From an archaeon GW2011_AR19 (GTDB lineage Archaea; Nanobdellota; Nanobdellia; Pacearchaeales; GW2011-AR1): a DNA stretch of 49,885 nucleotides. Positions within the stretch are counted from its first letter, which is position 1; each line of letters opens with the position of its first letter. The position numbers were made by a program, and so were the translations under genes. The stretch lies in contig JWKY01000001.1 of assembly GCA_000806015.1 (NCBI GenBank), positions 107,569-157,453 on the forward strand, read 5' to 3'. Shown in pieces: positions 1 to 49,885 of this stretch. The notes beneath the pieces are model-generated. The model saw nothing but the letters and a program-made list of their open reading frames with translations, did not search any database and was not told where the DNA came from.

Positions 1-18
1 TTTATTTTGTTTTTCATT

Positions 19-249
19 TTAACTATATTTTTTAAAGCCGATATCTACAGCAATCTCTCTGAAACAGTGCCGGCAAAGGTTTAATCCATATGAGCTTATA
101 TGCGCTCCGTATCTTCCGCATCTCTCGCATTTTCGCACTGCGATTCCTATCTTTCTTTCTTTTGGTTTGCAATGTTTTAAAAATTTCCTTTTAATTTCTG
201 GTTTAGTCTCTAATTGCTTTAAAATTTTTCTCCAATCACTCGCTGTCAT
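19..249 (-). CDS. rps14: 30S ribosomal protein uS14 (S14P, zinc-binding form)
   Basis: Small-subunit ribosomal protein of the decoding-head region. The zinc ribbon is visible as CERC followed 15 residues later by CRHC. I place the start at the ATG at 249 (MTASDW) because it directly follows an SD-loop hairpin. An upstream in-frame ATG at 309 would add 20 residues (beginning MHNDTKREIL) that are only the translation of two tandem hairpin units. Next to it the minus strand shows an ATG at 18-16, probably the next spc-operon gene (uS8 expected), but only six codons lie in the window. Family assignment is secure; the start is an inference. Confidence 0.93.
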   Translation of the reverse strand: MTASDWRKILKQLETKPEIKRKFLKHCKPKERKIGIAVRKCERCGRYGAHISSYGLNLCRHCFREIAVDIGFKKYS

Positions 250-253
250 TATG

Positions 254-323
254 AAAAACTCCTGTTTTTTATCATTATGCAAAATTTCCCGTTTTGTATC
301 ATTATGCAAAACCTCCGGTTTTG
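254..323 (-). promoter_or_regulatory. Three tandem SD-loop hairpins before uS14
   Basis: Read on the minus strand: CAAAACC-GGA-GGTTTTG (323-307), CAAAA-CGGGAAA-TTTTG (296-280) and AAAAAC-AGGA-GTTTTT (269-254). Each is followed by CATAATG, so each carries its own Shine-Dalgarno-like loop and its own ATG. Only the last ATG (249) is needed to start uS14. The repeat of the whole RBS-plus-start unit is seen directly; a translational role is inferred. Confidence 0.8.
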
Positions 324-371
324 TATCCGTAGTTTACAGGGACATTGAAAAATTTTTTATTTTCCATATTT

Positions 372-917
372 TTATTCAAACCCCGTATGAAAATTGTCTT
401 CCATAAATTTAATTATTTCTTCTTTTGTAATTATCTGTCTTTTTGGGATTTTTCCTCTTTTTATTTTTTTTAATTTTACTCTTTTTCCAGCTCTTTTAAA
501 CACAACTGTAACATCAAGACCCATAATCCCAATATCTCTTTGATATTCAATACCTGGAATTTCAAGATATTCTTTTATTCCAAATGAAAAATTGTTTTCA
601 CTTATCTGCTTTTTCTTCAAAATATTGTCAACAGCAGCAAGTAATTTGTTTAATAGTTCCTCTTTATTTTTCCTTATTGTAACCACCGCGCCTACTTCTA
701 ATCCTGGTCGGACATTTAAAGAAGGAATTCTTTTTCTTGATTTCATTTTAGCAGGTTTTCTTTTAGTAATAAGAATAAGAAGTTTAACGCCCTTCTCTAA
801 ATTTTCTGCAAGACCTCCAACACTTAAAACTATTTTTTCTATTCTAATCTTTCTCATTTGATTTTCTGCGGAAGATTTAGTTTTTTTACTTGTGACTTTT
901 ATGTTATCGTTTTTCAT
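372..917 (-). CDS. rpl5: 50S ribosomal protein uL5
   Basis: Large-subunit protein of the central protuberance that contacts 5S rRNA. The sequence has the L5 core (IEKIVLSVGGLAE near residue 25, the RKPAKMKSRKRIPSLNVRPG stretch, and the GIEYQRDIGIMGLDV segment near 125). At 181 residues it is normal for archaeal L5. The first 20 residues are a Lys/Ser-rich lead before a second possible start at Met21. Its ATG overlaps the eS4 stop by 4 bases, indicating coupled translation. Confidence 0.95.
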   Translation of the reverse strand: MKNDNIKVTSKKTKSSAENQMRKIRIEKIVLSVGGLAENLEKGVKLLILITKRKPAKMKSRKRIPSLNVRPGLEVGAVVTIRKNKEELLNKLLAAVDNILKKKQISENNFSFGIKEYLEIPGIEYQRDIGIMGLDVTVVFKRAGKRVKLKKIKRGKIPKRQIITKEEIIKFMEDNFHTGFE

Positions 918-1609
918 TCTATTACCATTATTTGTTTAATTAAGACATTTATTTTTTCTTTTTTGCTGTCAATTATAGCCATTTTTCTTTCTTTTTTAGA
1001 ATTAATGGTTTTAAGAGAAGGGTCAGAAACACATTTGGAAACTATTTTTTCTATCTGTCCTACTTTACCGGAATGTTTTCCTGCGAAGACAATTGCATTT
1101 GCATTTTCTTTTAGTGGGAGGCATTTTTCTATTTTTTTATCTTTAAAATTTATTAGAAGAGAATCATTTACCATGCACTTAAATTTTGGGTCTATCAAAA
1201 AATTTCGGCCATCATTTAAATTTAATTGAATTTTCTTTCCGGGCAAAATTCTCTTGTTTATAATTTTCACAATTTTTTTATTTGTTTCTTCTTCTTTAAT
1301 TTGTTTTAATTCAAATTTTCCAATTTCTGAAAACTCTAATCTGTAATATGTCTTTGAAGGGAGAATTGAGAGAGTATCAAAAAGAGTCATGCCTATTTTT
1401 TCATCTTTGAAAAATTTATTATTTATCAACAAATGTTTTTTTTGGATTGCTTTTTTTACTTCTTTCCTTGTTTGAGCTATTTTTAATAAGTCTCTTAAGA
1501 TTATTAACAAAGGAATTCCTTTTCTTGAAAGAGAGTTTGCTACGAAAACATTTCCTTTTTTTACTATCGGCCAATTTTTTGGCATATTTTGTCTTTTCAA
1601 ATGAACCAT
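914..1609 (-). CDS. rps4e: 30S ribosomal protein eS4
   Basis: Archaeal/eukaryotic-type S4e, absent from bacteria. It begins MVHLKRQNMPKNWP, the usual N-terminus of the family, has the RNA-binding S4-like segment (ISRKG-type region, residues 25-75) and a KOW-type segment near residue 180 (GKHSGKVGQIEKI). Length of 231 is typical. The start is set by a hairpin with an AGGA loop (1629-1614) followed by CATAATG. It overlaps uL5 downstream by 4 bases. Confidence 0.95.
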   Translation of the reverse strand: MVHLKRQNMPKNWPIVKKGNVFVANSLSRKGIPLLIILRDLLKIAQTRKEVKKAIQKKHLLINNKFFKDEKIGMTLFDTLSILPSKTYYRLEFSEIGKFELKQIKEEETNKKIVKIINKRILPGKKIQLNLNDGRNFLIDPKFKCMVNDSLLINFKDKKIEKCLPLKENANAIVFAGKHSGKVGQIEKIVSKCVSDPSLKTINSKKERKMAIIDSKKEKINVLIKQIMVIE

Positions 1610-1613
1610 TATG

Positions 1614-1629
1614 AAAAACTCCTGTTTTT
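1614..1629 (-). promoter_or_regulatory. SD-loop hairpin before eS4
   Basis: Minus strand AAAAAC-AGGA-GTTTTT, followed by CATAATG, whose ATG starts eS4. It is identical to the unit nearest uS14 and to one of the three before aIF1. Confidence 0.75.
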
Positions 1630-1766
1630 TATTTTGAAAAATTTATTTTTCATTTTTATTCTTTTACCCCTGCATTAGTTTGGCTTTTTCCTGAAGACGA
1701 ACTTGTCAAAAAATTTCCTTTATGCCCTTCCTTAGGGGATGTTTTTTGTTCGTCTTTAAGTTCTGT

Positions 1767-1865
1767 TTTTTCTTTTTTAACTTTTTGAACTTCTTTTTTT
1801 TGAATCTCCGGTTTTTTTGAATCAGTTATTGCCTGTTCCTTTTTTGGTTCGATTATTTTTTTTTC
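1767..1865 (-). repeat. 99-bp perfect repeat, copy A (uL24 3' end)
   Basis: This 99-base stretch is identical to 4774-4872. It starts (minus strand) with G plus nine A then TAATCGAACC. In one frame it encodes a Lys/Glu/Gln-rich peptide (IEPKKEQ...VKKEK); that frame is open to a stop at 1656-1658 but has no ATG. In the uL24 frame it supplies the last 13 codons and the TGA. The identity over 99 bases was checked base by base by eye. Confidence 0.85.
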
Positions 1866-2121
1866 CTACGATAATCTTTGAAGATTTTAGATTAACTTCA
1901 AGAATCTTTCCAACTTCTCCCTTAAACTTCCCCCTCATTATTTTAACCTTGTCTCCTTTCTTTGCTTGAAGGCTTCTCTTTTTTTGTTTTTTCCTTAAAT
2001 CTTTTGATAAATTGAGATTCACAAATTTTTTCCTTATATGCAATGGAGCATTCGCTCTGTATTTTCTTTGTTTTCTTGGCTGTTTGCTTTCTTTCCATTT
2101 AGTTGAAAAATTTTGTTTCAT
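1822..2121 (-). CDS. rpl24: 50S ribosomal protein uL24, shortened or shifted C-terminus
   Basis: Large-subunit assembly initiator. The N-terminus (FSTKWKESKQPRKQRKYRANAPLH) and the KOW motif (KGDKVKIMRGKFKGEVGKI, residues 56-74) are diagnostic of archaeal L24. Family members usually run to about 120 residues or more; this one stops at 99, just after the frame enters the 99-bp repeat at a run of nine A. With one A fewer the frame would stay open to 1656 and give a Lys/Glu-rich tail. The final RTKKGT resembles the RTKKDGT motif of relatives, so the true end is unclear. Confidence 0.88.
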   Translation of the reverse strand: MKQNFSTKWKESKQPRKQRKYRANAPLHIRKKFVNLNLSKDLRKKQKKRSLQAKKGDKVKIMRGKFKGEVGKILEVNLKSSKIIVGKKNNRTKKGTGNN

Positions 2122-2162
2122 TTTATTTTTTGTTTTTTTTATTTTTAGTTTTTTCTACCATT

Positions 2163-2221
2163 GCTATTTTAGTTTTCTTTTACATTGTAGCTTTTCTTTT
2201 TCTAAAAGAAAAACCCATTTT
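2163..2221 (-). repeat. 59-bp repeat with micro-ORF, copy 1
   Basis: On the minus strand this reads as a 12-codon frame, MGFSFRKRKATM, then TAA, with a small hairpin (TTTTTCT-TTT-AGAAAAA) inside. Copies lie at 15534-15588 and 25812-25870, differing by one base over the shared length. It fills the spacer between uL14 and uL24. Whether the peptide is made is unknown. Confidence 0.8.
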
Positions 2222-2621
2222 AATATACCATTGAAGCGAGTTTAGCAACCTGAGGCCACCGCTCCTGCACCTCCCTTGAAATTGGTCCTTTAATTTGAGT
2301 TCCCTTGGGATTGCCTTTGTCATCTTTAAGAATTGCCACTGCATTGTCGCTAAATGCAATTCTCTCTCCATTTAATCTCCTGAATGGTTTTTTTTGTCTT
2401 ATGATTACAGCATCAAAAACTTTTCCCTTCATATCGGGAAGACCTACACGCACGCTGACTTTAACCCAATCTGCAATTTTTCCGCAAACTTGCCTCTTTT
2501 TTTTCGCTTTGCTTCTTTTGACTGCGACTAATCTAACGATTTTTGCTCCGCTATTATCAGATGCAATCAAATTTGCTCCTAAGTTTAATCCTGCTGTTGT
2601 TTTTGCTGATATTGCTTTCAT
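2220..2621 (-). CDS. rpl14: 50S ribosomal protein uL14
   Basis: Interface protein of the large subunit. It matches L14 throughout: ANLIASDNSGAKIVRLVAV, then VRVGLPDMKGKVFDAVIIRQKKPFRRLNGERIAF, and the C-terminal GTQIKGPISREVQERWPQVAKLA. Length of 133 is normal for archaea. The leader contains a weak hairpin with AGGAA (around 2645-2662). Downstream is the 59-bp repeat and then uL24. Confidence 0.96.
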   Translation of the reverse strand: MKAISAKTTAGLNLGANLIASDNSGAKIVRLVAVKRSKAKKKRQVCGKIADWVKVSVRVGLPDMKGKVFDAVIIRQKKPFRRLNGERIAFSDNAVAILKDDKGNPKGTQIKGPISREVQERWPQVAKLASMVY

Positions 2622-2669
2622 TTGATTGTCCTCAAGCGAATGAATGAAAATTTCCTGTTTGCTTTCATT

Positions 2670-3032
2670 TTATTTTTTTACTTCCAAAAAATTTTTAATT
2701 TTTTCAATTACAATAAAGTGAATTATCTTACTTAAAGGTCTGCACTCTTGAATTTTAATTAAATCTCCTATATTAATTTCTTTTTCCATAAACTCCGGCA
2801 GTCTCGCGTGAATTTTTGTTCTTGATTTTGCATATCTTTCATATTTTCTAACATAAATCGTCCTTTCAAATTCTATCACTACTCTTTTATGGAATTTCTT
2901 TTTGACTATCCCTTCAAAAATCCTGCCCCGAGGAGATATCTTTTTCTCTAAGATTACAGCTTCAGCTATTTTTTTCTGCCCGTCTTCTTTTTCGGGATTT
3001 ATTGTTTTTGATTTATTTTTTTTATTTGTCAT
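2670..3032 (-). CDS. rps17: 30S ribosomal protein uS17
   Basis: Primary 16S rRNA-binding protein. The OB-fold core reads GRIFEGIVKKKFHKRVVIEFERTIYVRKYERYAKSRTKIHARLP, then GDLIKIQECRPLSKIIHFIVIE, which is standard for archaeal S17. A Lys-rich N-terminal lead of about 30 residues precedes it. It lies 17 bases after aIF1 in the direction of transcription. Confidence 0.94.
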   Translation of the reverse strand: MTNKKNKSKTINPEKEDGQKKIAEAVILEKKISPRGRIFEGIVKKKFHKRVVIEFERTIYVRKYERYAKSRTKIHARLPEFMEKEINIGDLIKIQECRPLSKIIHFIVIEKIKNFLEVKK

Positions 3033-3049
3033 TTTATATATATTAAATT

Positions 3050-3343
3050 TTATATGGTTTCTTTTTCAAATCCATGTTTTACTAAAATCTCTTTTACTTT
3101 TTTTTGATGATCTCCCTGAAGTTCAATTATATTATTTTTGCTGGTGCCTCCGCAAGCCAGCCCGTTTTTCAAAATTTTTGCAATCTTTTTAATATTAACT
3201 CCGCTATCAAATCCGGAAACAAGGGTAACAATTTTTCCATATCTCTTCTTATCTGTTGCTATAGTTATATTCTGCAAACTTTTTACCATTTGTTCGCATA
3301 CACAAGCTTGCTGCGGTAACCCGCATTTTGGACATATTTCCAT
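3050..3343 (-). CDS. eif1: Translation initiation factor aIF1 (SUI1 family)
   Basis: Promotes start-codon selection fidelity on the small subunit. The SUI1 core is visible (RYGKIVTLVSGFDSGVNIKKIAKILKNGLACGGTSKN and IELQGDH). The N-terminus has a CPKCGLP...CVC cluster, seen in many archaeal members. Its position between uL29 and uS17 is the usual archaeal one. The start ATG at 3343 follows two exact 28-bp hairpin-plus-ATG units and one variant. Confidence 0.94.
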   Translation of the reverse strand: MEICPKCGLPQQACVCEQMVKSLQNITIATDKKRYGKIVTLVSGFDSGVNIKKIAKILKNGLACGGTSKNNIIELQGDHQKKVKEILVKHGFEKETI

Positions 3344-3347
3344 TATG

Positions 3348-3419
3348 AAAATTCTCCTGAATTTTTATCATTATGAAAATTCTCCTGAATTTTTATCATT
3401 ATGAAAAACTCCTGTTTTT
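3348..3419 (-). promoter_or_regulatory. Three tandem SD-loop hairpin units before aIF1
   Basis: Minus strand: AAAAAC-AGGA-GTTTTT (3419-3404), then AAAATTC-AGGA-GAATTTT twice (3393-3376 and 3365-3348), at an exact 28-base period, each followed by CATAATG. The two 7-bp stems are perfect. Only the final ATG (3343) starts aIF1; the earlier ATGs open short frames that overlap the next unit. Confidence 0.85.
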
Positions 3420-3432
3420 TATTTTGAAAAAT

Positions 3433-3630
3433 TTATTTTTCATTTTTATTTTTTTTAATCTCCCCTTTTTTTGAAGAGATAATTGTATTTATTCTTGAAA
3501 TCATTTTTTTAATTTGTCTTGCTTTCCCGCCTGTTTTTGAATAATTTGCTTTTATTAATTCAATTTTTAATTCTTTAGTTTTTTTTTCTCTTTCAATATC
3601 CGTTAATTTTTTTAGTTCTTTAAATTTCAT
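3433..3630 (-). CDS. rpl29: 50S ribosomal protein uL29
   Basis: Small two-helix large-subunit protein near the exit tunnel. It begins MKFKELKKLTDIEREKKTKEL, a typical L29 N-terminus, and has the second helix ARQIKKMISRINTIIS. At 65 residues it is normal. It lies between uS3 and aIF1, the conserved archaeal order. Confidence 0.9.
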   Translation of the reverse strand: MKFKELKKLTDIEREKKTKELKIELIKANYSKTGGKARQIKKMISRINTIISSKKGEIKKNKNEK

Positions 3631-3641
3631 ATTTCATTTTT

Positions 3642-4277
3642 TTATTTAAATTGTTTTACCCTCTCTTTAAGTTTTTTTAATAACTCTTCACTTATGGTGA
3701 TTTCGTCTTTCAAAATAGCATGAGGTGACAGAATAGCTACTTTTATTCCGACAGTTCCCGGTCTTGTTTCAGCTCTTGCCTGCGCTCTATCAACAACCTT
3801 TGCGCTGTCTCCTACTTTTTTTAACTGACCTTGAGCGAAACGCCAAGTTTTTGCTCTTGCGCCGGGAAGTTTTCCACTTAATCTTATTTCTGTTCCACGC
3901 GCTCCTGCCTTCATTATTCTTTCTAAAATTTTGTAAGTAATACTCTTGAATTTTATTGGTCCAAGTCTTTCCAAACTCTGAGCAATTTCATCTGTCATTA
4001 TTTGCGCATCAAATTCCGGCTGAGTAATTTCAACTATTTCGATATGAGGATTTTCTAATTTAAATTGTTTTTTTAAAATATTAGTTAATTCTAAGATTTT
4101 TTCTCCGCCTCTGCCAATTAATAATCCTGGTTTGTGCGTTGAAATGATTATCTTTTCTCCAACAGGAGTATACTCTGTTTTTACTTTGCTAAGTTTGCCT
4201 TTACCGACGAATTTTTTAATGTATTCTTTTATGGCAAATTCATCTTTTTTTAATTTTACAGTTTTTCTTTCTTCCAT
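3642..4277 (-). CDS. rps3: 30S ribosomal protein uS3
   Basis: mRNA-entry-channel protein. The KH domain is clear (LLIGRGGEKILELTNIL, residues 53-69), as is the C-terminal half (GARGTEIRLSGKLPGARAKTWRFAQG, then DRAQARAETRPGTVGIKVAIL). Length is 211. The start is set by a hairpin at 4300-4282 with TGGAG in its loop. Confidence 0.96.
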   Translation of the reverse strand: MEERKTVKLKKDEFAIKEYIKKFVGKGKLSKVKTEYTPVGEKIIISTHKPGLLIGRGGEKILELTNILKKQFKLENPHIEIVEITQPEFDAQIMTDEIAQSLERLGPIKFKSITYKILERIMKAGARGTEIRLSGKLPGARAKTWRFAQGQLKKVGDSAKVVDRAQARAETRPGTVGIKVAILSPHAILKDEITISEELLKKLKERVKQFK

Positions 4278-4281
4278 TATG

Positions 4282-4300
4282 CAAAATCCTCCAGATTTTG
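4282..4300 (-). promoter_or_regulatory. SD-loop hairpin before uS3
   Basis: Minus strand CAAAATC-TGGAG-GATTTTG, a perfect 7-bp stem with a Shine-Dalgarno-like loop, followed by CATAATG whose ATG starts uS3. Confidence 0.75.
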
Positions 4301-4368
4301 TATCTTGAAAAATTTATTTTTCATTTTATTTTCTGTTGAAATGTATGAAAACTTTTTGTTTTCTTTCA

Positions 4369-4875
4369 TTATTTTTTCTTCTCCTTTATTTTAATTTCAC
4401 GCGCAACTATTTTGATATGTGTTCTTTTTCTTTGCCATTTTCCAAATCTGGCCCGGGGCTTAGAACCTCTATTTGCAAAAGCTTCAGTGATAATTGGTTT
4501 TTCTAATCCATTTGCTGCGGCATTTGCAGATAAACTTTTTAATAATTTTATAAAATATCCTGTTGCTTTTTCGGGATATTTTCCTGATCCGGACGCAAAA
4601 CCTTTAGCTGATTTTTTATGCCCGTATCCTCCCCTCATGGGAATTGCTTTTTTATGGGAAAGAACTTGCTCTAAATCTTTAATTGCCGTTTCAATTGATT
4701 TAGTCTTAATGAATTTGCAAATATCGCTTGAATATTTAGTTGATACTGGAACATTCTTGCTATTTAAAACTGCTTTTTCTTTTTTAACTTTTTGAACTTC
4801 TTTTTTTTGAATCTCCGGTTTTTTTGAATCAGTTATTGCCTGTTCCTTTTTTGGTTCGATTATTTTTTTTTCAAT
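4369..4875 (-). CDS. rpl22: 50S ribosomal protein uL22, no canonical start codon
   Basis: Large-subunit exit-tunnel protein. The whole L22 core is present in one frame: [59 protein letters not shown], and [20 protein letters not shown]. The first ATG in that frame (4638) would delete the N-terminal half, so it cannot be the start. Upstream the frame stays open through a Lys/Glu-rich lead to a TAA at 4878-4876, with no ATG, GTG or TTG. Possible routes are a -1 frameshift from uS19 at the A9 run, transcript slippage, an AUU/AUA start, or an assembly error. The end coordinate is the limit of the open frame. Confidence 0.85.
4774..4872 (-). repeat. 99-bp perfect repeat, copy B (uS19/uL22 junction)
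   Basis: Identical to 1767-1865. Here it begins at the last codons of uS19 (TTG then nine A then TAA) and encodes the Lys/Glu-rich N-terminal lead of uL22. Since that lead is in frame with L22 and ends smoothly in its core, this is the likelier original copy. Confidence 0.85.
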
Positions 4876-5261
4876 TTACTTCCCTTAGTTGCCCCTATTC
4901 CTGCTTTAGCGTGCACGACTTTTGATCTGGTAAGAGAAAATTCTCCCAGCTTGTGTCCAAGCATTTCGCCGGTGATTTCTACTGGAACAAATTCTTTTCC
5001 ATTATGCACCTGAATGTTTATTCCTACAAGTTCTGGCACAATAACTAAATTTCTTTTATGAGTTTTTATTTTTTTATTTTTCTTTAATTTTTCTTTTACC
5101 AAATTTACAAAACGTTCAATATCCTGAAAATTTCTAAGAACATATCTTCGCTCTTTAGAGGTCAAACATTTCGCAAATTCCCGCATATTTAATTGCTTAA
5201 GCTCTTCAAGTGTTTTCCCGCGATATGTAAATTCTTTTTTCTTGTGAATAGTCTCTATCAT
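4860..5261 (-). CDS. rps19: 30S ribosomal protein uS19
   Basis: Head protein that pairs with uS13. Core motifs are [14 protein letters not shown], then [19 protein letters not shown] and [24 protein letters not shown], all standard for archaeal S19. It ends KLKKK-stop, the normal place for the family, inside a run of nine A that starts the 99-bp repeat. A -1 slip on this run would fuse it directly to uL22. The ATG overlaps the uL2 stop by 4 bases. Confidence 0.95.
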
Positions 5262-5956
5262 TTTTGTTTACCTGTCCTTCTTGGTCTTACTAAGCCAACT
5301 TTTGCTCCAGGAGGGGCATTTCTTTTTGCAATCTTGCTTTTTATTCTTTTTCCTCTTCCCGATCCAAAAGGATGATCTATTACATTCATTTTTACAGCAG
5401 ATGTTCGAGGATATAATTTATTTTTAGATCTTTTAATGTGATACATTTTTCCTGCTTTTAAGATAGGTTTCTCTAATCTTCCATGGCCTGCAATAATTCC
5501 TATTACTGCTCTGCAATTTTTATGAAATTTTTTTTCTTTTTTAGAAGGCATAAGAACAAAAACATCTTCACCCACAATCTTATTTATTACTGCAGAATTT
5601 CCGCCGCTTTTTATGAATTTTCCACCATCTCCAGGTCGGGATTCAAGACAATAAATTGTGGTTTTTAAAGGCAAATTTCCAAGTTTCATGATGTTTCCGT
5701 TAGCGATTTCTTCTCCGCCAAATTTTATTTTCTGGCCTTCAACCATTTTATCAAAAGAAGGTATATAAAAAATTCCTTCAGAATACTTAATCTTTGCAAT
5801 TGGCGCGGTATGCGCCAGAGAATTTAATAGTTTTAAAACCTCTCCCTCACCTTCTAATTTTTTTGGAAATTGCAATTTGTATATAAATGCTTTTTTTCTA
5901 ACTCTATAAGTCATACTTCCCTTTCCACGAGCCTGTTGAATTATATTTTTACCCAT
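5258..5956 (-). CDS. rpl2: 50S ribosomal protein uL2
   Basis: Peptidyl-transferase-centre protein. The C-terminal signature is intact ([38 protein letters not shown]), including the conserved His/Gly region, and the [13 protein letters not shown] loop is present. Length is 232, a little short of the roughly 240 usual in archaea. It sits 1 base after the HAD gene. Confidence 0.96.
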
Positions 5957-5957
5957 T

Positions 5958-6407
5958 TTATAAAATTGTTAACAAATCTTCTATTGATTTAATTGTATAA
6001 TAAGGATTTCCAGTTTCTTCAGTTGGAAGTTCATTAGAATATTCTCCTTTTTCAATCCAGGCAGTCTTGCATCCTAATTTATTTCCTATTTGAATTCCTC
6101 TTAAAGTTCTATCATCAACAACTAAAGTCTCTTCTGGTTTAACTTTTAATTTTCTCATGCATTTTGTATAATGTTCTGGAGTTTTATCAATCTCTGCAAT
6201 AATAAAATTAAAATAATGTTTTATCCCGTTAATTTGGTTTAACCTTTCTTCAACAGAATTTGAAACCGCTTTTGAAATTACTGCTAATTTATATTTTGGC
6301 TTTAATTCCTGCAAAACATTTTCTGAATAGGGAAACAATCCTTTATTTTTTTCATATAAAGTTCCTGCCCAATCAAAAATTATTGCTTTTATTTTTTTAT
6401 TTTTCAT
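5958..6407 (-). CDS. HAD-like hydrolase inside the ribosomal operon
   Basis: HAD-superfamily protein of unknown substrate. Motif I is DWAGTL (residues 12-17), motif II is the VISKA region, and motif III/IV are the Lys and the VVDDR near residue 97. The second motif-I Asp is replaced by Ala. This DWAGT form is known in phosphonoacetaldehyde hydrolases and is unlike the DxDGT of ordinary HAD phosphatases. It lies between uL23 and uL2 with 1-8 base spacing, so it is co-expressed with ribosomal proteins. At 149 residues it has little room for a cap domain. Function unknown. Confidence 0.75.
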   Translation of the reverse strand: MKNKKIKAIIFDWAGTLYEKNKGLFPYSENVLQELKPKYKLAVISKAVSNSVEERLNQINGIKHYFNFIIAEIDKTPEHYTKCMRKLKVKPEETLVVDDRTLRGIQIGNKLGCKTAWIEKGEYSNELPTEETGNPYYTIKSIEDLLTIL

Positions 6408-6414
6408 TTTATCA

Positions 6415-6657
6415 TTAGATTACTCCAATTTTTGTTGCAACATCAATTGCAAGATTATTTTTATTTAATTTAGCATAAATTATTTTTTTATTTCCCCTAA
6501 TGAATGTTCTGATTTTATCAACTTTAACCCCCAAAGATTCTTCAACTTCTTTTTTTATTTCTTCCTTGGTTTTTTCTTTATCTGTTTCAAATGTTAAAAC
6601 ATTTTCTGCTTCAATTTTCATGACTGCTTTTTCAGTTGAGATTATTTTTAAGTTCAT
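6415..6657 (-). CDS. rpl23: 50S ribosomal protein uL23
   Basis: Exit-site protein that docks SRP and chaperones. It has the L23 pattern: an EKA(V)-type opening, the ENVLTFETDKEKTKEEIKKEVEE helix and VKVDKIRTFIRGNKKIIYAKL. At 80 residues it is normal for archaea. Its ATG overlaps the uL4 stop by 4 bases. Confidence 0.93.
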   Translation of the reverse strand: MNLKIISTEKAVMKIEAENVLTFETDKEKTKEEIKKEVEESLGVKVDKIRTFIRGNKKIIYAKLNKNNLAIDVATKIGVI

Positions 6658-7448
6658 TTTAATCTTTCCTCCAATTCCTTGACTGCTTGTTCGGTATAGG
6701 CCGTTAATCTTCCTAATCCGCCTCCAGCAAGATCTGTTGTATTTAATGTTTTTGCCTGCGCAACATCAAAATTATTTGCTTTTAATTTTTCATTTTTTCC
6801 TATAACTATTAATAAACCTGCATTACTTTTGTATCTTCTACCCCTCAATTTTCCTTTTCCGCTTCTAATAGTTTTTTTCTTAACAGCAATTAAAAATAAA
6901 TTATCGCCAAGTATTTTTTTTAAAGATTCTAAAAATTGTTTTGTCTTTAATTCAAGTATTTCAGATTCAACAACGAATGGAACTTCTTTGCTAAGATTTT
7001 CAATTCTTTCATATTTTTTTTCAATAAATTTTTTATTTGCAGTCGCGCTTAATGCGGATTCAAGGGCGATTTTATATTCTTTTTTATTTATTTTTAATTT
7101 TTTTAAAAAATGCAGGATTTTTGGAGGATGTGTACGCATTCCTCCTCTGGCTTGAGGAACTTCGGCAGCCGCCCAATTAAATCGTGTTCCTTTTTGTGAA
7201 AACATTTTTCTTGGAACTCTTGATTGTCCCCTTCCATAACCGCTTCTCCAGGAATGTCTTTTATGAACTATTTTCCCTTTAGCAGCGTGCTGTTTCCCTG
7301 CAACTGGCGACGGAGAATAGGGCTGCTGCCTTTTTTTTGCTTCCAACACTTTAGAAACGATGTCTTCCCTGATTTCGCTTTCAAAAACTTTTGGCAATTC
7401 AATAGTTTTTTTTGCCTGTCCATTAATATCTAAAACTTGGGTTTTCAT
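6654..7448 (-). CDS. rpl4: 50S ribosomal protein uL4
   Basis: Exit-tunnel protein. The internal loop is visible (HSWRSGYGRGQSRVPRKMFSQKG, then AAEVPQARGGMRTHPPK) along with the C-terminal LLIVIGKNEKLKANNFDVAQAKTLNTTDLAGGG. It is 264 residues, typical for archaea, and the fourth-from-last gene of the S10-like block read on this strand. Confidence 0.95.
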   Translation of the reverse strand: MKTQVLDINGQAKKTIELPKVFESEIREDIVSKVLEAKKRQQPYSPSPVAGKQHAAKGKIVHKRHSWRSGYGRGQSRVPRKMFSQKGTRFNWAAAEVPQARGGMRTHPPKILHFLKKLKINKKEYKIALESALSATANKKFIEKKYERIENLSKEVPFVVESEILELKTKQFLESLKKILGDNLFLIAVKKKTIRSGKGKLRGRRYKSNAGLLIVIGKNEKLKANNFDVAQAKTLNTTDLAGGGLGRLTAYTEQAVKELEERLK

Positions 7449-7468
7449 TTTAATTTAAATTTCGTTTT

Positions 7469-8428
7469 TCATCTTAATTTAATAAATTCATAATTCTTTT
7501 TTAATTGCATTTTGCTTCCTCTAAGAGGAGCAGTGATTAATAGCTGTCTTTTTGCAGGTCCCTGAACACTTCCAGCGAGGACAATATAGTCTGTTTTAAT
7601 ATCTCCGTAATTTTTTATGTTTTTTAATTTTTCATCGCCGCCCTTTGGGGTTTTTCCCAAGCTTATTATTTTTTGATTATAATGAACTCTTGTAAACATT
7701 CCCATTTGCCCAGCCATAGGAACTCTAAAAGTAACTCTTGGAGGATGCCACGGACCAATTGAACCAACTTTTCTCTGCCCTTTTTCAGTTTTATGGAATC
7801 TTAATTTTACTCCAAATCTTTTTACCGGTCCTGAAAATCCTTTTCCTTTTGTCAGCCCCCTTAAATCAGCAATCTGCCATCCATTAAAAACATCAAATAT
7901 AGAAATTTCTTTATTTAGATTCTCTTTGACAAATGAAAACTTTTCATCAAAATTCCCGGCAAGACCAATTTCTGCTAAATCCGGTCTTTTTTTCAAATTG
8001 ATTTTTTTTGGCTGTGAGTGCACTATAATAGAAATATCGTCATAATTTTCAGTTTTAATATCATTGATTTTTTCAGGGGTTTTTTTTGGAAGTTTAATCA
8101 CTCTTTTCAAATCTTTATCAAATTGTCCGGCAAGAATTTCTTTGGCAACTTGGTGGTTTTTATAAAACCTGACTGAAAAAATCTTAAGAGGCGGGCATTC
8201 AAGAATTGTGGCAGGAAGAATCATCTGTTTGTCTTTAACCATTGAATTTGGAGTTTTATCTTTAACAAAAGCAGAAGCCATTCCGGCTTTGTAAGCGATA
8301 AAACCTTTCAAATTTTTTGCAGAACCAGATGGGATTGCAGACCAGTTGACACTAGGTAAAAACTTTTTAGCCCTTTTTCTCGGCCAAAATTGCAAACTTC
8401 CTTTTCTCGGTGATTTTGGTGCTGCCAT
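7469..8428 (-). CDS. rpl3: 50S ribosomal protein uL3, first gene of the operon
   Basis: Peptidyl-transferase-region protein. It begins with the archaeal/eukaryotic N-terminus (PRKGSLQFWPRKRAKKFLPSV), has LTKGKGFSGPVKRFGV near residue 195 and HPPRVTFRVPMAGQMGMFTRVHYN near residue 230. Length of 319 is normal. It is the first gene of the minus-strand operon and has an archaeal TATA-like box about 75 bases upstream. Confidence 0.96.
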   Translation of the reverse strand: MAAPKSPRKGSLQFWPRKRAKKFLPSVNWSAIPSGSAKNLKGFIAYKAGMASAFVKDKTPNSMVKDKQMILPATILECPPLKIFSVRFYKNHQVAKEILAGQFDKDLKRVIKLPKKTPEKINDIKTENYDDISIIVHSQPKKINLKKRPDLAEIGLAGNFDEKFSFVKENLNKEISIFDVFNGWQIADLRGLTKGKGFSGPVKRFGVKLRFHKTEKGQRKVGSIGPWHPPRVTFRVPMAGQMGMFTRVHYNQKIISLGKTPKGGDEKLKNIKNYGDIKTDYIVLAGSVQGPAKRQLLITAPLRGSKMQLKKNYEFIKLR

Positions 8429-8500
8429 TTGTTATACTAAGTGTAGTTATTGCGGATAACATTTTATTAACCCTGGAATAAGATATTTAGAAAAAATTGA

Positions 8501-8508
8501 TTTATAAA
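8501..8508 (-). promoter_or_regulatory. TATA-like box for the ribosomal operon
   Basis: TTTATAAA about 73 bases upstream of the uL3 start on the minus strand, in the only gap (8429-8573) before this operon. It matches the archaeal TATA consensus; the start site of transcription is not visible. Confidence 0.5.
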
Positions 8509-8573
8509 GTATTCGGTGAAAAAATGGTTTGTTAAGTAAGCAGGAACCGTTTAAAATAAGAAGGTTGATTTAA

Positions 8574-9278
8574 TTACGCGCTAAAATTCTTTTCAACTTT
8601 GGTTTTTTCGCCGTCAATTTCTGCCTCTCTAATAATCTTTCCAACTCTCTTTGATTCTTCGCGGATTTTTGCAAAATCTTTTGAATTTTTTAATTCTTCC
8701 GGAATTTCAATTTTTTCAATTAAAAAAAGATGTTTAATCAGAGCATTGTTAAAATCAGGTTTTTCAAACACAAAACTTTTTCCTATTTCAGAGTCAGAAG
8801 TTTTCAGAGAGCAAAAATCAACTTTAATTTCTTCATTCTCTTTTCCGGGTTTTCCTGATTTTGGAGATTTTGGTTTTATTTTTAAAACATCCTCGCCAAC
8901 TGAAAAGCTTAAGGCAAAAAAAGTTTTTGGGAATTTTTCCAATAATTCAAGAATTTCTTTTCCGGACATTTCACTTTCAATTAAATATCTTTTAACACCA
9001 TGAAATTGCTTGATTTCCTTAAATTTAATTTCATTTTTTAAATCAGATGTAGAAATAATTGCACCCGTAACCAGTGTTTTTCTCTCGCCTAATTTTTTAG
9101 CTATTGCTTTTACGAGTTCATTGGCAAATTCTGCAGAAGTTTTTATTTTGTATCCCGATTTAGATTTTTTTGCTTCAACCAAAGCTCTGTTTCTAAATTC
9201 CCCCTTACTGAATTTTTGAAATTGCAGGTGAATAGAATTATCTATTTGATTATCAAATATTTTTTTTATGAAATTCAT
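8574..9278 (-). CDS. Conserved-looking protein of unknown function, 234 aa
   Basis: I do not recognise the family. It is a soluble, charged alpha/beta protein without membrane segments or Cys clusters. There is a Lys/Pro/Gly-rich linker near residues 130-150 (KIKPKSPKSGKPGKENEE) that may join two domains. It is transcribed toward uL3 just upstream of the ribosomal promoter and has its own gap on both sides. The long open frame and ordinary codon use support it being a real gene. Confidence 0.7.
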   Translation of the reverse strand: MNFIKKIFDNQIDNSIHLQFQKFSKGEFRNRALVEAKKSKSGYKIKTSAEFANELVKAIAKKLGERKTLVTGAIISTSDLKNEIKFKEIKQFHGVKRYLIESEMSGKEILELLEKFPKTFFALSFSVGEDVLKIKPKSPKSGKPGKENEEIKVDFCSLKTSDSEIGKSFVFEKPDFNNALIKHLFLIEKIEIPEELKNSKDFAKIREESKRVGKIIREAEIDGEKTKVEKNFSA

Positions 9279-9363
9279 ATTACCTGTCGAATAAATTAGT
9301 TTATAAATTTTACTTGTAAGAATAATTGAATATCTTTTCCTAACAAATCCAAAAAAGATTACC

Positions 9364-9371
9364 TTTATAAA
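9364..9371 (+). promoter_or_regulatory. TATA-like box for the AI-2E-type permease gene
   Basis: TTTATAAA 35 bases before the ATG at 9406. The preceding gene is on the other strand, so this is a plausible divergent promoter. Confidence 0.45.
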
Positions 9372-9405
9372 TTTGTATGCTCTTTAAATAATCGGGGAAA
9401 AAAGA

Positions 9406-10458
9406 ATGGAAAAAGAATATTTTAAAAATTTTACTTCTACCGGGATAATCTTAATTTTATTAGTGCTTTCTTTCTTTTTGCTAAAGCCAATTCTTTTATC
9501 TGTTATAATGGGGATTATTCTTGGGTATCTTTTTTACCCGCTTTACAAAAGAACTAAAAATCTTATAAAATCGGAATATATTTCGGCTCTTTTAATGTGT
9601 CTTATTCTCACAGCGATAATCTTTCTTCCAATGTGGTTTTTAACACCGATTTTAATTAAACAATCTCTTAATTTTTATGCATCTTCGCAACAAATTGATT
9701 TTGTAACCCCCCTTAAACAAATTTTTCCAAATGTATTTGCTTCTGAACAATTTTCCCAAGAAGTAGGCTCTGCAGTTTATTCTTTTGTAGTAAAGATTTC
9801 TAATTCACTTACGAATATCTTCTCAAAATTAATCAGCGATTTCCCAATTTTGCTATTGCAGTTTTTTATTGTATTTTTTGTGTTTTTTATTGTATTGAAA
9901 GACCAGGAAAAATTTGTTGAATATCTCAGAAGCCTCCTGCCTTTCTCAAAAGATGTTGAAAATAAATTATTTAAATCTTCAAGAGAAATTACCACTTCAA
10001 TATTTTATGGACAGATATTTTTAGGAATAATAATGGGACTTCTTGTAGGCATTAGTTTTTATATTTTTAATATTCCTAATGCATTTATTTTAACTATTCT
10101 GGCAGCTATTGCAGGAGTTCTTCCGATTATTGGAACATCAATCGTTTGGATTCCGGTGGTCATTTATCTTTTTGTAACTGGAAGCACTTATCCTGCAATT
10201 GGCGTGATTTTATTTGGAATTTTGTCTTCAAGTCTTGAGAATTTCATTAAGCCGGTAATCCTCTCCAGATGGATAAACTTGCATCCAGTAATAATCATGG
10301 TTGGGATGGTCGGAGGAACATTTCTTTTTGGAATTCTTGGAATAATTTTGGGTCCTTTAATCCTTGCGTATCTTTTGATAGTTTTAGAAATGTATAGAGA
10401 CAAAAAAACTCCCGGAGTTTTTATAACTCCTCCACAGCATATTCAACAACTAAGTTAG
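9406..10458 (+). CDS. AI-2E family membrane permease
   Basis: Polytopic membrane protein of the AI-2E/PerM family (350 residues, usual length). Seven or so hydrophobic segments can be read, with the typical order: two near the N-terminus (residues 10-40, 62-85), a long soluble stretch, then paired helices from about 150 onward. The motif GILGIILGPLILAYLLI near the C-terminus is characteristic. Members move small solutes or ions; the substrate cannot be told here. Confidence 0.85.
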   Translation: MEKEYFKNFTSTGIILILLVLSFFLLKPILLSVIMGIILGYLFYPLYKRTKNLIKSEYISALLMCLILTAIIFLPMWFLTPILIKQSLNFYASSQQIDFVTPLKQIFPNVFASEQFSQEVGSAVYSFVVKISNSLTNIFSKLISDFPILLLQFFIVFFVFFIVLKDQEKFVEYLRSLLPFSKDVENKLFKSSREITTSIFYGQIFLGIIMGLLVGISFYIFNIPNAFILTILAAIAGVLPIIGTSIVWIPVVIYLFVTGSTYPAIGVILFGILSSSLENFIKPVILSRWINLHPVIIMVGMVGGTFLFGILGIILGPLILAYLLIVLEMYRDKKTPGVFITPPQHIQQLS

Positions 10459-10592
10459 CAGTCTTGAAAAAGTTAAACCAATTAATAGTCAAAAATTCGC
10501 ACCTTGAAAATTTTGGCGAATTTTAGCACTCCGTTTAATATTTGTCGCCCTTCAGGGATTTTTTTGAAACAAGAAATTTTAAAAACAATCTA

Positions 10593-10958
10593 TCACTGAC
10601 AATTGCATAAATCGCAATTTTTTGAAATATTTTTATCTTGTTTTTTGTGCAACTCGCATAAACTCTTAGTTCCCCTCAAATTCAGGCAAAGTTTAAAAAA
10701 ATATTCTTTTGAATGCTTTTTATCTAAAATAATTTTTTTTGCAGATTTTCTAATCTTTTCAATTTCCTCTTTTGAGAATTTTAAATTTTGAGCCCGCTTG
10801 GATTTTTGATATTGTGAAATAGCGCTTTCAGTTACACCTAAAATTTCAGAAATTTTTTTTTGGCTTAATTTAAAATCTGAGATGAAGATTTTTGTCAGCT
10901 CTCTCCTAATTGCAGGAATGAGATACCAAACTTCAAGTTCTTGAGGCATAAGTTCCAT
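10593..10958 (-). CDS. HTH regulator with C-terminal Cys cluster, divergent from suf
   Basis: DNA-binding regulator. The helix-turn-helix is LSQKKISEILGVTESAISQYQ (about residues 31-51), of the archaeal COG2522-like type. The C-terminus holds Cys in C(93-ish)LNLRG, CELHKK and CDLCNCQ, enough to bind an Fe-S cluster or zinc. It is divergent from sufB with an 80-base gap containing a perfect 20-base inverted repeat. I infer a Fe-S-sensing repressor of the suf genes, analogous in role to SufR or IscR but unrelated in fold to IscR. Confidence 0.75.
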   Translation of the reverse strand: MELMPQELEVWYLIPAIRRELTKIFISDFKLSQKKISEILGVTESAISQYQKSKRAQNLKFSKEEIEKIRKSAKKIILDKKHSKEYFFKLCLNLRGTKSLCELHKKQDKNISKNCDLCNCQ

Positions 10959-11020
10959 TTAATTTTAAATAAAAAAGAGTATTTAATAATTTCTAATAGC
11001 AAAAATCTTAAATACCTAAA

Positions 11021-11040
11021 ATCTTAACAATAGTTAAGAT
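11021..11040. promoter_or_regulatory. 20-bp perfect inverted repeat at the sufB start (operator)
   Basis: ATCTTAAC-AATA-GTTAAGAT, an 8-bp perfect dyad. Its last two bases are the AT of the sufB ATG (11039). A half-like ATCTTAA sits at 11004-11010, overlapping a TATA-like TTAAATAC about 27 bases before the ATG. That fits a leaderless transcript whose start is covered by a repressor. Confidence 0.7.
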
Positions 11041-12517
11041 GACTGACTTAAATATTATTCAAGAGAAAAAAATAGAAATAAACAGGAATGAAAAACAGAA
11101 AGTTTTTCAACAAACTCGCCCAAGCGTGGTCGAGTTAAACAGGGAAAACTACGACCATTATAATCCTGAAAACCTTATTTTTAAAGCAGAACCAGGCATA
11201 ACAGAAAAATTAGTAAGGCAAATTTCTAAAGATAAAAATGAGCCGGAATGGATGCTTGAAAAAAGACTTTTAGGTTTGAGAATATTTAATGAAAAACCCC
11301 TGCCAAATTTTGGGCCAAATCTTTCAGAACTTGACCTCTCAAAAATAATTTATTACCTGAAACCAAATGCTCAAAAAAATTCCAGATCTTGGAAAGAGGT
11401 TCCGAAAGAAATTAGGAATACTTATGAAAAACTTGGGATTCCTCAGGCAGAAATAAATGCATTGGGCGGGGTCGGGGCGCAATATGAAAGTGAAATAGTA
11501 TATCATAATCTAAAAAAAGATTTGGAAAAAAAAGGCGTTGTTTTTTTAGATATGGATGAAGCTGTTAAAAAATATCCGGAACTTGTAAAAAAATATTTTA
11601 TGACTAACTGCGTTCCAATAAACTTGCACAAATTTTCTGCTCTGCATGCTGCCGTCTGGAGCGGCGGAACATTTATTTATATTCCTAAAAATGTAAAAGT
11701 GAATATTCCGTTGCAAGCGTATTTTAGGATGAACGCAAAAAAAGGAGGACAATTTGAACATACTTTAATTATCGTCGATGAAAACGCTGAAATACATTAT
11801 ATTGAAGGTTGTTCAAGCCCAGTATATTCAGAAAATTCTTTGCATGCCGGGTGTGTTGAAATTCATGTTTTAAAAAATGCCAGAGCAAAATATACCAGCA
11901 TTGAAAATTGGTCAAAAAATGTTTATAATTTAAATACAAAACGCGCAATTGTTCACGAAAATGCGATTATGGAATGGATTAATGGAAATCTTGGTTCAAA
12001 AATTACGATGCTTTATCCGTGCAGTGTCTTAATTGGAAAAAATGCAAAAACAGATTATATCGGAATTGCTTATGCTGGAAAAGACCAATATCAAGACACG
12101 GGGTGCAAAGTTTATCATTTAGCTGAAAATACAAGCTCTTCAATTTTAAGCAAAGGCATCAGCATGTCTGGAGGAATAAGTTCTTACAGGGGATTGGTTC
12201 AAATAAAAAAAGGGGCAATAAATTCAAAATCTAATGTCCGATGCGACGGATTAATGCTCGACAATTTTTCAAAAGCGTTGACTTTTCCAGCAATGGATGT
12301 TCATGAAAATGATGTTAAGGTCGCGCATGAAGCAGCTGTTGGAAATATCGAAGAGAGCCAATTATTTTATTTAATGTCGAGGGGATTAAGCGAAGATGAA
12401 GCAATTAAACTCATTGTCGCCGGATTCATAGAACCTTTAATAAAAGCTCTTCCATTAGAATATGCAGTTGAATTAAACAGGTTAATTGAATTAGAAATAG
12501 AGAATTCTGTTTGTTGA
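11039..12517 (+). CDS. sufB: Fe-S cluster assembly scaffold SufB
   Basis: SufB/D-family scaffold of the SUF system that works with the ATPase SufC. Typical segments are NEPEWMLEKRLLGLRIFNEKPLP, the beta-helix core ending LFYLMSRGLSEDEAIKLIVAGFIEPL, and the internal VRCDGLMLDNFSKALTFPAMDVHENDVKVAHEAAVG. No sufD is nearby, matching the SufBC arrangement considered ancestral. Residues about 18-36 are encoded by a palindromic element also found in the gene at 22478-23350. Length is 492. Confidence 0.95.
   Translation: MTDLNIIQEKKIEINRNEKQKVFQQTRPSVVELNRENYDHYNPENLIFKAEPGITEKLVRQISKDKNEPEWMLEKRLLGLRIFNEKPLPNFGPNLSELDLSKIIYYLKPNAQKNSRSWKEVPKEIRNTYEKLGIPQAEINALGGVGAQYESEIVYHNLKKDLEKKGVVFLDMDEAVKKYPELVKKYFMTNCVPINLHKFSALHAAVWSGGTFIYIPKNVKVNIPLQAYFRMNAKKGGQFEHTLIIVDENAEIHYIEGCSSPVYSENSLHAGCVEIHVLKNARAKYTSIENWSKNVYNLNTKRAIVHENAIMEWINGNLGSKITMLYPCSVLIGKNAKTDYIGIAYAGKDQYQDTGCKVYHLAENTSSSILSKGISMSGGISSYRGLVQIKKGAINSKSNVRCDGLMLDNFSKALTFPAMDVHENDVKVAHEAAVGNIEESQLFYLMSRGLSEDEAIKLIVAGFIEPLIKALPLEYAVELNRLIELEIENSVC
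11090..11135 (+). repeat. Composite palindromic element inside sufB
   Basis: Hairpin GAAAAAC-AGAAA-GTTTTTC (11090-11108) followed by ACTCGCCC-AAGCGT-GGTCGAGT (11114-11135, one mismatch in the stem). The same two-hairpin order occurs on the minus strand at 23283-23329 within another coding sequence, in a different reading frame. Confidence 0.75.
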
Positions 12518-12519
12518 AA

Positions 12520-13716
12520 ATGAACTCATTTAAAAAAGATTTTCCAATATTTAAGAATAATCCAAAATTAGTTTATTTAGACAGCGCCTCAACATCCCAA
12601 AAACCAAAACAGGTTATAAAAGCAATTTCAGATTTTTATGAAAAAGAAAATGCAAACATCCATAGAGGAATTTATGCCTTAAGTGAAAATGCAACCAAAA
12701 AATACATTTTGGCTAGGGAAACTATTGCAAAATTTATTAACGCCGAAACAAATGAAATTATTTTTACAAAAAATACAACTGAATCAATTAATCTTTTATC
12801 TAATGTTTTAAAAGAAATTTTGCCAAAAGGAAAAAATGAAATAGTTTTAACAGAAATGGAGCATCATTCTAATCTTGTCACTTGGCAGGAATTTGCAAAA
12901 AAATATCATTTTAAATTAAAATTTATCCCAATTACTAAAAACTATGAATTAGATTATGAAAAGGCAAAAAAAATTATTAATGACAAAACGGCGATTCTTG
13001 GGGTTGCCCATATTTCAAATGTTTTTGGAACAATAAACAACATTGAATTTTTAGTATCTCTTGCAAAAGAAAAAAAAGCAATAACAATAATTGATGCTGC
13101 TCAAAGTGTCCAGCATCTTAAAATAAATGTTAAAAAAATTGGCTGTGATTTTTTGGCTTTTTCTGGCCATAAAATGTTTGGCCCTCTTGGAATTGGCGTT
13201 CTTTATGGAAAAAAAGAACTTTTAGAAAAACTTCCCCCTTTTCAATTTGGGGGCGGAATGATAAATTCAGTAATTTATGAAGATGCAACTTTTCTTGATA
13301 TTCCGGAAAAATTTGAAGCCGGAACACAAAATATTGCAGGAGCAATAAGTCTTGCAGAGGCTATAAAGTATATAGAAAAAATAAAAATAGAAAAGATTGA
13401 AAGGTATGAAAAAGAACTTTTAGATTATACTTTAAAAAAATTAAAATCAATTGATGGGATTGAACTTTATCTGCCTAAAAAACAAAGTTCAATTATATCA
13501 TTTAATCTTTTCGGAATTCATCAGCATGATGTTGCACAAATTTTAAGCGACAATAAAATATGCATTCGCGCAGGGCATCACTGCTGCATGCCTTTAATGA
13601 AAAAACTTAAAACTCAGGGAACTTGCAGAATAAGTTTTTCTATTTATAACACTAAAGAAGATGTAGATAAATTAATTGAGGGGTTAAAAAAAGTTAAGGA
13701 GGTTTTTAGAGAATGA
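12520..13716 (+). CDS. sufS: Cysteine desulfurase SufS
   Basis: PLP enzyme that supplies sulfur from L-cysteine for cluster assembly. The PLP lysine is in FSGHKMFGPLGIG, the active-site cysteine region is IRAGHHCCMP near residue 355, and the N-terminal VYLDSASTSQKP is typical of class V aminotransferases. I chose the ATG at 12520 (MNSFKKDFPIF); a TTG at 12511 would overlap sufB. It is 3 bases past the sufB stop and overlaps the next gene by 4 bases. Confidence 0.95.
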   Translation: MNSFKKDFPIFKNNPKLVYLDSASTSQKPKQVIKAISDFYEKENANIHRGIYALSENATKKYILARETIAKFINAETNEIIFTKNTTESINLLSNVLKEILPKGKNEIVLTEMEHHSNLVTWQEFAKKYHFKLKFIPITKNYELDYEKAKKIINDKTAILGVAHISNVFGTINNIEFLVSLAKEKKAITIIDAAQSVQHLKINVKKIGCDFLAFSGHKMFGPLGIGVLYGKKELLEKLPPFQFGGGMINSVIYEDATFLDIPEKFEAGTQNIAGAISLAEAIKYIEKIKIEKIERYEKELLDYTLKKLKSIDGIELYLPKKQSSIISFNLFGIHQHDVAQILSDNKICIRAGHHCCMPLMKKLKTQGTCRISFSIYNTKEDVDKLIEGLKKVKEVFRE

Positions 13717-14063
13717 ATATAGGGAAAATTGGAAAATTGAAAATAAAAGATTTACTTATCGAACTATTTGTCACACCGAAGACAAAAGAATTTCTGTATC
13801 AGAAAGGTTTTTCTAAAAAAGAACTTAACGATTATTTAATTAAAGAAAAAAGGCTAAAATTATTTGTTGAAGGGCTAAAATTTTCCAGTAAAAAAGGCAA
13901 GATAATTATATACGGAGCAACAGAGGGAGTACCCACAGAAAACCCTGAAAGAATAGAAGAGAAAATTTATGGGAAGGGAATTTATTCAACAACTACGATT
14001 TATAAAAACCCCTTTCAAAATGCAGTTATCTTTTTTAAAATTATGGGGGCAAAATTTAGATGA
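13713..14063 (+). CDS. Unknown protein embedded in the suf operon
   Basis: A 116-residue soluble protein I do not recognise. It overlaps sufS by 4 bases at its start and sufU by 4 bases at its end, so it is tightly coupled with Fe-S assembly. It has no cysteine, arguing against a scaffold or sulfur-carrier role. The pattern GKIIIYGATEGVPTENPERIEEKIYGKGIYSTTTIYK suggests a compact beta domain after an N-terminal helical half. A role as a chaperone or regulator of SufS/SufU is only a guess. Confidence 0.75.
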   Translation: MNIGKIGKLKIKDLLIELFVTPKTKEFLYQKGFSKKELNDYLIKEKRLKLFVEGLKFSSKKGKIIIYGATEGVPTENPERIEEKIYGKGIYSTTTIYKNPFQNAVIFFKIMGAKFR

Positions 14064-14434
14064 CATTAGAAATTTACAAAGAACATATTCTTGATTTGTA
14101 TAAAAATCCGCATAATAAAGGAAATTTAAAAAATCCAACTTATGAATTTTCAAAAAATAATCCTATTTGCGGGGATGAAATCAAAATTCAAATTCTTGCA
14201 AAAAATAATAAAATAGCAGATATCAAATTCTGCGGACAGGGATGCGTGATATCTCAAGCCTCTGCTTCTTTATTAACAGATAAAATAAAAAATCTCTCAA
14301 TAAATAAAATTAAAAAATTAAATAAAGAACATATCTTAGAAATGTTAAAAATTCCTATTTCATATACAAGAATTAAATGTGCTTTGCTGCCATTGGAAGC
14401 TGTGAGAGGGGCTTTGGAAAATGTTAGAAATTAA
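14060..14434 (+). CDS. sufU: SufU/IscU-type scaffold or sulfur-transfer protein
   Basis: IscU-fold protein. The three ligand cysteines are present: NPICGDE (near residue 37), GQGCVIS (near 59) and RIKCALLP (near 107), with the Asp after the first Cys. Length is 124. It overlaps the upstream gene by 4 bases and sufC by 14. In systems with SufB this protein usually transfers sulfur from SufS, which fits this operon. Confidence 0.9.
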   Translation: MTLEIYKEHILDLYKNPHNKGNLKNPTYEFSKNNPICGDEIKIQILAKNNKIADIKFCGQGCVISQASASLLTDKIKNLSINKIKKLNKEHILEMLKIPISYTRIKCALLPLEAVRGALENVRN

Positions 14435-15152
14435 AAATCTCCATGTTGAAATTGAGGGAAAAGAAATTATCAAAGGAATTAATTTAAAATTTGAAAAAGG
14501 AAAGATTTATGCTTTAATGGGTCCAAATGGTTCTGGAAAATCAACTCTTGCGAATGTAATAATGGGAAATCCAGAATACAAGATAACAAAGGGAAAAATT
14601 TTTTTAAATGGAAAAGATATCACAAATTTAAATCCAGATCAAAAAGCAAAAAATGGAATTTTCTTAAGTTTTCAAAATCCAAGTGAAATTGAAGGGGTTA
14701 CAATTTCAAATTTTTTAAGAATGGCTTTAAATAATTCGAAAAATAAAAAAATTTCTGTCCCGGATTTTCACAAATTATTGAAAGAAAAATTAAAACTTTT
14801 AAAAATGCCTGAAAATTTTTCTGAAAGATATTTAAATCAAGGTTTTTCAGGAGGAGAAAAAAAGAAATCTGAAATCTTGCAATTAAATATCTTAAATCCA
14901 AAAGTTGCAATTTTAGATGAAACAGATTCCGGGCTTGACATTGATGCCTTAAAAGTAATTGCTTCAGGAGTAAAAAATTTAATGAATAAAGAAAAAATAA
15001 TCGTTATTATCACTCATTATAAAAGGATTTTAAAATATCTCAAACCGGATAAACTTTCTGTTATGGTGGATGGAAAAATAGTTCTTGAGGGAGGGCATAA
15101 ATTAGTTGACCAGTTAGAAAAAAAAGGATATGGGTGGATTGAAAAAAATTAA
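14421..15152 (+). CDS. sufC: Fe-S assembly ATPase SufC
   Basis: ABC-type ATPase partner of SufB. Walker A is GPNGSGKSTL (residues 33-42), the signature is FSGGEKKKSEILQ (about 143-155) and Walker B is VAILDETDSGLDIDAL (about 162-177), the DETDSGLD form typical of SufC. The D-loop and switch His (VIITHYKRIL) follow. Length 243 is normal. It is the last gene of the operon. Confidence 0.95.
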   Translation: MLEIKNLHVEIEGKEIIKGINLKFEKGKIYALMGPNGSGKSTLANVIMGNPEYKITKGKIFLNGKDITNLNPDQKAKNGIFLSFQNPSEIEGVTISNFLRMALNNSKNKKISVPDFHKLLKEKLKLLKMPENFSERYLNQGFSGGEKKKSEILQLNILNPKVAILDETDSGLDIDALKVIASGVKNLMNKEKIIVIITHYKRILKYLKPDKLSVMVDGKIVLEGGHKLVDQLEKKGYGWIEKN

Positions 15153-15232
15153 AATGTTAAAATTCTCAAAATTTTTAAACATAATAATTCTATTATAAAA
15201 GTTTTTATATTCCATCAAATTAATTTTATCAT

Positions 15233-15316
15233 GCGGAATTGCCGGAGTGGTCAAACGGGCGAGATTAAGGCTCTCGTGGCTTAGTGCCTGCAAAGGTTCG
15301 AACCCTTTATTCCGCA
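15233..15316 (+). tRNA. tRNA-Leu (anticodon AAG)
   Basis: Class II tRNA of 84 bases. Acceptor GCGGAAT pairs with ATTCCGC, discriminator A, T arm AAAGG-TTCGAAC-CCTTT, and a long variable arm. The anticodon stem CGAGA/TCTCG has five pairs around TTAAGGC, giving AAG. The alternative register that would give TAA breaks one of five pairs. CCA is not encoded. A34 is unusual in archaea. Confidence 0.85.
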
Positions 15317-15369
15317 TTTTCTTTTTCATAACATTTAAAAAAGTTTAAGATTATCCAAATTAAGACTTT

Positions 15370-15440
15370 GCGTGAGTGGTCTAATGGTATGATTTCTCGC
15401 TTCCAACGAGACGACCCGGGTTCGATTCCCGGCTCGCGCA
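15370..15440 (+). tRNA. tRNA-Gly (anticodon TCC)
   Basis: Class I tRNA of 71 bases. Acceptor GCGTGAG pairs with CTCGCGC (one G-T), anticodon stem TCTCG/CGAGA around loop CTTCCAA, T arm CCGGG-TTCGATT-CCCGG, discriminator A. CCA is not encoded. It lies 53 bases after the tRNA-Leu gene. Confidence 0.93.
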
Positions 15441-15533
15441 TAAAATAAGAAATCTTTATAAATGATTAATTGCTCAAAATTTTACCTGCGAGTATTTAGC
15501 GTTAGCGGGAAGATAATTTCTTCTTGTTAATTA

Positions 15534-15588
15534 AAAATGGGTTTTTCTTTTAGAAAAAGAAAAGCTACAATATAAAAGAAAACTAAAA
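15534..15588 (+). repeat. 59-bp repeat with micro-ORF, copy 2
   Basis: Second copy of the element at 2163-2221, matching over 55 bases. Here the 12-codon frame reads MGFSFRKRKATI-stop. It lies directly upstream of the eL18 gene, just as copy 1 lies upstream of uL24. Confidence 0.8.
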
Positions 15589-15597
15589 ATCAAAAAA

Positions 15598-15969
15598 ATG
15601 GCAAAATCAAAAACACTAATTGAAAAACAAATGCAAAAAAAGAATAATCCGGAATTAATTAAAACACTCTTCTCTGCAAAGAAAAAAGACAAGTGGTTGG
15701 AGATTGCGGGAATTATTTCGGGGCCTAGAAGAAAAAGAATTAATTTAAACCTTGATGAAATAAATAATCAGACAAAAGAAAAAGAGAAAGTTATTGTTCC
15801 CGGAAAGGTTTTATCACAGGGAGAAATTAATAAAAAAATAAAAGTTATTGCATTAAGTTTTTCTGAAAAAGCAAAAGAAAAATTATCAAAATCCGGATGT
15901 GAATTTTCAAGCATCTTAACTGAAATTAAATTAAATCCTTCTGCAGAAGGAATCAGGATTTTAAGATGA
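15598..15969 (+). CDS. rpl18e: 50S ribosomal protein eL18
   Basis: Archaeal/eukaryotic large-subunit protein. It has KDKWLEIAGIISGPRRKRINLNLDEIN and the C-terminal VIVPGKVLSQGEINKKIKVIALSFSEKAKEKL, diagnostic of L18e. It starts the conserved archaeal block L18e-L13-S9 with a 4-base overlap to uL13. Confidence 0.94.
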   Translation: MAKSKTLIEKQMQKKNNPELIKTLFSAKKKDKWLEIAGIISGPRRKRINLNLDEINNQTKEKEKVIVPGKVLSQGEINKKIKVIALSFSEKAKEKLSKSGCEFSSILTEIKLNPSAEGIRILR

Positions 15970-16358
15970 AAATCATTGATGGCTCCGGGATAGTTTTGGG
16001 AAGATTGGCGAGTTATGCTGCTAAAGAATCTCTAAAAGGCGAAGAAGTTGCAGTCGTAAATTGTTCTGAGATAATCATCACGGGAAACAGAAAAAAAATT
16101 GAAGAAGAATTTCGAGAAAAAAGATTAAGGGTTGGGACCCTTCAAAAAGGCCCAAAACATTCCCGCAAAACTGAAAAAGTTGTAAAAAGGACTATCCGAG
16201 GCATGTTGCCTAATTATCGGTGGGGCAGAGGGCGTGAAGCTTGGAAAAAAATTAGATGTTATGATAAAATCCCAAAAGAATTAGATGGGAAAAAATTTAT
16301 TGAATTAGAAAAAGAAAACAAAATAAAAACAAATAAAATAGGGGAACTTACAAAATGA
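15966..16358 (+). CDS. rpl13: 50S ribosomal protein uL13
   Basis: Large-subunit assembly protein. Motifs are IDGSGIVLGRLASYAAKESLKGEEVAVVNCSEIIITG at the N-terminus and KGPKHSRKTEKVVKRTIRGMLPNYRWGRGREAWKKIRCY, typical of archaeal L13. It overlaps eL18 and uS9 by 4 bases each. Confidence 0.95.
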   Translation: MKIIDGSGIVLGRLASYAAKESLKGEEVAVVNCSEIIITGNRKKIEEEFREKRLRVGTLQKGPKHSRKTEKVVKRTIRGMLPNYRWGRGREAWKKIRCYDKIPKELDGKKFIELEKENKIKTNKIGELTK

Positions 16359-16795
16359 TTCAAAAGACAAAGGGTAACTTGAAGGTTACAAGCAAGATAG
16401 TTACCTCGGGAAAAAGAAAAACTGCTATTGCAAGAGCTGTTTTAACAGAAGGTTCCGGGAAAGTTAGCCTGAATAAGAAAAATTATAAAAATTTACAAAT
16501 GTTTGATAGATTAAAAATAGATGAGCCGTTAAAAATTGCCGAGAGATTATTAGGTGAAGATAAAATAAAGTTTAATGCTGAGATAACCATTAGAGGGGGC
16601 GGGGAAAAATCTCAAGTTGAAGCTGCAAGACTTGCTTTAGCGCGTGCGATTATTCAATTTACCAAATCCAAGGAATTAAAAGAAGTTTATTCAAAATATG
16701 ACAGAAATTTACTTGTTGCAGATGTAAGACAAAAAGAAGCAAACAAACCAGGAGATTCAAAAGCAAGAGCAAAAAGGCAAACAAGTTATAGATAG
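16355..16795 (+). CDS. rps9: 30S ribosomal protein uS9
   Basis: P-site protein of the small subunit. The signature is TSGKRKTAIARAVLTEGSGKVSLNKKN, then RGGGEKSQVEAARLALARAII, and the C-terminal RQKEANKPGDSKARAKRQTSYR tail that reaches the P-site tRNA. Just after the stop come three tandem GATA units, a minor simple repeat. Confidence 0.95.
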   Translation: MIQKTKGNLKVTSKIVTSGKRKTAIARAVLTEGSGKVSLNKKNYKNLQMFDRLKIDEPLKIAERLLGEDKIKFNAEITIRGGGEKSQVEAARLALARAIIQFTKSKELKEVYSKYDRNLLVADVRQKEANKPGDSKARAKRQTSYR

Positions 16796-16873
16796 ATAGA
16801 TAGAATTTTTATGTAGTAATTTTGAAAAGGTAACAAGCAAAAGATTTAAATACTCTTTATACTTGCAAGAATT

Positions 16874-17290
16874 ATGAAAAATTTGTTATATGCTTTAGGA
16901 ATTGCAGGGTTGGGTTTAGTTCCGATAAACTCATATTCTCAAGAAACTTCTGGATATGTCAAAGAAGAGATAATTGAAAAAAATTTTAGAAAATTAGATG
17001 AAGGAGCTAAAAATTTAGCACTAACACTTGTTTATACAAATCCGACTTCTATAAAATTTGATTCACTTGACCAAAAAACAAAAAATAGATTATGGAATAT
17101 TTTAGCAAATCAATATGAATTTGAAAAAGAACAAGATGAAAATAAATTAAAAGAATTTGAAACAACTAAAAATAAATATTCTGAACTTCAAAAATCAAAT
17201 GAAAATTTAGTTTCTAATAATAAAAAATGCGAATTAGAAAATAAAGACTTAAAAGAGAAATATGAACCTGTAAGTGAAAAAAGGAAATGA
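16874..17290 (+). CDS. Secreted coiled-coil protein, unknown
   Basis: I do not recognise a family. The N-terminus is a signal peptide (MKNLLYALGIAGLGLVPINSYSQ). Residues from about 75 are a Lys/Glu/Asn-rich coiled coil (EFEKEQDENKLKEFETTKNK and onward). It likely sits outside the membrane. It stands alone between uS9 and a convergent minus-strand pair. A TATA-like TTTAAATAC lies about 30 bases upstream. Confidence 0.65.
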   Translation: MKNLLYALGIAGLGLVPINSYSQETSGYVKEEIIEKNFRKLDEGAKNLALTLVYTNPTSIKFDSLDQKTKNRLWNILANQYEFEKEQDENKLKEFETTKNKYSELQKSNENLVSNNKKCELENKDLKEKYEPVSEKRK

Positions 17291-17317
17291 AAACTCTTTT
17301 TAATAAAATAATTTTAA

Positions 17318-17722
17318 TTACTTTCTCAATCTCTCCAATTTATCCTGAACTTTATTAAATAAAATTGATGAAATAATCGGCTTGTGATTTCCGTTGTGAA
17401 TCTGGCCATTGAATTTTATTTTTCCGATATATGCAAAATTTTTAAGAATCTTTTTTAATCCATTTACAGAAAAATTTCTTTTTTTTGCGAGTTTTGCCAA
17501 ACCGATGTCTTCCTGTAAAAATTCTTCAAAAATCTCTTCAACTTCTCTGAAATTTAGCGCGGGAATTAGTTTTTTGTTTTCCCATTTATAACCAAATGGC
17601 GTTCTAGACATATGATTTCCCTGAGAAGCTTTTTTGATCATCCCAAGTTTCTGCTGTTCTCCTCTTTCAAGTTTAATTTCTTTTTTGCAGTGCGGACAAA
17701 TCATTTCCACAAATTCCCCCAT
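17318..17722 (-). CDS. Stand-alone Recombinase-domain protein with zinc ribbon
   Basis: The body matches the Recombinase domain of large serine recombinases (RTPFGYKWENKKLIPALNFREVEEIFEEF, AKKRNFSVNGLKKILKNFAYIGKIKF, NGNHKPIISSILFNKVQDKLERL). The catalytic resolvase domain is absent. Instead there is a short N-terminal CPHCKKE. It may be a domesticated DNA-binding remnant rather than an active integrase. The ATG at 17722 overlaps the upstream HAD gene by 22 bases; Met6 (17707) would reduce that to 7. Confidence 0.75.
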   Translation of the reverse strand: MGEFVEMICPHCKKEIKLERGEQQKLGMIKKASQGNHMSRTPFGYKWENKKLIPALNFREVEEIFEEFLQEDIGLAKLAKKRNFSVNGLKKILKNFAYIGKIKFNGQIHNGNHKPIISSILFNKVQDKLERLRK

Positions 17723-18345
17723 TTCTCGTCGGAAAATAATTGTTTATTGCTCTTAAATAAAATTGTATTCATTCCTAACTTTTTTGCCGGCAAAATATTC
17801 CACTTCTGATTATCAATAAATAAAATTTCCTTAGGAGAAACCTTTAATTTTTTAACAGCCAATTGATAAATTTTTTGATTTGGTTTTCTAACTCCGACAT
17901 CGCATGAGACTATGGTTTCATCAAAATTTTTATAAATTTTTTCAGGCATTAGCGCTTCTTTAGATAAAAACCATTGGTCAGATAAAACTGCGATCTTATA
18001 TCCTTGTTTTTTTAATTTAAACAATTTATTGAAAAGCTCTTTATTTTGTTTGAAATTTTTTTTATATGAATCTATATAGAATTTTTTTAATTTTTTTGAA
18101 TCAATTCCAAAATTTCTTGAGAGTGTTTCAATAACTTTTTGCTTAGAGATCTTTCCAGTAATTGCAGAAACATAATTAGTGTCAATTGAATCAAGATACT
18201 GGTCAATAGAAATTTTTAGTTTTTTAGCCATGTTCAAATGAACTCCGGACGGAATAAATTTTCCTTTTTTCCAATTAGAACTTTCGCCTAAAGCAAGAAC
18301 TCCGCCGACATCAATCAGAATTGCCTTAATTGATTGTTTTTTCAT
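17701..18345 (-). CDS. HAD-family hydrolase
   Basis: HAD-superfamily protein, 214 residues. Motif I is LIDVGGVLALGE (DxGGV form), motif II VLSDQW, motif III the Lys in VRKPNQKIYQLA, and motif IV LFIDNQKWN. A helical cap of about 70 residues follows motif I. It resembles the family containing YihX-like phosphatases. Substrate unknown. It overlaps the Recombinase-domain gene and is probably co-transcribed with it. Confidence 0.8.
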   Translation of the reverse strand: MKKQSIKAILIDVGGVLALGESSNWKKGKFIPSGVHLNMAKKLKISIDQYLDSIDTNYVSAITGKISKQKVIETLSRNFGIDSKKLKKFYIDSYKKNFKQNKELFNKLFKLKKQGYKIAVLSDQWFLSKEALMPEKIYKNFDETIVSCDVGVRKPNQKIYQLAVKKLKVSPKEILFIDNQKWNILPAKKLGMNTILFKSNKQLFSDEKWGNLWK

Positions 18346-18459
18346 ATAAAAAATTATGAATGCTGTTTTAAATATTTATTCAATTTTTTGATGCAAACTA
18401 AATTTAAGGGAATGTTCAAATGAAATTAATTTTAAATAGCATGATAACTACCTTTATTT

Positions 18460-19311
18460 ATGTCTAAAAGGAAATTAAAAAAACAAAAAAAAGGCAACTC
18501 TCTAAAATATATTAGGCAATTTTTATGGTTCTTAATTAAAATTCCTTATTTTATTTTGAAGGGATTTTATCTTTCAATTAAATGGATTTATAAAAAAATT
18601 AAAAAAACTTCTGAGAAAATAAAGGAAAAAAAATTAAATAATCAAATTAAAAAAAAGAGAGAACAGATTAATCCGGTTTACAAAGAATTTAAAATAATAA
18701 GAGAAGATAAGGGAGATTACTCCCGCTGGGAAAAAAATACGTATGATTCAGACAGTAAAATCGGAATAATTCTCGGCGCAAGAGGATCCGGAAAAAGCGC
18801 TTTTGGAATAAAATTTTTAGAGAATTTTAGAGCTAAAAAAAATAAAAAATGTTTTGCGATGGGTTTTAAAGAATCTGAAATGCCTTCCTGGATAAAGGTT
18901 GTAAAAGAGATTGAAGAAATAGAAAATGATTCTTTTGTGTTAATCGATGAAGGGGGAATTTTATTCAGCTCAAGAAATGCAATGAGTAATGCAAATAAAT
19001 TATTAAGCGGGCTGATTTTAATCTCAAGGCATAAAAATTTAAATATATTGTTCATCTCTCAAAATTCTTCAAATTTAGATGTTAATATTTTAAGACAAGC
19101 TGATTTTTTAGTGTTGAAGCCGAGCTCGCTTTTACAGAAAGATTTTGAAAGAAAAATAATCCAAAAATTATATGAAAAAACAGAAGATGATTTTGAAAAG
19201 TTTAAAGAAAATAAAGGCATAACTTATATTTATTCTTCCAATTTTACGGGGTTTGTTTCAAATCTTTTGCCAAGCTTCTGGGGGGCAGAGATAAGCAAAT
19301 CTTTTAAGTAA
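18460..19311 (+). CDS. Membrane-associated FtsK/HerA- or Zot-like P-loop ATPase
   Basis: ATPase of 283 residues. A basic and hydrophobic N-terminus (about residues 20-50, FLWFLIKIPYFILKGFYLSI) suggests a membrane anchor. Walker A is GARGSGKSAF (near 108), Walker B is FVLIDEGG (near 160), followed by a sensor-like ILFISQNSSNLD (near 200) and ISRHKN. The layout resembles DNA-packaging or Zot-type ATPases of archaeal viruses and plasmids. I infer DNA or filament-export work at the membrane. No capsid gene is in the window, so a viral origin is unproven. Confidence 0.65.
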   Translation: MSKRKLKKQKKGNSLKYIRQFLWFLIKIPYFILKGFYLSIKWIYKKIKKTSEKIKEKKLNNQIKKKREQINPVYKEFKIIREDKGDYSRWEKNTYDSDSKIGIILGARGSGKSAFGIKFLENFRAKKNKKCFAMGFKESEMPSWIKVVKEIEEIENDSFVLIDEGGILFSSRNAMSNANKLLSGLILISRHKNLNILFISQNSSNLDVNILRQADFLVLKPSSLLQKDFERKIIQKLYEKTEDDFEKFKENKGITYIYSSNFTGFVSNLLPSFWGAEISKSFK

Positions 19312-19449
19312 TTATTTTTTCTTCATCAACTCTCTCTGATTTAAAATCATTAAAATAACTGCGCCAATTATAAACATCCAATTAACTAAAAAAGTCAAAA
19401 CTAAAAATCCTAATGCAATAATTGAAAAAATTGTAACTTTGATGTTCAT
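19312..19449 (-). CDS. Small membrane protein, 45 aa
   Basis: Minus-strand frame beginning MNIKVTIFSIIALGFLVLTF and ending in QRELMKKKK-like basic residues. It has one or two hydrophobic segments with a positively charged C-terminus. It ends immediately beside the stop of the ATPase gene (convergent) and starts 36 bases downstream of the recombinase stop, so it may be the last gene of the xerA transcript. No family recognised. Confidence 0.5.
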   Translation of the reverse strand: MNIKVTIFSIIALGFLVLTFLVNWMFIIGAVILMILNQRELMKKK

Positions 19450-19484
19450 TTTAATAGGGTGGCTAATTTATTTTTTTCTTTATT

Positions 19485-20321
19485 TTATGAATTATATAAC
19501 TTATCTATTGGTGAGGGGATTTTTTTTAATTCTTCTGTTGAAACATGGGAATAAATCTGTGTTGTGCTGAGATCTGAATGACCGAGAAGCAATTGTATTT
19601 TTCTAATGTCTACGCCGTCTTCTAATAAATGTGTTGCAAAGGAATGTCTTAAGGTATGCGTATGAACCGGCTTTTCTATCCCTGCCCTTTTTGCTGCAAT
19701 TCTGACTATTTTTTGAATGTTTCGGTCACTTAATTTCCCTTTTGGTCCTGAAAATAGATACTCTTGGTTTTTCTGCTTTTGCTTTTCGTATTGTTTTTTT
19801 AATTCTTCCAACAAAAAAGAAGGGATATTAAAAAGTCTGTCCTTTTTTCCTTTTGCCTGTCTTACATACCCTATTTTTTCATTAAAATCTAAATCACGAA
19901 CTTTCAGGTTTATTATCTCAGAAACACGAAACCCGCAGGAGTATATGAAACTAACCATTAATTTGCTCTTTTTGTTTTGAAAGGATTCCATAAACTTTTT
20001 AATTTCTCCTTTTGTCAGAACTAATGCGATTCTATTTTCTTTTTTAGGCCTTTTTATTCCGGCTGTTGGGTCTTTGTTTAAAATAGATAAATAAGCGTAT
20101 CTTATTGCTGCAAGAAACAAAATAACTGAACTTGACTCTCTTTCTGAAATCTTTTCGGCCAGGATTTTTTTAATATCTTCATTGGTGATTTCTTCAGGAG
20201 ATTTTTTACAAAAATCTAAAAGTTCAATATTCGCCCTAAGATAATTCCTAATGGTATATTTAGAGTTCTTGGAAATTTTTAATTCAATCTTTATCTTCTC
20301 AATAAATTCATCTTTTTTCAC
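19485..20321 (-). CDS. xerA: Tyrosine recombinase, XerA-like
   Basis: Site-specific recombinase of 278 residues, the usual XerA/XerC/D size. Catalytic residues are R132 (CGFRVSEI), K158/K160 (QAKGKKDR), H222 and R225 (HTLRHSF), H248 (LGHSD) and nucleophile Y257 (IYSHV). The N-terminal core-binding SAM-like domain is intact. In archaea XerA resolves chromosome dimers at dif. Here it also stands beside short genes separated by three copies of a 25-bp repeat, so a cassette-like role is possible. Confidence 0.9.
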   Translation of the reverse strand: MKKDEFIEKIKIELKISKNSKYTIRNYLRANIELLDFCKKSPEEITNEDIKKILAEKISERESSSVILFLAAIRYAYLSILNKDPTAGIKRPKKENRIALVLTKGEIKKFMESFQNKKSKLMVSFIYSCGFRVSEIINLKVRDLDFNEKIGYVRQAKGKKDRLFNIPSFLLEELKKQYEKQKQKNQEYLFSGPKGKLSDRNIQKIVRIAAKRAGIEKPVHTHTLRHSFATHLLEDGVDIRKIQLLLGHSDLSTTQIYSHVSTEELKKIPSPIDKLYNS

Positions 20322-20400
20322 ATAAAAGGTTGTACGAACTTATTTATAAATTTGACCTGTAATTTAATGGTTGTGACAAGATATATTGTACGAAGTATTT
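20322..20400 (-). promoter_or_regulatory. xerA promoter with repeated TTCGTACAA motif
   Basis: Minus strand: ATAAATA followed by TTCGTACAA occurs twice, ending near 20323 and 20382, about 57 bases apart. The proximal copy overlaps a TATA-like TTTATAAATA. This could be an operator, two promoters, or recombinase-binding arms next to xerA. Confidence 0.5.
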
Positions 20401-20436
20401 ATGTGTAAAAAAAGTATTTGAGAAATAATGAGGGGT

Positions 20437-20461
20437 TTTTGCACTTAGGTTAGCTTAGTTA
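20437..20461 (-). repeat. 25-bp intergenic repeat, copy 1
   Basis: TTTTG followed by CACTTAGGTTAGCTTAGTTA (plus strand). Identical copies at 20895-20919 and 21286-21310. This copy is 116 bases upstream of xerA. Confidence 0.85.
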
Positions 20462-20465
20462 ATCT

Positions 20466-20520
20466 TAGAGGTCATATTTAGTTCGCCTAAAATGACCATT
20501 ATACTTTGTTACGTGTAATT
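20466..20520 (-). pseudogene. Fragment of a paralogue of the adjacent 99-aa gene
   Basis: Starting right after the stop of the gene at 20521-20820, the minus strand encodes LHVTKYNGHFRRTKYDL then a stop. This matches LHVTEYNNGQFRQTKYNL inside that gene (residues 41-58). It has no start codon, so it is a partial duplicate left between the gene and repeat copy 1. Confidence 0.7.
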
Positions 20521-20820
20521 CTACCCTCCGAATAGTTTGCCGGTAATGACCAAAGGAGTATATGTATATTCTTCACTAGATGTGTGTGTCTCTTTCTTTG
20601 TAAATATCTTTTGACTAAAATCTCCTTCAATATCCCTTAAGTGTTTTATTAAATTATATTTAGTTTGTCTAAACTGCCCATTATTATATTCTGTTACGTG
20701 TAATTTATCGTCTAAAATAAAATCCACACGATAAAGAAGATTTTCTGAGTTTTTACGCGCGACAAATGTTTTATTTTTAACTCCGCCATCTAAAAAATAA
20801 TTTACTAACCTTTTTACCAT
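20521..20820 (-). CDS. Unknown 99-aa protein in the repeat-bounded array
   Basis: Small soluble protein, not recognised. It is basic and rich in beta-prone residues (FVARKNSENLLYRVDFILDD), and ends LVITGKLFGG. It lies between repeat copies 1 and 2. A degenerate second copy of its middle follows it, showing past duplication at this position. Confidence 0.55.
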   Translation of the reverse strand: MVKRLVNYFLDGGVKNKTFVARKNSENLLYRVDFILDDKLHVTEYNNGQFRQTKYNLIKHLRDIEGDFSQKIFTKKETHTSSEEYTYTPLVITGKLFGG

Positions 20821-20894
20821 TATTCAGTAAAATTCCTTTTCTTTTTAAGCATTTATATTCTTTTTAGCAGACTTTTTTAATTTGTTTTAAAAAA

Positions 20895-20919
20895 TTTTGC
20901 ACTTAGGTTAGCTTAGTTA
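20895..20919 (-). repeat. 25-bp intergenic repeat, copy 2
   Basis: Identical to copy 1. Its last three bases (20917-20919) form the stop codon of the gene at 20917-21144, so the repeat meets the coding end exactly. Confidence 0.85.
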
Positions 20920-21144
20920 TTTTAAAATTCTTGAACTTATTAAAATTATTAAAACTCCAATAAATGTAACCACTATCGCAATTGCAAGGGTGGAAGTTAT
21001 CGGGTTTAATTCTAAAAATCTTGATAAAGCATCCCCCGTTAATTTAATTACAAAATCTTTCCAGACAAATGCAATAATAAACCCTATGGCGGCGGCTAAA
21101 GCTAATCTAATTTGCCTCCTAAATTCTTTTCTAAAACTAACCAT
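20917..21144 (-). CDS. Small two-helix membrane protein, DUF5654-like
   Basis: 75 residues with two hydrophobic segments (about 14-35, LALAAAIGFIIAFVWKDFVI, and 50-71, TLAIAIVVTFIGVLIILIS) and a basic N-terminus. The AFVWKDFV motif between them resembles archaeal DUF5654 proteins. It is preceded by two SD-loop hairpins and by a TATA-like ATATATAAAAAGG. Function unknown. Confidence 0.65.
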   Translation of the reverse strand: MVSFRKEFRRQIRLALAAAIGFIIAFVWKDFVIKLTGDALSRFLELNPITSTLAIAIVVTFIGVLIILISSRILK

Positions 21145-21151
21145 CTTTATG

Positions 21152-21195
21152 AAAAACTTCCTGTTTTTTATCGCTATGCAAAATTTCCTGTTTTG
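21152..21195 (-). promoter_or_regulatory. Two SD-loop hairpins before the DUF5654-like gene
   Basis: Minus strand CAAAA-CAGGAAA-TTTTG (21195-21179) and AAAAAC-AGGAA-GTTTTT (21168-21152), each followed by CATA. The first, with its upstream flank, is repeated on the plus strand at 41555-41590. Confidence 0.7.
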
Positions 21196-21285
21196 TATCT
21201 ATGAAAATTTTTAATTAATGAATTGATTTGCCTTTTTATATATTTTCCCGGTAAATTTTTTTACATAATCTAATTTTTCCGGCAG

Positions 21286-21310
21286 TTTTGCACTTAGGTT
21301 AGCTTAGTTA
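21286..21310 (-). repeat. 25-bp intergenic repeat, copy 3
   Basis: Third identical copy. It borders the upstream side of the DUF5654-like gene's leader. No minus-strand gene is visible beyond it. Confidence 0.85.
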
Positions 21311-21636
21311 TTTTAATTAAAAATTAATAATTTTAATAAGTTTTAAATTAACTCGGTCTTTATTTAATACGAACACCAATCGCCAAAAATAAATACTTTT
21401 TTAAACAGGTATTTATCGTTGGTAAAAACAAAAAACAGCGCTCTGTTTAAACAGCTGTTTAGCTGTTTGTGGATGTTTTAAACAGCTGTTTGTTGGTGTT
21501 TTTCACTAAAAACACTGATTTTTTATTGATTTTAAGAAAAGAATTTAATAAAGAAATCTCTCAGATTATTTTAAAAATCAAAAGAGCCAGCAACGAAAAA
21601 CAAAACCTTTTTAAAGGCAATTAATTAAATGTTAAT
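21311..21636. other. Gap with CAGCTG palindromes upstream of the gene at 21637
   Basis: Non-coding. It contains two perfect 12-bp palindromes AAACAGCTGTTT (21449-21460 and 21480-21491) and partial copies (AGCTGTTT at 21461-21468, AAACAGG at 21406). The same motif recurs inside the following gene. A TATA-like CTTTTTAAAGG lies about 30 bases before its ATG. Confidence 0.7.
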
Positions 21637-22133
21637 ATGTTTGGCTGGTTTTTTAGAAAAAAAGAGGTTGAGCAGCTCAAGGAAGAAACAAAAAAAGGAT
21701 TTGACGCTGTTAAAAAAGATATTTTTTCTGTTGGAGAATGGATAAAACATCTTCATTCTAAAGAAAATAGGCAAGATGGAGAAATTAAAGAATTAAAAGA
21801 GCTTTTGTCGTCGGTTAATGATGAACTTGAAAATCTAAAAAATGTGCTTTCTATAATCACTGAATTGAAACCAAAATCAAATTTTAAAACACCCAAACAG
21901 CTGTTGAATAAACAAACAGCTGTTTATGCTGTTCAAACAGCTGTTCAAACAGCTGTTCAAACACTGAATTTAGACGATTTTTCAATAACTGAAAGAGCAA
22001 TAATTTGGGTTTTATTAAATTCAGAAATGAAGTTAAGTTATGATGATATCTCTGCTATTTTGGGATTCCTGAAAAAATGCGCGAAAAATTGCTAAAAAAG
22101 ACAAAAGTGAGGGTTAAAAAAGAGGAAAATTGA
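21637..22133 (+). CDS. Coiled-coil/winged-helix protein with embedded palindromes, probably frameshifted
   Basis: As read, it is 152 residues ending at 22095. Residues 5-70 form a coiled coil, 88-105 is a repetitive linker (QTAVYAVQTAVQTAVQT) encoded by CAGCTG palindromes, and from 108 a winged-helix begins (FSITERAIIWVLLNSEMKLSYDDISAILG). The frame then breaks at the GGG at 22062-22064. One extra base would continue as IPEKMREKLLKKTKVRVKKEEN to a TGA at 22133, which completes the helix-turn-helix. So it is either a recent pseudogene, a recoded gene, or a sequence error. The architecture is shared with the gene at 22478-23350. Confidence 0.65.
21895..21966 (+). repeat. AAACAGCTGTT palindrome array inside the coding sequence
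   Basis: Four copies of AAACAGCTGTT, the last two in a 12-base tandem that gives the VQTA peptide repeat. They match the palindromes upstream of the gene. Confidence 0.8.
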
Positions 22134-22477
22134 TGAAATTACCTAAAAATCTCAATAAAAAACACCTTAAAACCCAAAAAGTGAGAGTTAGAAAAACCTA
22201 AAAAAATAAGAAAAAATATATTTAAAGGCTAAAAATGGGTTAAATGAATAAATAAACGGTTTTATAAATTGAAATTACTACTTGGGAAGGCAAAAGAGAG
22301 AGTTAAAAATAGTTATTCGGTGAGCCACTTATTTAGATAAATCTCCATTTATCCTGAAATCAAAAGAATTAAAGTAATTCAGTTGTGAGAGTTAGTTATA
22401 CACGACATATTAATCCAGTTCTTCCGACGGGAAATAACCCGGCAGTTAATTGTCCACTACATCTCAAAAATTTCCTT
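22100..22477. other. Gap with four direct GTGAGRGTTA repeats
   Basis: Mostly non-coding. GTGAGGGTTA (22107), GTGAGAGTTA (22181), GAGAGAGTTA (22296) and GTGAGAGTTA (22385) lie in the same orientation. The first is within the frameshifted tail of the preceding gene. The arrangement resembles iterons but spacing is uneven (74, 115 and 89 bases). Convergent genes flank the gap. Confidence 0.5.
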
Positions 22478-23350
22478 TTAAATCTCCCTTAGAGTAATTA
22501 TTGTAGATAAGGAGGCAATTTGTTTAATAGATTGAGCAATATTTAGCCTTATATTCTTATTATTTAACTTTGTTTTATCTATTGGAATCCCTTTATTTAT
22601 CAGCCTTGCGACGTAATCCCGTATAGAACTCTCTGTAAGTTTTAATTTTTCAGCGAGGATCTTATAATCAGAATAACCAATTTCCTCATCAAATTGGTAA
22701 ATTGTTAAAAAAACCAGCCATTCTTGTTCTGTGAGTTTTTTAAATTTCTTATAAATTTCCTTTTTTAAATCACCAAGAGATTTAATCATTTCAGCCGCGT
22801 TTTCTATACTATTTTCTACCTGCCTGTCTGCTGGGAAGTTATCTTCTATGTTATTTCTTGATTGTCTGTCTGTCTGTTGGTCTGTCTGTCTGTCTGCTGG
22901 AACCCCTCCATTTCCTGTGGAAATATTCAAATTTTGTGTGTTTAAAGGTTTAAAAAGAACAGTATCTGTTGGAAAATTTTCTTGATCTACTGGATTTATT
23001 TGCATATGTGTCTGATTTATTTGATTAAACATTTCCTGTATATTCTCGCAAATTTGATTCATTACCTCCCTGTTTTCTTTTAATTCATTTTTTAAATCAT
23101 TTAATTCATTTTTCAAAGAATCCATATCTTGTTTTACTTTATTAAAGGCTTCTTTAATTTTGTTTCCTTCAAATTTTGTCAAAAAGTTTCCTTTATGCAA
23201 AATTTCCTGTTTTGTGTCGTTATGCCCTTCCTTAGGGTACTCTTGGGGATATTTCTGAGAATATGTTTTTTTTTCCTCTTTAACTCGACCACGCTTGGGT
23301 GAGTTTGTCAAAAAACTTCTTGTTTTTTGTTCCTCTTTTACATAGTCCAT
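22478..23350 (-). CDS. Coiled-coil/winged-helix protein with repeat-built N-terminus and tetranucleotide linker
   Basis: 290 residues, family not recognised. Residues 1-60 are the translation of several palindromic repeats (for example HNDTKQEILH from an SD-loop hairpin). Residues 62-110 are a coiled coil. Residues 145-180 are a Gln/Asp/Arg linker (PADRQTDQQTDRQ) encoded by CTGT tandem repeats. Residues 200-265 form a winged helix (LTEQEWLVFLTIYQFDEEIGYSDYKILAEKLKLTESSIRDYVARLI). The layout matches the gene at 21637. Likely a DNA-binding regulator. Confidence 0.7.
   Translation of the reverse strand: MDYVKEEQKTRSFLTNSPKRGRVKEEKKTYSQKYPQEYPKEGHNDTKQEILHKGNFLTKFEGNKIKEAFNKVKQDMDSLKNELNDLKNELKENREVMNQICENIQEMFNQINQTHMQINPVDQENFPTDTVLFKPLNTQNLNISTGNGGVPADRQTDQQTDRQSRNNIEDNFPADRQVENSIENAAEMIKSLGDLKKEIYKKFKKLTEQEWLVFLTIYQFDEEIGYSDYKILAEKLKLTESSIRDYVARLINKGIPIDKTKLNNKNIRLNIAQSIKQIASLSTIITLREI
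22864..22898 (-). repeat. CTGT tetranucleotide tract inside the coding sequence
   Basis: Plus strand GTCTGTCTGTCTGTTGG then TCTGTCTGTCTGTCTGCTGG. A 4-base period in a coding frame means any slippage event shifts the frame. A related CTGCCTGTCTGCTGG lies at 22819-22834. Confidence 0.8.
23198..23237 (-). repeat. Two SD-loop hairpins inside the 22478 coding sequence
   Basis: Minus strand CCCT-AAGGA-AGGG (23237-23225) followed by CATAA, then CAAAA-CAGGAAA-TTTTG (23214-23198) followed by CATAA. The first also occurs after uL24 (1737-1725), where the second unit is absent. Confidence 0.75.
23283..23329 (-). repeat. Composite palindromic element inside the 22478 coding sequence
   Basis: Hairpin CAAAAAAC-AAGAA-GTTTTTTG (23329-23309) then ACTCACCC-AAGCGT-GGTCGAGT (23304-23283). 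Same order as in sufB (11090-11135), in a different frame. Confidence 0.75.
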
Positions 23351-23440
23351 TAAAAATTCAAATTTTTTTAATATAAAAACTTTAGGGTAGTTTATTATGC
23401 TAATTAAAATTTGATTGATGAGGTTAATTTAAGAAATGAA

Positions 23441-23514
23441 TCATAAATTTAATTATAATTTGTTTAAGAAAATTAGCTCAATAGAAAAATCATAAATTTA
23501 ATTATAATTTGTTT
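23441..23514. repeat. 25-bp direct repeat at the 3' end of the next gene
   Basis: TCATAAATTTAATTATAATT plus TGTTT occurs at 23441-23465 and 23490-23514. The second copy contains the stop and last codons of the gene at 23498-23785, so the first looks like a duplicated gene end. Confidence 0.7.
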
Positions 23515-23785
23515 GATTCATTTGATAAATATTATATGCTTCGTCACTTAACTGCCACCTTTTTCTTTTTAAATAAAGTATTCCTTTTGAATTTTTTCCA
23601 ATTTCCACCACTAATCCTTTTTTCTTTAAATTAATTAAAAGTTGTTTTATAAATTCTTCATCTCTTGCGAGCTCCCGGGCAATTTGGACCGTAAACACTG
23701 CTCTGGGATTAATAGAGTAAAGATGCGCTAATATCTGTTCTGAAATTTTTTCTTTGTTCTTGGCGGATATTTCCATAAAGAGCAT
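23498..23785 (-). CDS. Winged-helix DNA-binding protein
   Basis: 95 residues. The helix pattern ISEQILAHLYSINPRAVFTVQIARELARDEEFIKQLLINLKKKGLVVEI, then a wing KNSKGILYLKRKRWQLSD, is a clear MarR/ArsR-like winged helix. No effector domain. Target unknown. Alternative start Met4 is possible. It lies alone, divergent from the putative variable protein at 23927. Confidence 0.75.
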   Translation of the reverse strand: MLFMEISAKNKEKISEQILAHLYSINPRAVFTVQIARELARDEEFIKQLLINLKKKGLVVEIGKNSKGILYLKRKRWQLSDEAYNIYQMNQTNYN

Positions 23786-23926
23786 AAGAACTTTGTTTTT
23801 TTAAGTTTTTAGTTTATTTTATGTTCTGTTTTATTTATTATAAACTATAAACAGCTTTACTAATTATTAATTTTAAAAGAGTAACAAAATCCTAACATTT
23901 ATAAACTATGTTTTTCTATAAATATT

Positions 23927-24607
23927 ATGAAAGCAATAGTTGGAAAATCATATTTAACTGAAATTCCTCACGAAGAAGGAAAACTTAGCTTTCAGCATCC
24001 TGCATTTAAGGGAACTTATGGAAATGTTGCAGAGCAAATTGATAAAGCTGGTTTGAAAAGACCAAATTCTCCAGAAACAGCTTCATTAGTTTATGATGCT
24101 TTTCAAAACAAAGACGAAAAATATGAATCAGAAATAATTTCAATTCTAAAAGATAATTGGTTTTGGGAATTTACTGGAAATCTTTATCTTCCAAAATCAA
24201 ATGAAGAAATTAACAATGGAGTTCTTATTGAATACAATCCTAAAATTGAAAATGGAAAATTAATTATGAATAAAAATTCTTTAATTAAAAGATTGCAGTC
24301 AAATGACCCTTTAGTAAAATTTGTACCATTTGGTTATAAAATTGAAAAACAATCAAGTTTAGAATTATCAAAAAATCCCTATATTGTTGCAAGATACGGC
24401 GAAGAAGGGGCAGAAAAAATTGCAGAAGTTGCTTCAAAATATGAAAATAAACCTCATGTTTGGAATTTTAATTCTGTTGATGAAGAAAAAGTGCGAATGT
24501 CTGCCTTGAACGGGGGCTGGGACTTTGACGACAGGTTGTATGTCGGTGGCTGCGACTGGAATGATGGCAGTCAGGTTAATGCTTTTGGGGTATGTAAGGA
24601 ATACTAA
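23927..24607 (+). CDS. Putative diversity-generating-retroelement target with variable C-terminus
   Basis: 226 residues, no signal peptide. The first 190 residues form an unknown domain (DNWFWEFTGNLYLPKSNEEINNGVLIEYNP). The last 36 (VRMSALNGGWDFDDRLYVGG and on to FGVCKEY) look like the end of a C-type-lectin/FGE-like fold. The DNA there changes sharply to about half G+C and to codons such as GGC, GAC, TGC, AAT and AGT, expected when AAC/AAT template codons are mutagenised at A. No reverse transcriptase or template repeat is in the window, so the retroelement would have to act from elsewhere. Confidence 0.65.
   Translation: MKAIVGKSYLTEIPHEEGKLSFQHPAFKGTYGNVAEQIDKAGLKRPNSPETASLVYDAFQNKDEKYESEIISILKDNWFWEFTGNLYLPKSNEEINNGVLIEYNPKIENGKLIMNKNSLIKRLQSNDPLVKFVPFGYKIEKQSSLELSKNPYIVARYGEEGAEKIAEVASKYENKPHVWNFNSVDEEKVRMSALNGGWDFDDRLYVGGCDWNDGSQVNAFGVCKEY
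24500..24596 (+). other. Candidate variable region
   Basis: Composition break inside the preceding gene. By eye about half of the bases are G or C, against roughly a third in the rest. Many codons are NNC or NNT. The end TTTTGGGGTATGTAAGG is a plausible invariant 3' edge. Confidence 0.5.
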
Positions 24608-24625
24608 ATTTATCTAAAAACTATT

Positions 24626-25078
24626 TCACTCCGTTTTAGAAAAATTTTGAGTTTGTTTAGAATCCTGAGATTTGTCTTGCGCCTTTAAAAAAGGCATTGC
24701 AATATGCAACGGGATGTTAAGTTCTTCTTCTAATTGAAGGGCTTTTAAACTGGATTTTTTTAATATTAAATTAAAGACGCTTAATCTAAACTCTTCTGGC
24801 AGGTTTTTTGTTTTCCAACCTTCTAAGATCTGGCTGGACATTTGTTCATTTACGGAAATCAAGATATTTCCCGCTAATTTTATTTTGGCAAAATTAGGGT
24901 CATAATCTATTTCGTAGCTAAATTTAATTCCCAATACTTTTTCTTTATTAGAAAAAAAATCAGATTTTACTTCCCTGATTTCAGAAAGATCTATGTGAGT
25001 GCCGATTTTTACGCCTTTAGTATCTATAGAAAGTTTTTCTGCATTTAGTTTTGTGAAATTTATTCCTAAGACTTTCAT
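24626..25078 (-). CDS. Unknown beta-rich protein, 150 aa
   Basis: Not recognised with certainty. It is a soluble protein with alternating beta pattern in the first 85 residues (ISFTK..., KGVKIGTHIDLSEI, FSYEIDYDPNFAKIKLAGNILI) and two helices after (LPEEFRLSVFNLILKKSSLKALQLEEEL), a layout reminiscent of SecB-like chaperones, which is only a suggestion. The C-terminus is a Gln/Ser/Lys tail. Confidence 0.6.
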   Translation of the reverse strand: MKVLGINFTKLNAEKLSIDTKGVKIGTHIDLSEIREVKSDFFSNKEKVLGIKFSYEIDYDPNFAKIKLAGNILISVNEQMSSQILEGWKTKNLPEEFRLSVFNLILKKSSLKALQLEEELNIPLHIAMPFLKAQDKSQDSKQTQNFSKTE

Positions 25079-25168
25079 AATTTATTTTATTAAAGTTTAT
25101 ATTTAAAGATTTATGTCTTTAAATGAAATTATACAATTAAGGAAAAGATGTTTATAGATAATATTCTT

Positions 25169-25429
25169 TTAAATAAAATCTTCTTCAGAAACAACTACAA
25201 AATCCCCTATAGCAATAATCGCATTATAAGGAATTAATAATTCATTTAAACCAACCTTTTCCAAATTAAGATTTTTTGTATAAGGAGTTATATCTTTAAT
25301 AACCAAACTAATTAATTCGCCGGATTTTGTTTCAAAAGTTATATCTTTAACAAAACCAATCCTCTTTCCTTCTTTTGTTACAACCATTTTATGAATAAGG
25401 AGACTATAAGGGTTTTTTTCAATTTGCAT
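25169..25429 (-). CDS. PRC-barrel domain protein
   Basis: 86 residues forming one PRC-barrel: KMVVTKEGKRIGFVKDITFETKSGELISLVI, then ELLIPYNAIIAIGDFVVVSEE. In archaea such single-domain PRC-barrel proteins include cell-division factors of the CdpB type, but others bind RNA-processing partners. Standalone gene next to the presumed origin. Confidence 0.85.
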   Translation of the reverse strand: MQIEKNPYSLLIHKMVVTKEGKRIGFVKDITFETKSGELISLVIKDITPYTKNLNLEKVGLNELLIPYNAIIAIGDFVVVSEEDFI

Positions 25430-25528
25430 ATAAAATAGAGAAATGAATATTTTATAAAGTTTTCTATTGGTCTGAATAGCCTTTTGAAAATATATTTCGT
25501 TAAGATTTTTAGATATTTAAGAGGATTA

Positions 25529-25557
25529 GAGCCCCACCCCTTTGTTTCGTATAGAAA
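25529..25557 (-). promoter_or_regulatory. ORB-like origin element 1
   Basis: Minus strand CTTTCTATACGAAAC then AAAGGGGTGGGG. The GAAAC-AAAGGGG part matches the archaeal origin-recognition-box core with its G string. Confidence 0.65.
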
Positions 25558-25700
25558 GGTTTTTAAATAGATTTTATGGTTTTTTATTTATTCATTTATT
25601 ATAAAAAATTATATATTATATATTATATATATTAAATAGATTTTATGGTTTTTTATTTATTGATTTATTATAAAAAATTAAAGGTTTCTTCTAAGGAAAT

Positions 25701-25775
<75 letters not shown>

Positions 25776-25811
25776 AAAAATTGGAAATTAAAAAAGAAGC
25801 TACAATGTAAG

Positions 25812-25870
25812 AAAATGGGTTTTTCTTTTAGAAAAAGAAAAGCTACAATATAAAAGAAAACTAAAATAGC
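25812..25870 (+). repeat. 59-bp repeat with micro-ORF, copy 3
   Basis: Differs from copy 1 by one base. A partial tail of a further copy (GCTACAATGTAA) lies just before it at 25798-25810. Unlike copies 1 and 2 it has no gene right after it. Confidence 0.8.
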
Positions 25871-26224
25871 GAGTGCAAGCGTTTTTGCGAAGGTAAAAGA
25901 TTTTTTATAAACTGCTGAGCTGGGTGTGAGTAGAGCATTTCTACGGAGGCAAAAATTTTTTTTATTATTTTATCAATTCCCGAGCAGGAATGCGAGTGAG
26001 GTCGGAAGTAGAGCGACTTCACGAGAGTAATCTAAAATATTAATTACGAGCAAGGATGTGACTAGATCTATTCAGAAAAACAAGAAAACATCTTAAAAAT
26101 TAATAATTTTATAATTGATTTAGATGTTTTTATAGAAGAATTAAAGAAATTAATAATTTTATAATTGATTTAGATGTTTTCATAGAAAATTAAAGAAATC
26201 TTAAAAATTAATAATTTTATAAGG

Positions 26225-26247
26225 CTTTCCAAAGGAAATGGAGGTGT
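26225..26247 (+). promoter_or_regulatory. ORB-like origin element 2
   Basis: CTTTCC-AAA-GGAAATGGAGGTG. It has the ORB dyad and a following G-rich string, and is opposite in orientation to element 1. Confidence 0.55.
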
Positions 26248-26378
26248 TCTTCTTTTTTAGTGGTCATAATTATTTATATAAACTTTAGGTTTTTTTCGTT
26301 GAATTTATTAACCCATACCAAATTTCCATAGGAAATTTAGCTGTCTGTCTTAATAATAATAAAAAATTTAGAGAGCAT

Positions 26379-27602
26379 ATGATAAATTCAGAGATTGACC
26401 AGATATTTGATAGTTTTGATAAAAATACCATTTTTAAGGACAAAAGTCTTTTACAGAGCAATCATAAACCAGAAGAAATCTTGCATAGAAAAGAGCAAAT
26501 CAAACAAATAGCTTCTATTCTTGCGCCTATTTTAAGAGGGGAGAAAACAAGTAATTTATTTCTTTATGGAAAAACCGGAAGCGGCAAAACACTCTCGGTG
26601 CAATATGTTCAGGAACAACTTTTTAAAAGAGCAAAGGAAAATAATAAATATAAATTAAGAATAGAATATCTAAATTGCAAACTTAAAAAAATTTCAGATA
26701 CTGAATATAGAATTCTTGCTGAATTAATTAAAAAGATGGGAGGAAATGTTCCTGACACCGGTCTGCCGACTCAAACAGTTTATTCAAAATTTATTGAGAT
26801 TATTGATTCTGAAAGACAACTTATTGTTTTAATTTTGGATGAAATTGACCAAACTGTAAAAAAGATTTCAAGCGATTTTTTATATAATCTTACCAGGATG
26901 AATTCAGAATTATCAAAATCCCAGATTTGTATTGTAGGAATTTCAAATGATTTGACTTTTTTAGATCAGGTTGATCCTCGAGTTAAAAGTTCTTTATCTG
27001 AAGAAGAAATAGTTTTCCCGCCATATAATGCCCTGCAATTAAAAGATATTTTAAATAATCGAGCTAAATTGGCTTTTAAAGAAGGAATTATTGAAGAAGG
27101 GGTAATTGAAAAGTGCGCAGCTTTTGCTGCGAGAGAGCACGGCGATGCAAGAAGAGCATTGGATTTGTTAAGAATTGCCGGAGAATTAACTGAAAGAGAT
27201 AATTCAAAAAAAATTAAGTTAAAATATATTGATGAAGCTAATAAAAAAATAGAAAGAGATAAAATTTTAGACGTTATTTCTACAGAACCTAAACAATTTC
27301 AATTAGTTTTATATTCTATTATCAATTTATCTGAACAATTTAATAAAGAAAAAAAAGGTCCGCTTTTTACCGGAGATGTTTATAATTATTATCAGGATTT
27401 TTGCCTTAAAAATAAAACAGATGTTCTTACACAGCGCCGGGTTTCAGACATCATTCAAGAATTTGATATGCTGGGCATTATTAATGTAAGGGTTATTTCA
27501 AAAGGCCGGGGAGGAAGAATGAGGGAGATAAAACTTGCAATTTCTAAATCAATTATTGAAAAAGCAAAAGAGATAATTCAGGGGGGATTAGAGTATATTT
27601 GA
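26379..27602 (+). CDS. cdc6: Orc1/Cdc6 replication initiator
   Basis: AAA+ origin-binding protein, 407 residues. Walker A is LYGKTGSGKTL (near 63-73), Walker B LIVLILDEID (near 146-155), sensor 1 CIVGISND, and sensor 2 GDARRALDLL (near 254). The C-terminal winged helix (about 320-400) would bind ORB elements. The ATG follows a short AT-rich leader. It is the first of three replication genes in a row. Confidence 0.95.
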   Translation: MINSEIDQIFDSFDKNTIFKDKSLLQSNHKPEEILHRKEQIKQIASILAPILRGEKTSNLFLYGKTGSGKTLSVQYVQEQLFKRAKENNKYKLRIEYLNCKLKKISDTEYRILAELIKKMGGNVPDTGLPTQTVYSKFIEIIDSERQLIVLILDEIDQTVKKISSDFLYNLTRMNSELSKSQICIVGISNDLTFLDQVDPRVKSSLSEEEIVFPPYNALQLKDILNNRAKLAFKEGIIEEGVIEKCAAFAAREHGDARRALDLLRIAGELTERDNSKKIKLKYIDEANKKIERDKILDVISTEPKQFQLVLYSIINLSEQFNKEKKGPLFTGDVYNYYQDFCLKNKTDVLTQRRVSDIIQEFDMLGIINVRVISKGRGGRMREIKLAISKSIIEKAKEIIQGGLEYI

Positions 27603-27635
27603 GAGATTTCAATTATTACCTAAAAAGTAAAAAGC

Positions 27636-27837
27636 AAACAGGAAGTTTTCATTCGTTTTCCGAGGACGTCAAACGAAACAGGAAGTTTTTTCATTACCCA
27701 TTTTTATAGGAAATAAAAATGAATAAAGCAAAACAGGAAATTTTTCATTATTCATTTAACAGGAAATAAAATGAATAAAGCAAATTCAGGAAAAATTTGT
27801 ATTATCCATTTTTTAAAACTATGGAATATAAAAAATG
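27636..27837 (+). promoter_or_regulatory. String of SD-loop hairpins before polD small subunit
   Basis: AAAC-AGGAA-GTTT (27636-27648), GAAAC-AGGAA-GTTTT (27675-27689), a 9-bp perfect stem CATTTTTAT around AGGAA (27699-27721), AAAA-CAGGAAA-TTTT (27730-27744), TTCATTT around AACAGGAAATA (27751-27775), CAAATT-CAGGAAA-AATTTG (27781-27799), and a 9-bp stem CATTTTTTA (27807-27837) whose 3' arm contains the start ATG. All loops carry AGGAA or TGGAA. Confidence 0.8.
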
Positions 27838-29460
27838 AATAAAGAAATATTAAAATTTTGTGTAGAAAAAGGTTTTTTAGTAGATAACGATCTTCTTGAA
27901 TTATTCAATGAAACTTCAGATATTGAATCAATTAAATTAATTATTGAAAAAGTTAAGACCTATACCCGCCAGAATATTTTAACCAGAAATCTTTTTGAAA
28001 AAAATAAAGAACAGGTTAATAAATTTTTCCTGGATTTGCCTGAAGAAAAAAAGATGGGACTGGAAAGACTAAGAATAAAATTGGGCTTAAGTATTGAGAT
28101 ATCTAAAGAAAGCGATTCTGAAATATTTTTAAAAACTGAATCTGATGAAAATCCAAATCTCAAAAAAACCAAGAGCAATTTCGAGAATAATATTAATGTT
28201 CTTTCTTATACGCCTAAAAATTATGAAAAACTCGAAGTTAAAAATTTTGTAAACTATTTTAGAAAAAGATTTGTTCAGATTAGTGAAATCCTGCAAAGTC
28301 GTTTTGAATTAGATAATTTAATTTCAATAGATAAAATTTCAGGAAATAGGCAGGGGGTTTCTATTATCGGAATAGTATACAGCAAGAGCGTTACAAAAAA
28401 TAAAAACATATTCTTAGAAGTTGAAGATTTAACCGGCAGGATAAAAATTTTAGTTAATAAATCAAAAGAGGATCTTTATAAAGTTGCGGAAGAAATTTGT
28501 TTGGATTCTGTTTTAGGATTTAGATGTTCGGGAAATAAGGAGTGCCTTTTTGCAAACGGGATTTTTTTTCCTGACGCAATAATTCCTGAAAGAAAAAAAT
28601 CTCCGGTTGAAGAATATGCTCTTTTTATCGGCGATTTGCATTTTGGAAGCAAGCTTTTTTTGAAAAAGAGCTTTTTGAAATTTCTTGATTATCTTAACGG
28701 CGATCTTGATGATTTCGATAAAAATGAAATTAAAAAAATAAAATATTTATTTATTGTCGGGGATCTTGTTACCGGCGTAGGAAATTATCCCGGACAGGAG
28801 AGTGATTTAGAAATCACGGATTTGGAAGAGCAATTTCTAGATTTAGCTAAATTATTGGAAAAAATTCCAAAGCATATTAAAATTATTATTTCTCCGGGAA
28901 ACCATGATGGAGTTAGAATTATGGAGCCCCAGCCCGTTTTTGATATAAAATATGCCTGGCCATTGTTCCAACTAAAAAATCTTATTATCACTGAAAATCC
29001 ATGCACATTAAATCTTGGCGCGCAAGAAAATTTTTTTGGTTTCGACGTTTTAACTTATCATGGTTTTTCTTATCCATATTATGCAGGAAATATTCCTGAA
29101 TTAATTAAAAAAAAGGCAATGAACTGCCCCGAAGAAATTGTAAAATATTTATTAAAGCACAGACATCTTGCTCCTACACACGGTTCAACACAATATTACC
29201 CTCATAAAGAAGATTCGCTGACAATTAAAAATGTCCCGGATATTTTTGTTTCAGGACACACGCATAAATGCGGAATTTCATATTACAATAATGTTTTGAT
29301 AATTTCTGTTTCATGCTGGGAAGCTATGACAAGGTATCAGGAAAAATTCGGAAATGAACCAGATCATTGTAAGGTGCCTATGTTGAATTTAAAAACCCGT
29401 TCTATTAAGATTTTGGATTTTGAAGAGAAACAGGAAGTTTCTCATTCATTCGCTAAATAG
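27835..29460 (+). CDS. polB: DNA polymerase D small subunit DP1 (3'-5' exonuclease)
   Basis: Proofreading subunit of the archaeal replicase PolD. An N-terminal helical part and an OB-fold (about 170-250) precede a calcineurin-like phosphoesterase domain with FIGDLHFGSK (263-272), VGDLVTGVG (near 308), SPGNHDG (near 353), TYHGFSY (near 406) and SGHTHKCG (near 472). All metal-binding motifs are intact. 541 residues. The last codons (KQEVSHSFAK) contain another SD-loop hairpin (29427-29441). Confidence 0.95.
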   Translation: MNKEILKFCVEKGFLVDNDLLELFNETSDIESIKLIIEKVKTYTRQNILTRNLFEKNKEQVNKFFLDLPEEKKMGLERLRIKLGLSIEISKESDSEIFLKTESDENPNLKKTKSNFENNINVLSYTPKNYEKLEVKNFVNYFRKRFVQISEILQSRFELDNLISIDKISGNRQGVSIIGIVYSKSVTKNKNIFLEVEDLTGRIKILVNKSKEDLYKVAEEICLDSVLGFRCSGNKECLFANGIFFPDAIIPERKKSPVEEYALFIGDLHFGSKLFLKKSFLKFLDYLNGDLDDFDKNEIKKIKYLFIVGDLVTGVGNYPGQESDLEITDLEEQFLDLAKLLEKIPKHIKIIISPGNHDGVRIMEPQPVFDIKYAWPLFQLKNLIITENPCTLNLGAQENFFGFDVLTYHGFSYPYYAGNIPELIKKKAMNCPEEIVKYLLKHRHLAPTHGSTQYYPHKEDSLTIKNVPDIFVSGHTHKCGISYYNNVLIISVSCWEAMTRYQEKFGNEPDHCKVPMLNLKTRSIKILDFEEKQEVSHSFAK

Positions 29461-29468
29461 GAAATTTA
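29427..29468 (+). repeat. Two SD-loop hairpins at the DP1 stop
   Basis: GAAAC-AGGAA-GTTTC (29427-29441, inside the coding sequence) and TAAAT-AGGAA-ATTTA (29454-29468, which contains the stop TAG). The second is repeated at 48995-49009 with the same CATTCGC flank. A looser copy lies at 29590-29602 before the next gene. Confidence 0.75.
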
Positions 29469-29655
29469 TGGATAAACCATACAGGAATATCAAATGAAGG
29501 AAAAAAAGGAAGTTAGTGTTTAGATAGGTATTTTTGAGGATATAAAATCATTAAAAGCAAAAACGAGAAGTTTTTTCATTCATTTCAACAGGAAATTAAA
29601 ATGAAAGCAAAAAAGATTTTTTAAAATATAAAATTTATCAAATAGAAAATTAAAA

Positions 29656-30357
29656 ATGAATAAAAGAAAAGCAAATAATAAAAAAATAGAATTAATTCTT
29701 TTTGATATGGATGGGACTTTGGTAAATTATCCAAATGAACCATTTCACGCATCTTGGGATGTTTTTCCTGAAGTTTTATCAGAACAAAAGAAAAGAGAAT
29801 GGTTTGATATTCGGGAATTTTATTTAAGAAAAAAAGGATTTTATGATGAATGGTTTGATAAACAATTAAATTTAATAAAAGGAATTTCAGTTGAAAATGT
29901 GTATAATGCTTTTTTTCCAATTCCTTATTCAAAAGGAGTTGAATCTTTTTTTAGCTCTTTAAATGGAGGATATGTAAAGGGAATTGTTTCTTCTGGCGTT
30001 GGTTTTGTGGCAGAAAAAATAAAAAATGATTTGAAATTTGATTTTCAATTATCAAGCGATTTAGAGGTAAAATTTGGAAAATTTACCGGAAATGGGAAAA
30101 TGAATTTTGATTTTTATGAAAAAGATAAAGTAGTTGCTGATATTTCAAGAGAGTGTAATGTGAAATTAGAGAATGTTTGTTATATCGGAGATCATTTTAA
30201 TGATGTTCCTGCTTTTAATATTGTGGGGCTATCAGTTGCATTTAATCCAAAAAATAAAGAGTTAGAAAAAAAAGCAGATTATGTCATTTATGATTTTATG
30301 AAATTAAATAAGATTTTAAAAAAAGAAAATAAAAATGAACACCCAAACATATTTTGA
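29656..30357 (+). CDS. HAD phosphatase between the two PolD subunit genes
   Basis: HAD hydrolase of 233 residues, PSP/class IB-like. Motif I is LFDMDGTLVN (near 15-24), motif II GIVSSGVG, the Lys region FGKFTGNGK, and motif IV CYIGDHFNDVPAF (near 176). The cap is helical. It overlaps the DP2 start by 23 bases, so it is co-transcribed with PolD. Substrate unknown; a phosphoserine- or nucleotide-type substrate is possible. Confidence 0.85.
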   Translation: MNKRKANNKKIELILFDMDGTLVNYPNEPFHASWDVFPEVLSEQKKREWFDIREFYLRKKGFYDEWFDKQLNLIKGISVENVYNAFFPIPYSKGVESFFSSLNGGYVKGIVSSGVGFVAEKIKNDLKFDFQLSSDLEVKFGKFTGNGKMNFDFYEKDKVVADISRECNVKLENVCYIGDHFNDVPAFNIVGLSVAFNPKNKELEKKADYVIYDFMKLNKILKKENKNEHPNIF

Positions 30358-33300
30358 AAATTTAAAAAAACAAGTTGATGGAGTTTATGAAATGGCCGGC
30401 GAAGCCAGAGCAAAGGGTTTTGACCCCGCTGATGAAGTTGAGATTCCTCTGGCAATGTCTATGGCTGAAAAAGTTGTTGGTTTAATTTCTACAATTTACC
30501 CGCAAATGAAAAATTCAGAAATTTCAAAAAGAATTTTAGAATTAGAAAAAGAATATGGGAAATTAGATTCTACAATTGTTTTTAAGATTGCAGAAGAAGT
30601 TGCGCATCAAAAATTTTGCAGTTTTAATAATTTAATTGAAGCTATGGATGCCGGCATTAGGGTGGGTTTTACATACGCCACTTTAGCAGTTGTTTCATCG
30701 CCCATTGAAGGATTTACGGGTTTAAAAGTCAGAAAAACAAGAGATGATAAAGATTATATTGAGGCAAGTTTTTCCGGTCCAATCAGGTCTGCCGGAACCA
30801 GCGCATCTTGTCTCGTCTTAATGTTAATTGATTATATCAGGGAGTTGTTTGGTTTTGCAAAATACGATCCTACTAACGATGAAATAAAAAGAACTTATGC
30901 GGAATTATCTCATTTTCACGACCGTATAACTAATTTGCAATATATGCCTACAGAAGAAGAGGCTCTTTTTTTAGCAGGAAATCTTCCTATACAGATTGCA
31001 GGAGAACCTTCTGAAAAAATAGAAGTTCCGAATTACAAAAACTTGCCAAGAGTTGATACGAATTATTTGCGGAGCGGGTTTTGTCTTATTTTAGCAGAGG
31101 GACTGGCGCAAAAAGCAGCTAAAGGATTTAGATTGCTGGAGAATGCAAAAAAAAATGGAATTAAATCAACCGGGTTTAATTGGTTAAAAGAATATGTGGA
31201 CTTGCATGAAAAGCACAGTATTAAAGCAGATAAAAAAGGAGATATTCCCGTATATATTAAAGACATCGTCGCCGGAAGACCAGTTTATGGACATCCTAAA
31301 AAATCCGGAGGGTTTAGATTTAGATACGGAAGATCAAGAATTTCCGGTTTTAGCGCAGTTTCTTTGCATCCCGCCACGATGGGCATTACAGATAATTTTA
31401 TTGCAACAGGGACGCAATTAAAACTTGAACGCCCTACAAAAGGATGCACAGTTACTCCCTGCGATTCTATTGATGGTCCTATTATTAAATTATTTGATGG
31501 CAGTGTTAAAAAATTAGAAACTAAAAAAGAAGCAGAAAAATTTTATAAAGATACTGAAGAGATAATTTATCTTGGAGATATTTTATTTCCTTTTAGCGAC
31601 GTTATCAACAGAAACGCTGATTTAATCAGACCGGGATATGTGGAAGAATGGTGGAATTTAGAAATTAAGGAAAAGAATCAAAATTTTGAGATTGATTATT
31701 TGAATGTTGAATTTGAAAAAGCTTTAGAATTAAGCAAGCAGTATCAGATTCCCCTCCATCCAAAATATATTTTTTTTTGGACACAAATTTCCCGAGAAGA
31801 ATTCAGCGGATTAATTAATTGGCTGCATTGCTCCTGGATTGACGGGAAGATTATTCTGCCTTATAATAAAACAGAAAAAATAAAATTCGCTATTGGAAAA
31901 AGGGCTTTGGAGTTAATTGGAATAGAACATGAAGTCAGCATTGAAAATGTTATTTTAAGCAAAGAAAATAGCAAAGCTTTGCTGACAAATTTTGGAGTGG
32001 ATTATAAAATTATTGATAGCGCTGAAAAAATTTTTTTAAAAGATTATTTTAATGCAACAAAATTTAATGAATTTAATAATTATTCCAGCGTTTTAGAAAT
32101 TGTGAATAATCTTTCTGATTTCATCATTAAAGATAAGGCAGGGGAATTTATTGGTTCAAGAATGGGCCGTCCGGAAAAAGCAAAATTAAGAAAATTAAAA
32201 GGAAGCCCAAATGTTCTTTTTCCGGTTAGTAAGGAGGGGGGAAGATTAAGGAGCATTCAAACTGCCTGTGAAGTTGGAAAAGTTAAAAGCATTTTTCCAA
32301 TTTATTTTTGTGAAGATTGCAAAAAAGAAATAATTTATCCGTATTGCGAAGATTGCGGGAGAAAGACAAAAAAAATGTATTTTTATCATACTAATAATGA
32401 AAAATCTTTTGATAATTTGAAAGAAAATTTAAAAGGACTTTCTTATTGCGCTCAGAATTTAGATATTAATTATTATTTTAATAAAGCTGCAGCAAAACTG
32501 GGTTTGAAAAAAAACGAAATTCCTCCATTAATCAAAGGTATTCGCGGGACTTCTTCTAAAAATCATGCCGCCGAAAATTTAGCTAAAGGTATTTTGAGGG
32601 CGAAATATGCTCTGCAGGTGAATAAAGACGGAACTATCAGGATGGATGCTACTGAACTTCCTTTAATTTGTTTTAAACCAAAAGAAATTTCTGTTAGTGT
32701 TGAAAAACTTTTGGAATTAGGATATGACGAAGACATTTACGGGAAACCTCTGGAAAATTTAAATCAGATTTTAGAATTAATGCCTCACGATGTTATACTT
32801 CCCTGCTGTAAAAACTCTTTAGATGAAAAAGCAGATGATGTTTTTCTTAAGGTCACAAAATTTGTAGACAGCGAATTAGAGAAATTTTATGGATTAAAAA
32901 GTTTTTATAAACTTAAATCAAAAGATGGATTAATTGGACAGCTTGGTGTTTGTATGGCCCCGCATAATTGCGCGGGAGTTATTTGCAGGTTTATTGGTTT
33001 TTCAAATACTCAGGGATTGTTGGCAAGCCCATATATGCATGCAGCTATTCGCCGCGACTGTGATGGCGATGAAACTTCGATTATGCTTTTAGGAGATGTT
33101 TTGCTTAATTTTTCAAGAGAATTTTTACCTGCCCATAGAGGGGGAACTCAAGATGCGCCGCTTGTTTTAAATGCAAAAATTGATGCAGGGGAAGTTGATG
33201 ACCAGATTTTGGATTTTGAGGTTTTAGGAAAACATGAATTATATCCTCTTGAATTATATAGAAAAGCAGAAAAAAGATTGCGTTCTTCGGAAGTTAGCGA

Positions 33301-33820
33301 GGTGAAGACCATTAAAGAAGTTTTGAAGATTGGCGGAGACGCATTTAAAGGAATTGGATTTACCCACGACACTGAAAATTTAAATGAAGGAGTTTTATGT
33401 TCTTCTTATAAACTTTTACCGACGATGCAGGAGAAAGTCCGTCGTCAGATGGAATTAGTTGAAAAATTAAGAAGCGCAGATACTTCCGATGTTGCAAGAA
33501 TGATTATTGAAAGACATTTTATCAGAGATATGCGGGGAAATTTAAGAGGATTTTCAACACAAGAGTTTAGGTGTGTTAAATGCAATGAAATTGTCAGAAG
33601 ACCGCCTTTAGAAGGAGCATGTCCCGTTTGCAGAGGAAAATTAATTTTTACAATAAATGAAGGCGGGATTAAAAAATATTTAGAGCCGGCATTAGATTTA
33701 GCCGCAAGATATAATTTATCTCCTTATTTAAAACAAAATTTAGAATTAGTCAAAAGATATATTGAATCTATTTTTGGAAGGGAAATAGAAAAACAAGAAA
33801 AAATTGAAAGGTGGTTTTGA
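30335..33820 (+). CDS. polC: DNA polymerase D large subunit DP2
   Basis: Catalytic subunit of PolD, an RNA-polymerase-like two-barrel enzyme. The active-site loop is AIRRDCDGDETSIML (catalytic Asp near 907-911). Zinc modules are CEDCKKEIIYPYCEDCG (near 659) and CVKCNEIVRRPPLEGACPVC (near 1079). At 1161 residues it is full length with no intein. It ends EIEKQEKIERWF, probably without a long PIP tail. Third replication gene in this cluster. Confidence 0.96.
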   Translation: MNTQTYFENLKKQVDGVYEMAGEARAKGFDPADEVEIPLAMSMAEKVVGLISTIYPQMKNSEISKRILELEKEYGKLDSTIVFKIAEEVAHQKFCSFNNLIEAMDAGIRVGFTYATLAVVSSPIEGFTGLKVRKTRDDKDYIEASFSGPIRSAGTSASCLVLMLIDYIRELFGFAKYDPTNDEIKRTYAELSHFHDRITNLQYMPTEEEALFLAGNLPIQIAGEPSEKIEVPNYKNLPRVDTNYLRSGFCLILAEGLAQKAAKGFRLLENAKKNGIKSTGFNWLKEYVDLHEKHSIKADKKGDIPVYIKDIVAGRPVYGHPKKSGGFRFRYGRSRISGFSAVSLHPATMGITDNFIATGTQLKLERPTKGCTVTPCDSIDGPIIKLFDGSVKKLETKKEAEKFYKDTEEIIYLGDILFPFSDVINRNADLIRPGYVEEWWNLEIKEKNQNFEIDYLNVEFEKALELSKQYQIPLHPKYIFFWTQISREEFSGLINWLHCSWIDGKIILPYNKTEKIKFAIGKRALELIGIEHEVSIENVILSKENSKALLTNFGVDYKIIDSAEKIFLKDYFNATKFNEFNNYSSVLEIVNNLSDFIIKDKAGEFIGSRMGRPEKAKLRKLKGSPNVLFPVSKEGGRLRSIQTACEVGKVKSIFPIYFCEDCKKEIIYPYCEDCGRKTKKMYFYHTNNEKSFDNLKENLKGLSYCAQNLDINYYFNKAAAKLGLKKNEIPPLIKGIRGTSSKNHAAENLAKGILRAKYALQVNKDGTIRMDATELPLICFKPKEISVSVEKLLELGYDEDIYGKPLENLNQILELMPHDVILPCCKNSLDEKADDVFLKVTKFVDSELEKFYGLKSFYKLKSKDGLIGQLGVCMAPHNCAGVICRFIGFSNTQGLLASPYMHAAIRRDCDGDETSIMLLGDVLLNFSREFLPAHRGGTQDAPLVLNAKIDAGEVDDQILDFEVLGKHELYPLELYRKAEKRLRSSEVSEVKTIKEVLKIGGDAFKGIGFTHDTENLNEGVLCSSYKLLPTMQEKVRRQMELVEKLRSADTSDVARMIIERHFIRDMRGNLRGFSTQEFRCVKCNEIVRRPPLEGACPVCRGKLIFTINEGGIKKYLEPALDLAARYNLSPYLKQNLELVKRYIESIFGREIEKQEKIERWF

Positions 33821-33853
33821 AAGATTTAAAAACTCATTTCCCTTAATCTATTT

Positions 33854-34150
33854 ATGAAAAAGGGTGCAAGGAGCGCAAAAACTGAAAATAAAGGATTTGT
33901 TTGGTTTTCTTTGAGAATTAGTTTTTATGTTATGCTCTTGTTATTAGCATTATCCTTTCTTAATAATGTAATATTTATTATTCTTTCAATATTTGTCATT
34001 CTTTTATCAATATTTGCAATAATAATTTCAATAACCCATTTATATATTTATAAAAGAAAAACATTTCCAATTATTGTATTAATTATCTCAGTTCTTTCAT
34101 TATTAACTATATTATTTTTTTATGTAGGATTACTTAGCGAAGTGGCATAA
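33854..34150 (+). CDS. Small membrane protein, 98 aa
   Basis: Three hydrophobic segments (about residues 17-36, 36-62 and 72-95) after a basic N-terminus (MKKGARSAKTENKG). No catalytic or metal motifs. Unknown family. It follows polC by 33 bases and may share its transcript. Confidence 0.55.
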   Translation: MKKGARSAKTENKGFVWFSLRISFYVMLLLLALSFLNNVIFIILSIFVILLSIFAIIISITHLYIYKRKTFPIIVLIISVLSLLTILFFYVGLLSEVA

Positions 34151-34237
34151 TTAGAATAAATAGAAAAAGAATTAAAGTTTTTAAATCTAAATTCTTTTAT
34201 GAATATCTGATTAAATTTAGAGAATTTGAAATGAAAA

Positions 34238-34840
34238 ATGATGAGGAAGGAACAAGGAAAATTAAAAGCGAATAAGGGAGATGATTATAATGTTCCAATT
34301 TGGACAATTTTCTCAGTTGCAGTTATTGCTTTGTTTGTGAATCTTTATCATTTTTGGACAGCTAAGGATATAGCAGAATTTGTAAAAATTATGCAATTAT
34401 TTTTTGGGTTTGTAAGTTTAGTTTATTTAGCGTTGTTAATTGAAGGATTTAGTCAAAAAAAATTGTCCTGTGAAATAGAATTAAAATACAAGTTAAACTA
34501 TATCAGTGCAGAGTGGATTTTTGAATTTTTTATTTTTTTGCCTTTGTTATTAATTTACGATTTTAGTATTTTTAATCTTGTAAATATCTTTCCTCAAATC
34601 AAATTGGGCATATTTATTTTAATGATATTAATTACAACGATTATAATTATTAATTGGATAAGAAGAAATTGTGCGAGAGTAATTAAGAAAAATAGAGAAA
34701 AGATTAATGAAGTAAAATTACCTTTTGATAAATTTATTTATTGGTTTTTAATTATTATTTTAATCTTATTGCTTTTGATAATTTTATTTTCTCTTGTGCA
34801 AATGCTCGGATTTTTTAGAATATTATCACAAACAGCTTAA
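34238..34840 (+). CDS. Polytopic membrane protein, 200 aa
   Basis: About five membrane segments (22-42, 54-72, 92-112, 122-142, 168-192) separated by short charged loops. No motifs recognised. It could start at Met2. A TATA-like TTTTTAAATC stands upstream (34176-34190). Confidence 0.6.
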   Translation: MMRKEQGKLKANKGDDYNVPIWTIFSVAVIALFVNLYHFWTAKDIAEFVKIMQLFFGFVSLVYLALLIEGFSQKKLSCEIELKYKLNYISAEWIFEFFIFLPLLLIYDFSIFNLVNIFPQIKLGIFILMILITTIIIINWIRRNCARVIKKNREKINEVKLPFDKFIYWFLIIILILLLLIILFSLVQMLGFFRILSQTA

Positions 34841-34913
34841 TTAATATTGATTAATTCAATTTCTAAAATTCATCAACAAAATAATTTAATTTATTTCTAA
34901 GAAATCTTTTTAT

Positions 34914-35432
34914 TTAAGCCAAAGAATCATCTCTAACACATCTCACTTCATAATCTTTTTTGAAATCTTGGGAAATTCCCTCATAACCTGTTTTGAAATA
35001 AACAAACCAGTGAGTTCCTTTTGTTTTGGGATATTCAGTTGCTGTCCAATAATAATCGGTTTGAGTATCTGTAAAAAATGCGGTGTCAATTGTAACCTGT
35101 TCTGGAGGAACTGTTATAACTAAACTTTTTAACTCATTTACTTTTGGAAGCCTCCAATCATCTTTTTTTCCTAATTCTAAATTATTACAATAATCATTTG
35201 CATCCTGCCAGTTTTTTGCAGGCTCGGGTTTTGCGCTTTTTTGCCAGCATAAATTTTCTTCCCCATAAAAGATAGTTCCCTGTCCGCAATCTTTTACTTT
35301 TAAATTTTCATTTGTTACATTGCCTGTTTTTTCTTGAGGAAAAAGAAGCATTAAGACAATGACTGCAATTACCATCACAAAAATTGCAGTTAGGATATTT
35401 TTGATTTTCATGTTTTTATTAAGATAAATCAT
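34914..35432 (-). CDS. Membrane-anchored DUF1566 (Lcl C-terminal-like) protein
   Basis: 172 residues. An N-terminal membrane anchor (about 10-30, ILTAIFVMVIAVIVLMLLF) is followed by an extracellular DUF1566 domain: NWQDANDYCNNLELGKKDDWRLPKVNELKSL, YYWTATEYP, and VRCVRDD at the end. This fold is C-type-lectin-like. The likely start is Met8. A paralogue lies at 39227-39730. Probable surface-exposed binding protein. Confidence 0.8.
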   Translation of the reverse strand: MIYLNKNMKIKNILTAIFVMVIAVIVLMLLFPQEKTGNVTNENLKVKDCGQGTIFYGEENLCWQKSAKPEPAKNWQDANDYCNNLELGKKDDWRLPKVNELKSLVITVPPEQVTIDTAFFTDTQTDYYWTATEYPKTKGTHWFVYFKTGYEGISQDFKKDYEVRCVRDDSLA

Positions 35433-35503
35433 TTAATAAATGTTTTTGCGCTGAGATATTATTACCTGTAGGGAATTATATTTTGGGTTTTTTTAAAGAA
35501 GAT

Positions 35504-36712
35504 TTAGATTCCCCACAAATAAAACAAAATCGTCGGAATCAGCAAACACCCCATCATATTTGTTCTTTTTACATCAAGAGAAAGGCAGTAAATTCCCGTG
35601 AAAGTTGAAAGAATTAAAATTAATAATCCCAAAAATCCAGAAACCAAAAAAACAATTACCATTAAAATTATTAAAGCAATTTTTGAAAACAGAGAATAAT
35701 TTATCTGATTTATTTTTGATGAAAATATTTTTGCTAAATATTTTGTTGTGAAAAACGCAAGAATTCCTGAAATTAAAATTGAGATTAAAATTAAAATTAA
35801 TGTTTTCAAGGACAAACTTCCAAGAAGCTGTTCAACTGCATATGCTGCGCCTGTTCTTGTTTTTGAAATTAAATAAAGAGTAATAAATGAAAATCCCATG
35901 ACGAGAATATTTGTTGCTCCGAGGAGAATAAGAAAACTTTTATTGTTGTTTTTATTTGAATTTGTAATCGTATGTCCGAGTATTGCTGCCTGTCCGCTTC
36001 CAAGAGCCGGAAGAAAACCACATAAGGGACTTGAAATCAGGGCTCCAAGAACTGGTTTAAAAATTTTCTTTTTTTCAAATTGAAATTCTGTTTTTTGCTC
36101 CGGAATTTGCGGTCTGTTTTTTATACTCATTAACAGCATTGAACTTCCAAATAATCCAGTCAGCAATGGCAAAAGCGGTTCTTTTAATTCCTGAAGATTT
36201 AAAACGCCAAATCCTAAAATTCCTGTTAATAAAAAAACAAAAAATGCAGAAAATTTATTTTTTTCCATTAAAATAAGAATCCCGGAAACTGCAATTAAAA
36301 TATATGGAATTATATTTTTTGTCAGCGTATAAATTTTTGGAAAAAACCAGAGAGAGGGATAAAAAATTAAAATAAGAATAAAAACGGCAGCTAAGCTTCC
36401 GTAAGCCGTCAGCATTATAGCTTCATAACCCTCTCCTTTTTTCAAAAGTTCGTGTCCGGGCAAAACTGAAAGTTCTGTATCAGTGTCAGGACATCCCAAA
36501 AAAATGCTTGGAATAAAATCAATAAATATATGCGTAATTGCTATTGCGACGATAAATATTACAAGATATAATGGATTTATATTAAAAAGAAGTGTTGAAG
36601 AGAGTGAAATTAAAAAAACTCCGATGAGATTTACATGAATTCCCGGAATTAATCCTGTGAAGACGCCAAAAAAAGTTCCTGTAAAAATCGCCAAAAGAAT
36701 TTGAAGGAGCAT
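35504..36712 (-). CDS. TctA-family membrane transporter (archaeal COG1784 type)
   Basis: 402 residues with about ten hydrophobic segments. The paired glycine motifs of the TctA family are present: GVFTGLIPGIHVN near 17-29 and its repeat CGFLPALGSGQAA near 233. GCPDTDTELSVLPGHELLKKGEG (near 73) is typical of the archaeal branch. No TctB/TctC partner is nearby, so the substrate and partner are unknown. Confidence 0.85.
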   Translation of the reverse strand: MLLQILLAIFTGTFFGVFTGLIPGIHVNLIGVFLISLSSTLLFNINPLYLVIFIVAIAITHIFIDFIPSIFLGCPDTDTELSVLPGHELLKKGEGYEAIMLTAYGSLAAVFILILIFYPSLWFFPKIYTLTKNIIPYILIAVSGILILMEKNKFSAFFVFLLTGILGFGVLNLQELKEPLLPLLTGLFGSSMLLMSIKNRPQIPEQKTEFQFEKKKIFKPVLGALISSPLCGFLPALGSGQAAILGHTITNSNKNNNKSFLILLGATNILVMGFSFITLYLISKTRTGAAYAVEQLLGSLSLKTLILILISILISGILAFFTTKYLAKIFSSKINQINYSLFSKIALIILMVIVFLVSGFLGLLILILSTFTGIYCLSLDVKRTNMMGCLLIPTILFYLWGI

Positions 36713-36841
36713 TTTATTTTAAAAGAATTTTCGCTTTTTAGTTTTTTTGGGGTTTTTATATTTTAATTTTTTTGCAATTAAATTTATTTTATAATTTTGC
36801 AGTTCAATTAAATTTATAAACCTCTTTTTATTAAATTAAAT

Positions 36842-38731
36842 ATGCAAAAAAGGGGTTTGATAATTTTTAGTTTAATCTTTTTAATAAGTTTTGTTCTTCT
36901 TGCAAGTGTTTTTGCTCAAGATACAACTAATACAAATGTTGTTGAAAATAATTTACCTGTAGAAGTTCCTGAAAATACTTTGGCGTCTTCTGTAGGATAT
37001 GTTAGTCCAGAGGGGGGTGAAGTTGATTTAACTGAAGACGAGGAAGTTAATGTTTTAGTTAAAGAGGCAGAAGGATTTACTGAAGAATTAAGTGTTAAAG
37101 CTGGAATAACTCCTGATAGTGGAGCATATTTTATAGAAGATAAAATCCTTGCGCCTTTTAGAGATGATTCAGTTAATAGAGAGAGAAAAATTGCTGAAAT
37201 GCAAGAGATGATGCAAAAAGGAGATATAGAAGCTGCAAGAAAATCTTTTGAAAGATATCAAAGATATGCAGATGATTTTGAGAGAGAAGTTTCTCCTGAA
37301 GAAAGAGCAGAAGCATTAAGAAGTTCTCAAGCAATTAGGGGAGTTGCAATTAGAGAGATTGCGCAAAATATGCCTGCTGGAGAAAAAGATGAATTTGTCA
37401 GAGAGATAGTTTTAGGAGAAAAAGATATTGAAACTGCTGCAGAAATTGCTTCTAAAATATCTGAATTATGCTCGCAATTATCAAAATTAGATCCATCACA
37501 ATATGAAAAAGTTTGCAGAATAGAAGGAGATGCTCCTGACTGGAGAAAAAAACTTGATAAAGATTTAACAGAAGAGCAAAGAGCAGAGGCTTTAAAATTT
37601 GGAGAGATAATGTCGCAGTGTTTTGAAACTGCAGGACAGAATTGTAAATGCGAAGAAATTTCATATCCTGATTTTGCTGAAGCATGCTCTATTGCAGCGC
37701 CGTTAGCAACTGCATGTGAGATTGAAAATAATGAAGATGCTTGTGAACAATTAGATGATTTAGAAATGCCTGAACTTCCAGATTATTTGCAGGATATTAT
37801 GGATGAACTTGAAGGCGGAATGAGTGAAAGTAAATATGGGATGTTTCTTCCTCCTGAATGTGAAGATGCGGGAGCTAAATCACCAAAAGATTGCGCAAAA
37901 ATTATGATAAACACGCATGCTCCCGAAGAATGCAGACCAGCGCTTCTTGCTGCGAATGTTCAAAATGAAAGACAGGGAAGAGAAATTTGCGAAAAAATTA
38001 TGTTTGAACAAAATGCTCCTCCAGAATGTGTTGAGGCAGGAATTACAAATTCCGGAGAGTGCGGAAAATATATGTTTAAAGTAAATGCTCCGCAAGAATG
38101 CATTGACGCTGGAATGGATGGAAGTTCTAAAACTGATCCTATGGCTTGCAGAAAATTCATGGAAAGTCAATTTAGTGGAGAGGGACAAGGAGGATGCGCG
38201 CCTGGAACAGTTTGCGTTCCTGGAAGTCAGTGGGCACCTGGAACCGGACCAAACATGAGAAATTCAGGAGGAGATTGTAAAAGTATTTCGGACCCTATGA
38301 AAAGATTAGAATGTTATGAAGGAGCTACTCAGTATGTTCAGGGATATAGAAATGATTTTCAGGAAAATTTTAACAAAATAGATAGGCCGCAATTTGATGT
38401 AAATCGTCCCCAAGAATTTGAGCAAAGATATGAAGAAAGATTTAGACAAGATTATCAACAACCTTATCAGCAAGGGGATTTTCAAGGCGGACAATTTCAA
38501 CCTCCTCAGCAATTTCAACAACCGCAAGATTATCAGCAACAATATCCGCAACCAGGAACATATCAACAACCTCCTCAAGATTATCAGCAACCAACAACTA
38601 CAACAACAGAACCAGCAACAACGACTACTGATTCAGGAACTTCAAGCAGTGATGGAGGAAGTGAAGGAGGAAGCATTACAGGCGGAGTTATTTCTAATAG
38701 TGGGTTTTTAAGATATTGGTTTTTTGGATGA
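36842..38731 (+). CDS. Large secreted Cys-repeat, Gln-rich surface protein
   Basis: 629 residues. Signal peptide MQKRGLIIFSLIFLISFVLLASVFA. Middle region is helical and acidic. Residues about 335-445 hold four repeats of about 30 residues with paired Cys (PPECEDAG...DCAK, APEECRPA...EICEK, APPECVEAG...ECGK, APQECIDAG...ACRK). Then a Gln/Pro/Tyr-rich stretch (YQQPYQQGDFQ) and a Thr/Ser tract, ending SITGGVISNSGFLRYWFFG, a short hydrophobic tail. Likely a cell-surface structural protein; TGGVI-type ends recur in DPANN surface proteins. Confidence 0.7.
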   Translation: MQKRGLIIFSLIFLISFVLLASVFAQDTTNTNVVENNLPVEVPENTLASSVGYVSPEGGEVDLTEDEEVNVLVKEAEGFTEELSVKAGITPDSGAYFIEDKILAPFRDDSVNRERKIAEMQEMMQKGDIEAARKSFERYQRYADDFEREVSPEERAEALRSSQAIRGVAIREIAQNMPAGEKDEFVREIVLGEKDIETAAEIASKISELCSQLSKLDPSQYEKVCRIEGDAPDWRKKLDKDLTEEQRAEALKFGEIMSQCFETAGQNCKCEEISYPDFAEACSIAAPLATACEIENNEDACEQLDDLEMPELPDYLQDIMDELEGGMSESKYGMFLPPECEDAGAKSPKDCAKIMINTHAPEECRPALLAANVQNERQGREICEKIMFEQNAPPECVEAGITNSGECGKYMFKVNAPQECIDAGMDGSSKTDPMACRKFMESQFSGEGQGGCAPGTVCVPGSQWAPGTGPNMRNSGGDCKSISDPMKRLECYEGATQYVQGYRNDFQENFNKIDRPQFDVNRPQEFEQRYEERFRQDYQQPYQQGDFQGGQFQPPQQFQQPQDYQQQYPQPGTYQQPPQDYQQPTTTTTEPATTTTDSGTSSSDGGSEGGSITGGVISNSGFLRYWFFG

Positions 38732-38781
38732 TTTTTTTTTTTGAAAAAATATGAATAAATTTTTAATAGAGTGTTTAGTAA

Positions 38782-39225
38782 ATGAAAAATAAAAAATCAA
38801 AAGCAGTATTATCAAAAAAAGCAGGATGGATTATTTTAGCAATTTTAGTTATTCTTGACGCATCTCTTGATTTAATTTTTACAGGGGGAGCAGGGCTTCA
38901 AAGTCCAGTATGGGAGCCAATATCAAATTTTCTTAAAATAAATAATCCTCTTTTTTTAACCCCTCTTATTTTAATAATTTTTTATTTTGGAATTAAAGGC
39001 AGTGCTTGGCTTGCAAGAAAAGTTGATAAGGTTTCAATTAAATCAGAAGAATTAGTTTTAACCGCGTTAGTTCTTGTTTATGGTCTTTTTGATTTATGGC
39101 TTATTTTAGTTTATTTTTTTAATTTTAGTTTATTCAAAAGCCATTATTATTTAATTCCAATTTTAATTGTTATTGTATTAATTTATAGTTTGTGGGCTGA
39201 AAAGAAATTGAAAGAAAGTAGTTAA
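38782..39225 (+). CDS. Membrane protein, 147 aa
   Basis: Four hydrophobic segments (about 14-32, 55-72, 90-112, 120-140) and basic ends. No recognised motif. It converges with the DUF1566 gene with only 1 base between the stops. Confidence 0.55.
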   Translation: MKNKKSKAVLSKKAGWIILAILVILDASLDLIFTGGAGLQSPVWEPISNFLKINNPLFLTPLILIIFYFGIKGSAWLARKVDKVSIKSEELVLTALVLVYGLFDLWLILVYFFNFSLFKSHYYLIPILIVIVLIYSLWAEKKLKESS

Positions 39226-39226
39226 T

Positions 39227-39730
39227 TCAATCAAAAATCTCAATATTTTCCCTCACGCATTTAACTCCATAACCAGACCTAAAATCCGGCGCGTAATCTT
39301 TGTAATTTATTCTGAAGTCAATATATTTGTGAGATGTTTTAAATTCATGTGAGGTAGCTGTCCAAAAGTGTGTTTCATTTAAGAGAAAATTTCCTGTCTC
39401 TATTTCTTTTCTTATATCCCATGATTCTTTCAGCGTCGGTAATCTCCAGTTTGTGTGGTTTGCAAGAACCAAATTTTTACAATAATCATAAGCATCTGTC
39501 CAGTTGTCTGCTGATTCCGGCATTTGATATTTTTGCCAGCATAGTTCTCCAAAATTATAGAGTATAGTTTCATTTCCGCAATCTTCCAATATTTTTAATT
39601 TTCCTGATTCCTGAACAGCATTTCCTGAAATTTCTTTTTTATTGATTAATGAAATTAAAAGAATAATTGCCAGGATTATCAAAAATATCCATAAATAATT
39701 AAGAAAACTGGAGTCTTTTTTGCCTTGCAT
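39227..39730 (-). CDS. Membrane-anchored DUF1566 protein, paralogue
   Basis: 167 residues, same plan as 34914-35432: anchor (about 10-28, YLWIFLIILAIILLISLI), then a conserved DCGNETILYNFGELCWQKYQMPE lead matching DCGQGTIFYGEENLCWQKSAKPE in the paralogue, then NWTDAYDYCKNL, NWRLPTLKESW, HFWTATSHE and VKCVREN. The two probably bind different ligands at the cell surface. Confidence 0.8.
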   Translation of the reverse strand: MQGKKDSSFLNYLWIFLIILAIILLISLINKKEISGNAVQESGKLKILEDCGNETILYNFGELCWQKYQMPESADNWTDAYDYCKNLVLANHTNWRLPTLKESWDIRKEIETGNFLLNETHFWTATSHEFKTSHKYIDFRINYKDYAPDFRSGYGVKCVRENIEIFD

Positions 39731-39804
39731 AATTTTAAAATGAGGGAATTATTAATAAATATTTAGATAGTAAAGTTTAATAATCAAAATTCATTTTTTT
39801 TATA

Positions 39805-40764
39805 ATGGGGTTAAATAAAAAATTAGAATTAATAAAAAGAAATACAGGGGAAATTATTACAGAAGAGGATTTAATAGAATTATTAAAGAAAAAGAAAAAT
39901 CCAGTGGTTTATTGCGGATATGAGCCGAGCGGACCAATTCATCTTGGGCATTTTGTTACAATAATAAAATTAATGGATTTAGAAAAAGCAGGATTTAAAG
40001 TTAAAATTCTTTTGGCCGACATTCATGCAATGCTTAATAGAAAAGGCGACGAAGAAACTATAAAAAAAGAGATTGAGTTGTGGAAAAAAACAATTAAAGC
40101 AATTGGGATAAACGCGGAAATAATTTTAGGAAGTGATTTTCAGTTTTCAAAAGAATATCAGTTTGAAGTTATGAAATTATCGCAACATTCTACAATTAAG
40201 AGAGGGTTAAGGAGCATGCAGGAAATAGCAAGAGATATAGAAAATGCGACGATATCTCAATTATGGTATCCTTTAATGCAGGTTGCAGATATAAAATATT
40301 TGAAAGCAGATGTTGCTCTTGGAGGAATGGAGCAGAGAAAGGTGCACATGGTCGGAAAAGATTTGAAAAAGTTTCTTGATTATGATTTTATTGTTTTACA
40401 TACCCCATTAATAACTTCCTTAAAAGGACCCGGAGAAAAAATGTCAAAATCAGTTTTAGGAAGCGGAATAAGTGTAACAGACAGCTATGAAGAAATTAAA
40501 AGCACCTTAAAAGGAGCTTACTGCCCTGAAAAAGAAATTAAGGAAAATCCGATTTTGCAGATTGCTAAATTAATTATTTTTCCTAAATTTAATGCAATTG
40601 AAATAAAAAGAGATAAAAAGTTTGGCGGAGATTTAAAAATTAAAAATTATGAAGAGCTTGAAAAAATTTATTCCGACGGAAAATTGCATCCTATGGATTT
40701 AAAAAATGCCGTTGGAGAATATCTGGAAAAAATAATTGCACCAATTAGGAAAAATTTTAAATAA
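39805..40764 (+). CDS. tyrS: Tyrosyl-tRNA synthetase
   Basis: Class I aminoacyl-tRNA synthetase, 319 residues as in other archaea. The HIGH motif is HLGH (in YEPSGPIHLGH, near 45), the KMSKS motif is GEKMSKSV (near 212), and the tyrosine-pocket motif YPLMQVADIKYLKADVALGGMEQRKVHM is complete. Archaeal type without a C-terminal S4 domain. Confidence 0.95.
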   Translation: MGLNKKLELIKRNTGEIITEEDLIELLKKKKNPVVYCGYEPSGPIHLGHFVTIIKLMDLEKAGFKVKILLADIHAMLNRKGDEETIKKEIELWKKTIKAIGINAEIILGSDFQFSKEYQFEVMKLSQHSTIKRGLRSMQEIARDIENATISQLWYPLMQVADIKYLKADVALGGMEQRKVHMVGKDLKKFLDYDFIVLHTPLITSLKGPGEKMSKSVLGSGISVTDSYEEIKSTLKGAYCPEKEIKENPILQIAKLIIFPKFNAIEIKRDKKFGGDLKIKNYEELEKIYSDGKLHPMDLKNAVGEYLEKIIAPIRKNFK

Positions 40765-41190
40765 AAAATGATTATTTTAAAAATTCTTTTATACCAGTTC
40801 TGTTGAAAATCCCAATTTTTATTTTAGTTTTGAGTTCAAATAACTCCCAATCCAACTCGCACCCACGATTTGTATTGATATTAAATATTAAAAGTTTGTC
40901 AAATCGTAAACGCTCGCACTCAGTGATTAATAAAAGATAAGTTACCTTCTGTGAAATCGCCCGCCCGTTAAAGCTTACCTAAATGCAATCACCCTACTCC
41001 CGACCCCGCTCGTAATTTATTCATTTATTTTTAAGTTTGTCTCACAAAATCGCTCGCCATTTATTTTTACGATGAATTTCCAAATAAGTTACGAACTCAA
41101 AACTTTTTCAACAAATTTTTTTATACCCAAAGCTTTAAAAGGCATATCTTTCTTATTCCTTAACTTCAAAATTTAAAATAAACGAGGAGG
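40765..41190. other. Gap with dispersed G+C-richer repeat
   Basis: No gene seen. A block at 40991-41060 (CCCTACTCCCGACC, then GCTCGTAATTT, then AAGTTTGTCTC and AAATCGCTCGC) recurs at 42275-42344. Further CGCTCGCACT-like pieces lie at 40908-40925. The last 40 bases hold a TATA-like sequence and the leader of the next gene. Confidence 0.6.
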
Positions 41191-41197
41191 TTAAAAA

Positions 41198-41521
41198 ATG
41201 AAAAAAAATACAAGAGATAAACATGATTTGTTGATTGGAGATAGTGGAGATTTTAATTTGGGTTTAGAATATTTAGTTCCTAAAAAGAAATTTAGTTTTT
41301 CTGTTAATGGATCAAATAATAAAGCATACGGAAAATTATATGATTGCTCTAAATCACAAAATGCAAATATTGCAGTGATTGAAAGGAGAAATCCCGGTTC
41401 AATTGATGGCACTTTTTACTCGAGCCCGAATAATCCAATTTGTGATAGTAATTTAATGAGGGGAAGCAACAATGTTTTCTTTTATCCAGGAAATTATACT
41501 TTACTAAACCATACATTCTAA
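41198..41521 (+). CDS. Unknown protein, paralogue of the gene at 41722
   Basis: 107 residues, no signal peptide or membrane segment. Strong RBS (GAGGAGGT, 8 bases before the ATG). Shares with the 41722 product the pattern ANIAVIE, then SxxGTxYxxPxNP, then a GxNN motif near the end. Unknown function; a small beta fold is suggested by alternating residues. Confidence 0.65.
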   Translation: MKKNTRDKHDLLIGDSGDFNLGLEYLVPKKKFSFSVNGSNNKAYGKLYDCSKSQNANIAVIERRNPGSIDGTFYSSPNNPICDSNLMRGSNNVFFYPGNYTLLNHTF

Positions 41522-41569
41522 TAATTTTTTGCCCTAAAAATTTATGAAAATTAAAAATTTTCATAGATA

Positions 41570-41586
41570 CAAAACAGGAAATTTTG
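41570..41586 (+). repeat. SD-loop hairpin, plus-strand copy
   Basis: CAAAA-CAGGAAA-TTTTG followed by CATTA. With its upstream flank (TTTTCATAGATA) it matches the minus-strand copy near 21195. No ATG follows directly. Confidence 0.7.
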
Positions 41587-41636
41587 CATTAAGGGAATTT
41601 AAATTTAAGAATTATGCTGATTTGAAAGATTTTTGA

Positions 41637-41713
41637 GTCCTCGTAAACTGTGGAAAAATTTAAAAAAATTTAAGTCCTCGTAAACTGCGGAAAAATTTTA
41701 AAAAAATTTTAAA
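41637..41713 (+). repeat. Short direct repeat before the gene at 41722
   Basis: GTCCTCGTAAACTG(T/C)GGAA followed by an A/T stretch occurs twice (from 41637 and from 41671). It fills the leader of the next gene. Confidence 0.6.
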
Positions 41714-41721
41714 GAATAAAA

Positions 41722-42090
41722 ATGACAAAAAAACAAGTATTGATAGCAAACAAGGAAGATCTTAATTTGGAAAACTTAGTTGCATCAGGCAAGAAAGTTG
41801 GAAAATTTTCTTTAAATGGCTCGACTTCGCGATCCAAGATTATCTTCTCAAATATGGCGGGATTAAGAATTAATGGAAATTCAGCTACTTTTAAAGAGAG
41901 ATTATACTTTGCCGTTTATCAAGAAGCAATAAATAAAAAAGCAAATATTGCTGTTATTGAAAAAGAGGGCATTAATTCCATGAAAGGCACTCTTTATTTA
42001 GATCCTGAAAATCCATTTCATTCTCAGAGTATAATTAAGGGCAGAAATAATTTTTATTGCGCTAACGAAGGATACGTTTTAATTCGTTAA
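41722..42090 (+). CDS. Unknown protein, paralogue of the gene at 41198
   Basis: 122 residues. Aligns with the 41198 product over ANIAVIEKEGINSMKGTLYLDPENP and IIKGRNNFYCANEGY. No cofactors or membrane segments visible. The tandem pair probably arose by duplication; each copy is flanked by the same dispersed repeats. Confidence 0.65.
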   Translation: MTKKQVLIANKEDLNLENLVASGKKVGKFSLNGSTSRSKIIFSNMAGLRINGNSATFKERLYFAVYQEAINKKANIAVIEKEGINSMKGTLYLDPENPFHSQSIIKGRNNFYCANEGYVLIR

Positions 42091-42410
42091 TATTGGATTT
42101 TATTTTTGCTCGAGCTTTGTGAAGTCGTTATTAATTCAAAATATTTACCGCTTCCCAAAACTCTCTACTCGAGCTTTGTGAAGTCGTTATTGATTTAAAA
42201 TTTATTAATTCAAAATATTTATCGCTTCCCAAAACTCTCGGCTCCATAGCTTGAAAGTCGTTAGAATAAAATTTCCCTACTCCCGACCCAGCTCGTAATT
42301 TTTTATTTGTTTATTTTTTAAGTTTGTCTCGCGAAATCGCTCGCATTCAAACTATCTCTGCTCGATAGCTTGAAAGTCGTTAGAATAAAATAAAATTTCC
42401 CGCTGTCAAA
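42091..42410. other. Gap made of short direct repeats
   Basis: No gene. CTCGAGCTTTGTGAAGTCGT occurs at 42109 and 42168. TATTTAYCGCTTCCCAAAAC follows each. CATAGCTTGAAAGTCGTTAG-like units occur at 42245 and 42364. The 40991-type block is at 42275-42344. The pieces resemble degraded copies of one dispersed element. Confidence 0.6.
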
Positions 42411-43346
42411 CTATCTCGTCTTAAACTCAACAATATCCAAATCTTTTAATTTATGCTGAAGTCCTACTTTTTGCCCCGGAAATTTTGATGAAGGGCCCCA
42501 GATTTTTGTTTCTTTGACTTTTTCTGAAAATCCTTTTAAAATTTTTTCAGCAACTTCTTTTACATTCGCTTCCGGTTCAAGAATAATCGGGTTATTTGAT
42601 TTTTCTTTTTTAGGCTCTTTTGTATAAACTCTTATTTTATTAAAACTTTTGAAAATTTTTTCTTTTAATTCCTCAATCCCTTCACTGGTGATGCATGAAA
42701 TAAAAACAAATTCATATTTTTTATATTTTGATTTTAAAGTTGCTTCTAGTTTTCTTTTTTCTGGTTCTGATAATAAATCAGATTTTGTCAGAACAATTAT
42801 TTTTTTTCCATTTGTCTGCAAGATAGATTCTATTTTTTTTAATTCTTCAATATTTTGGATTAAAATTAAAATGCTGTCAGCAGTGTAAACTGTTCCTTTA
42901 TCATAAAAATCAGAATCCATGGCCGGGATTTCAATTAGTTGAACTTGTGTTGAGCCATAAGGCATCATTCCTATTATTGAGTGAGTTGTTGTAAATTTTG
43001 TTTCAGAAATTTTTGCATTCGCATTTGTCAGGATATTTAATAATGAAGATTTTCCGGATTTTGAAAAGCCGACAATTACTGCCTGCATTTCTAATTTTTT
43101 TATTCCTGTTTTTCCTCCTCGGCTTTTTGAAAGTTTTTTTGTTCTTTCTATTTCTCCCTGAAATTTTTTTAATCTGGTTCTTAATTGTTTTATTAAATTT
43201 TCGCTGCTTTTATGTTTTGGAGCTACAGAAAGCATTTTCTTTAACCTTTCAATTTTTTCTTCCGTAGTCTTAGCCAGGTGATATTCTTTTTCCGCATGTC
43301 CATATTCCGGAGAGGCATTTACTGGCATAATTCTTTTAAATCCCAT
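42411..43346 (-). CDS. OBG/DRG-like GTPase with C-terminal TGS domain, divergent motifs
   Basis: 311 residues. G1 is VGFSKSGKSSL (near 90), G4-like is VLTKSDLL, and the TGS domain ends the protein (FPGQKVGLQHKLKDLDIVEF). N-terminal helices (EKEYHLAKTTEEKIERLKKM) match DRG-type proteins. The G3 region reads EIPAMD, lacking the Asp and Gly of DxxG, and G4 has Thr in place of Asn. It may hydrolyse GTP poorly or use a different metal arrangement. Likely ribosome-associated, as its relatives are. Confidence 0.8.
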   Translation of the reverse strand: MGFKRIMPVNASPEYGHAEKEYHLAKTTEEKIERLKKMLSVAPKHKSSENLIKQLRTRLKKFQGEIERTKKLSKSRGGKTGIKKLEMQAVIVGFSKSGKSSLLNILTNANAKISETKFTTTHSIIGMMPYGSTQVQLIEIPAMDSDFYDKGTVYTADSILILIQNIEELKKIESILQTNGKKIIVLTKSDLLSEPEKRKLEATLKSKYKKYEFVFISCITSEGIEELKEKIFKSFNKIRVYTKEPKKEKSNNPIILEPEANVKEVAEKILKGFSEKVKETKIWGPSSKFPGQKVGLQHKLKDLDIVEFKTR

Positions 43347-43361
43347 AACCTTAAAAAGATA

Positions 43362-44327
43362 ATGGATAGAGAAAATTATAAGGGAATAACTAAATACTTA
43401 TTACTAATTTTAATTTTAACATTTTTAATTAATTTTGTTTCTTCAGCGGTTTATGACTCTTATCAGGAAACAGCAGAAATAATTTCAAAAGATGAAATTC
43501 ACGAGAGTATTGAGATTTTTATAAATGCCGATAAATCTGAAAATTCAATTAGTTTCTCTTTAGTTCCCCATACATCAAATTTACAAATTTATATGGATAA
43601 TAAAAAGTTGGAAAGCTGTGATGCTAAAGAAAAAATCGGGGAAACGGAAATTTTGTGCGATTTTGAAAGTCCCGTTTCAGGAAAACATTTTTTTAAAATA
43701 GAATTTGATTCAGATTATCCTTTAATTAAATTAAATCAAGAGAGATTAATGTTTCGTTCTGGTTACGAACCAGTTGTTGCGACTGAACGTTTTATTTTCG
43801 TTTTGAAATTACCTTTAGGATATATAATTCCTGAAGAGTCCGGGAAAGATGAAACTTTTTTCATAAATCCTCAAGCAGATAATATTTATTCTGATGGGCA
43901 GAGGATTATTTTGAGGTGGGAAGAAAAGCAATTAGATGAAAAGTTTGAAATTTCGGTAATCTCAGAACAAATAACTAAACCCTTTAATTTAAATTTGATT
44001 TTAATAATTGCTTTAATTGTTGGAATTTTATTTTATGTTTTGTATATTAAGAAAATAAAAAAGAAAAAACAAGGAACAGCAATAAAAAGAAAAAAGGGAA
44101 AATCAAAAACAGAGATCTTGGAGGGGCATCTTATAGAAAGCGAAAAAATAATCGTGGATGAATTAAAAAATGCGGATAAAAAAGAATTATGGCAAAAACA
44201 GCTTCAATTAAAAACAGATTTTTCTAAGGCTAAATTAAGCAGGGTGATTAGAAATCTTGAGGCGAGAAACATTATACAGAAAATTCCTTTTGGAAATACT
44301 AATAAAATAAAGTTGAAAATTAAATAA
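43362..44327 (+). CDS. Membrane-anchored winged-helix regulator (COG2512-like)
   Basis: 321 residues from the ATG at 43362 (MDRENYKG); earlier in-frame ATGs overlap the divergent GTPase. A signal-anchor (about 12-30), an extracellular beta domain to about 220, a second membrane segment (LILIIALIVGILFYVLYI), then a cytoplasmic winged helix (LQLKTDFSKAKLSRVIRNLEARNIIQKIPFGNTNKIKL). Such proteins read an outside signal and bind DNA from the membrane. Confidence 0.75.
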   Translation: MDRENYKGITKYLLLILILTFLINFVSSAVYDSYQETAEIISKDEIHESIEIFINADKSENSISFSLVPHTSNLQIYMDNKKLESCDAKEKIGETEILCDFESPVSGKHFFKIEFDSDYPLIKLNQERLMFRSGYEPVVATERFIFVLKLPLGYIIPEESGKDETFFINPQADNIYSDGQRIILRWEEKQLDEKFEISVISEQITKPFNLNLILIIALIVGILFYVLYIKKIKKKKQGTAIKRKKGKSKTEILEGHLIESEKIIVDELKNADKKELWQKQLQLKTDFSKAKLSRVIRNLEARNIIQKIPFGNTNKIKLKIK

Positions 44328-44332
44328 TCTTA

Positions 44333-44377
44333 AAACTTGTTTCATTCTCGTTCCATCTTGTTCCATTCTTGTTTCAG
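44333..44377. repeat. Four imperfect TTGTTCCATTC repeats
   Basis: CTTGTTTCATT, CTCGTTCCAT, CTTGTTCCATT and CTTGTTTCAG in direct tandem, between the membrane regulator and the secreted protein. Candidate operator. Confidence 0.5.
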
Positions 44378-44383
44378 GGATTT

Positions 44384-44527
44384 ATTAAATAGTTTTTATG
44401 TCTAAGATTATTATGAAAATAAAAACAAAGCCTTTGGCTTTAGTTGATACAAGTGTAGATGAAAATCAGAGATTTTTCATTCATCTATATTTGCAAACTT
44501 ATACAGATGAAAGGAGGTATAAATAAA
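44384..44527 (+). promoter_or_regulatory. Promoter and long leader of the DUF5667-like gene
   Basis: ATTAAATAG followed by TTTTTATGTCTAA is repeated at 45730 before the gene at 45861. The leader ends in a strong RBS (AAGGAGGT, 9 bases before ATG 44528). The 34 bases around RBS and start are the same in both genes, so the leader was duplicated. Confidence 0.7.
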
Positions 44528-45592
44528 ATGAAAAAAATATTAAGTATGTTTGCAATAATGTTTGCAGCGTTTACTTTAGTTTTTTCAATGCCGGTTGTCT
44601 TAGCCAAAACAAGTCCTCAGGAGGGATTATGCGCGGAAGTAGAAGCAGGAGTAATGCCAAGCAGCCCTTTTTATTTTGCTGATGGAGTTTTAGAAGATCT
44701 TAATCTTGCTTTAACTTCTGATACTGATAAAAAAGTTGCAAAAGAACTTGAAAACGCATGTGAAAAATTAGCAGAATTAGAAAAAGAAGCTAATGAAGGA
44801 GATATGGATAATGCGCAAGATGCAACTGAAGAGTATCAAGAGATTATGGCTGAGTTAAAAGAAGAAATTCAAGAAATTCAGGCTGAAACTTCTGAAGAAG
44901 TATTAAAAAAACAACTTGAATTAGAACAGAATATTGAAAACCTTGACGATGAAATAGATGAAATAGAGAATTCCTTAAAAATAAAAATAGAAGTTGAAGG
45001 TCAGATTACTCCTGAACAGCAGGCTCTAATTGATTCTATTTTGGCTAATTTAGTTGGTCAGACTGGAGAAGTTGAAATTGAGATTGAAAATGAAAAAGGC
45101 AAAACAAAAATCAAAATTGAAATAGAAACAGGCCAAGATGGCGATGATGTTGAAGATGAGCTTAAGGTTGAACTTGGAATAGATGAACAAGAAGATGCAG
45201 CTGAAGAAATTGCAGACGCAAAAGAAGAAATCGCAAAAGCTAAATTAAAAATAGCTGAAGCTAAAGCGGATGGTGAAGAAACCAGCGCAGCAGAGCAATT
45301 TTTGAGCGATGCAGAGAAAACGCTTGTTGATGCAGAAGCAGCTTTTAATGCAGGAAATTTTGAGGAAGCAGAAGAACTTGCGGATGAATCAAAAGATTTA
45401 GCATCAATAGCAAGAATGAAAGCTCTTGGAAAAACTTTAGATGAAATGGGAGATTCCGATGATGATTCAGGAAGCGATTCTGATGACTCCGATAGTTCAG
45501 GAAGCGATTCTGATAGCGATGATTCTGACAATTCAGGATCTGGAAGCGATAGTTCAGAAAGTGGCTCTGGAGATGTTATTGTTTTGAATTAG
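44528..45592 (+). CDS. Secreted DUF5667-like protein with acidic and Asp/Ser-rich tail
   Basis: 354 residues from ATG 44528. Signal peptide MKKILSMFAIMFAAFTLVFSMPVVLA. Residues 20-120 match the DUF5667 pattern (VMPSSPFYFADGVLEDLNLALTSD and a long helical pair). An acidic helical region follows, then a Asp/Ser repeat tail (SDDDSGSDSDDSDSSGSDSD) of about 50 residues. Likely extracellular and calcium- or charge-binding; function unknown. Confidence 0.75.
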   Translation: MKKILSMFAIMFAAFTLVFSMPVVLAKTSPQEGLCAEVEAGVMPSSPFYFADGVLEDLNLALTSDTDKKVAKELENACEKLAELEKEANEGDMDNAQDATEEYQEIMAELKEEIQEIQAETSEEVLKKQLELEQNIENLDDEIDEIENSLKIKIEVEGQITPEQQALIDSILANLVGQTGEVEIEIENEKGKTKIKIEIETGQDGDDVEDELKVELGIDEQEDAAEEIADAKEEIAKAKLKIAEAKADGEETSAAEQFLSDAEKTLVDAEAAFNAGNFEEAEELADESKDLASIARMKALGKTLDEMGDSDDDSGSDSDDSDSSGSDSDSDDSDNSGSGSDSSESGSGDVIVLN

Positions 45593-45629
45593 TTATCTAA
45601 CTAAAGAATCTAGTTAAATTTTTTTAAGT

Positions 45630-45666
45630 CCGCCCGAGAAAAAAGGGCGGGTTTTCTTTTTTTGTT
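45630..45666 (+). terminator. Hairpin terminator
   Basis: CCGCCC-loop-GGGCGG followed by a T-rich tract, 38 bases after the stop of the DUF5667-like gene. Confidence 0.7.
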
Positions 45667-45701
45667 TTTATTTAATAAATAATTTTATTGATGTAGTTTC
45701 A

Positions 45702-45771
45702 CCTTGTTAACAAGGAAGTTTCATATATTAATTAAATAGTTTTTATGTCTAAAATTATTATGAAAACAAAA
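45702..45771 (+). promoter_or_regulatory. Palindrome and promoter of the gene at 45861
   Basis: CCTTGTTAACAAGG, a perfect 14-bp palindrome (45702-45715), precedes the duplicated ATTAAATAG/TTTTTATGTCTAA promoter (from 45730). Its TTGTT resembles the repeats upstream of the sister gene. Confidence 0.55.
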
Positions 45772-45860
45772 ATAATTGAAAATGGAAATGAAATTTAGGA
45801 AAAATTTCAACACAATTATATTTCAGGAAAAAAATATAATTGAAAGGAGGTATAAATAAA

Positions 45861-46172
45861 ATGAAAAAAATATTTACACTTTTAGTGATGAGTATCTTCC
45901 TGTTATCTTTTATGAGTGTAGGAGTTTTGGCTCAAAATTCAAACCCAAATCCTAAAACGATTAATGTTTGCATGAAAGATGCTACTAAACAGAAAAATAC
46001 TGATTTTAAAGTTGCAAAAGCAACTTATGCTGTCGCCCTTAGCCAAGCTAACCTAATTCAAGATTTAGGAGATAAAAAATCAGCGCGTGATCAAGCTCGC
46101 AGCGATTTCAAAGCAGCTATAAAAGGCATTAAAACTGCATTTCAGGTTGCTAGAAAAGCCTGCCTTGCTTAA
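45861..46172 (+). CDS. Small secreted Lys/Ala-rich protein
   Basis: 103 residues from ATG 45861 (MKKIFTLLVMSIFLLSFMSVGVLA is the signal peptide). The mature part is one long helix rich in Lys, Ala, Asp and Gln (KDATKQKNTDFKVAKATYAV) with two Cys near its ends. It shares its promoter and leader with the gene at 44528, so the two are probably co-regulated. Unknown function. Confidence 0.65.
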   Translation: MKKIFTLLVMSIFLLSFMSVGVLAQNSNPNPKTINVCMKDATKQKNTDFKVAKATYAVALSQANLIQDLGDKKSARDQARSDFKAAIKGIKTAFQVARKACLA

Positions 46173-46222
46173 AATCAGCAATAGAGGATCAGAAGGCATC
46201 GTCCTTTCAAAATTTTTTTAAA

Positions 46223-46260
46223 CCTGCCTTTTTTTGAGGCGGGATTTTAATTTTTTTAAT
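46223..46260 (+). terminator. Hairpin terminator
   Basis: CCTGCC-loop-GGCGGG (one G-T pair) followed by a T-rich tract, after the small secreted protein gene. Confidence 0.65.
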
Positions 46261-46307
46261 TTTATCATAACATCTAATTTTATTAAGATAGTTTTTGTAT
46301 ATTTTTT

Positions 46308-46844
46308 ATGGGATTATCAAAAAAATTTTTTTCAAAACCTGCTGATTTTGTTGCAAAATTTCTTTTAGGAAAAGTTTTATGCAGAGAAATGGGAAAAAGA
46401 ATTTTAAAAGCAAGAATTGTAGAAACAGAAGCTTATTTTGGTGAAGATGATCCTGCAAGCTGGGCAAGATACGGAAAAAGAAAAAGCAATATTTTAATGT
46501 GGGATTTTCCTGGAAAAATTTTAATTAAAAATGTTCATAAATATAAAATGCTGAATTTTATCACTGGAAAAAAAGGAGAAGCAAGCGCTATTTTGATTAG
46601 AGCATTGGAGCCGTTGAATTTTAGAGCAAGGTGTTCTGGGCCTGGATTAATTACAGAGTGTTTGAAAATTAACAAGGCGTTTAATGGACAAGAGATAATT
46701 AAAAATAAAAAAATTTGGATTGAAGAAAGCAATAAAAAAGAAAAATTAGAAATTTTTAGGGATTTTAGGGTTGGTGTGAAAAATGATTTAAAAAAGAAGT
46801 TGAGATTTTATATAAAGGGAAATAAATATGTGAGCAGGAAATAA
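46308..46844 (+). CDS. mpg: DNA-3-methyladenine glycosylase (AAG/Mpg family), divergent
   Basis: Base-excision repair enzyme. Family motifs are FVAKFLLGKVLCRE, IVETEAYFGEDDPASW (catalytic Glu near 44), and AILIRALEPL, then RCSGPGLITECLKI. At 178 residues it is shorter than the roughly 190-200 usual, and the YVYLxYGMHxxxN motif is changed to ILIKNVHKYKMLNFI. It should still flip alkylated bases but substrate range may differ. Confidence 0.85.
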   Translation: MGLSKKFFSKPADFVAKFLLGKVLCREMGKRILKARIVETEAYFGEDDPASWARYGKRKSNILMWDFPGKILIKNVHKYKMLNFITGKKGEASAILIRALEPLNFRARCSGPGLITECLKINKAFNGQEIIKNKKIWIEESNKKEKLEIFRDFRVGVKNDLKKKLRFYIKGNKYVSRK

Positions 46845-46852
46845 AATAAAAA

Positions 46853-47662
46853 ATGAACAAATCCGAACTAATAAAAAAAATAATTGAAAAAAAAGAATTT
46901 TCTCAGTTGCCTGAAAAAGATGTTGAAATTGCATTTTCACATTTTGAAAAAAGACAGACAAGTGATGAAGAAAAAATAAGGTTGACAAGAGAGTTGTTGC
47001 ATAAAGTTTTTGGATCTTTTACAAGCCAGAAATTATTGTCGCCTAAAAATAAATCTGAAGAATGGATTTTAAGAAAGCATTTATCTACAAGGGAAAGACT
47101 GCCTTATTATAAAGAAGTTTATGAAAGAATTTTAAAAGAGTTTGAAAATAAAAAAATAAATATAATTGATTTAGGCGCAGGCGTTAATGGGTTTAGTTAT
47201 AAATATTTTGAAAAAAAGGGCGATTATATTGCAATTGAATCTGTTGGGCAGTTAGTTAATTTAATGAATAATTATTTTAAAGAAAATAAAATTTCTGGAG
47301 TTGCTTATCATGAAAGCTTGTTTAATTTAAAAAAAATAAAAAAAATAATTTTAGAAACTGGGGTTCTTTTACCAAAAGAACCTACAATGGTAGAAAAAGT
47401 AAAAATACTAAGAATTATTTTTTTATTTAAAGTTTTGGATTCTCTGGAAATGCTGGAAAGGGATTATTCAAAGAAACTTCTTAAGGAGATTGCGCCATTA
47501 GCTGACAAAGTGGTTATTAGTTTTGCGACAAGAAGCATGATAAAACAAAAAAAGTTTAAAGTTGAGAGGCATTGGATTTTGGATTTTATTAAAGAAAATT
47601 TTAAAGTTTTAGATGATTTTGAACTTGGGGGAGAGAGATATATTTGTTTTGAAGAAGAGTAA
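46853..47662 (+). CDS. Rmt/FmrO-like 16S rRNA methyltransferase
   Basis: 269 residues. SAM-binding motif I is NIIDLGAGVNGFSY (103-116). The sequence KHLSTRERLPYYKEVYERIL (75-94) and the C-terminal VISFATRSM (221-229) and ERYICF match positions in the Arm/Rmt family, whose members methylate N7 of G1405 and give aminoglycoside resistance. An archaeal housekeeping or self-protective version is inferred. The catalytic target in this organism is not proven. It lies 8 bases after the glycosylase. Confidence 0.7.
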   Translation: MNKSELIKKIIEKKEFSQLPEKDVEIAFSHFEKRQTSDEEKIRLTRELLHKVFGSFTSQKLLSPKNKSEEWILRKHLSTRERLPYYKEVYERILKEFENKKINIIDLGAGVNGFSYKYFEKKGDYIAIESVGQLVNLMNNYFKENKISGVAYHESLFNLKKIKKIILETGVLLPKEPTMVEKVKILRIIFLFKVLDSLEMLERDYSKKLLKEIAPLADKVVISFATRSMIKQKKFKVERHWILDFIKENFKVLDDFELGGERYICFEEE

Positions 47663-47714
47663 AAAAGAAGAGGTTCTGTCTATGATTTTTGTAATTGTTT
47701 TAAAAATGGAATTT

Positions 47715-48305
47715 TTATTTTTTAAATTTTAATGGTCTAATTTCTTCTCTTTGAACAAAGTGGCTATCTCTTAAATGCCCTATACATTCTTTTATATTTA
47801 AGTCCATCGCAACAAGTTCAAGCATACGCAAGGGAAAACCATGAGAAACAATTAAAATTTTTTTATTTTTGTATTTTGATTCAACTTCTTTTAGGAAAAT
47901 AGAAACCCTCTTCTTTACATCGGCATAGTTTTCTCTGTATGGCACAGGAGTTTCAAAATATGATTCTTCCGATGAAAAAAATTTGTGATATTCATCATAA
48001 TGTTTTCCATCACTAATCCCAAAATTATTATCTACTAATTTTTTGTCAAAGAAAATTTTTTTAGAATCAATTTTTAATTCTTTGTTAATAATTACAGGAG
48101 TTTGCTTAGTTCTTGTAAATGGAGAGCAAAATATCAAATCTATTTTGTAATTTTTTAGTTTATTACTTAATTTTTCTGCTTGTTTAATTCCCGTTTTTGT
48201 TAATATGTCTTCTTTTTCCCAATTATAACTTGAAATTTTTTTAACATTGCTTATGCATTCAGTATGCCTGACTAAATAGTATTTATTTTTAGAGGGAGAT
48301 ATCAA
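47715..48305 (-). CDS. Histidine phosphatase (phosphoglycerate-mutase-like)
   Basis: 196 residues. The phosphohistidine motif is LVRHTECISN (residues 11-20), followed by FCSPFTRTKQTPVI and the second His in LIVSHGFPLRMLEL. The usual RHGxT has Thr in place of Gly. Phosphatase rather than mutase is more likely from the length. Substrate unknown. Confidence 0.85.
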   Translation of the reverse strand: MISPSKNKYYLVRHTECISNVKKISSYNWEKEDILTKTGIKQAEKLSNKLKNYKIDLIFCSPFTRTKQTPVIINKELKIDSKKIFFDKKLVDNNFGISDGKHYDEYHKFFSSEESYFETPVPYRENYADVKKRVSIFLKEVESKYKNKKILIVSHGFPLRMLELVAMDLNIKECIGHLRDSHFVQREEIRPLKFKK

Positions 48306-48394
48306 AGAATATTTTTTTAATAAGAAAAATAAATTAATAAATCTTTAGTTTTATCAATAGAAAATAATATAAAGTTTGAGTATTTTGGTTTTAA

Positions 48395-48961
48395 ATGGAA
48401 AGAGCGATAAGTGATAAAAATATTTTAGATAAATTTGTAATTGACTTTACTAAAATAGTTGAAAAATATGTTAAATACATTATTGTTTCCGGATTTGTGA
48501 GCATATCTCACGGCAGAACAAGAGGAACAGAAGATATTGATATGATTATTGAGAAAATTTCTTTAGATAAATTTAAATCTTTGCATTTTGAGTTGGAAAA
48601 AAATAATTTTGAATGCATGCAATCTTCAAAAGCAGAGGATATTTATGATTATTTAGCAAGGAAGGATAGTGTAAGATATATTCGCAAGGGAGAATTTTTG
48701 CCTGAAATGGAAATTAAATTTGTTAAAGATGAATTGGATTTGCTGCAATTATCAACAAGACAAAAATTGCCTTTAAGCGGATTAGATGTCTGGTTTTCCA
48801 GCATTGAAATGAATATCGCTTTTAAGGAAGAATTATTAAAATCAGATAAAGATTTAGAAGATGCAAAACATTTGAGAATTATTTATGAAGATAAAATAAG
48901 TGAATCTTTTATTAAGGATATTAAAAAAATGATAAGAAAATATAGATTAAAAATAAAATGA
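48395..48961 (+). CDS. Nucleotidyltransferase-fold protein (AbiEii/MNT-like)
   Basis: 188 residues. The NTase motif is VSGFVSISHGRTRGTEDIDMIIEK (near 30-52), with GxxxxxHGRxRxTxDID; the DID pair would bind metal. Such proteins act in toxin-antitoxin pairs or as stand-alone modifiers. The next gene at 49014 is a short partner candidate. No HEPN motif was seen, so a toxin-antitoxin role is only a possibility. Confidence 0.7.
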   Translation: MERAISDKNILDKFVIDFTKIVEKYVKYIIVSGFVSISHGRTRGTEDIDMIIEKISLDKFKSLHFELEKNNFECMQSSKAEDIYDYLARKDSVRYIRKGEFLPEMEIKFVKDELDLLQLSTRQKLPLSGLDVWFSSIEMNIAFKEELLKSDKDLEDAKHLRIIYEDKISESFIKDIKKMIRKYRLKIK

Positions 48962-48964
48962 AAG

Positions 48965-49009
48965 CAAATTCAGGAAAAATTTGTATTCATTCGCTAAATA
49001 GGAAATTTA
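48965..49009 (+). promoter_or_regulatory. Two SD-loop hairpins before the gene at 49014
   Basis: CAAATT-CAGGAAA-AATTTG (48965-48983) and TAAAT-AGGAA-ATTTA (48995-49009), 5 bases before the ATG. The first equals the unit at 27781; the second equals the unit at 29454. Confidence 0.75.
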
Positions 49010-49013
49010 TCAA

Positions 49014-49214
49014 ATGAGAGATAAATCGCATATCCAGCAAGTTGAAAGATGGGCGGAATTTTGCAAGAATAACCCCTCTGAATTTAGAAAGTATCTAAAT
49101 GCTTTTTTAAACGCCCAGATAATCAAGGCAAGAGAATTTTATACGAGGCTAAATAATTCTGAAGATGGCAGAGTTATTTTAAATAAATTAAAAGCTGAAA
49201 AACTGAAGAAGTGA
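49014..49214 (+). CDS. Small helical protein, 66 aa, unknown
   Basis: Helical, charged protein (QQVERWAEFCKNNPSEFRKYLNAFLNAQIIKAREFYTRL). No motif recognised. It follows the nucleotidyltransferase gene by 53 bases and ends exactly beside the aEF1B stop. A real gene is likely because of the RBS units and open frame. Confidence 0.6.
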   Translation: MRDKSHIQQVERWAEFCKNNPSEFRKYLNAFLNAQIIKAREFYTRLNNSEDGRVILNKLKAEKLKK

Positions 49215-49487
49215 TCAAGCAATCTTTCTCATATCAATTAACTGAACAGACTGCACCTTTTTTATATTTTTAAGAGCGTCCTCGACTTTTTCAGCATCGT
49301 CATCTTCCGGAAATTGAAAAAAAACTATAAGCGCCTTTAATCCAAAAGCGACAGGCTCAATTGAATATTCTTTATTAAATCCTCCAAATGATTCTACAAT
49401 TTCTTTTGCTCTTTTTTCAATTGCTTTTAAATTTGCATTTGGAGAATCCGGCATTAATTTTATTTTTATTCCGTTTAGTCCTGTCAT
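49215..49487 (-). CDS. ef1b: Translation elongation factor aEF1B (EF-1 beta)
   Basis: Guanine-nucleotide exchange factor for aEF1A, 90 residues. The pattern IKIKLMPDSPNANLKAIEKRAKEIVESFGG, then VAFGLKALIVFFQFPEDDDAEKVEDALKNIKKVQSVQLIDMRKI is the complete archaeal family. Confidence 0.95.
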   Translation of the reverse strand: MTGLNGIKIKLMPDSPNANLKAIEKRAKEIVESFGGFNKEYSIEPVAFGLKALIVFFQFPEDDDAEKVEDALKNIKKVQSVQLIDMRKIA

Positions 49488-49788
49488 ATTTTAATATGTT
49501 AAAAATAGTTTATAAAATTGTTGATGGCTAGACTCTGCTTGGAATAGTTAATTCTTTTTTAAGTTTCTCCCGCGAAGTCATCATTTGCCCCGCCCCCCAG
49601 CACTTCGTTCCCCCTCCACCAACCCAGCTTCGGGATAAGGAATTTCTCTCGCGAAGTCATTTACCAGCTAAAATTCGTTTTTCAGACGAAGACCATTTTA
49701 TCTGAATTTCCGAAGTTGCTAAATCTAAAACTTCCAATAAAGTTTATATTTTAATTAATTTTATATATGTTGAATTGTTATTTTAAAT
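49488..49788. other. Gap with G+C-rich repeats
   Basis: No gene. Contains CCCGCGAAGTCAT (49569) and CTCGCGAAGTCAT (49649) as a direct pair around a C-rich segment (49587-49640), related to the GAAGTCGTT repeats at 42109-42410. The final 40 bases hold an AT-rich promoter-like stretch for the next gene. Confidence 0.5.
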
Positions 49789-49885
49789 ATGAAAAACAAA
49801 AATGCCCAGCTCACAATCTTCATAATAATTTCAATTCTTATCGTTGCTGTTGTTGTTTTGTTTTTTACTCTTCGCGGAAATCTTA
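49789..49885 (+). CDS. Membrane or secreted protein, cut by the window end
   Basis: Only 32 codons are present: a Lys/Asn/Gln start then a single hydrophobic segment (LTIFIIISILIVAVVVLFFT). It may be a signal anchor. The rest lies outside the window. Confidence 0.5.
   Translation, partial: MKNKNAQLTIFIIISILIVAVVVLFFTLRGNL

Follow-up and report, generated by a model that had tools for sequence, protein, structure and literature searches.

Shine-Dalgarno-loop hairpins of a Pacearchaeota-type archaeon as the probable half of a spreading translation-start module

A family of short hairpins carrying a Shine-Dalgarno (SD) motif in the loop lies at gene starts in the archaeon GW2011_AR19; this family is real, and chance is excluded as its source. 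The hairpins belong to a module of recurrent structure, position and reading frame, with covarying stems, which is present or absent at the same sites in different species. It is probably a spreading start module, a leader minicistron that would act by translational coupling, with the SD of the gene in the hairpin loop.

Sequence Material

The window analyzed here is a stretch of 49,885 nucleotides (G000:C1:107569-157453) of the source genome, GW2011_AR19 (G000, Pacearchaeota-type), whose assembly comprises 678 kb in 20 contigs with an estimated completeness of 74.5%. Hairpin statistics rest on 273 kb of this genome (40%), taken as stretches. The congeners G001 and G002 were used for alignment of the ribosomal protein operon, where the SD-loop finding is located and where uS14, eS4, aIF1, uS3 and uL24 were confirmed by Pfam. 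Outside G000, genes were identified by eye unless Pfam had been run. A cmscan search of the window against Rfam at gathering thresholds returned two tRNAs only and no curated leader RNA family.

Several features of the operon itself were observed along the way. A HAD-family hydrolase gene (HAD_2, 5.5e-16) lies within it at 5958-6407 of the window (minus strand), and neither congener has one there. An 84-bp stretch is identical at 1767-1850 and 4774-4857 (minus strand) and encodes a K/E-rich tail near uL24 and near 4.8 kb, common to two ribosomal-operon genes. In the region of about 1855-1870 (minus strand), the uL24 ORF as called ends early, and in the congeners the conserved uL24 tail carries on past an A-run in a different frame; this may be a homopolymer frameshift, an assembly error or slippage.

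Results

The Hairpin Unit

Hairpins of the form ATA-stem-loop-stem'-CATA were observed 38 times in the 273 kb of G000, versus about 5 expected and 1-8 in null sequences, and 32 of them had GGA in the loop, versus 0 in simulations. The proposed placing of the SD in a hairpin loop is supported. In the window, the pattern CATTATGN{3,9}TCC gave 8 matches for 0.45 expected. A de novo census of the 273 kb yielded 1052 hairpins, among which AGGA, AGGAA and CAGGAAA loops were enriched (16, 15 and 7, versus 0.8, 0.8 and 0 expected) and CATA was the most enriched 3' flank. An origin by chance in AT-rich DNA would draw on the commonness of A/T-rich stems and on the lack of an overall excess of hairpins with a stem of at least 6 (1052 vs. 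about 1125), but it is already refuted by the null sequences, by the GGA loops and by a reversed-pattern control that stayed at zero in 200 genomes.

The stems covary: 26 hairpin types gave 145 pairs, whereas 5000 re-dealings of the arms averaged 115 and never exceeded 140, and the inner stem pairs numbered 25, versus at most 21 in re-dealt arms. The compensatory changes described in the sequence-only reading are thus supported. RNA folds were modest, from -1.9 to -6.0 kcal/mol for the start-proximal types, and the commonest type in G000, CAAAACAGGAAATTTTG, does not fold stably as RNA (0 kcal/mol). Directly before genes in G000, most loops carry GGAG; the AGGAAA loop is the type found elsewhere.

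The three tandem units announced before uS14 (254-323, minus strand) were all found (Table 1). Their order on the minus strand is GATA-CAAAACCGGAGGTTTTG-CATAATG, GATA-CAAAACGGGAAATTTTG-CATAATG and GATA-AAAAACAGGAGTTTTT-CATAATG, the last ATG being the uS14 start, and both G001 and G002 lack the insert. The stems were said to be perfect, which does not hold for the middle unit, where a C/A mismatch occurs. With about 20 SD-loop hairpins of all kinds, the window contains the more than 15 sites claimed for it; only 8 of its units are followed by CATAATG, which had been attributed to each. Hairpins with other stems and flanks are present as well, for example before PolD DP1, the 49014 gene and the 45840 ORF. 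The first two of these genes had been listed with the family, and they do have SD-loop hairpins, but of a second subfamily with other flanks. The view of the units as dispersed start signals is supported, except that the copies at 41570-41586 and, inside a 290-aa ORF, at 23198-23214 do not stand before a start.

Table 1. Hairpin units, leader minicistrons and associated genes in the window.
Feature	Position	Strand	Details
uS14 gene, behind three tandem units	19..249	-	ATG 249-247; Pfam Ribosomal_S14 9.2e-10, 19-246
SD-loop unit 3, AAAAAC-AGGA-GTTTTT	254..269	-	CATAATG holds uS14 start
SD-loop unit 2, CAAAACGGGAAATTTTG	280..296	-	imperfect stem; then CATAATG
SD-loop unit 1, CAAAACC-GGA-GGTTTTG	307..323	-	fold -6.0 kcal/mol; then CATAATG
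uS14 leader minicistron 1, MENKKFFNVPVNYGYKTGGFA-stop	302..367	-	TAA overlaps next ATG
eS4 leader minicistron, MKNKFFKIKNRSFS-stop	1609..1653	-	hairpin 1614-1629; TAATG with eS4; empty in G001, G002
CCTAAGGAAGGGCATAA unit in uL24 C-terminal tail	1720..1736	-	in open frame
uL14 leader, second subfamily, MKANRKFSFIRLRTIK-stop	2618..2668	-	TGA overlaps uL14 start (ATGA)
Second aIF1 leader, MIKIQENFHNDKNSGEFS-stop	3343..3399	-	ends at aIF1 TAATG
Hairpins of second aIF1 leader	3376-3393, 3348-3365 (AAAATTC-AGGA-GAATTTT)	-	
aIF1 leader minicistron, MKNKFFKIKNRSFS-stop	3399..3443	-	unit hairpin 3404-3419
uS3 leader minicistron, MKNKFFKIQNLEDFA-stop	4277..4324	-	TAATG with uS3; Pfam S3
uS3 leader unit hairpin, CAAAATC-TGGAG-GATTTTG	4282-4300	-	
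Two units before DUF5654 gene (20917-21144)	21152..21195	-	7 nt before gene; CAAAACAGGAAATTTTG 21179-21195, AAAAACAGGAAGTTTTT 21152-21168
CCCTAAGGAAGGG unit and CAAAACAGGAAATTTTG unit	23220-23236, 23198-23214	-	in frame in 290-aa ORF 22478-23350
Second-subfamily hairpins upstream of PolD DP1 (27835-29460)	27699..27799	+	27699-27721 CATTTTTAT-AGGAA-ATAAAAATG; 27729-27745; 27781-27799
CAAAACAGGAAATTTTG unit away from any start	41570..41586	+	next ORF start 41722
Two SD-loop hairpins at 45840 ORF	45789..45842	+	unrelated stems: TGAAATTT/AAATTTCA; 11-bp CAATTATATTT/AAATATAATTG
Second-subfamily hairpins before 49014 gene	48965..49009	+	48965-48983; 48995-49009 TAAAT-AGGAA-ATTTA

The Leader Minicistron

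Upstream of the hairpin lies a mini-ORF, typically MKNKFF..FA-stop or MTENKFS..FA-stop, whose TAA overlaps the start of the gene (TAATG). For example, ATG ACA GAA AAT AAA TTT TCA GCA CAA ATA CAA AAC AGG AGT TTT GCA TAATG reads MTENKFSAQIQNRSFA-stop, and another leader peptide of module copies is MKNKFFSIQNRSFA-stop. When any upstream ATG was accepted, the stop/start overlap of translational coupling was found at TAATG in 48 of 53 copies, against 4 of 212 genes without units, all from G000 (p 4e-42). When only the nearest upstream ATG was considered, 27 of 33 copies outside G000 opened an ORF ending exactly at TAATG (p 1.4e-8 vs. 1/3), as did 16 of 20 further copies. Within G000, a coupled leader accompanies 10 of the 13 gene-proximal units, and 3 are without one. 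Part of this conservation of the frame could reflect the common descent of the copies.

Modules range from 44 to 131 nt and their hairpins from 16 to 19 nt, yet the leader frame is kept, as the remainder of the leader adjusts to hairpin lengths of 16, 17, 18 and 19 (residues 1, 0, 2 and 1 mod 3). Leaders bearing inserted unrelated hairpins remain open to TAATG, up to 43 codons. The internal part of the peptide is variable (IQNRSFA, YKTGDFA, DTKSGDFA), and the selected property would therefore be the ORF with its stop/start overlap, not the peptide. In aligned copies, AGGA(G) lies inside the leader ORF, 9-11 nt before the ATG of the gene, so that the leader contains a second SD at working distance from the start, as in a bicistronic-design-like cassette. 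The leader ATG itself is preceded by an SD-like motif in 22 of 35 leaders, the other 13 having no obvious one; among these SD-less leaders, several from outside G000 are preceded, at a distance of about 29-32 nt, by a TATA-like box. Copies in G176 keep the leader and the SD with an enlarged loop. The second subfamily is similar, as the uL14 leader of G000 ends with an ATGA overlap; this leader is present in G001 and absent in G002. G000 yielded no 16S and G002 only part of one, and the anti-SD was therefore looked up in relatives, 10 of 20 of which had the expected 16S 3' end, TGGATCACCTCCT.

Distribution and Insertion History

The pattern AGGAN{0,4}TTTTGCATAATG was found in 15 of 200 genomes of the order, at 63 sites in 8 genera of one family, and its reversed control gave no match in all 200 genomes. 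The family thus extends beyond the window. A related pattern, ATACAAAN{1,4}GGAN{0,4}TTTTGCATA, occurs in 10 of 181 genomes of the family. In all 31 copies listed outside G000, CATA stands directly before the ATG of an ORF, with no gap. These ORFs are long and mostly housekeeping, and include, by eye, uS8, uS19, uS3, uL13, SerRS, GyrA, exosome and proteasome proteins.

Alignment of the operon with G001 and G002 showed that the modules are insertions in G000. At the eS4 start, G001 reads AAAAAAATAATGG and G002 AGTGAAAAAATAATGG, where G000 has the module ATGAAAAATAAATTTTTCAAAATAAAAAACAGGAGTTTTTCATA before ATGG. Empty sites also occur in congeners at aIF1 (vs. G001) and at a ribosomal gene at C1:106 kb. 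The second aIF1 leader is absent in G001, and G002 has a different mosaic there; both congeners have their own, different hairpin mosaics at other sites. Elsewhere in the order, G183 has a 50-nt module before uS19 where G181, of the same genus, reads ...AAGTAAAATGG; G182 also has a module at this gene. A small module, MGFSFRKRKATM-stop, precedes uL24 in G000 but uS8 in G002, which suggests movement. The empty sites in sister species indicate that the modules of G000 are recent dispersed insertions. It had been proposed that a lack of the units at these sites in related genomes would reduce the pattern to chance. The two congeners do lack them there, but this reflects recent insertion rather than chance, because the family is found at other genes in 14 further genomes. 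The CCTAAGGAAGGGCATAA unit is restricted to the genus (3 of 3 congeners, 0 of 53 others).

Copies in Coding Sequence

Not every copy is a start module, because ORFs of G000 also contain, in frame and away from starts (C1:20846, 36868-36938, 130761-130804), the CAAAACAGGAAATTTTG (AGGAAA) type and the related CCCTAAGGAAGGG type, whose flanks are again ATA/CATAA. The host ORFs include a circularly-permuted-type GTPase and a KH protein (domains assigned by eye). In G002, uL24 has a clean 21-bp in-frame insertion of such a unit, and the sisters are empty. In-frame insertion inside coding genes, by which Rickettsia palindromic elements are recognized, is therefore found here too. The coding copies examined of both types all lie in sense orientation, though antisense frames are also open. 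This strict sense orientation of the copies, including the coding ones, hints at an RNA-level step in their spread. Units may also be nested, as in CCCTAA[TGATACAAAACAGGAAATTTTGCATAA]AGGGC, and the coding and nested copies look like small palindromic repeat elements.

Spliced or bypassed inserts are unlikely, because the coding copies examined (the 27-bp type and the 21-bp insertion in uL24 of G002) keep open frames; the 26- and 28-bp types were seen solely outside coding sequence. For a REP element, a Y1 (RAYT) transposase would be expected, and PF01797 was absent in all three genomes of the genus (assemblies 74-93% complete). A MITE would be marked by terminal inverted repeats together with a target-site duplication. 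Duplication of the gene start was striking in two cases (G002:C135, G000:C7) but overall not above control, with 3 of 25 reaching 14/18 identity (control 3%). AATG may be duplicated at insertion, and A-runs blur the junction.

Further repeats were observed. In the stretch G000:C7:20001-40000, a unit of about 49 bp, AAATTTTTATACTAAAAATTCATAATCACAAATCGTTGTTTGTTC, is repeated in tandem at positions 15050-15260 and 17180-17360, on opposite strands about 2 kb apart; it has ATA/CATAA flanks and a covarying hairpin whose loop is TAC. The repeat CCCCAAGGGATGACTCTGGTGAGCC, read SPRDDSGEP, is apparently coding, with 7 exact 14-mer copies in 273 kb (stretches L065, L069, L060 and others). Among the other hairpin repeats are CTCGCCCAAGCGTGGTCGAG tails (KTGNFLTNSPKRGR). 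In uL5, the N-terminal extension reads GACTGGGACTGAATCCCGTC in G001 and GACTGAGATAAAATCTCGTC in G002, a compensatory stem change at an orthologous site.

Discussion

We propose a portable translation-start module, the leader minicistron, of which the unit makes up the 3' half. The module runs from an ATG through an A/T-rich hairpin, which typically reads MKNKFF or MTENKFS, and a short linker to ATA, followed by the second hairpin with its AGGA(G) loop and by CATA, which is fused to the ATG of the gene with the leader TAA overlapping the start. Copies have reached the start codons of numerous unrelated genes. At the known empty sites (eS4, aIF1, uS19), the module stands between the former SD and the gene, so that this SD would now serve the leader. 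A ribosome would read the leader of 8-43 codons, open the hairpin, stop at TAATG and restart on the overlapping ATG, aided by the loop SD about 9-11 nt upstream. We infer leader translation, coupling and the role of the loop SD as the working SD from the arrangement of the modules. The hairpin may either expose the SD or weakly hide it up to the moment of leader translation. Where copies stand in tandem, as before uS14, they would be serial modules; their earlier description as duplicated modules is supported.

The sequence-only reading had the hairpin alone present the SD. Such a signal, used for ordinary initiation with an incidental leader ORF, would account for the SD in the loop, the covarying stems and a spacing to the ATG that suits an SD, and yet we regard it as quite improbable. 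The hairpin is half of a module, and what is conserved in that module is a leader ORF that runs to TAATG, which favors coupled translation over the hairpin by itself; the leader frame is conserved despite length changes, the G176 copies retain leader and SD around an enlarged loop, and the folds are weak (0 to -6 kcal/mol). Short leader ORFs and two hairpins before genes would also fit a regulatory leader peptide or attenuator, in which stalling on the leader controls the gene. However, the peptide is not conserved (two internal frames, many kinds of inserts) and the downstream genes have no common pathway, and we consider this reading very improbable.

Purely selfish palindromic mini-elements, like those of Rickettsia, would insert wherever tolerated and confer nothing, and the sense orientation, the SD and the open frame would mark the survivors of selection on the host gene. 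Near-identical, dispersed and lineage-specific copies, empty sites in sisters, nested insertions, the in-frame copies within the GTPase, the KH protein and uL24, and the genus restriction of CCTAAGGAAGGGCATAA speak for it. We nevertheless consider it unlikely, as unit-pattern copies outside G000 sit exactly on the ATG instead of being scattered and as the TAATG frame is so widely kept. Somewhat less doubtful, although still tentative, is a mobile element with a translation start site as its cargo and means of survival: it would insert at the start codons of essential genes and take over their initiation through a leader minicistron (own SD, TAATG), and hence would not be easily lost. Selfish spread is compatible with the start-module reading, since a module could survive by restoring a start, and an element that serves harmlessly as a start module could thereby spread. 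Gain of a module may be either adaptive or that of a tolerated parasite.

Synthetic bicistronic design (BCD) cassettes have an SD2/TAATG layout. Like the modules, BCD cassettes have a short leader ORF that holds a second SD, with a stop/start overlap before the gene of interest. Unlike them, the modules form a natural, dispersed family of homologous repeats over 8 archaeal genera, their SD lies in a covarying hairpin loop, and an extra first hairpin is present at the leader start. For synthetic two-cistron cassettes, first cistrons that encode leader peptides have been reported, some of them leaderless (PMC5995908, PMC10367133). Termination-reinitiation at overlapping genes was demonstrated in Haloferax and E. 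coli (PMC6728339), and hairpin unfolding and ribosome re-use are both accepted models of reinitiation (PMC12548453). The modules resemble such coupled genes in their stop/start overlap (-1 nt TAATG; ATGA in the second subfamily) and in the SD inside the upstream ORF, but here the upstream "gene" is a portable minicistron before unrelated genes rather than a native neighbor.

Yeast mitochondrial GC clusters and fungal mitochondrial double-hairpin elements are mobile, nested hairpins of tens of bp; in contrast, the present modules are prokaryotic and coupled to translation starts. With the Rickettsia palindromic elements and similar small repeats (MITEs are reviewed in PMC10969869), the units share their palindromic and dispersed nature, their several families and their in-frame coding insertions, but they measure 21-28 bp versus about 150 bp, and are strand-biased, SD-bearing and located mainly at start codons. 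No such element was found in the open-access literature searched, for Pacearchaeota or elsewhere. Translational coupling and palindromic repeats are both known already; a dispersed natural family of replaceable start modules was not found elsewhere in that literature. The modules combine these two known kinds, and it is a real possibility that they are a kind of their own.

Gene-start annotation in these genomes is often wrong, because the longest ORF extends into the module; for example, uS14 is listed from 309 and starts at 249. The modules make testable how translation is initiated in DPANN archaea, how general minicistron coupling is there, and by what route hairpins this short spread when no transposase is seen. 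If the proposed reading is true, nature would have its own version of an engineered expression cassette, and the start sites of such core genes as those for ribosomal proteins, aIF1, the proteasome, SerRS and gyrase would have been replaced again and again by a repeat family.
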